Below are positions 1 to 33,963 of a stretch of 33,963 bases of DNA, piece after piece. Made by a program: the position numbers and the translations under genes. Source of the DNA: a bacterium (GTDB taxonomy: Bacteria; Patescibacteriota; Minisyncoccia; UBA6257; UBA9933); contig JAJYWO010000018.1 of NCBI GenBank assembly GCA_021791445.1, positions 1-33,963 on the forward strand, in the 5' to 3' direction. How positions within the stretch are numbered: the first letter of the stretch is position 1; each line of letters opens with the position of its first letter. The notes under the pieces were generated by a model, which saw only the letters and a list, made by a program, of their open reading frames with translations, did not search any database and had not been told where the DNA came from.

Positions 1-1
1 T

Positions 2-1558
2 GCTTATACCACTTGTGTTTTATTTGATCTTATAGATGAAGAAAAATCTCCAGTTGAAAAAGAATGGGAAGATTCGCATGAATTAATGTGGATTGATGAA
101 AAAAATCTTAATTATGACACACTATGTCATGCAGAAATGGATGATTGGGTTAAAAGATTAAACGGAGAAGGGGCATTTACGGAAGATGGAGCTCTTGTTA
201 ATTCCGGCGAATTTACCGGATTAAAATCCGGCGAAGCGCGGGAGAAAATGTCTGAGTGGTTGGAAAAAAATAAATTGGGCGCGAAAAAAATAAATTATAA
301 AATGCGCGATTGGGTTTTTGCCCGCCAAAGATATTGGGGTGAACCGTTTCCGCTTGTTTTTTGCGAACATTGCGCGGAAAAAATAAAAAGCGGAAAATAT
401 AAAAAAGGGGAATTTACGAAAGGAGAATTGTTAAATCTCGGCTGGATTCAAATTTATGAAAAAGATTTGCCGGTGAAATTGCCGAATGTCAAATCATACG
501 AGCCGTCGGGAACAGGCGAATCGCCTCTCGTGAACATTAAAAAATGGGTAAACGCGAAATGTTCGAAATGCAAAGGTTTGGCCAAAAGAGAAACAAACAC
601 AATGCCCCAGTGGGCCGGTTCCTGCTGGTATTACATCGGTTATTTGATAAAGAAGGGGAAAAAATATAATTGGGACAAAAAAGAAATCAAGAAATGGCTG
701 CCGGTTGATTTGTATGTCGGCGGAGTGGAACATGCCACGAGGCATTTGTTGTACGCCCGTTTTTGGCATAAGTTTTTATATGATATTAAACAAGTGTCAT
801 CAAAAGAGCCTTTTAATAAGTTAATGAATCAGGGTTTGATTTTGGCGGAAGACGGCAGAAAAATGTCCAAGCGCTGGGGGAACGTGGTTAATCCCGATGA
901 GATGATTAAGCAATTCGGCGCCGATTCTTTGCGTTTGTATGAAATGTTTATCGGACCATTCGCGCAGAGCGTGGCTTGGAATTTGGACGGAATCAGAGGA
1001 ATGAAAAGATTCCTTGATAGAATTTATAAATTTTATCAAAAATCCGAAATCCGATCCGCCAGTCGGCGGACGAAATCCGAAACAAATTCAAAATTAGAAC
1101 GGCTAATCCATCAAACAATAAAAAAAGTGACCGAAGATATTGAAAATTTCCGATTTAACACCGCCATTTCTAGTTTGATGATTTTATTCAATGAAATGGA
1201 AAAAAACTTTGGAACTTTGAAACTTTTAAACTTCGAAACTTTTCTCAAATTACTGGCTCCTTTCGCGCCGCATTTGACGGAAGAATTATATCAAAGTTTA
1301 AAAGCATCAAAGTTTAAAAGCATTCACCTTGAATCGTGGCCGGAATATGATGCGAAACTAATTAAAGAAGAAAATTTTGAATTAATTATTCAAATTAACG
1401 GAAAAGTAAAAGATAAAATCTCGGTTCAAACCGGCATTTCCCAAGAAGAAGCGGAAAAAGCCGCCTTGGCGGTGGAAAAAATAAAAAACGCCGTTGTTGG
1501 CGTGAAAATCCGAAAAATAATTTTCGTTCCGAATAAATTGATAAATATCGTGATATAG
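2..1558 (+). CDS. leuS: Leucyl-tRNA synthetase, 3' portion (5' end outside window)
   Basis: Frame is open from nt 2, upstream of the listed ATG at 86. Contains INSGEF-like VNSGEFTGLKS, RDWVFARQRYWGEPFP, LYVGGVEHATRHLLYARFWHKFLYD, KMSKRWGNVVNPDEMI and a C-terminal INGKVKDKI domain. Confidence 0.96.
   Translation, partial: AYTTCVLFDLIDEEKSPVEKEWEDSHELMWIDEKNLNYDTLCHAEMDDWVKRLNGEGAFTEDGALVNSGEFTGLKSGEAREKMSEWLEKNKLGAKKINYKMRDWVFARQRYWGEPFPLVFCEHCAEKIKSGKYKKGEFTKGELLNLGWIQIYEKDLPVKLPNVKSYEPSGTGESPLVNIKKWVNAKCSKCKGLAKRETNTMPQWAGSCWYYIGYLIKKGKKYNWDKKEIKKWLPVDLYVGGVEHATRHLLYARFWHKFLYDIKQVSSKEPFNKLMNQGLILAEDGRKMSKRWGNVVNPDEMIKQFGADSLRLYEMFIGPFAQSVAWNLDGIRGMKRFLDRIYKFYQKSEIRSASRRTKSETNSKLERLIHQTIKKVTEDIENFRFNTAISSLMILFNEMEKNFGTLKLLNFETFLKLLAPFAPHLTEELYQSLKASKFKSIHLESWPEYDAKLIKEENFELIIQINGKVKDKISVQTGISQEEAEKAALAVEKIKNAVVGVKIRKIIFVPNKLINIVI
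1055..1070. repeat. Palindrome TCCGCC-AGTC-GGCGGA inside leuS
   Basis: Read directly; encodes part of SEIRSASRRTKSE. Confidence 0.9.
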
Positions 1559-1559
1559 C

Positions 1560-2486
1560 ATGAAATACATTTTATTATTGGTTATTATCGGCGGAATAAT
1601 TTTCTTTATTTTTAGCGCGCCGAAATTTTTCAGCGATTACGATTTAAACAAAAATGCCGCCACATCAACAGCCGAGAAGGCGGTTAAAAAAAAAGATGAA
1701 AAAAAAATTTCATCGGCTCCGAAGGCGGTTATAAAAGCTGTTCCCCTAACCGCTAAAAAAGACGAAATTCCGGATTCAAGAATCCCATCCGGTTTTACGC
1801 GTGAACAACTTTCGCCTTATTTTGAAAAAGTGAGAATCGCTTCGGCGTCGTTCAGTTCGGGGTATAACCAGCCTTCAATAATCAGGCTTTATACGCGTTT
1901 GGATATAGGCGATTTACCAGTGAATATCACGGGTTGGCGCTTAAAAAGCAATCGTTCGGGATTTTTTATTCCCGGAGCGGTTGAAATTTACCGGCCGGAC
2001 GGCATAGGAGCAAATGAAGAAAAAGACATAATTTTGTCGTCAAACAATTACATCAATATTTACAGCGGCAAAAGCGCCATAAATAAAAATTTTCGCCTGA
2101 ACAAATGCGCGGGCTATTTGGAAAATTCTTTTGATTTCAATCCGTCTTTGCCTCAAAGCTGTCCGCAGGTGTACAGGTCGCGCTATGAAATTTCTTATCT
2201 TCCCGGCCAATGCCAGACATATGTTCTTTCTTTGGGCGGCTGTAAGGCGGTTGATTACAATTTTTACAATTCAACTTTATTGGGGAGCGACCAAGGCAAT
2301 ATGTGCCGCGCTTATTTGAACACTGTCGGCACATACGGCAATTGTTTTCAAAAATATTCACAGGATAAAGATTTTCTGTCTAATGAATGGAGAATTTGGG
2401 TAAATCAGGACATTTTGGATTCTCAGCACGACAGAATAAATCTTTGGGATAAGGACGGGCTTTTGGTCAGCGATTATGTTTACTAA
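1560..2486 (+). CDS. Membrane-anchored protein with possible lamin-tail-like (LTD) beta domain and Cys-containing insert
   Basis: N-terminal TM segment (YILLLVIIGGIIFFIFS), Lys-rich linker, then a beta-rich region ending NLWDKDGLLVSDYVY, typical of LTD-like ends. Start is 1 nt after the leuS stop. Confidence 0.55.
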   Translation: MKYILLLVIIGGIIFFIFSAPKFFSDYDLNKNAATSTAEKAVKKKDEKKISSAPKAVIKAVPLTAKKDEIPDSRIPSGFTREQLSPYFEKVRIASASFSSGYNQPSIIRLYTRLDIGDLPVNITGWRLKSNRSGFFIPGAVEIYRPDGIGANEEKDIILSSNNYINIYSGKSAINKNFRLNKCAGYLENSFDFNPSLPQSCPQVYRSRYEISYLPGQCQTYVLSLGGCKAVDYNFYNSTLLGSDQGNMCRAYLNTVGTYGNCFQKYSQDKDFLSNEWRIWVNQDILDSQHDRINLWDKDGLLVSDYVY

Positions 2487-3178
2487 AGATTTTTTAAAAT
2501 TTCTTTTACTGAATTTATCGGAATCGCCAAGCTGATATTTTCCGCGTCGGCAACCGCTACGGTGTTAATGCCGATAACTTCTCCTTTTGCGTTTATAAGC
2601 GGACCGCCGGAATTTCCCGGGTTGATTGCCGCGTCGGTTTGAATCATCTCTTTTAAAGTGTCTTTGCCGGGTTTTAGATCAGTTTCGGCTTTTATTTTGC
2701 GGTGCAAGCCGGAAACAATGCCTTCGGAAACAGTATTGGGAAAATTTCCCAACGGGCTGCCGAACGCCAAAATATTTTCTCCTAATTGAATTTTATCAGA
2801 ATTTCCGAGTTTAATAGCTTGAAATTTTGTGGTTTGTGGTTTGTAATTTGTAATTTTTAACACTGCAATATCATTGTGCGAAGAAATGTGAATAATCTCG
2901 GCTTTGTGTTTTTTGCCGTCGTTTGTGATTATCGTATAATCGGCATCGGGGTCTGCGACAATATGTTTGCTTGTTATAACAACGCCTTTTTTATCAACAA
3001 TAAATCCTGAACCGCCGCCGATTTCAATGTTGCCGTTGTTGGCAGCGATATTTTTCAGTTTTTTTCGGGCAGTTGGCGTAAGGATTTTTTTCGGAATTTT
3101 TTTTATATTTTCCGAAACAACAATAGACACCACGGCCGGCATCGCTTTTTTAATTATTTTTACAAAATTTTGAGCCAT
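2483..3178 (-). CDS. HtrA/DegP-like trypsin-fold serine protease, no PDZ domain
   Basis: Catalytic motifs TSKHIV (His), HNDIAVLKI (Asp), INPGNSGGPLINAKGEVIGIN (Ser). ORF ends after the protease domain. Confidence 0.9.
   Translation of the reverse strand: MAQNFVKIIKKAMPAVVSIVVSENIKKIPKKILTPTARKKLKNIAANNGNIEIGGGSGFIVDKKGVVITSKHIVADPDADYTIITNDGKKHKAEIIHISSHNDIAVLKITNYKPQTTKFQAIKLGNSDKIQLGENILAFGSPLGNFPNTVSEGIVSGLHRKIKAETDLKPGKDTLKEMIQTDAAINPGNSGGPLINAKGEVIGINTVAVADAENISLAIPINSVKEILKNL
2826..2860. repeat. Heptamer array (tttgtgg)2(tttgtaa)2tttttaa inside htrA-like gene
   Basis: Read directly; five 7-nt units in register. Confidence 0.9.
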
Positions 3179-3270
3179 TGGCGGAGGAGGTGAGATTCGA
3201 ACTCACGTGGGGCTTTCGCCCGCCAGCCGATTTCGAGTCGGTGCCGTTATGACCGCTTCGGTACTCCTCC
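3179..3270 (-). tRNA. tRNA-Ser (anticodon CGA), CCA encoded
   Basis: Reverse complement GGAGGAG TA CCGAAGC...CCGA CTCGAAA TCGG, long variable arm GGCGGGCGAAAGCCCC, T-arm GTGAG TTCGAAT CTCAC, acceptor CTCCTCC, G, CCA. Confidence 0.95.
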
Positions 3271-3427
3271 AATATGCGATATTTTATTATAGATATTAAG
3301 TTTTTCAGAGCAAACCGGATAGGGGTTATGACCGCTTCGGTACTCCTCCAATATGCGATATTTTATTATAGATATTAAGTTTTTCAGAGCAAACCGGATA
3401 GGGGTTATGACCGCTTCGGTACTCCTC
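3246..3427. repeat. 79-bp tandem repeat (2.3 copies) containing the 5' end of tRNA-Ser plus its promoter
   Basis: gttatgaccgcttcggtactcctc recurs at 3246, 3325 and 3404. Full 79-nt unit is repeated identically at 3246-3324 and 3325-3403. Confidence 0.97.
3286..3313 (-). promoter_or_regulatory. tRNA-Ser promoter (TTGCTC-16-TATAAT), duplicated 79 bp upstream
   Basis: Minus strand TTGCTC TGAAAAACTTAATATC TATAAT; predicted +1 is about 8 nt before the tRNA 5' end. Identical second copy at 3365-3392. Confidence 0.6.
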
Positions 3428-3511
3428 TAAATATTATGAAGTTTAAGAGTTTAAAAGTTTAAAAGCAAGTTTGGGGTTTACAAGTAAGTTTTATATTATA
3501 GAATATACGAT

Positions 3512-3949
3512 ATGGCTACCTTATCCGAATTAAAAAAACAGAGAAAACCCATTCATAATATAAATGTTAAACATGAAGCGAGTTTGACCGCGTTGGAAAA
3601 ATTCGCGATTGCGATTACCGATCGCATTGGCACAATGGGATTCTTTTTTATCATATTGATTTGGACTGGTTTGTGGCTTTTGTGGAATATGTACGTGCCG
3701 ATAAATTTGCGCTTTGATCCATTCCCCGCATTTGTTCTTTGGCTTTTTATTTCCAATATGCTGCAGCTTTTCTTTTTGCCGCTGATTATGATAAGCCAGA
3801 ATCTTCAAGAGCGGCACGCCGAAATGAGGGCGGAAAACGATTTTGAAATCAATTTGAAAGCTGAAAAGGAAATTGAAACGATTTTGGAAAATCTTGAAAA
3901 ACAAGAGGCGATGGTCGCCAAAATTTTGGAGAAATTGGAGAATAAATAA
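3512..3949 (+). CDS. DUF1003 family membrane protein
   Basis: ALEKFAIAITDRIGTMGFFFIILIWTGLWLLWN...FDPFPAFVLWLFISNMLQLFFLPLIMISQNLQ followed by coiled coil. Confidence 0.85.
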   Translation: MATLSELKKQRKPIHNINVKHEASLTALEKFAIAITDRIGTMGFFFIILIWTGLWLLWNMYVPINLRFDPFPAFVLWLFISNMLQLFFLPLIMISQNLQERHAEMRAENDFEINLKAEKEIETILENLEKQEAMVAKILEKLENK

Positions 3950-3951
3950 TG

Positions 3952-4026
3952 TGGTGCGCGCTGAGGGGATCGAACCCCCGACCCTCTCGGTGTAAACGAG
4001 ATGCTCTGCCACTGAGCTAAGCGCGC
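3952..4026 (-). tRNA. tRNA-Val (anticodon TAC), CCA encoded
   Basis: GCGCGCT TA GCTC...GAGC A TCTCG TTTACAC CGAGA GGGTC GGGGG TTCGATC CCCTC AGCGCGC A CCA. Confidence 0.95.
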
Positions 4027-4033
4027 GGAAAAG

Positions 4034-4107
4034 TGCGCCTGCCTGGACTCGAACCAGGGACCCTCGAGGTATAAGCTCGATGCTCTAACCAGCTGAGCTA
4101 CAGGCGC
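4034..4107 (-). tRNA. tRNA-Ile (anticodon TAT), no encoded CCA
   Basis: GCGCCTG TA GCTC AGCTGGTTA GAGC A TCGAG CTTATAC CTCGA GGGTC CCTGG TTCGAGT CCAGG CAGGCGC A. Loop CTTATAC gives anticodon UAU. Confidence 0.93.
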
Positions 4108-4111
4108 ATAA

Positions 4112-5950
4112 TCACTTTATTTCAACAGGTTTAAGTTTGAAGGTTTTTATCAGATTGTCAAATTCCTCGCGCTCAATGGTTTCTTTTTCAATCAGTTTTT
4201 GAGCGATGGCGTCCAGAACTTTTTTGCGCGAAGCGATTATTTTTTCCGCGGCAACATAAGCCCTATTGATGAAATTTTTCACCTCTTCGTCTATTTGCTT
4301 CGCCACTTCTTCGGAATAATTTTTCTCGGTTGTTATTTCCCGGCCGAGGAAAACCATTTCTTCGGTTTTGCCGAAAGTGATGGGGCCGAGTTTTTCGCTC
4401 ATTCCGTATTTGGTGATGAGTTTGCGCGTGAGCGAAGAGGCGCTTTGCAAATCGCTGGAAGCGCCGGTGGAAACGTCGCCGAACACAAATTTTTCGGCGA
4501 TATATCCGCCGAGCATCATCGCCAAATCGGTCATAAATTGGGATTTTGTGCGAAGGTATGTTTCTTCGGTCGGGAGTTTTAAGGTGTAGCCGCCGGCTCT
4601 GCCGCGGGCGACAATGGAAACTTTATGCACCGGATCCGCGTTTTTCAGCGAAGCCGCGACCAAAGCGTGGCCGGCTTCGTGATAAGCGGTGGTTTCTTTT
4701 TCTTTTTTGGAAAAGACGCGGCTGCGGCGTTCCGGGCCGAGCAAAACTTTTTCAACGGATTCAAAAATATCGATTTGCGATATCTCTTTTTGATTTTTTC
4801 TGGCGGCCCAAAGCGCGGCTTCGTTTAATAAATTCGCCAAATCAGCTCCGGAAAAGCCCGGGGTTCGTTCGGCTATTTTTCTCAAATCAACGTCTTTCGT
4901 CAGCATTTTTCCCCTGGCGTGAATTTTCAAAATTTCCTCGCGGTCGTTAATGTCCGGCAAATCTAGAATAACGCGGCGGTCAAAGCGTCCCGGCCGCAAA
5001 AGCGCGGTGTCCAAAACATCCGGCCTGTTCGTTGCCGCAATGACAATCCGTTTATCGTTTTTTTCAAATCCGTCCATTTCCACGAGAATCTGGTTTAAGG
5101 TTTGTTCTCTTTCGTCGTGTCCGCCGCCGAGTCCGGCTCCGCGCTCGCGACCTACAGCATCTATTTCATCAATGAAGATAATCGCTCGTCCGGCTTTTTT
5201 GGCGGTGTCAAAGAGATCGCGGACGCGCGAAGCGCCGACTCCGACAAACATTTCCACGAATTCGGAACCGGAAATGTGGAAAAACGGCACATTGGCTTCG
5301 CCGGCAACCGCGCGCGCGAGCAAAGTTTTTCCCGTGCCCGGGGCGCCGTAAAGCAAAACACCGCGCGGAATTTTCGCGCCAATATCAAGATATTTTTTCG
5401 GGTTTTTCAAAAAATCCACCACCTCCATCAATTCTTGTTTGGCTTCTTTGAGGCCGGCAACATCGTTGAAAGTGATGCGATCTTTGAATTGGGTGAAAAG
5501 TTTGACATTGGCTTTGCCGAAAGTCATCGCTTGGCTCATCCCGCGTCCGGCTTGGCGAAACATCATCCATAAAAACCAGCCGATAATCAGAAGCGGCAAA
5601 AGAGAGGGGATTAAAATACTTGCCCAGTATTTCCAGCCGGATTCTTCTTTAACTTCTATTTTTATTTTTTTAAGAGCGTTCGCGTCAACGCCGAAATTTT
5701 TCAAAGTTTCGGACAAACTGGATTCAAATTCTTTTTTGGCAATCGCTTTTTCGTTATTCGCCAGTTCAATATCAAGATTATTCGCGCTTACGATAATTTT
5801 AGAAACTTCGTTGGAATTTATTTTTGTCGCCAGTTGGTCAAGGCTCAAGACCTGCGCTTTTTTCTGTTCGCTGTAAAAAGACGAAAAAAGAAACGCTATT
5901 AAAAGAAGCGTAATAATCGCCCAGAAGATATTTTTGGAAAAGTTTTTCAT
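4112..5950 (-). CDS. ftsH: ATP-dependent zinc metalloprotease FtsH
   Basis: Two N-terminal TM segments, [32 protein letters not shown] region [25 protein letters not shown] zinc motif. Confidence 0.98.
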
Positions 5951-5990
5951 TTATTTAATTATATTTAGTTTTTAATCGCCGTCAAATTTC

Positions 5991-6024
5991 AAAAAAGTAA
6001 TCCCCTGCTTTGCGGGCAGGGGAT
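5991..6024 (-). terminator. Intrinsic terminator downstream of the 95-aa ORF
   Basis: ATCCCCTGC CCGCAAA GCAGGGGAT followed by TACTTTTTT on the minus strand. Confidence 0.85.
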
Positions 6025-6048
6025 AGTTGTTTGGGGGCGAGGGGATTT

Positions 6049-6336
6049 TTACGCTATTGCCGGAATTGTTTGTGCATCGACACTTAAGCCGATGTTGAGC
6101 TCTCCTATGCTGAGTGCGAGATCTGAGGTTTCCTCAGGGCAACAAGGATTATTTGCTGTAACAGTAATGCCGCCCATTGCGTTTTTGCGCACTCTTCCGC
6201 CGTTATCTTTTACAAATGAACGGACGTTGCGCATTATTCCCATAGGAACCTCCGGGAAGATTATTTTTAAGGTTTTTTTATCTACTTCTACATGGCCGAC
6301 TACCATCATTTTATCGTTTTTCTTCTTTTTGCCCAT
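6049..6336 (-). CDS. Small orphan protein (95 aa)
   Basis: Strong Shine-Dalgarno (GGAGGATTTGATTT-ATG) and a strong downstream terminator; no recognised family. Confidence 0.7.
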   Translation of the reverse strand: MGKKKKNDKMMVVGHVEVDKKTLKIIFPEVPMGIMRNVRSFVKDNGGRVRKNAMGGITVTANNPCCPEETSDLALSIGELNIGLSVDAQTIPAIA

Positions 6337-6423
6337 AAATCAAATCCTCCGAAATAAAAATTTGGTTAAAGGTTTATACATTCGCCCCCTCTACTTTATA
6401 TTTAAAAGAACAAAATTGATACA

Positions 6424-6498
6424 GCTTCCCTTTTTGTCAAAAAAGGCCATGGCAACGGGAAAGACGTCTGACAACGCCAGCCCATCTGGCAAGGAAGC
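6424..6498. other. Putative structured RNA element (three-way-junction-like) between rpsA and the 95-aa ORF
   Basis: Nested complementarity: GCTTCC/GGAAGC (6424-6429/6493-6498), TTGTCA/TGACAA (6434-6439/6469-6474), GCCAG/CTGGC (6476-6480/6486-6490). GC-rich island in an AT-rich spacer. Confidence 0.4.
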
Positions 6499-6556
6499 CG
6501 TATTTTATAAATATAAAACAAATACGCAAAAAAGCAATAGTTTGCCTGTGGAAAAC

Positions 6557-7684
6557 TTATTCTTCTTTTTTCAATTTAAGGAGTATTCTTTTTTCTTGCG
6601 GCTTTAACGAAGAAACGACGAATGTGTATTCTTTATTCGGTTCAATTTGTTTTTTCATTTCTTCCAAGCCGCCGAATTCGGAAACGTGAATCGCGCCTTG
6701 CAAATCGTTTTCAAGGTTCACCAAAGCGCCGAATGGGTTGAATTTGCCGACAACACCTTTGATTTCCTGTCCTTCTTTCAATTTTTCTTCAATCTTTTCC
6801 CATGGGTCCGCTTTTAGCGTTTTGAGCGAAAGATTAACCTGACTGTCTTTGATTTCAACAATTTTCACCTTTACGGTGTCGTCAATTTTAACAATATCTT
6901 TCAAATTTTCTATTATCTTGTGGTCGAATTCGGAGATATGAATGAATCCTTCGATAGACGGATTATCCACGAATCTCACAAACGCGCCGAAATCGGCGAT
7001 GCCGGAAATAATTCCTTCAATAATGTCGCCGGCTTTGTAATTTTCAAGCAATTTTTTAATGTCTTCCTCTTCGCCGGCTTTTTCGGAAATAATTAACTTA
7101 TTGGTGCGGGGATTGAGGTCGATAATTTTCACTTTCAATTCTTGATTTACCAATTTTCTCAATTCTTTAAGGATTTCGTTTCTTTGGTTGGTTTCATCCG
7201 TTTGGCCGGTTTTCGTTTCAATTCTCGGATAATTTTTATTGCTTAATTGGGAAACCGGCAAAAAGGCTTTAATGTCGTTGATGTTGGCGACCAAGCCGCC
7301 GGTGTTGGCACCGATGATTTTTATCGTCAGGACCTCGTCGTTTTCCACAATATTCTTCAATTCCTGCCAGCCTTTTTGTTTGTGGGCGTCGGCCAGAGAA
7401 AGTTCGATAAAACCTTCTTCATTTTCCGGCGAAGAAACTTTGGCGCTGGTTTTTTCGCCTTTTTTGAGATTTTTCAAAACGTCTTTCGCGTTGCTCAATT
7501 CGGCGCCGAAAACAACGCCAGTGCCGAATTTGCCCAAATCAAAATAAGCCGCTTTCGGAGTTTTTTTCAAATATTCGGCTTCAACCAAATCGCCTTCTTT
7601 CAAAAACGAAACAAGTTCCGGTTCGTTTTTGATGATCTGCGTCAAGGCGTCCAATTTGTCGTTTGTCGTTTGGGTTGTTATCAT
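6557..7684 (-). CDS. rpsA: S1-domain RNA-binding protein (30S ribosomal protein S1-like), four S1 repeats
   Basis: Repeated S1 motifs: GDLVEAEYLKKTPKAAYFDLG, LKVKIIDLNPRTNKLIIS, GDIIEGIISGIADFGAFVRF...GFIHISE, GQEIKGVVGKFNPFGALVNLE...GAIHVSE. Confidence 0.9.
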   Translation of the reverse strand: MITTQTTNDKLDALTQIIKNEPELVSFLKEGDLVEAEYLKKTPKAAYFDLGKFGTGVVFGAELSNAKDVLKNLKKGEKTSAKVSSPENEEGFIELSLADAHKQKGWQELKNIVENDEVLTIKIIGANTGGLVANINDIKAFLPVSQLSNKNYPRIETKTGQTDETNQRNEILKELRKLVNQELKVKIIDLNPRTNKLIISEKAGEEEDIKKLLENYKAGDIIEGIISGIADFGAFVRFVDNPSIEGFIHISEFDHKIIENLKDIVKIDDTVKVKIVEIKDSQVNLSLKTLKADPWEKIEEKLKEGQEIKGVVGKFNPFGALVNLENDLQGAIHVSEFGGLEEMKKQIEPNKEYTFVVSSLKPQEKRILLKLKKEE

Positions 7685-7746
7685 AATTGAAAAATAATAT
7701 ATGAACGCGTATTGAAAATCAAGAGCGATGGTGATATTATAATTTT

Positions 7747-8379
7747 ATGGTTATTTCTTTTTACGGCGAAGGGTGTTTTAAAATCCAAAGCGGCGAGGCC
7801 GTTGTTTTGATTGATCCGCCGTCTCCGCAAAGCGGCTTGACCGCGCCGCGTTTTAAGTTTGATGTTTTATTAAAAACTCTGGCTTCAGCCGAAGAAATTG
7901 ACGGCGCGTTTTCAAAAGGAGAAGAATTTAAAATAATCGGCCCGGGCGAATATGATATTAAAGACATAAAAATTTCCGGCTACGGATTGACGAATGAATC
8001 AACCAATCAATTCATCAAAACAATTTATTTAGTTGAAATGGAGGGAATTAAAATGTGTTTTTTGGGGCACATTTCGGAAACGCCGGAAGCGGATGTCGCG
8101 GAGCATTTGGAAGAAATTGACGTTTTATTTATTCCGGCCGGCGGCAAGCCGTTTCTTGAACAAAAAGCGGCGGCGAAGATGATTAAACAGATTGAGTCGA
8201 AAATCGTTATTCCCGCGTTTCATAAAGTTTCGGGATTAAAAAGACAAGCGGCTGACATAAAGGTATTTCTGGAAGAAGGCGGCTGGACCGGTAAAGCCGA
8301 AAACATGGAAAAATTAACAATTAAGAGGAAAGATTTAGCGGAAATCAAAAAGACTAGAATAGTAAGTTTAAAAGTTTAA
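7747..8379 (+). CDS. Degenerate metallo-beta-lactamase-fold protein (UlaG/COG2220-like)
   Basis: ISFYGEGCFKIQSGEAVVLIDPP...FKIIGPGEYDIKDIKISGY...VDVLFIPAGGKPFL-type pattern, but no HxHxDH. Confidence 0.7.
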   Translation: MVISFYGEGCFKIQSGEAVVLIDPPSPQSGLTAPRFKFDVLLKTLASAEEIDGAFSKGEEFKIIGPGEYDIKDIKISGYGLTNESTNQFIKTIYLVEMEGIKMCFLGHISETPEADVAEHLEEIDVLFIPAGGKPFLEQKAAAKMIKQIESKIVIPAFHKVSGLKRQAADIKVFLEEGGWTGKAENMEKLTIKRKDLAEIKKTRIVSLKV

Positions 8380-8679
8380 ATGTTCAAAAGTTTAAAAGAT
8401 AAATTGAATCAGATTCAGGAATCGGACGACGCGACGAAAAAGAAATGGCTGGTTTTGATGAGCGTCGTTTCAATGGTGATTATTGTCGCTGTGTGGCTGT
8501 TTTTTTTGAGTTCGCCCATCAAGCAAATTGAAACAAAAGAAGCCGGAGTTGCCGATGAAACTTCTTTCTGGCAAGTTTTCAAAACCGGTTTGAAATCGGT
8601 GGGCGGCTCGTCTTGGAATAAATTGGTTGATTTGTATAATGGAGCGATGGGGAAAATGTTTATAGAAATTGAAAAATAA
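8380..8679 (+). CDS. Small single-TM protein, unknown function
   Basis: 99 aa with one TM (WLVLMSVVSMVIIVAVWLFFL); start lies inside the AT repeat array directly after the previous stop. Confidence 0.6.
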   Translation: MFKSLKDKLNQIQESDDATKKKWLVLMSVVSMVIIVAVWLFFLSSPIKQIETKEAGVADETSFWQVFKTGLKSVGGSSWNKLVDLYNGAMGKMFIEIEK

Positions 8680-8707
8680 AAGTTTCAAAGTTTAAAAGTT
8701 TAAAAAA

Positions 8708-11155
8708 ATGAGCGATAAACAAATTCAAAAAATTCAAAACAGGGAAATAACCGAAGAGCTTAAAGAGTCTTATTTGGATTACGCGATGTCGGTTATTGTT
8801 TCGCGCGCCTTGCCGGATGTCCGCGACGGTTTGAAGCCGGTGCAAAGAAGAATTCTATGGGCGATGTGGGAAACCGGTTTGAAAGCCGGCGTTAAATACA
8901 GGAAATCAGCGGCGGTGGTCGGAGAAGTTTTAAAAGCGTATCACCCTCACGGTGATCTTTCGGTTTATGACGCAATGGCGAGAATGGCGCAGGATTTTTC
9001 TTTGCGTTATCCGTTGATTGACGGACAGGGCAATTGGGGCAGCGTCGACGGCGACAATCAGGCGGCGATGCGGTACACCGAATGCCGTTTGTCTAAAATT
9101 TCCGAAGAACTTTTATTTGACATTGAAAAAGAAACCGTTGACTGGCAGCCGAATTACGACGCCACGGTTCAAGAGCCGAAAGTTTTGCCCGCCAAATTGC
9201 CCCATCTTCTTTTAAACGGCACTTCCGGCATTGCCGTGGGAATGGCGACCAGTATTCCGCCGCACAATCTTCACGAAGTCATTGATGCCACATTGCATGT
9301 AATAGACAATTCGAAATCTTCCAATGAAGATCTTTTGGGTTTCATCAATGGCCCGGATTTTCCGACCGGCGGAATTATTTACGACAAAAAAGCGATAGCA
9401 GACGCTTATTCCAGCGGCCGCGGTCCGATTACAATCAGAGCGAAGGCGGAAATTCAGGAGCGCGCCAAAAATCAATTAAATATCGTTATCACGGAAATCC
9501 CCTATCAGGTGAATAAGTCCGAATTGATTATGAAAATCGCCCAGTTGGTGCAGGAGAAAAAAATAGAGGGAATCAAGGATTTGCGCGATGAGAGCGACCG
9601 CGAGGGAATGAGGATTGTCGTTGAATTGAAGAGCGATATTTCGGCGCAAAAAATTCTAAACCAGCTTTTTAAATACACCGACCTTCAAAAGAATTTCAAT
9701 CTGAATATGATCGCTTTGGCCGGAGGAATCCAGCCGCAGACAATGTCTTTGAAGGAAATTTTGGAATTTTATGTTGAGCATAGGAAAGAAGTGGTTCGCC
9801 GCAGGGCGGAGTTTGATTTGAAAAAAGCCAAAGAGCGCGCTCATATTCTGGAAGGATTGGCGAAGGCGCTGTCCGTGATTGATAAAATTATTGAAACCAT
9901 AAAGAAATCCAAAGACCGCGACGAGGCGAGGGGAAATTTGGTGAAAAAATTCAAACTTACGGAAATTCAGGCGAACGCGATTCTTGATATGAAGCTCGCC
10001 ACTTTGGCGGCTCTGGAAAGGAAAAAAATAGACGATGAATTGGCGGAAAAAATGAAAATAATCAAAGAGCTGGAAATTTTGCTTAAAAGCCCGCAGAAAA
10101 TTTTGAAAGTCATTAAAGACGAATTGGGAGAGCTTAAGGAAAAATACAAAAAAGAAGGCGAGCGCCGGACGCAAATTGTCGCTTCCGGGTTAAAAGAATT
10201 CAAAGAAGAAGATTTGGTTCCATTGGAAGAGGCGGTGATAATTATGACTGCCGACGGCTACATTAAAAGAATGCCGCCGGGAACTTTTAAATCGCAAAAG
10301 CGGGGCGGCAAGGGGCTTATCGGTTCGGAAGTCGGGGAAGAAGATTTTTTGAGCCATTTTATTTCCGCCAGCACCCACGACAATATTTTGTTTCTTACGG
10401 ACAAGGGCCGCGCGTTCCAGACCAAAGTTTACGAAATTCCGGTCGGTTCCAGGACATCAAAAGGAAAATTAGTGCAGAATTTCCTTGAAATTCCTTCGGA
10501 CGAAAATGTGAGCGCGATTGTGAATTATCCCAACGGCTCGAAAGATTTTCTGGTGATGGTTACCAAAAACGGCGTTATTAAGAAAACCGGCCTTGAAGAA
10601 TTTGAAAATGTGAGGCGCACCGGCATTATCGCCATCGGATTGAAAGCGGGAGACGCGCTTAAATGGGTAAAGCTTTCATCGGGCAAGGATGAAATAATTT
10701 TGGCGACCGGCCAAGGCCAAGCGATAAGATTTAAGGAATCCCAATTGCGGCCCATGGGAAGGGGTGCGGCCGGCGTCACGGCGATTAGATTAAAAAAGAA
10801 TGACTTTATCTCAGGACTTGATATAATTAAAGAAAGTCAAAAGTCAAAAGTCAAAAGTCAAAATTTACTGGTGGTGACGGAAAACGGATTTGCGAAACAA
10901 ACGGCGTTGAAAGAATACAGAGTTCAGAGCCGGGGAGGCAGCGGAATAAAAGCCGCGAAAATCAACGCCAAAACCGGTTCCATTGTTGCCATTCAGATTA
11001 TCGGCGAAGAGGAAGAATTGCTGGCGCTTTCGTCCAAGGGCCAAATAATCAGGACGAAAATTTCCGCTATCAGGCAAGCCGGCCGCGCCACTTCGGGAGT
11101 TAAAATAATGAAATTAAAGGAAAAAGACAAAGTAATGGGAGTGGTCATATTATGA
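8708..11155 (+). CDS. gyrA: DNA gyrase subunit A
   Basis: [81 protein letters not shown]-terminal pinwheel repeats. Confidence 0.98.
10833..10860. repeat. Heptanucleotide tandem repeat (aaagtca)x4 inside gyrA
   Basis: Exact four copies of aaagtca at 10833-10860, encoding [11 protein letters not shown]. Confidence 0.97.
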
Positions 11156-12453
11156 ACTTAACCCGTAATCAAATAATAATTATTTTCGGCGTTGCGTTAA
11201 TCGCAATAGTCTTGATTTTGATTTTTATCGGCGTTTTGCCGGGCAGAAAAAAAAGCGGCGACGTTAATCTCGGCACAATCGGCAGCGAACAGCAAACCGA
11301 AATCAATTTTTGGGGAGTGGAAGATGAGCAAAAAATAAGGCCGATTATTGACGCTTACACGCAGGTTAACAAAACAGCAAAAATATTTTACACGCAGTTC
11401 AGCGAAACTGATTACGAAAAAAGATTGGTTGACGCTATGGCGGCCGGCCGGGCGCCGGACATTCTGATGTTCCATAACACTTGGTTGCCGAAACACGGCG
11501 CAAAGCTGATGCCTTTGCCGGTGGCGAGCGGATTTTCCATAACGCAATTAAGGCAATTATTCCCGCAGGTGGTGGAAGCGGATTTTTCCTCCAATAATCA
11601 GATTTACGCTTTGCCGATTTACATTGACACTTTGGCTTTTCTTTACAATAAAGACATTTTTGACGCCAAGGGGGTGGCGGTGGTACCGAAAAATTGGAAT
11701 GAATTTCAATATGTCGTGCCGCGATTAAGAGAATTGGATTTCGGCAATAGAATTTCCAAAGCTGCGGCCGCCATCGGCGGTTCGGAAAGAAGCGTCAATA
11801 AAGCGGTTGACCTTTTAAGCTTGATAATGTTGCAATCCGGAACACGGATGCTTGACCAGTCCGGAAGCGCGAGTTTTGCCAGAACCGGCGGAGACAAGGC
11901 GCTGAATTTTTACACTCAGTTCAGCAGCCCGAACAGTTCGGTTTACACTTGGAACGACAATCTTCGCAATTCTTTGGACAGTTTTAGCCAAGGAGAGACG
12001 GCGGCGATTTTCAATTATCAATCCGCGATTGCGGTTGTTAAAGCGAGAAACCCGTTTTTGAATTTGGCGGTGGCGCCGATGATTCAGTCGAGCGGAACAA
12101 GCCAGCCGATAAATTACGCCGATTATTGGGGATTGGCGGTTTCCAATCAGAGCCGCAATTCGGATTTGGCTTGGAATTTTATTATGTATTTCAGCATTGA
12201 CCAATCCGTTGCGGAAAAATATCTGCAAGAATCAAAAAGGCCGCCGGCGTTGAGAAGTTTGATTCAAAAATATCTTAACGACCCGGATTTGGGAGTTTTC
12301 AGCCAGCAAGCGTTAACCGCCAAATCATGGTCCCAGCCGGACAATGTCGCGGTGAGGCGGATTTTTTCCAATATGATAGAATATGTGTTAAGCGGCCGGC
12401 TTTCGATTGAACAAGCGCTGCAGCAAGCGGAAGAAGAAATAAATAGTTTATAA
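11152..12453 (+). CDS. Extracellular solute-binding protein (ABC sugar-binding family 1-like), membrane anchored
   Basis: N-terminal [25 protein letters not shown], ...[18 protein letters not shown]..., typical SBP ordering. Start overlaps gyrA stop by 4 nt. Confidence 0.82.
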
Positions 12454-12483
12454 AGTTCATAAAGTTTATAAGGTTATAAAGTT

Positions 12484-12891
12484 ATGAAAATATTTTTTCA
12501 GCAAAAATCAAAAATAATTTTTTTTCTTTTTACTTTTTATTTACTACTCACTACTGTAAATGTACAAGCGGCTTTGGTGCCTTGCGGTCCGGGAGTTGGA
12601 AAACCTTGTGAATTCTGCGACCTTATTACCTTAGTTAATAATGTCATCAATTTCGCGCTTTACGATATTGCCATTCCTTTGATTGTGGTTATGATTGTTT
12701 GGGGCGGATTTGTGATTATGACCGCTGGCGATTCCACGGAAAAAGTGTCGCAAGGCAGGAAAATAATTCAATCCGCGATCATCGGCGTTCTCATCGCTCT
12801 GGGCGCGTGGATGATAATCAATATGGTTCTTTCCGCCATCGGCGGCGGCAGTTTCGCTCCGTGGAAATTCGGTAATTATTCTATTTGTTAA
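12484..12891 (+). CDS. TrbC/VirB2-like (T4SS pilin-type) small membrane protein, Cys-containing type
   Basis: Signal peptide, CGPGVGKPCEFC, two TM helices around the loop WGGFVIMTAGDSTEKVSQGRKIIQSAIIGV. Confidence 0.72.
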   Translation: MKIFFQQKSKIIFFLFTFYLLLTTVNVQAALVPCGPGVGKPCEFCDLITLVNNVINFALYDIAIPLIVVMIVWGGFVIMTAGDSTEKVSQGRKIIQSAIIGVLIALGAWMIINMVLSAIGGGSFAPWKFGNYSIC

Positions 12892-12915
12892 TAATTTCAT
12901 TTCTAAATCAACAGC

Positions 12916-12944
12916 TTGTTTTTCAAGCGAATTTTTGATATTAT
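12916..12944 (+). promoter_or_regulatory. Putative gyrB promoter TTGTTT-17-TATTAT
   Basis: Hexamers at 12916-12921 and 12939-12944; predicted +1 at about 12951, inside the 5' arm of the terminator hairpin. Confidence 0.5.
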
Positions 12945-12947
12945 AAC

Positions 12948-12970
12948 AATACCCAAACGGGTATTTTTTG
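12948..12970 (+). terminator. Intrinsic terminator between the pilin-like gene and gyrB
   Basis: AATACCC AAAC GGGTATT TTTT. Confidence 0.7.
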
Positions 12971-12976
12971 ATAAAA

Positions 12977-14941
12977 ATGGTTAAAAAATTAAAAGAAAAA
13001 ATCGCAAAAACTGAAGAAACGAAACAGCAAAACAGCGTTTCTTACGGCGCCAAGGATATTTATGTTTTGGAAGGCTTGGAGCCGGTGAGAAAACGGCCGG
13101 GAATGTATATCGGCGGCACCGGCGTTGACGGCTTGCATCATTTGATTTGGGAAGTGGTGGATAATTCCATTGACGAAGCAATGGGCGGTTTTGCCAAAAG
13201 TATCAGGGTTGAGATGTTGCCGAATAACAGGATATCGGTTCAGGACGACGGCCGTGGCATTCCGGTTGACATTCATCCGCACACGAAAAAATCCGCTCTG
13301 GAAACCGTGATGTGCACTTTGCACGCCGGCGGAAAATTTGGCGGAGATTCTTACAAGGTTTCCGGCGGTTTGCACGGCGTCGGCGTTTCGGTGGTGAACG
13401 CGCTTTCCAAATGGCTGAGAGTGGAAGTTTGCCGCGACGGCTATCTTTATTTTCAAGAATATGAAAAAGGCAGGCCCAAGGCGGCGGTAAAAAAATCCGG
13501 CAAGTGCGAAGGCAACGGCACGAAAGTTATTTTTGAAGCGGACCCGGAAATTTTCAAGGAAATAAAATTTGAAAGGAAAAAAGTCATTGACCATTTGCGG
13601 CAGCAGGCGTTTTTAACCAAAGGAATAAAAATAGAAATTATTGATAAAAAAGACCCAAAAGCCGCGCCAGTTTACCATTCTTTTTATTTTGAAGGCGGAT
13701 TATTGTCTTTTATCAATTATGTCAATCGTTTTAGAAAATCGGTCCAGAAGGAAATTTTTTATGTCCATAAAGACTATGAAAAAATGGAAATTGAGGCGGC
13801 TTTCACTTATAACCATGAAATTGAGACATCGGAATTGAGTTTTGCCAACAATATTTACACTCCCGACGGCGGAACGCATTTGACCGGATTGCGTTCGGCG
13901 CTCACAAAAACTTTAAACGATTACGCAAGAGCTAATAATTATCTTAAAGAAAAAGACGAAAATTTCACCGGCGACGATGTCCGGGAAGGACTGGTGGCGA
14001 TTGTTTCCGTGCGGCTGCCGGAACCGCAGTTTGAAGGTCAGACCAAAGCGCGTTTGGGAACTCCGGGAGCCAGAACCGCGGTTGAATCGGTTGTCGGTGA
14101 ATCGCTGAAAGAATTTTTGGAAAAAAATTCTCCGGATGCGCGGGCGATAATTGAAAAGTGCATGTTGGCGCAAAAAGCCCGCAAAGCCGCCAAGGCTGCC
14201 AAGGAAACGGTTTTGCGCAAAGGCGCGCTGGAAGGAATGACTTTGCCGGGCAAGCTTGCCGATTGTTCAAGCAGAAAAGCCGAAGAATCGGAATTGTTTA
14301 TCGTGGAAGGCGACAGCGCCGGCGGAAGCTGTAAATCTGCTCGCGATCGTCGAACTCAAGCAATTTTGCCGCTTAAGGGAAAAATTTTGAATGTGGAAAA
14401 ATCGCGAATTGACAAAATGCTGGCGAACAACGAGATAAAATCTCTGGTTATCGCTTTGGGAACCGCCATCGCCGACAATTTGGACATTTCCAAACTTCGT
14501 TACCATAAAATCATCATAATGACTGATGCCGACGTTGACGGCGCTCATATTAGAACTTTATTATTAACTCTTTTTTATAGGTATTTCCGTCCGGTGATTG
14601 AGGGAGGATATTTATATATCGCTCAGCCGCCGCTGTATAAGATTCAAAAGGGAAAAGAAGCTCAATACGCCTACAATGACGCCGAAAAAGAAAAAATTAT
14701 TAAAACTTTTGGCGGCGCGCAAGGCGTGAATATCCAAAGATATAAAGGTTTGGGAGAAATGAATCCCGAACAGCTTTGGGAAACAACCATGGACCACGAC
14801 AAAAGATCGTTGAAATTAGTGGCTGTTGAAAACGCCGAAGAGGCCGACAGGCTGTTTGATATTCTGATGGGCGAGGTTGTCGAGCCGCGCAAGGCTTTTA
14901 TTTCCAATCAAGCGGCAATGGTGAAAAATCTTGACATATAA
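12977..14941 (+). CDS. gyrB: DNA gyrase subunit B
   Basis: VRKRPGMYIGGTGVDGLHHLIWEVVDNSIDEA, GGLHGVGVSVVNALS, EGDSAGGSCKSARDRRTQAILPLKGKILNVEK, TDADVDGAHIRTLLLTLFYR. Start taken at the internal ATG 12977 (ORF track gives 12968). Confidence 0.97.
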   Translation: MVKKLKEKIAKTEETKQQNSVSYGAKDIYVLEGLEPVRKRPGMYIGGTGVDGLHHLIWEVVDNSIDEAMGGFAKSIRVEMLPNNRISVQDDGRGIPVDIHPHTKKSALETVMCTLHAGGKFGGDSYKVSGGLHGVGVSVVNALSKWLRVEVCRDGYLYFQEYEKGRPKAAVKKSGKCEGNGTKVIFEADPEIFKEIKFERKKVIDHLRQQAFLTKGIKIEIIDKKDPKAAPVYHSFYFEGGLLSFINYVNRFRKSVQKEIFYVHKDYEKMEIEAAFTYNHEIETSELSFANNIYTPDGGTHLTGLRSALTKTLNDYARANNYLKEKDENFTGDDVREGLVAIVSVRLPEPQFEGQTKARLGTPGARTAVESVVGESLKEFLEKNSPDARAIIEKCMLAQKARKAAKAAKETVLRKGALEGMTLPGKLADCSSRKAEESELFIVEGDSAGGSCKSARDRRTQAILPLKGKILNVEKSRIDKMLANNEIKSLVIALGTAIADNLDISKLRYHKIIIMTDADVDGAHIRTLLLTLFYRYFRPVIEGGYLYIAQPPLYKIQKGKEAQYAYNDAEKEKIIKTFGGAQGVNIQRYKGLGEMNPEQLWETTMDHDKRSLKLVAVENAEEADRLFDILMGEVVEPRKAFISNQAAMVKNLDI

Positions 14942-14989
14942 TGCCGAAGTTTATAAAGTTATAAGGTTTATAAAGTTTATAAAGTTATT

Positions 14990-15175
14990 ATGATTTCAAA
15001 AATAAAAAATTACATCGTTGAATCCAAGCAGGAATTTAAGCGGGTTAACTGGCCGACCAAGCAGGAAACCGGACGCATGACTCTGGTTGTCGTTATTTTT
15101 TCATTGGCAATAGCCGCGTTTTTGGGAATTTTGGATTTCACGTTCAGATATTTATTGGGCAAATTTATTATATAA
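14990..15175 (+). CDS. secE: Preprotein translocase subunit SecE
   Basis: 61 aa, ESKQEFKRVNWPTKQET plus one TM; directly upstream of nusG. Confidence 0.95.
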   Translation: MISKIKNYIVESKQEFKRVNWPTKQETGRMTLVVVIFSLAIAAFLGILDFTFRYLLGKFII

Positions 15176-15179
15176 AAAA

Positions 15180-15737
15180 ATGACTCAGGAAAAAACACAA
15201 ACAAACAAATTAGAGCGGCATTGGTACGCCATTCATTGTTATTCCGGATACGAAGACGCAGTGGCGCGTTATTTGAAGCAAAGGATTGATTCTTTGGAAA
15301 TGCATGATAAGATATTCAATGTTATTGTTCCGAAAGAAAAGAAAATTAAAATCAAGAACGGGAAAAGAAAAGAGATTGAAGAAAAAATATATCCCGGATA
15401 TGTTTTGGTAGAAATGATAATGAGCGATGATTCCTGGTATGTGGTGCGGAACACGCCACGCGTCGCCGGATTCGTCGGCGCCGATTCCACGGAACCGGCC
15501 CCGCTTTCCAAAAAGGAAATTGACGCTTTACTGTCGCGAATGGGCGGCGAAGAGCCGAAATTCAAAGTGGAATATAAGGTCGGCGAAATCGTGAAAATAA
15601 CCGACGGGCCGTTCAAAGACAGCGAGGGAAGAATCAGCGAGGTGGACGAAGAACACGGGAAATTAAAAGTAATGGTTCCGATTTTCGGCCGGGAAACCGC
15701 CGTTGAATTGGATTCGTTGCAAGTGGTAAAGATATAA
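15180..15737 (+). CDS. nusG: Transcription termination/antitermination protein NusG
   Basis: HWYAIHCYSGYEDAVARYLKQRI, YPGYVLVEMIMSDDSWYVVRNTPRVAGFVG, KOW domain GEIVKITDGPFKDSEGRISEVD. Confidence 0.97.
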   Translation: MTQEKTQTNKLERHWYAIHCYSGYEDAVARYLKQRIDSLEMHDKIFNVIVPKEKKIKIKNGKRKEIEEKIYPGYVLVEMIMSDDSWYVVRNTPRVAGFVGADSTEPAPLSKKEIDALLSRMGGEEPKFKVEYKVGEIVKITDGPFKDSEGRISEVDEEHGKLKVMVPIFGRETAVELDSLQVVKI

Positions 15738-15851
15738 TTAAATTTTAAATTTCTAATTTCAAATTTTAAATAAATTTTAAATGTTTTAATTTTAAATTGA
15801 TTTATTGAATCATTTAATTAAAATTCAGAATTTAAAATTTAAAATTATTTT

Positions 15852-16277
15852 ATGGCCAAGGAAATAAAAACAACTTTAAAACTTCAAATTCCGGCGGGGG
15901 CCGCCAATCCGGCGCCGCCGATCGGTCCGGCGCTCGGCCAACACGGCATCAACATCGCCCAGTTTTGCCAGCAGTTTAACGAAGCCACGAAAACGATGGT
16001 GGGCAGCATTATTCCCGCGGAAATCACGATTTTCGTTGACAGGACTTTTGAATTCAAATTAAAAACTCCGCCGGCTTCGGATTTATTGCGCAAAGCCGCG
16101 GGCATTGAAAAGGGCTCGGGCAATCCTTTGAAAAACAAGGTTGGCAAAGTGACTAAGGCGCAAATCCGCGAAATCGCGGAAAAGAAGATGGTTGATTTGA
16201 ACGCTAATGACGTTGAGGCGGCGATTAAAATCATTGAAGGCAGCGCGAGGTCAATGGGGATTGAAGTGGTGGGATAA
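15852..16277 (+). CDS. rplK: 50S ribosomal protein L11
   Basis: [38 protein letters not shown]...[12 protein letters not shown]. Confidence 0.98.
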
Positions 16278-16314
16278 TTATTTAAAAATTTTAAAGTTAT
16301 ATAAATAATTTTTT

Positions 16315-16689
16315 ATGGAATTTAAAATTGGAAAAATAGAAAAACAGATAGATCCTCTAGAAGAAGAAATTAAAGATTTGTTTGAAAAAAAATTAAAAGA
16401 AAATAAACCATTGAATGATATGATTAGCAATTTACAAGAAATATTTAATAAGGGGATCTCAGAAGAATATTTACATACAACAATAGAGATATTTAATAAT
16501 GTATTTCAAAATAGAGAATATATTAGTAAATTAGTAGAAGATGCTCATAATAAAAAAGAGGGGCTTCTTTATCCTTATGTTGAAGTAAGAAATTTTATTG
16601 GCAAGGCAAAAGAAGGAAAAATAATTAAAACTACTATTTGTATGTCTATGGATGGAAAATCTATTTATGCAACTTTTTCAAGCGGCTAA
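16315..16689 (+). CDS. AT-rich orphan ORF (124 aa) inserted downstream of rplK
   Basis: Charged, helix-rich protein without a recognised family; flanked by two copies of the rplK 3' end. Confidence 0.55.
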   Translation: MEFKIGKIEKQIDPLEEEIKDLFEKKLKENKPLNDMISNLQEIFNKGISEEYLHTTIEIFNNVFQNREYISKLVEDAHNKKEGLLYPYVEVRNFIGKAKEGKIIKTTICMSMDGKSIYATFSSG

Positions 16690-16782
16690 AGCCAATCCGA
16701 TTCCAATGACATTAATGACATTGAAGCGGCGGAAAAGATAATTTCCGGAACCGCGAGGTCAATGGGGATTGAAGTGGTGTAA
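16690..16782 (+). pseudogene. Fragment of an L11 C-terminus (rplK 3' remnant)
   Basis: Translates [30 protein letters not shown], parallel to rpl[26 protein letters not shown]. The 28 nt at 16752-16779 are identical to 16244-16271. Confidence 0.92.
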
Positions 16783-16853
16783 AAAGTTATAAGGTTAAAA
16801 GTTATAAAGTGAAAAGAGTGGCGGAAGCCGCTCTTTTTTGTTAAAATTATTTT

Positions 16854-18299
16854 ATGTATAAACCAATAATCGGTCTTGAAATTCACGTTGAATTGAAAAC
16901 CGAAACAAAAATGTTCTGCGGGTGCTTGAATCCTTCGGCAAGCTCAGGACAAGCGGCAAGCTCGGGACAAGAAGAAAAACAGCCGAATGCCAATATTTGC
17001 CCCATTTGCCTCGCGCATCCGGGAACTTTGCCGAAGGCGAATAAAAAAGCCGTTGAAGCGGTTTTGAAATTGGGAATGGCGCTAAACGGTAAAATTCCGG
17101 AAACAAGCAAGTTTGACCGCAAAAATTATTTTTATCCGGATTTGCCGAAAGGATACCAGATTTCGCAATATGACAAGCCGCTTGTTTTGGGCGGAGAATT
17201 AAAGGATATAAAAATCACAAGAGTCCATTTAGAAGAAGATACCGCGCGTTTATTGCATCAAAATGGAGACAGTTTGGTCGACTTTAACCGCGCCGGCGTG
17301 CCTTTAATGGAATTGGTAACCGAGCCGGACATTAAAACCGGCGAAGAGGCGGTTGCGTTTGCCAAAGAATTGCAATTGATTTTGCGCTACTTGAGCATTT
17401 CCGAAGCGAATATGGAAAAAGGGCAAATGCGCGTTGAAGCCAATGTTTCAATTAGTAAAGATGATAAATTCGGCACCAAAGTGGAAGTGAAAAATCTTAA
17501 TTCTTTTCGGGCGGTTAAAGACGCGATTGATTATGAAATCAAGCGGCAGGAGGAAGTTTTGGAAAAAGGAGAAAAAGTGAGGCATGAAACGCGCGGCTGG
17601 GACGAGAATAAAAAAATAACCGTGAGTCAGCGCGGAAAAGAAAAGGCGCATGATTATCGTTATTTTCCGGAGCCCGACTTGCCGCCAATGGATATTTCCA
17701 AGTTTGATTTGGACGGATTGAGAGCTCAAATAACGGAATTGCCGCAACAAAAAAGGGAAAGATTTATTAAAGAATACGATTTAACGCCAGAGCAAGTTGA
17801 AATTTTCATTGAAAACCGCGATTTAAGCGATTATTTTGAAACGTCAGTTTCGGAATTGAAATCTGAATTACCGAGCGCTAATTGCCAATTACTTTATAAC
17901 TATTTAACTAGCGACATCAGGGGTTTGATAAATGAGTTGGAAATTGGCATTAAAAAGTTAAATATAAGTCCGGAAAATTTCGCTGATTTGATTGTTTTGG
18001 CTGTTAAGGGCGAGATTTCCAGCCGTATTGCCAAAGACTTAATCAGAGAAATGCATGCAAGCGGCAATGACCCGCGGCAAATTATAAAAGAAAAGGGATT
18101 GGGACAGATTTCCGACGAAAAAGAAATTGAAAAAATCATTCAGCAGGTTATCGAGGAAAATCCTTTGGCTGTTGAAGATTACAAAAAAGGCAAGCAAAAC
18201 ATCATTCAGTTTTTAATCGGTAAAACGATGAAAAATTTTAAGGGACGAGCCAACCCTGAATTGTTGAAAAAACTTTTTGAGGAGAATCTGTCCAAATAA
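16854..18299 (+). CDS. gatB: Asp-tRNA(Asn)/Glu-tRNA(Gln) amidotransferase subunit B
   Basis: PIIGLEIHVELKTETKMFCGC, CPICLAHPGTLPKANKKAVE, KNYFYPDLPKGYQISQYDKPL, C-terminal YqeY-like domain. Confidence 0.98.
   Translation: MYKPIIGLEIHVELKTETKMFCGCLNPSASSGQAASSGQEEKQPNANICPICLAHPGTLPKANKKAVEAVLKLGMALNGKIPETSKFDRKNYFYPDLPKGYQISQYDKPLVLGGELKDIKITRVHLEEDTARLLHQNGDSLVDFNRAGVPLMELVTEPDIKTGEEAVAFAKELQLILRYLSISEANMEKGQMRVEANVSISKDDKFGTKVEVKNLNSFRAVKDAIDYEIKRQEEVLEKGEKVRHETRGWDENKKITVSQRGKEKAHDYRYFPEPDLPPMDISKFDLDGLRAQITELPQQKRERFIKEYDLTPEQVEIFIENRDLSDYFETSVSELKSELPSANCQLLYNYLTSDIRGLINELEIGIKKLNISPENFADLIVLAVKGEISSRIAKDLIREMHASGNDPRQIIKEKGLGQISDEKEIEKIIQQVIEENPLAVEDYKKGKQNIIQFLIGKTMKNFKGRANPELLKKLFEENLSK
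16931..16971. repeat. Two diverged copies of a (cctt)CGGCAAGCTC(A/G)GGACAAG repeat in frame within gatB
   Basis: tccttcggcaagctcaggacaag and cggcaagctcgggacaag in tandem, encoding PSASSGQAASSGQ between the Zn-ligand Cys pairs. Confidence 0.9.
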
Positions 18300-19194
18300 T
18301 ATTTTGGTCGCGTTTAAACCATGTCATCTGGCGCTTGGCGTAGCGCCAGATTTCTTTTTCCAAAATTTCAATCATTTCTTTCTTTGTGATTAAGCCGCGC
18401 AAATAGCGGGAAACATAGCGGTATTCTAATCCTAAATTATCAAGCCGCTGCCACGATAAGCCTCCGCCAACCGGCGGATTTTGATGAAGGTTTTCCACTT
18501 CTTTAATCATATTGTTTTTTCCGCGCAATCGCGCCAAAAGCCGTTTTTTAATCAGTTTTTTCAGTTCTTCCGGAGATTTCTTAATGCCAATCTTTAAAAT
18601 TTTATAAGGGATATTTTTGTTACCATCAATAGTAGCAAGAATATTTGGCACAGGTTTGCCGGTTGTGATAATTATTTCCAAGGCGCGGATAAGTCGGCGG
18701 CGATTATGATAATCAATATTTTTCGCGCGTTGCGGGTCTAATTTTTGCAATTTTTTAAATAATTCTTCAGTGGAAAGTTTTTCCAGTTTTTTTCTCAGTT
18801 TCGGCTGGGGCGGGACTTCGGGAAATTTTGTGTTGTAAATTATTGAATCAATATACAATCCGGTGCCGCCGCAGATTATCGGAATTTTTCCGCGTTTTAA
18901 AATATCCGCAAGCGCTTTTTTGGCGAGTTTTTGGTATTGAGAAACCGTAAAAATCCGCTTCGGTGAAGCGACATTAATAAGATAATGAGAAATACCTTGC
19001 ATTTCTTTTTTTGTGATTTTGCCGGAGCCGATATCAAGTCCGCGATAAACTTGCCGCGAGTCCGCGGAAATTATTTCGCCTCCGCCGAAAGCGAAGATTT
19101 TTTTGGCGATTTTAACGGCCAAGTCCGATTTTCCGCTGGCAGTGGGGCCGAGAACGACGATGACCTTACGGGGGGTTGACAAATTTTTTGTCAT
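18238..19194 (-). CDS. miaA: tRNA dimethylallyltransferase
   Basis: VVLGPTASGKSDLAVKIAKK, ISADSRQVYRGLDIGSGKIT, GGTGLYIDS, RYAKRQMTWFKRDQNIIW. Overlaps gatB by 62 bp, convergent. Confidence 0.97.
   Translation of the reverse strand: MTKNLSTPRKVIVVLGPTASGKSDLAVKIAKKIFAFGGGEIISADSRQVYRGLDIGSGKITKKEMQGISHYLINVASPKRIFTVSQYQKLAKKALADILKRGKIPIICGGTGLYIDSIIYNTKFPEVPPQPKLRKKLEKLSTEELFKKLQKLDPQRAKNIDYHNRRRLIRALEIIITTGKPVPNILATIDGNKNIPYKILKIGIKKSPEELKKLIKKRLLARLRGKNNMIKEVENLHQNPPVGGGLSWQRLDNLGLEYRYVSRYLRGLITKKEMIEILEKEIWRYAKRQMTWFKRDQNIIWTDSPQKVFSTIQGWLVP
18326..18360 (+). terminator. Intrinsic terminator of gatB, located inside the convergent miaA coding sequence
   Basis: Perfect 10-bp stem ATCTGGCGCT-TGGCGT-AGCGCCAGAT followed by TTCTTTTT. 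Confidence 0.75.
18463..18478. repeat. Palindrome TCCGCC-AACC-GGCGGA inside miaA
   Basis: Read directly; encodes NPPVGGG. Confidence 0.9.
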
Positions 19195-19203
19195 GAGTAT
19201 AAT
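19176..19203 (+). promoter_or_regulatory. Near-perfect sigma70-type promoter TTGACA-16-TATAAT
   Basis: Hexamers at 19176-19181 and 19198-19203, over the miaA start region but on the opposite strand. Confidence 0.8.
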
Positions 19204-19209
19204 AATGAA

Positions 19210-19338
19210 AGTTTTTTAAATCTACAAAAGGAGGTAAAATGTTATTTACACCTCTTTAACGAATTTATAAGTATGGGTTGGCAACCTTGGAACAGAACAG
19301 CCAATAGGGTTTTCGCATTATAGCGGAAGCCCTTTTTT
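19210..19338 (+). ncRNA. Putative ~130-nt small RNA / dual-function sORF transcript
   Basis: Consensus promoter, SD AAAGGAGG, 6-codon ORF (MLFTPL, 19239-19259), intrinsic terminator at 19306-19338; no downstream gene on this strand. Confidence 0.55.
19306..19338 (+). terminator. Intrinsic terminator of the small transcript, overlapping the 3' end of thrS
   Basis: AGGGTTTTCGC-ATTATA-GCGGAAGCCCT followed by TTTTT; 11-bp stem counting G-U pairs. Confidence 0.8.
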
Positions 19339-21096
19339 ATTTTTTTCCAAAATTTCTTTTTTGATTTTTTCCAAAAATTTTTCCAAAGACATTGTTTCGT
19401 TGTCGCCCTTGCGCGAACGCACGGAAACGGAATTTGAGCTTATTTCTTTGTCGCCGACAATCAAAATATACGGAATTTTTTGCATTTCCGCTTCGCGGAT
19501 GCGCTTGCCGAGAGTCTCGTCGCTCGGAGCGAGTTCGGCGTCAATGCCGCTGTTTCCCAATTCATTTAAAATTTTTTCCGCGTAAGCTTGCTGTTTTTGG
19601 CTGATTGCCAGAATTTTTGCCTGAACCGGCGCGAGCCATAAGGGCAGATTGCCGCAGGTTTTTTCAATGAGAAAAGCGAAAAATCTATCAAAAGAGCCGA
19701 AAATCGCGCGGTGAATCACAATAGCCGGTTTTTCTTTCCCATCTTGGGCAATGTAAGAAAGATTGAATTTGGCGGCGGAATAATAATCAACCTGAATCGT
19801 GGCGATAGTGTCTTCTTTGCCGTACAAGTCTTTCATTTGAATGTCTATTTTCGGGCCGTAAAAAGACGCTTCACCAATTGCTTCAACGAATTTGTGCCCG
19901 ATATTTTGCAAAGATTTTTTCAGAATCGCGGCGCCTTGTTCCCAGATTTTTTTATTAACATCGCTAAATTTATTTTTTCCGCCCGAGGCGGATCCGCCTT
20001 TGGCGGAGAAATCCGGCAAAGACAGGCGATACCAATAATCTTTAATTCCGAAATCGTCAAAAACTTTTTTATGGAGATTTAAAATGGAAATAATCTCTTT
20101 TTCCAGATTTTCTTCGGCAGCGTAAATGTGAGCGTCATTTTGGGTAAAACCGCGGACGCGAATTAAGCCGGATAAAACTCCCGAGCGTTCATAGCGATAG
20201 ACAGTGCCGAATTCCGCGATTCGCAAAGGCAGTTCGCGGTAGCTTTTCTTGCCGTGATTGTAAATGGAGTGGTGATGCGGGCAATTCATCGGCCTCAAAT
20301 AATATTTTTCATTGTCTATTTCAATTGGCGCGTACATATCTTCTTTGTAATGCGCCAAGTGGCCGGATTTTTTGTAGAGTTCGTCTTTGGCGATTTGCGG
20401 AGTAAGCACGTGCAGATAGCCGTTTTGTTTTTCAATTTCAAAAATGTAATCTTCCAGTTTTTTGCGGATAGCATATCCTTTCGGCAGCCACAAGGGAAGC
20501 CCTTTGCCGATTTGTTCGTCAACCATAAAGAACCCGAGTTTTTCGCCGATATTGCGGTGGTCGCACTTTTCCGCCAATTCCATTTGTTTCAGATAATCTT
20601 CCAATTCTTTTTTTGTTTCAAACGCCACGCCGTAAACGCGAGTGAGCATGGGATTTTTTTCGCTGCCTTTCCAATAAGCGCCGGCGAGTTTTGTTAATTT
20701 GAAAGCATCGGGGTTGATTTCTTTTGTAGATTTTACGTGCGGCCCTTTGCATAGATCCGTAAAATCACCGGATTTGTAAATTGAAATTTTTTGTTTGTCT
20801 TTATTTAATTCTTTAATCAATTCCAGTTTGTACGGCTGTTTTACGAAAAATTTTTTCGCCGTAATAGGAGGAAGAGTTTCTTTTTTGAATTGCAGATTTT
20901 GTTTAATCAGCTCGCAGATTCTTTTTTCAATTATCGGCAAATCCGCGTCCGTTAATTTGATATTTCCGAAATCGTAATAAAAGCCGTTTTCAATCACCGG
21001 TCCGATGCCAAGTTCGGCTTTTGGAAATTTTTCCAAAACCGCCATTGCCAAAAGATGGGCAAGCGAATGTCGTATTTTTTCAAGATTGTTTTCCAT
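19318..21096 (-). CDS. thrS: Threonyl-tRNA synthetase (lacks N-terminal TGS domain)
   Basis: RHSLAHLLAMAVLEKFP editing-domain start, YLRPMNCPHHHSIY, RIAEFGTVYRYERSGVLSGLIRVRGFTQNDAHIY, C-terminal anticodon-binding domain. Confidence 0.97.
   Translation of the reverse strand: MENNLEKIRHSLAHLLAMAVLEKFPKAELGIGPVIENGFYYDFGNIKLTDADLPIIEKRICELIKQNLQFKKETLPPITAKKFFVKQPYKLELIKELNKDKQKISIYKSGDFTDLCKGPHVKSTKEINPDAFKLTKLAGAYWKGSEKNPMLTRVYGVAFETKKELEDYLKQMELAEKCDHRNIGEKLGFFMVDEQIGKGLPLWLPKGYAIRKKLEDYIFEIEKQNGYLHVLTPQIAKDELYKKSGHLAHYKEDMYAPIEIDNEKYYLRPMNCPHHHSIYNHGKKSYRELPLRIAEFGTVYRYERSGVLSGLIRVRGFTQNDAHIYAAEENLEKEIISILNLHKKVFDDFGIKDYWYRLSLPDFSAKGGSASGGKNKFSDVNKKIWEQGAAILKKSLQNIGHKFVEAIGEASFYGPKIDIQMKDLYGKEDTIATIQVDYYSAAKFNLSYIAQDGKEKPAIVIHRAIFGSFDRFFAFLIEKTCGNLPLWLAPVQAKILAISQKQQAYAEKILNELGNSGIDAELAPSDETLGKRIREAEMQKIPYILIVGDKEISSNSVSVRSRKGDNETMSLEKFLEKIKKEILEKNKKGLPL
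19986..20007. repeat. Double palindrome AGGCGGATCCGCCT / TCCGCC-TTT-GGCGGA inside thrS
   Basis: Read directly; encodes SAKGGSASGG. Confidence 0.9.
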
Positions 21097-21199
21097 AATA
21101 ATAAATATATTATCACATCTTGACTTAAAAGAAAATATGGTCTAATCTTATTTTTAGGAAATTTAAATAATTTAATTTTAATATAGAGGAGGGTTTTTT

Positions 21200-21412
21200 A
21201 TGGATCCGCTTGAATTGATTAAGGAAATAAAGCTTATAAGTAGAGCGCTTCATCTTCGCAAGAGAGAATTGAAAAAGATACAAAAAAATTGCGAACATCG
21301 TTTTCCAGAATCTGAATTTGAAAAAGGAAAGAAAAGCAGAAAAGTTTTTCCCATTATGTGTTCAAAATGCGGATATCTTAAGACGGTATCCGAGTATGCC
21401 GCCATGATTTAA
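21200..21412 (+). CDS. Small orphan protein (70 aa) with possible Cys/His zinc-binding site
   Basis: SD GAGGAGGG upstream; CEHRFPE...CSKCGYLK. Confidence 0.6.
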   Translation: MDPLELIKEIKLISRALHLRKRELKKIQKNCEHRFPESEFEKGKKSRKVFPIMCSKCGYLKTVSEYAAMI

Positions 21413-21431
21413 AAATAAGGAGGTGTAAAAA

Positions 21432-21725
21432 ATGAAAGAATATCCAGAAATAGATTATGTGGGGTTTGACGTAAAATACGAACCGATAAGTACGCCATTA
21501 AAAAGTATCATAGCGGAAATTGCGCATAATCTGCACTTTGGTCGAAATTTCAGTTATTATATGGGCATATCCGACGGTCAAAATTATGCAGCAGAATTAA
21601 TGATCAATCTTTTTGATAGTTTAGCTAAAGAAGCGGGGGCGGACCTCGATTGGGAAAACTTATTAGATGGTTATCTCAAGGAACATGATAATAAGATTTT
21701 GTTGAAAGCGGAAAATGTCAAATAA
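21432..21725 (+). CDS. Small orphan protein (97 aa)
   Basis: SD AAGGAGG 9 nt upstream of ATG; followed by a strong terminator. Confidence 0.6.
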   Translation: MKEYPEIDYVGFDVKYEPISTPLKSIIAEIAHNLHFGRNFSYYMGISDGQNYAAELMINLFDSLAKEAGADLDWENLLDGYLKEHDNKILLKAENVK

Positions 21726-21763
21726 AAAGAGAATTAGAGGGAGTGCGGTTTTAATCAAAAAAT

Positions 21764-21803
21764 ATGGGGCTATGCACCGAAACACCGGACAGCCCCATTT
21801 TTA
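21764..21803 (+). terminator. Intrinsic terminator
   Basis: ATGGGGCT...AGCCCCAT followed by TTTTTAT. Confidence 0.85.
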
Positions 21804-21884
21804 TATCTTGACCTATTTTAGTAATTATTTTTTATGTTTTATTTTTTTTAATTTTTAGATAATTTAATTTGAATTAAAAAATTT

Positions 21885-24800
21885 TTACAACTCAATCGCG
21901 CTTTGGGCAACCAGTTTAGCCTCGTTGTCTTTTGAAGAGAGCCGGCCTTCAACGATTAAAACATTGTTTTCTTGCCAGAGCGCGGGATTTTTTATTAGCG
22001 TATCGTTAAAAACCACAATTTCCATATTGTCTTCCAAATCCGTCATTCTCGCGAAAATCATAGGCTGGCCGGTTTTGGTGGTGATTTTTTTGATTCCCCC
22101 TAGAACGCCGGCGATTCTGTAAAAGCCGTTTCCGTTTCCGTTGCCATTGGCTTTAATAGCTTTTAATTCTTTGATTGGCTTCACTTTATTTATCAGAAGT
22201 TTTTGCGCGTGTCGCTTCAGAGGATGTTCGGAAATGTAAAGTCCGACCAGTTCTTTTTCCCATTGCAGTTTTTCTTTGGTTGAGGCGGCGGTGGCGGGCT
22301 TTAATCTTAAAATTCCGACAGGTGAATATCCCGAGCCGAAAAGGCTGTTTTGGGAAGACATTTGCGATTTTTTGGCGTTTTGGCTGAATGACAATATTTC
22401 GTCTATGTTCGCCAATAATTGCCCGCGTTCGATATTGAGAGAGTCAAACACGCCGGCTTTAGCCAAACTTTCCAATGATTTTTTATTCAAATCTTTGTGG
22501 AGAACGCGGTTTATGAAATCCGAAAAATCTTGAAACGGCCCGTTTTTAAACCTTTCCTGAATAATCGCTTCAACGACATTGGCGCCCACATTTTTAACGC
22601 TTAAAATTCCGAAACGGATTGCGGATTTTCCTTCCGGAATGAAATCCGCAAAACTTTTATTGATGTCCGGAGGAAGTATGGCAATATCCATTTTTTTAGC
22701 CTCATTAATGAGAAAAGCTATTCTTTCCACATCGCCGCTGTCAGCATTGAATAAAGCGGTGGTGAATTCAATCGGATAATGGGCTTTCAGATAAGCGGTG
22801 CGGTAGCCGATCAGAGCGTAGCAAGCGGCGTGCGAACGGTTGAAGCCGTATTTGGCGAACGGCGGAAACAATTCCCAAATCGCTTCCGCGATTTTTTGCT
22901 CAATGCCGTTTTTCTTCATTCCTTCAATCAGTTTTTCTTTTTGGATGTCCAGCAGAAATTTTATTTTTTTGCCGATGGCTTTGCGGAGAGTGTCGGCTTC
23001 CGCCAGCGAAAAACCGGCGAGATCGCGCGCGATTCTCATCATTTGCTCCTGGTAAATTCCGATGCCGTAAGTGTTTTTCAAAATCGGTTCCAGTTTCGGA
23101 TGCAAATATTTCACTTCTTCAAGTTTGTGTTTTCTTTTGATGTAACTGGGGATAAGTTCCATCGGTCCCGGCCGATAAAGCGCGTTCATGGCGATAATAT
23201 CTTCAAACTCGGTTGGCTTCAATTCTTTGAGCCAGCGGCGCATACCGTCGGATTCAAGCTGGAACACGGAAGCGGTTTCTCCTTTTTGCAGAAGTCCGAA
23301 AGTTTTTTTATCGTCAAGAGGAATTTCCGAAATTTTCATTTCTTCTCCTTCTATCTCCCTAATCAAACGGATTGTTTCTTCAATGATTGTGAGATTTTTC
23401 AGCCCGAGAAAATCCATTTTCAGCAAGCCCAAGGATTCAATGCCGGTCATTTCAAATTGGGTGATGATGATATCGGTGGTTTGCGGAGCGTATTGCAAAG
23501 GAACGTAATTCACCAGCGGTTCTTTGCTTATAACAACGCCGCAGGCGTGCACGGACGCGTGCCGCGCCACGCCTTCCAGGTGTTTGGCGGCCTCTATTAT
23601 TTTTTTGGCGTCCGGATTCATTTCGCAAAAACTTCGCAATTCCTGAGACGTTTCCAGCGCTTCTTCAATGTTTAATCCGAAAGGAATAAGTTTGGCAATT
23701 TGGTCGCCCAAAATATAAGGGAAGCCGAGCGCTCGCGTTGAGTCGCGCACGGCTCCGCGCGCCGCCATTGTTCCAAAAGTGATGATTTGCGCCACTTTAT
23801 CATCGCCGTATTTTTGTTTAACGTAAGCTAAAATTTCATCGCGTCTTTTGTCGGCGAAGTCGATGTCAATATCAGGCATGGAAATTCTTTCCGGATTCAA
23901 GAATCTTTCAAAAAGCAAATCGTATTTCAACGGGTCGATGTCAGTGATGCCGAGAATGTAAGAAACGATGCTGCCGGCGGCCGAGCCTCTGCCCGGACCG
24001 ACGGCGATGCCGTGATTTTTCGCCCAGTTGACGAAATCCTGCACGATTAAAAAGTAATCGGCGAATTTCATTTTCTCGATTATTTCAAGTTCGTATTTTA
24101 AGCGTTCTTTTATTTTTTGGTCCTGCTTAGGATATCTTTGTTCTATTTTTTCATTAATCAGCCTTTCAAGATATTTATCGGCGGTTATATTTTCTTCAAT
24201 TGGAAAAGATGGCAGGAGAATTTTGCCGAGTTCCAATTGAACATTGCATCTTTCCGCGATTTTGGCGGTGTTCTCGACGGCATCGGGAAAATCCTTAAAA
24301 AATTCAATCGCTTGTTCCGCGGAGAACATTGAGAAATCATCTATTTTTATGGAAAGCCGTTTTTCATCGTTTATTTTATTTCCGGTTTGCACCGCCAGAA
24401 GAATATCCTGATATTCGGCGTCTTCGGGTTTGAGATAATGGATATCTTGGGTGGCGACGAGCGGAATGCCGGTTTTTTGGTGGATTTTGATTATGCCTTC
24501 TCGCGATTTAACCACTTCTTGGATGCGCGGATGGTGGCCGATTTCCAGAAAAAAATTTCCTTTGCCGAAAATTTCTTCGTATTCCAAAGCGGTTTTTTCA
24601 GCCGCGTCAAAGTTATTATTGATGATGTTTTGCGGCACTTCGCCTTTTGGGCAGCCGCTTAGGGCGATAAGTCCTTTTGAATATTGCCGAAGCAATTCTT
24701 TATCAACGCGCGGTTTGTAATAAAATCCTTCCAAGCTGGCCTTGGTGGCGAGTTGAAGCAAATTTTTCCAGCCTTCATTATTTTCCGCCAATAAAGTGAG

Positions 24801-25064
24801 GTGGAAATATTTATCATCGTTTTTGCCAATTGTTTTTTCAAAGCGGCTTTTCGGCGCCACATACATTTCAATCCCCAAAATCGGTTTAATTTCGGCTTTA
24901 AGGGCTTTCTGGTAAAATTCAATTGCGCCGTATAAATTGCCGTGGTCGGTGATGGCCAGCGATTTCATTCCCAATTCTTTGGCGCGGCTGATTAAGCCGT
25001 CAATCTTGGCAAGTCCGTCTAAAAGAGAATAATGGGAGTGAGTATGGAGGTGAACGAATTTCAT
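21885..25064 (-). CDS. dnaE: DNA polymerase III alpha subunit
   Basis: PHP domain FVHLHTHSHYSLLDGLAKI, GPGRGSAAGSIVSYILGITDIDP, PDIDIDFADKRRDEILAYVKQKYG, OB-fold C-terminus. Confidence 0.98.
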   Translation of the reverse strand: MKFVHLHTHSHYSLLDGLAKIDGLISRAKELGMKSLAITDHGNLYGAIEFYQKALKAEIKPILGIEMYVAPKSRFEKTIGKNDDKYFHLTLLAENNEGWKNLLQLATKASLEGFYYKPRVDKELLRQYSKGLIALSGCPKGEVPQNIINNNFDAAEKTALEYEEIFGKGNFFLEIGHHPRIQEVVKSREGIIKIHQKTGIPLVATQDIHYLKPEDAEYQDILLAVQTGNKINDEKRLSIKIDDFSMFSAEQAIEFFKDFPDAVENTAKIAERCNVQLELGKILLPSFPIEENITADKYLERLINEKIEQRYPKQDQKIKERLKYELEIIEKMKFADYFLIVQDFVNWAKNHGIAVGPGRGSAAGSIVSYILGITDIDPLKYDLLFERFLNPERISMPDIDIDFADKRRDEILAYVKQKYGDDKVAQIITFGTMAARGAVRDSTRALGFPYILGDQIAKLIPFGLNIEEALETSQELRSFCEMNPDAKKIIEAAKHLEGVARHASVHACGVVISKEPLVNYVPLQYAPQTTDIIITQFEMTGIESLGLLKMDFLGLKNLTIIEETIRLIREIEGEEMKISEIPLDDKKTFGLLQKGETASVFQLESDGMRRWLKELKPTEFEDIIAMNALYRPGPMELIPSYIKRKHKLEEVKYLHPKLEPILKNTYGIGIYQEQMMRIARDLAGFSLAEADTLRKAIGKKIKFLLDIQKEKLIEGMKKNGIEQKIAEAIWELFPPFAKYGFNRSHAACYALIGYRTAYLKAHYPIEFTTALFNADSGDVERIAFLINEAKKMDIAILPPDINKSFADFIPEGKSAIRFGILSVKNVGANVVEAIIQERFKNGPFQDFSDFINRVLHKDLNKKSLESLAKAGVFDSLNIERGQLLANIDEILSFSQNAKKSQMSSQNSLFGSGYSPVGILRLKPATAASTKEKLQWEKELVGLYISEHPLKRHAQKLLINKVKPIKELKAIKANGNGNGNGFYRIAGVLGGIKKITTKTGQPMIFARMTDLEDNMEIVVFNDTLIKNPALWQENNVLIVEGRLSSKDNEAKLVAQSAIEL

Positions 25065-25070
25065 ATTGGT

Positions 25071-25078
25071 ATTATAAT
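25071..25078. promoter_or_regulatory. Symmetric -10 element ATTATAAT shared by divergent dnaE and rnhB
   Basis: TATAAT on both strands; six nt separate each -10 from its ATG (25064 minus, 25085 plus). Confidence 0.65.
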
Positions 25079-25084
25079 CAGATT

Positions 25085-25723
25085 ATGCGTAAAAGAAAAT
25101 TAAGTCAAAAATACATTATCGGCATAGATGAAGTGGGGCGGGGATGTTTGGCAGGACCGGTAACCGTTGCGGCTACGCTTTTAAATATAAGGCCTCCGCA
25201 AGGCCTTCGGTCTTGCGGAGGCCGAAAATTAACCTTGCGGGATTCTAAAAAACTTTCGGCAAAACAAAGAGAAGCTTGGTTTGATTTTATAAAGCAGCAA
25301 AAAATTTCTTTTGCCGTAGCGAGCGTGTCGCCGAAAATTATTGATAAAATAAATATTTCTCAAGCGGCGAATTTGGCGGCCAAAAACGCCGTTAGGCGTT
25401 TAATTAAAAATTCAAAATTAAGAATTCAGAATTGTAAATTTTATTTGGATGGCGGCTTATATTTGCCAAAATCAATAATTCTTAATTCTAAATTCTGCAT
25501 TCTTAATTCCACAACAGTGGTTAAGGGTGATGAAAAAATTCCCGCTATTTCTTTTGCGTCTATTGTCGCCAAAGTTCATCGCGACAAATTAATGAAGCGG
25601 CTTCATAAAAAATATCCGCGTTACGGTTTTATCCGCAATGTCGGTTACGGAACCAAAGAACACATTAAGGCAATTCGCAAATTCGGCTCGTCTCCTATCC
25701 ATCGCAAAAGTTTTAAAATATAA
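25085..25723 (+). CDS. rnhB: Ribonuclease HII
   Basis: IIGIDEVGRGCLAGPVTVAA, LRDSKKLSAKQRE, KGDEKIPAISFASIVAKVHRDKLM. Confidence 0.96.
   Translation: MRKRKLSQKYIIGIDEVGRGCLAGPVTVAATLLNIRPPQGLRSCGGRKLTLRDSKKLSAKQREAWFDFIKQQKISFAVASVSPKIIDKINISQAANLAAKNAVRRLIKNSKLRIQNCKFYLDGGLYLPKSIILNSKFCILNSTTVVKGDEKIPAISFASIVAKVHRDKLMKRLHKKYPRYGFIRNVGYGTKEHIKAIRKFGSSPIHRKSFKI
25191..25223. repeat. 33-nt perfect hairpin palindrome inside rnhB
   Basis: GGCCTCCGCAAG-GCCTTCGGT-CTTGCGGAGGCC, 12-bp stem. Confidence 0.95.
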
Positions 25724-25735
25724 TATAATCAATAA

Positions 25736-27169
25736 ATGAATAAATTTTACATCACCACTCCCATTTATTACGCGAGCGGGGAGCCTCATATCGGCCACGC
25801 CTTTGCCGTTATTTTTGCGGATGTAATTGCGAGATATAAGCGGCAAAAAGGTTTTGATGTTTTTTTTCTTACCGGAACCGATGAGCATGGCTCGAAAATC
25901 GCCGAAAAAGCGAAAGCGGCCGGAAAAAATCCGCAGGAATACGTTGATGAAATTTCTAAACTGTACGCTGATTTATGGAAATCGTTGCAAATCCAAAACA
26001 GCGATTTCATCAGGACCACTTCGGAGAAGCATAAGGCGGGCGTAGAAAAATTTATTGAAAAACTTTGGCAAGCCGGCGATATTTATCAAGGCGAATACGA
26101 GGGGCTTTATTGCGCCGGTTGTGAAAATTTCATTTTGGAAAAAGATTTGGCAAACGGCTTATGTCCGGATCATTTGTTGAAGCCGGAATTGGTCAAAGAA
26201 AAAAATTATTTTTTCAACCTTAAAAAATACATTCCGTTTATCAAAGAAAAAATCGGCAATAATGAATTAAAGATTATTCCCGAGAGCCGCAAGAACGAAA
26301 TTTTAAACATTTTATCCGCCAATTTGCCGGATTTTTCCGTTACCCGCGAAAAAGTCCAATGGGGCATTCCTTTTCCTTATGAAAAAGAGCAGATAATTTA
26401 CGTTTGGGCCGACGCTTTGACAAATTATTTGTCGGGATTGGATTTCCCGGACGGCGAGAAATTTAAAAAATATTGGCCCGCGGATGCTCATATTATCGGC
26501 GCGGACATCAATAAATTTCATTCAATTTATTGGCCCGCGCTTTTAATGTCGGCTGGGATTGCTTTGCCGCGAAAAATTTTCGTTCACGGATTATTTACGG
26601 TGAACGGCCAAAAAATGAGCAAAACGCTTGGCAATGTCATTGACCCGAAAGTTTTGATTGAAAAATTCGGTCCCGACGCGACCAGATACCTTTTACTTTC
26701 GCAATTCCCGGCTTTTGAGCACGGCGATATCAATGAAAACGGATTTATGGAAAAATATAACGCCGATTTGGCGAATGGCGTAGGTAATTTATTTGGAAGG
26801 GTTTTCGCTATGGCGAGGCGATTTGAAATTAAAGAATCCGGGTTGGATAATGAGGTGGTAAAAATTATCAACGAAACAAAAGAAAAATACGAAAAATGGA
26901 TGGAGAATTTTCAATTATTTGAAGCGCTGAAAGAAGTTTTTGTTTTGGTGAAATTTTTGGATAAATACATCAATGAAAAACAACCGTGGAAAAGTCCGGA
27001 AAATTTGCCGCAAATTTTAAATTCTCTTCTTTCGGGAGTGGAGGAGATAATTGTTTTATTGTCGCCGTTTATGCCGCAAAAAATGGAAGCGGCAAATGAT
27101 TTTCTCAATAGATTAAAATCCGGCAAAATTCAACCGGACGAAAAACTCGGTCTTTTCCCGCGAGTTTGA
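25736..27169 (+). CDS. metG: Methionyl-tRNA synthetase
   Basis: FYITTPIYYASGEPHIGHAFAVIFADVIARYKR, FLTGTDEHGSKI, KMSKTLGNVIDP. Confidence 0.98.
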   Translation: MNKFYITTPIYYASGEPHIGHAFAVIFADVIARYKRQKGFDVFFLTGTDEHGSKIAEKAKAAGKNPQEYVDEISKLYADLWKSLQIQNSDFIRTTSEKHKAGVEKFIEKLWQAGDIYQGEYEGLYCAGCENFILEKDLANGLCPDHLLKPELVKEKNYFFNLKKYIPFIKEKIGNNELKIIPESRKNEILNILSANLPDFSVTREKVQWGIPFPYEKEQIIYVWADALTNYLSGLDFPDGEKFKKYWPADAHIIGADINKFHSIYWPALLMSAGIALPRKIFVHGLFTVNGQKMSKTLGNVIDPKVLIEKFGPDATRYLLLSQFPAFEHGDINENGFMEKYNADLANGVGNLFGRVFAMARRFEIKESGLDNEVVKIINETKEKYEKWMENFQLFEALKEVFVLVKFLDKYINEKQPWKSPENLPQILNSLLSGVEEIIVLLSPFMPQKMEAANDFLNRLKSGKIQPDEKLGLFPRV

Positions 27170-27194
27170 CTTTTGTGGGCTGTTATGTTATATT
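27166..27194 (+). promoter_or_regulatory. Putative promoter TTGACT-17-TATATT for the SPFH operon
   Basis: Hexamers at 27166-27171 and 27189-27194, overlapping the metG stop; predicted +1 at 27201. Confidence 0.55.
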
Positions 27195-27195
27195 T

Positions 27196-27222
27196 AGCCC
27201 AAATCAAGGGGCTTTGCTTTTT
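27196..27222 (+). terminator. Putative metG terminator
   Basis: AGCCC-AAATCAA-GGGGCT followed by TTGCTTTTT. Confidence 0.55.
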
Positions 27223-27322
27223 GATTTCGGACTTTACAAATGAAATAAGAAAAACCCGCTCATTAGAGCGGAAAAGAAAATAAAAGAAAGAAAAGAAAGG
27301 CCGAATGGCCGAGGAGGATGAG

Positions 27323-28384
27323 ATGATAGGAATAGGAATAATAGTATTGTTGGGAATTGTGGTTATCGCAGTTGTACTTGTGATAAGTGCTGCGGTAAGT
27401 GTGCCGACCGCCCATTATGGCGTTATAACGCGTTTTGGCGAAAGAGTTAGAGATTCATTATCGGAAGGGCTTAGTTTTATTATCCCTTTCATTGAAAAGG
27501 TGCTTATTTATTCGATAGAGCTAAAAACTGATCCATTGGATAAAATAAGCGTTTTTTCAAGCGATAGGCTGGATATAGAACTTAAAGGTTCTGTCCAGTG
27601 GAGGCCGGATACGGATAATTTGAAAAAGTTTGTGGAAATTCCGGAAAATACGATTCTTGTTGGCCTTAAAGACGCCATAAAAAGTGAAATCGGCAAGATC
27701 GCCGGCGAGAAAAAAGGGGATTTTTTTATCAAGGAAAGAAAAGCGTTGGAAATGCTTATTAATTGTATTTTCAGATTACAGAGGCCACCTCATTATTTTC
27801 TTAATCCGAAATCGGGCACAAGCGGAAAAGAATATGAATTTGGAGATAGTTTTAATAAGTGGATTGGAGAAAAGCAAATGGGAGAAAAACTTGACAAGTT
27901 AATATCGGCTAAGACAAAAAACAAAGATAATGGAGGGTGGAATTTAGAAACAGTAGAGGAAGAAGTTGGAGAAGATGATAAAAAAACCGGAAAATTCAGA
28001 TTAGACATTATTGCCTTCTATAAAGTAAATGCCAGATTAGTTCAACTAATGATTGATTTAGGAGAGACTGAGAGGTCTCCAATAGAAGAGTTATATCATA
28101 TTGACATCAGTATTTTCCGATTGGCGGATGTTGATTTTACCGAGGCGACAAAAAAAGCACTTGAAAAAAAGCGTCAGGTGGAGGCGGAGATAGTGGCCGC
28201 TAAGCAGCAGCAGACGTGGAAACTGGAGATAATAGATGATCTTATGAAAAAAGGATTAGACGCGGAAAAGGCCAACAATGCCGCGGACGTAATTCTCGGC
28301 ATTGCTGAAAAAAGACAAGTGATATCTATTGAAGGAGGCGGAAGCGTTATTCCTTTAATAAATGTCGGAAAAGGAGGGAAATAA
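27323..28384 (+). CDS. SPFH/Band 7 (stomatin/prohibitin-like) membrane protein
   Basis: N-terminal TM, VPTAHYGVITRFGERVRDSLSEGLSFIIPFIEKV, AEIVAAKQQQ coiled coil. Start placed at 27323 because GAGGAGG precedes it (ORF track gives 27305). Confidence 0.78.
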   Translation: MIGIGIIVLLGIVVIAVVLVISAAVSVPTAHYGVITRFGERVRDSLSEGLSFIIPFIEKVLIYSIELKTDPLDKISVFSSDRLDIELKGSVQWRPDTDNLKKFVEIPENTILVGLKDAIKSEIGKIAGEKKGDFFIKERKALEMLINCIFRLQRPPHYFLNPKSGTSGKEYEFGDSFNKWIGEKQMGEKLDKLISAKTKNKDNGGWNLETVEEEVGEDDKKTGKFRLDIIAFYKVNARLVQLMIDLGETERSPIEELYHIDISIFRLADVDFTEATKKALEKKRQVEAEIVAAKQQQTWKLEIIDDLMKKGLDAEKANNAADVILGIAEKRQVISIEGGGSVIPLINVGKGGK

Positions 28385-28845
28385 TGGCCGAACAGAAAGA
28401 AGCAAGAAGATATATAACTCCTCAAAAGGCGGGAATAATTATCGGGATTAGTTTTTTGGTGATTATTATCGCCATATCGGGCATAATTATTTCTGCGATA
28501 ACGCCGAAAGAACCACCCGCGTCGGCAAAAATATCGGCAGCCGCGGCGCCGGCGGTGCCCGACTTTCCGCTTTGTGCTAATGGCGAATATGATTTTTCCA
28601 ATCTTGACATAAAAAAGGTTGGGAAAGTTGAATTTACCGTTAGCCCCGGCTGCTGGGTAAAAGTCACGCTTCCATCAAAAGACTGTGTAACTCACGATCC
28701 TTCGGTAGAAGTTAAGAAGGTGTGGGATAACGGAGCGGTGGATATTGACGGTCCGAATCGTGTTGTCCCGGCGCGCACCGGCAATATAATTTTTGTAAAA
28801 TCTCTTCAGGAGGAAGGGGTTTACAAGATTTTTGCCCGAAAATAA
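28384..28845 (+). CDS. Small membrane-anchored protein (153 aa), operonic with SPFH gene
   Basis: Stop/start overlap TAATG; N-terminal TM; SD AAGGAGGG. Confidence 0.65.
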   Translation: MAEQKEARRYITPQKAGIIIGISFLVIIIAISGIIISAITPKEPPASAKISAAAAPAVPDFPLCANGEYDFSNLDIKKVGKVEFTVSPGCWVKVTLPSKDCVTHDPSVEVKKVWDNGAVDIDGPNRVVPARTGNIIFVKSLQEEGVYKIFARK

Positions 28846-28856
28846 GTTGATTTCTA

Positions 28857-28900
28857 AGCCTCATTGTTTTACAATAATATGTAATCAATGGGGCTTTTTT
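28857..28900 (+). terminator. Intrinsic terminator
   Basis: AGCCTCATTG...CAATGGGGCT followed by TTTTT. Confidence 0.75.
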
Positions 28901-28901
28901 C

Positions 28902-28929
28902 TTGACAATATTTTTTAATAGCCGATAAT
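28902..28929 (+). promoter_or_regulatory. Promoter TTGACA-16-GATAAT for pilin-like gene
   Basis: Starts within 2 nt of the preceding terminator T-run; predicted +1 at 28936, ATG at 28937. Confidence 0.6.
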
Positions 28930-28936
28930 TATAATA

Positions 28937-29314
28937 ATGAAAAACAGCCGTAAAATATCTCTTTTTATTTTATTTTTAACTTTTTCTTTTGTGTTGGGTA
29001 ATTTTGTTTTGGCTGTTCAATCATCTTGTCCTGGCGGTTCCGGCCTTTGCGATCCTTTTAACGGCAAGCAACTTACCGATATTCTTCAAAAAATCATCGG
29101 TTATCTTATTGGAATCGGGGCGCCGATTGTGGCGATTATGGTGATTTACGGCGGGTTTTTGATTTTGACCGCGGGCGACAGTCCGGAAAAAGTGAAATCC
29201 GGCAAAGACGTGATTTTGTGGGCGGTTGTGGGCTATGTGATTGTGTTGTGCTCGTGGGGAGTTTTGTATATAATTAAAGAAATAACCGGGGCGAATATAC
29301 CGGCATTAAAATAA
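28937..29314 (+). CDS. TrbC/VirB2-like pilin-type protein, Cys-containing type
   Basis: Signal peptide, SSCPGGSGLCDPF, two TMs, GGFLILTAGDSPEKVKSGKDVILWAVVGY. Confidence 0.72.
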   Translation: MKNSRKISLFILFLTFSFVLGNFVLAVQSSCPGGSGLCDPFNGKQLTDILQKIIGYLIGIGAPIVAIMVIYGGFLILTAGDSPEKVKSGKDVILWAVVGYVIVLCSWGVLYIIKEITGANIPALK

Positions 29315-29315
29315 A

Positions 29316-29648
29316 ATGAATAAACTTTCAAAAATCACAATTTTCAGCGTAATGGTTTTAATGATAAATATGGTTTTATTTAGCGCGGTTTTTGCTCAAA
29401 AAACACCCGTTACGAGCATAAAGGATGTAATGGATATTTTAACAAAAATAGTCAATGTTCTTTATACGGCCTTTTTTATTGTGGCAATCGGATTTGTTAT
29501 TTTGGCGGCGTTTGATTATTTGACCGGCGGTGATGACCCGGAAAAAATCAAAGGCGCCACAAAAAAAATAATGTATGCCGCTATTGCGATTGCCATAGCT
29601 TTAATTTCAGTCGGCGCGAACAAAATTATTGAAAATTTTATTAACTAA
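29316..29648 (+). CDS. TrbC/VirB2-like pilin-type protein
   Basis: LYTAFFIVAIGFVILAAFDYLTGGDDPEKIKGATKKIMYAAIAIAIALISVGANKIIENFI. Confidence 0.75.
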   Translation: MNKLSKITIFSVMVLMINMVLFSAVFAQKTPVTSIKDVMDILTKIVNVLYTAFFIVAIGFVILAAFDYLTGGDDPEKIKGATKKIMYAAIAIAIALISVGANKIIENFIN

Positions 29649-29649
29649 G

Positions 29650-30096
29650 ATGTTTACTCCAAAAAAATTTATTATTTTATCAATAATTATATTATTTACT
29701 TTTTTATTACTAAGTTTTGTTAACGCCGTTAGTTCTTATGAAGGAAAAGTTGCTGAGCCGGGTATCGGTGGCATTCCTCAGGGGGCTAATATTAAAGAAT
29801 TTGGCGGGGTAGTTAAAATTGTTATGGAAGTTACCAGATGGACTTACACGATATTTTTCATAATCGCGGTCTTGTATATTCTTTTCGCGGCTTATACTTA
29901 TTTAACGGCGCAATCCGAACCGGAGAAAATCAAAAGCGCGACCAACCAAATTATTTACGCCACCATTGCTATTGCTGTGGCTTTGCTGGCAGTGAGCATA
30001 AACGCGATAGTGAGGAGCATTATCAAGCCGGCGGGGACGGGCGGGGAAGGAACGGGCGGGAGCCCAAGTTTAAATCTTATTATTGACAAAGTATAA
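29650..30096 (+). CDS. TrbC/VirB2-like pilin-type protein
   Basis: VTRWTYTIFFIIAVLYILFAAYTYLTAQSEPEKIKSATNQIIYATIAIAVALLAVSINAIVRSII. Start 29650 chosen because it lies just after the previous stop. Confidence 0.75.
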   Translation: MFTPKKFIILSIIILFTFLLLSFVNAVSSYEGKVAEPGIGGIPQGANIKEFGGVVKIVMEVTRWTYTIFFIIAVLYILFAAYTYLTAQSEPEKIKSATNQIIYATIAIAVALLAVSINAIVRSIIKPAGTGGEGTGGSPSLNLIIDKV

Positions 30097-30112
30097 AATT
30101 TGTGCTTATATT
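30083..30112 (+). promoter_or_regulatory. Promoter TTGACA-18-TATATT for lipoprotein gene
   Basis: TTGACA at 30083-30088 lies inside the pilin gene's last codons; TATATT at 30107-30112; predicted +1 at 30119. Confidence 0.55.
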
Positions 30113-30115
30113 TTA

Positions 30116-30137
30116 CCAGTCCTTAAGACTGGTTTTT
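30116..30137 (+). terminator. Intrinsic terminator
   Basis: CCAGTC-CTTAA-GACTGG-TTTTT. Confidence 0.75.
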
Positions 30138-30172
30138 AATTTAAAATAAAAAAATAAAAGAGGAGGTGCGCT

Positions 30173-30679
30173 ATGAAAAAGATAGCGGCGATAGGTTTTG
30201 TTTGTTTGATAGTTTTAGTGGTAGGTTGCGCGGCACATTTTGGTAATGAGGCGCAGTATGAAAAAGGCGACTGGTATTTTCTCGCTGGCTCACAGGAAGT
30301 TGCCAAGATTCAGAGCGATAAGGCTTCGTTGGCGCATAATAAAACAGTCAGCGCAATGGCCATTGATAAACTAAAATCTCAGCCAATAGAGACAAAAATT
30401 GTTAATGGCGCGACTCAGGGTTATAAAGGCATTATTCATAATTTGAGTTATGAACGAGCCAATATAATCATTACGGGTCCTGAGAAAAAAAGTTATTTTT
30501 TGGGAGCAAAAGAAAAAATAGAGGATTTTCTTTTGCCGGGGAAATATTGCGCCGAGACTTATGTTGGAGGGAGAAAGATGGGGAAGGGATGGATTTTTTC
30601 CGTCGGCGTGCCCCAATATAATTATTTGGGTCACAATGTGCATTGGTATGTGTATTATGACCCAAATCCTAGTAATTAA
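30173..30679 (+). CDS. Lipoprotein, unknown function (168 aa)
   Basis: Lipobox LVVGC after a short hydrophobic stretch; SD GAGGAGG. Confidence 0.72.
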   Translation: MKKIAAIGFVCLIVLVVGCAAHFGNEAQYEKGDWYFLAGSQEVAKIQSDKASLAHNKTVSAMAIDKLKSQPIETKIVNGATQGYKGIIHNLSYERANIIITGPEKKSYFLGAKEKIEDFLLPGKYCAETYVGGRKMGKGWIFSVGVPQYNYLGHNVHWYVYYDPNPSN

Positions 30680-30696
30680 ATTTTTCAGAAATTTAA

Positions 30697-30735
30697 CCCC
30701 TTGTCCGTTTAGTTGGACAAGGGGTTTGCTTTTTT
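30697..30735 (+). terminator. Intrinsic terminator
   Basis: CCCCTTGTCC-GTTTAGTT-GGACAAGGGG followed by a T-rich tract. Confidence 0.88.
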
Positions 30736-30759
30736 TAGGGGATGGGGTAAAATATAAAT

Positions 30760-31248
30760 ATGATTAATAAAATTATTTTTTCAATAATTTTCTTATTTTC
30801 TTTGGTTTTGATTTCGCAGGTTTTTGCCATTACCGCGGGACAGATTCCCACTTCGCAAGACATGGGCATTCAAAAAGTCATACAAAGTGAAACCGCGGAA
30901 GGGCTTAAAGGCGTTGTCGCGTCCGTTGTCAGATGGACTTATGTGATTTTTTTCATTATCGCGGTTTTGTTTCTTCTTTTCGCGGCTTACGCTTATTTAA
31001 CCGCTAAAGGCGACCCGGAAACCATAAAAAACGTCCATAATCAGCTTCTTTACGCGGCAATCGCCATAGTAGTAGCGCTTATTGCAGTGAGCGTTGATTT
31101 GATTATAAAAAATTTTATAACAACCGGAGGGCAAGGCGGTGGCACGCGATATTGGCCAACGCCGACATATAACACAAGATTGTATCCATTTGGAGGAAAT
31201 GGCATTCCAGAAAAACAATCAGATATTAACCCGTATTTAGGTTTGTAA
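30760..31248 (+). CDS. TrbC/VirB2-like pilin-type protein
   Basis: VVRWTYVIFFIIAVLFLLFAAYAYLTAKGDPETIKNVHNQLLYAAIAIVVALIAVSVDLIIKNFI plus a Gly/Tyr/Pro-containing C-terminal tail. Confidence 0.75.
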   Translation: MINKIIFSIIFLFSLVLISQVFAITAGQIPTSQDMGIQKVIQSETAEGLKGVVASVVRWTYVIFFIIAVLFLLFAAYAYLTAKGDPETIKNVHNQLLYAAIAIVVALIAVSVDLIIKNFITTGGQGGGTRYWPTPTYNTRLYPFGGNGIPEKQSDINPYLGL

Positions 31249-31333
31249 TTTTTTTCAGGAGGTTTTATAATAAAAATATAAAGAAAGGTCGAGAAAATAA
31301 AAGTTTCAAAGTTTAAAAGTTTAAAGTTTAAAT

Positions 31334-31681
31334 ATGAAAAAATTTTTCGGAATTTTGGGAATCGTCGGTTTGTCTTTGTTGATGGCGGCTTCCGCCGGCG
31401 CGGTGGACATTCCGGGCATTACTCCGACCGGCCCGACAACGGTGAGCGGCACGGTTGACGTGATTAAAAACATCGTCAGGTGGGTTTATATAATTTTCTT
31501 CATTGTCGCGGTATTGTTTATTCTTATGGCGGCCTTTACTTATTTGACCGCCGGCGGCGATGCGGAAAAAGTGAAAAGCGCACACAACCAGATTATTTAC
31601 GCCGCGGTGGCGATTGTCGTGGCTTTGATCGCGGTGAGCGTGGATACGATTGTTTCCACTTTCTTGTCAACAGGACAGTAA
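31334..31681 (+). CDS. TrbC/VirB2-like pilin-type protein
   Basis: IVRWVYIIFFIVAVLFILMAAFTYLTAGGDAEKVKSAHNQIIYAAVAIVVALIAVSVDTIVSTFL. Confidence 0.75.
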   Translation: MKKFFGILGIVGLSLLMAASAGAVDIPGITPTGPTTVSGTVDVIKNIVRWVYIIFFIVAVLFILMAAFTYLTAGGDAEKVKSAHNQIIYAAVAIVVALIAVSVDTIVSTFLSTGQ

Positions 31682-31715
31682 GAAGTAGTAAGTAGAAAGC
31701 ATAAAGTATAAAGAA

Positions 31716-31747
31716 AAACAAGTTTGTCGCAAGACAAGCTTGTTTTT
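31716..31747 (+). terminator. Intrinsic terminator
   Basis: AAACAAGTTTGTC-GCAA-GACAAGCTTGTTT followed by TT. Confidence 0.8.
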
Positions 31748-31768
31748 CTTTAATTGATTTGTTATTAT
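31740..31768 (+). promoter_or_regulatory. Putative rpmH promoter TTGTTT-17-TATTAT
   Basis: -35 lies in the 3' arm/T-run of the preceding terminator; predicted +1 is the A of the rpmH ATG. Confidence 0.5.
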
Positions 31769-31774
31769 ATTGGC

Positions 31775-31909
31775 ATGTCTACAACGCGACAACCGAAAAA
31801 GAAAAAAAGAAGCCGGACGCACGGATTTTTGAAGCGTAGCCGCACAACCGGAGGCAAGAATGTGCTGAATAGAAGGAGAAGGAAGGGAAGGAAGAAAATT
31901 ACTGTGTAA
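31775..31909 (+). CDS. rpmH: 50S ribosomal protein L34 (absent from the ORF track because it is short)
   Basis: [44 protein letters not shown]; directly upstream of rnpA. Confidence 0.96.
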
Positions 31910-31913
31910 TTTT

Positions 31914-32240
31914 ATGTTATCAAAGAAATTCCGGCTTCAAATTCAAAATTGGCTGAAAAATAAAAATAAACGAGTTATAAGCCGCAGAAGCGATTTTTTT
32001 ATTGTAAGAATGTCCGCCAATGATTTGGATTCCAGCCGTTTCGGAGTTATTATCAGCGCGAAAGTTTCAAAATCAGCGGTCAAGCGAAACAGGATTAAGA
32101 GAATTATTTACGATTTTGTCAGATTAAACGAGTTGCATAAAAAAGCCGGCAGAGATGTCGCGATAACGGTTTTGCCGGCAACGGCGAAATTGGAAAGAAA
32201 CGAAATTGAAAAAGAAATTTTTAAACTTTTAAATTTCTAA
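31914..32240 (+). CDS. rnpA: Ribonuclease P protein component
   Basis: SRFGVIISAKVSKSAVKRNRIKRIIYDFVRLN motif; position between rpmH and yidC. Confidence 0.94.
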   Translation: MLSKKFRLQIQNWLKNKNKRVISRRSDFFIVRMSANDLDSSRFGVIISAKVSKSAVKRNRIKRIIYDFVRLNELHKKAGRDVAITVLPATAKLERNEIEKEIFKLLNF

Positions 32241-32260
32241 ACTCTGAAACTTTTAAAACT

Positions 32261-32986
32261 ATGGCTAATTTATTCAATAAATTTCTTTATGCGCCGCTTT
32301 TAAGCGCGCTCGTGTTTTTATACGAAAACATTCCGGGGCATGATTTGGGAATCGCCATTATTGTTCTGACAATCGCAATCAGAATTGTTTTATTGCCTTT
32401 GTTTTACAAGGGCGCTAAAGACCAGGCGATAATGCAGCGTTTGGCGCCGAGAATAAAAGAAATCCAGAAAGACCACAAGGATGACCGCGCCAAACAAGCG
32501 CAGGCACTGATGGACCTTTACCGCGAGCATAAGGTGAATCCGATGTCGCAATTTTTGATAATTCTCATTCAATTGCCGATTTTAATCGCGCTTTACTGGG
32601 TTTTTCTAAAAGGAATTCCGGCGAATGGAGAATTGAGCCATTATTTTTTAGGGATAATAGATTTAAGCAAGCGCAGTTTTATTATTGTTATTTTGGCGGC
32701 CTTGGCGCAGTATTTTCAAGGCAAATTGTCTTTGTCGAAAATGACCAAGCGAGCGGAAGAATTGTCGCCGATGGAGAAAATGGGCAGGCAGATGGTTTTC
32801 ATCGGTCCGGTTTTGACAATAATGTTTTTAAGTTATTTGCCGTCGGCAGTCGGCCTTTACTGGTTGACAACATCCGTTTTTTCGGCTATTCAACAAATAG
32901 CGATCAATAAACGTTTGGCAAAGGCTGATGAAGAAAAATTAATTGAAATGGATAAAAAACTTCACCACAAAAATGGAAAAAATTGA
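32261..32986 (+). CDS. yidC: Membrane protein insertase YidC/Oxa1 family
   Basis: GIAIIVLTIAIRIVLLPLFYKGAKDQAIMQRLAPRIKEIQKDHKDDRAKQAQALMDLYREHKVNPMSQFL. Confidence 0.96.
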   Translation: MANLFNKFLYAPLLSALVFLYENIPGHDLGIAIIVLTIAIRIVLLPLFYKGAKDQAIMQRLAPRIKEIQKDHKDDRAKQAQALMDLYREHKVNPMSQFLIILIQLPILIALYWVFLKGIPANGELSHYFLGIIDLSKRSFIIVILAALAQYFQGKLSLSKMTKRAEELSPMEKMGRQMVFIGPVLTIMFLSYLPSAVGLYWLTTSVFSAIQQIAINKRLAKADEEKLIEMDKKLHHKNGKN

Positions 32987-33401
32987 ACAAATAATTAAAC
33001 AGATGGTTGAGATGATGGGATTTGATGATTTTTCCGTGAATTATTCCGCTGACAACGGGAAAATTTCCATATTTATAAACGATAATCTTATTTCGGAAAA
33101 TAATTTGCCGACCATTGTTGGTAATTTTGATACAGTTGTTAAGTTGATTGCCCAGAGGAACGGAGTTGATTTTGCCATAACGGACGTGAATAATTATCGC
33201 CATAAGCGCGAAGATTTGATTTTGGAAATCGCCAAAGTGGCGGCGAGAAAATCAGTTGCCGAAAAAAAAGAGATGCCGCTGCCGATAATGAACGCTTACG
33301 AACGCCGGCTTGTGCACACCGAACTTTCCAAACATCCGGACATTAAAACCGAGAGCGTGGGCGAAGGAAAAGAAAGATATGTGGTGATTAAGCCGATATA
33401 A
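32973..33401 (+). CDS. jag: Jag/KhpB-like RNA-binding protein (KH-R3H)
   Basis: C-terminal R3H-like AYERRLVHTELSKHPDIKTESVGEGKERYVVIKP; follows and overlaps yidC. Start 32973 preferred. Confidence 0.85.
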   Translation: MEKIEQIIKQMVEMMGFDDFSVNYSADNGKISIFINDNLISENNLPTIVGNFDTVVKLIAQRNGVDFAITDVNNYRHKREDLILEIAKVAARKSVAEKKEMPLPIMNAYERRLVHTELSKHPDIKTESVGEGKERYVVIKPI

Positions 33402-33963
33402 TTCTTTTAATTAAACTTTGGAATCCGAACTCCTCGAAATACGCGAGGAGTTTTTCTTTGGGGAGACCCTCATATTTTAATTCCTCAAGATTTTTTATTT
33501 CCAGCGGCGCGTCGCGTCTGATAGTCGCCAGTTTTTTGGAAAGCAGGGCGATTTCCCGCAATGTATTGATTTTTTCGTATTGTTTTTCGTTTTTTCCGTT
33601 TTCCAAGAAATTTTCTATTGAGCCGTATTTTTGGATAATTTGAACCGCGGTTTTCGGGCCGATGCCGGAAACGCCTTTGATATTGTCCGACGGGTCGCCG
33701 ACAAGGCCTTTGTAATCGGTTAATTGCGACGGATGAACGCCGAATTTATTCACCACTTCTTCTTCATTGTAAACCATCGTGTCGCTGATTCCTTTTTTGA
33801 AAGTTTCAACGAAAATTTTGTCGTTTTTGACTAATTGGAAAGCGTCGGCGTCACCGGTTAAAATTATAATTTTTAAATCAGGCAGTCCGCCGTCCGCCGG
33901 CTGGCGGAGCGAAGAAAATTTTTCAGCCGCGGTGCCGATTAAGTCGTCCGCTTCAAGATCGGA
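33388..33963 (-). CDS. 5'-3' exonuclease (PolA N-terminal/FEN-like), start outside window; ORF stops after the exonuclease domain
   Basis: SDLEADDLIGTAAEKF...IIILTGDADAFQLV, GVHPSQLTDYKGLVGDPSDNIKGVSGIGPKTAVQIIQKYGSIENFL, ending FEEFGFQSLIKRIISA*. Confidence 0.9.
   Translation of the reverse strand, partial: SDLEADDLIGTAAEKFSSLRQPADGGLPDLKIIILTGDADAFQLVKNDKIFVETFKKGISDTMVYNEEEVVNKFGVHPSQLTDYKGLVGDPSDNIKGVSGIGPKTAVQIIQKYGSIENFLENGKNEKQYEKINTLREIALLSKKLATIRRDAPLEIKNLEELKYEGLPKEKLLAYFEEFGFQSLIKRIISA
33893..33908. repeat. Palindrome TCCGCC-GGCT-GGCGGA inside exonuclease gene
   Basis: Read directly; encodes LRQPADGG. Confidence 0.9.

Follow-up and report, generated by a model that had tools for sequence, protein, structure and literature searches.

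Overlap of a predicted lipoprotein promoter with a terminator-like hairpin at the end of a pilin unit in a compact Patescibacteria genome: most likely an ordinary consequence of a short spacer

At one junction of a small Patescibacteria genome, the predicted start of a lipoprotein transcript falls within the hairpin that appears to end the preceding pilin unit. This locus raises the question of whether start sites are set inside terminator stems as a recurring design or whether two ordinary signals happen to overlap in a short spacer. The whole stretch of DNA that was analysed (33,963 nucleotides; hereafter, the window) corresponds to contig 9 in a genome of 480,895 bases that is 98% complete, and the closest named relatives of the YidC encoded here belong to Candidatus Wolfebacteria. 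Gene order in the region is a T4SS pilin array (PF18895) followed by rpmH, rnpA and yidC, and an Rfam search of the window returned tRNAs only. The whole analysis was computational, and the window features described below are on the forward (+) strand.

The upstream gene, pilin 3 (29650–30096; Pfam match to PF18895, T4SS_pilin), ends with a TAA stop codon at 30094–30096, and its last codons contain the -35 element TTGACA (30083–30088) of the putative lipoprotein promoter. The -10 element TATATT (30107–30112) follows after a spacer of 18 nt; an alternative -10, TGC-TTATAT (30106–30111), would have a spacer of 17 nt. This promoter, with 11 of 12 consensus matches, a score of 8.5 from a model trained on this genome and hexamers spaced within the 16–18 nt range, is of the sigma70 type. 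A discriminator of 6 nt after the -10 element places the predicted start of the lipoprotein mRNA at 30118–30119, and +1 near 30119 falls in the 5' arm of the hairpin ACCAGTC-CTTAA-GACTGGT (30115–30133), which is followed by TTTT (the whole element being 30115–30137). With its fold of -9.1 kcal/mol (z -4.5), its GC-containing stem, its T-run and its excess over chance, the hairpin resembles an intrinsic terminator, and it was the sole terminator candidate detected between pilin 3 and the lipoprotein gene. The latter gene (30173–30679), which was without a match in Pfam, has a lipoprotein-like MKKIAAIGFVCLIVLVVGC start, a strong SD (GAGGAGGTG) and a leader of 54 nt. On direct reading, every coordinate proposed by an earlier, sequence-only reading of this junction was right, namely TTGACA, TATATT 18 nt later and +1 at 30119 inside the 5' arm.

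Each class of signal was evident above chance in a survey of 336 kb of stretches (70% of the genome), for which genes were called with a simple purpose-made gene caller and promoters with a model trained on the regions upstream of genes in this genome. Thus, hairpins of -9 kcal/mol or stronger followed by a T-run were noted at 24 of 117 tandem junctions as opposed to 0.8 in shuffled sequence, and promoters scoring above 8 were noted upstream of 31 genes as opposed to 3.4, an excess that is inflated by training and testing the model on the same regions. Because each class exceeds its shuffles, the focal promoter and the focal terminator, taken separately, are probably both real.

The explanation that we favour, by a modest margin over even odds, is a compact boundary between two transcription units, at which the pilin operon ends in a weak intrinsic terminator that is overlapped by the sigma70-type promoter of the next gene, that of the lipoprotein. 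Polymerase coming from the pilin side would copy the whole dyad, fold the hairpin of -9.1 kcal/mol and stop at the T-run, whereas polymerase initiating at 30118–30119 would miss the first 3–4 bases of the 5' arm, so that lipoprotein RNA would be left with a remnant of 3–4 bp and would not be stopped. The calculated fold of this remnant is +0.1 kcal/mol from 30119 and -1.5 kcal/mol from 30118, in agreement with what the earlier geometry implied, that RNA begun at +1 is unable to rebuild the stem. The result is sensitive to the assumed +1, and a start at 30117 would leave -4.1 kcal/mol. The difference between the remnant and the read-through stem is the reason for assigning the hairpin, as most likely, to the pilin transcript and for regarding it as lost from the lipoprotein transcript, an assignment that depends on the predicted +1. 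The mechanism is thus plausible for this single site, and we infer from sequence both the position of +1 and the working of the two elements.

Comparison with relatives gave a single homologue of the lipoprotein, in one genome (G012) among 244 genomes of the order, where it is encoded in the same pilin array on the opposite strand and has its own promoter (L071:12303-12845). There was no hairpin at the predicted +1 of this single, inverted homologue. At its 3' end, an apparent shared terminator was noted. None of the pilin relatives offers the same pilin/lipoprotein junction.

Whether the overlap recurs more often than spacing predicts was evident from same-strand junctions that carry both a terminator and a promoter, with each hairpin placed at random in its own spacer. 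Random placement was used in place of shuffle-based overlap counts, which were not kept as the main test, since promoters are lost throughout a shuffled sequence. In the 336 kb of this genome, +1 was inside a hairpin at 3 of 21 junctions, and 2.74 were expected from random placement; thresholds in this survey were arbitrary and numbers small, and two promoter cut-offs gave a like picture. All three of these junctions lie in the window. Outside the window, over 302 kb of this genome, there were none among 16 junctions (1.9 expected), and in six relatives (400 kb) there were none among 14 junctions (1.2 expected). From three junctions, the sequence-only reading had proposed a recurring design of compact genomes, and it had named distances like those of random placement in short spacers as the outcome that would count against this proposal. 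That outcome was obtained, and no further cases appeared elsewhere. The focal overlap is genuine, yet such overlaps are not more frequent than would be expected from tight spacing, and since two elements in short spacers overlap about as often by chance, no special design is needed.

The grouping of three cases within one 34-kb window, and the start of the hairpin just 3–5 nt upstream of +1, are what might still speak for a selected, recurring placement of +1 inside terminator stems. Against these stand the agreement between observed and expected counts, the absence of cases elsewhere in the genome and in relatives, and differences in kind among the three cases, so that such selection, already largely refuted by random placement, is very improbable. 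The other two junctions, neither of which had been named in the sequence-only reading, were taken as those upstream of gyrB (hairpin 12948–12965) and of an SPFH/Band 7 gene (hairpin 27196–27213). Nor are the three alike: at gyrB the hairpin begins at +1 and, across relatives, is retained in the transcript of that gene, while the SPFH promoter is conserved in two relatives without the terminator-like hairpin.

At the SPFH junction (27166–27213), the promoter TTGACT-17-TATATT overlaps the hairpin AGCCC-AAATCAAG-GGGCT. From comparisons made partly by eye, this promoter is conserved in relative G003 and readable in relative G011, the terminator-like hairpin is not conserved in either of the two, and in G003 the gene upstream of SPFH appears to have its own terminator. 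As a separate observation, a hairpin of the GGCCGAATGGCC type directly before the SD is common to SPFH leaders (27308–27322 in the window; L114 and L115), the promoters of which lie well over 100 nt upstream.

The gyrB junction (12916–12969) has a promoter, TTGTTT-17-TATTAT with the extended -10 TGATATTAT, that is conserved in relatives together with a hairpin and T-run. In the window, the hairpin ACCC-AAAC-GGGT begins 6 nt after the extended -10, at the predicted +1 (12951), and the gene starts at 12977. Relatives have either the same ACCC/GGGT stem or different ones (ACGCC/GGCGT, GCTC/GAGC, GTCC/GGGC), and in several of them the gene upstream of gyrB appears to have a separate terminator. 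By fixed criteria, a hairpin at +1 followed by a T-run was found in 8 of 13 gyrB leaders of the family (mean of 0.70 and maximum of 3 in 200 shuffles) and, with the same layout, in 7 of 14 rpsL leaders of the family (0.46 shuffled), although these are not clean P values because the criteria were set after gyrB had been seen and the species are related. In other families, 4 of 16 gyrB leaders carried the hairpin (0.49 shuffled). The conserved hairpins are at 12948–12969 in the window, at L050:9546-9527 for rpsL of this genome and in L091–L107 and L139–L159; an Rfam search of the gyrB loci gave nothing significant besides tRNAs. The calculated fold that RNA starting from +1 retains ranges, for gyrB, from -3.1 to -6.7 kcal/mol and, for rpsL, from -1.4 to -5.1 kcal/mol. 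The gyrB copy is more than a terminator of the upstream gene, and the element that recurs at gyrB and rpsL may be a 5'-terminal attenuator or stabiliser.

Across the genome, hairpins with a T-run were also in excess at 1–11 nt after the -10 element (6 compared with 0.65 shuffled, and 5 compared with 1.0 in relatives). A second set of 771 kb from relatives gave 7 hits (1.3 expected) with much weaker clustering of offsets, and a generic class of hairpins at +1 was rejected on this evidence, since 4 of the 7 hits were at gyrB or rpsL and the feature looks gene-specific. Two side observations were made at these genes. In the rpsL leader of this genome, a very stable palindrome (-30 kcal/mol; L050:9513-9478) separates the 5' hairpin from the start codon, and the gyrB frames of three relatives, G011, G014 and G021 (L104, L108 and L109), are 1214, 1138 and 1100 amino acids long, respectively, with homology split into two or more pieces, which suggests inteins.

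As a counterpoint to the favoured explanation, the focal site falls within the offset range of the genome-wide excess and may for this reason be a gyrB-like element of a 5' leader. The hairpin and T-run would then form the 5' terminus of the lipoprotein transcript and serve as a promoter-proximal attenuator or pause site or as a stabiliser of the 5' end. In favour of this are the concentration of such elements at 1–11 nt after the -10 (almost none at 12–31 nt) and the conserved architecture at gyrB and rpsL. Yet the focal remnant is weaker than that of all gyrB and most rpsL leaders, most of the 5' arm is upstream of +1, and the pilin operon yielded no alternative terminator candidate, which together make this reading of the lipoprotein site unlikely. 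A related and similarly doubtful proposal is that the +1 hairpin and U-run of gyrB and rpsL form a minimal promoter-proximal attenuator in this lineage. Transcription would halt or pause near +20, expression of gyrase and of the str operon would be tuned in this way, and the lipoprotein site would be a related element, either drifting or sporadic. Palindromes of the 7-5-7 form across +1 occupy the classical position of an operator. The focal dyad is such a palindrome and sits over +1, so that a repressor bound there could control the lipoprotein gene with the T-run incidental in AT-rich DNA; however, the T-run directly follows the stem and the hairpin fits the terminator class of this genome, and we give an operator little credence. 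The most likely account is that of an ordinary site, at which a stop signal and a start signal overlap within a short spacer.

Better support was obtained for another layout. In the two further junctions mentioned in the sequence-only reading, the -35 element indeed lies directly after a terminator or inside it. At 28857–28936, terminator arms (28857–28866 and 28886–28895) and a T-run (28895–28900) are followed by TTGACA at 28902 and GATAAT at 28924, and the predicted +1 (28936) adjoins the ATG at 28937, which would make the transcript leaderless. At 31713–31775, the -35-like TTGTTT (31740) is in the 3' arm of a terminator (31713–31748), the -10 TATTAT is at 31763, and the predicted +1 of rpmH is the A of its ATG (31775); leaderless rpmH was noted by eye in L055 and L167 also. 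A -35 element in the 3' arm or T-run of a terminator was found at 7 junctions (3.5 expected), six of which have a leader of 0–3 nt. Among 193 genes that start a unit, 20 had a -10 element ending 5–10 nt before the start codon, compared with 3.5 per 6-nt bin elsewhere, and no SD was present in the 36 genes with a looser -10 motif at that position. SD motifs are scarce in this Patescibacteria genome. Leaderless promoters appear from these patterns to be common in the genome, so that promoters would be pushed against the preceding terminator. A leaderless promoter with its -35 in the preceding terminator is a better-supported recurring layout than +1 within a stem.

The focal site shows how transcription units pack in a 481-kb genome, where the same bases belong to a stop and to a start signal with no sign of a special design. 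The 5'-terminal hairpin of gyrB and rpsL and the leaderless layout are better leads than the focal overlap. Both the former, with its U-run, and the frequent use of leaderless promoters with a -35 supplied by the preceding terminator are, as far as was searched, new for these bacteria if RNA data confirm them; nothing directly on point was found in literature on promoter-terminator overlap or leaderless genes in these phyla.

In Zymomonas mobilis, for instance, promoters have been reported to lie within the gene upstream (PMC7566282). As in other cases of a terminator overlapped by the promoter of the next gene, a hairpin and T-run would end one unit at the focal site and a sigma70-type promoter would begin the next. 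Unlike the usual overlap, the predicted +1 is in the 5' arm, so that the signals share bases and new transcripts would lose the stem. Palindromes whose role, terminator or operator, is set by tandem start sites have been proposed for autoregulators (PMC2965389), and here too the role would depend on a start upstream of the palindrome or within it, but the neighbouring genes encode a pilin and a lipoprotein without a known regulator. Leaders of rpsL with terminators have already been described as widespread and multiform, the attenuators having a terminator-like hairpin and T-run but no sequence or structure that is conserved globally (Naville and Gautheret 2010, PMC2965389). The family studied here likewise has hairpins in rpsL leaders, but these start at +1 or a few bases from it, and the same layout is present at gyrB, whereas "gyr" occurs 0 times in the main text of that paper. 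In leaderless promoters such as those of mycobacteria (PMC4633059), the -10 likewise ends 6–9 nt before the ATG without an SD; the promoters described here differ in being from Patescibacteria, in being predicted from sequence and in having a -35 that is often within the preceding terminator.
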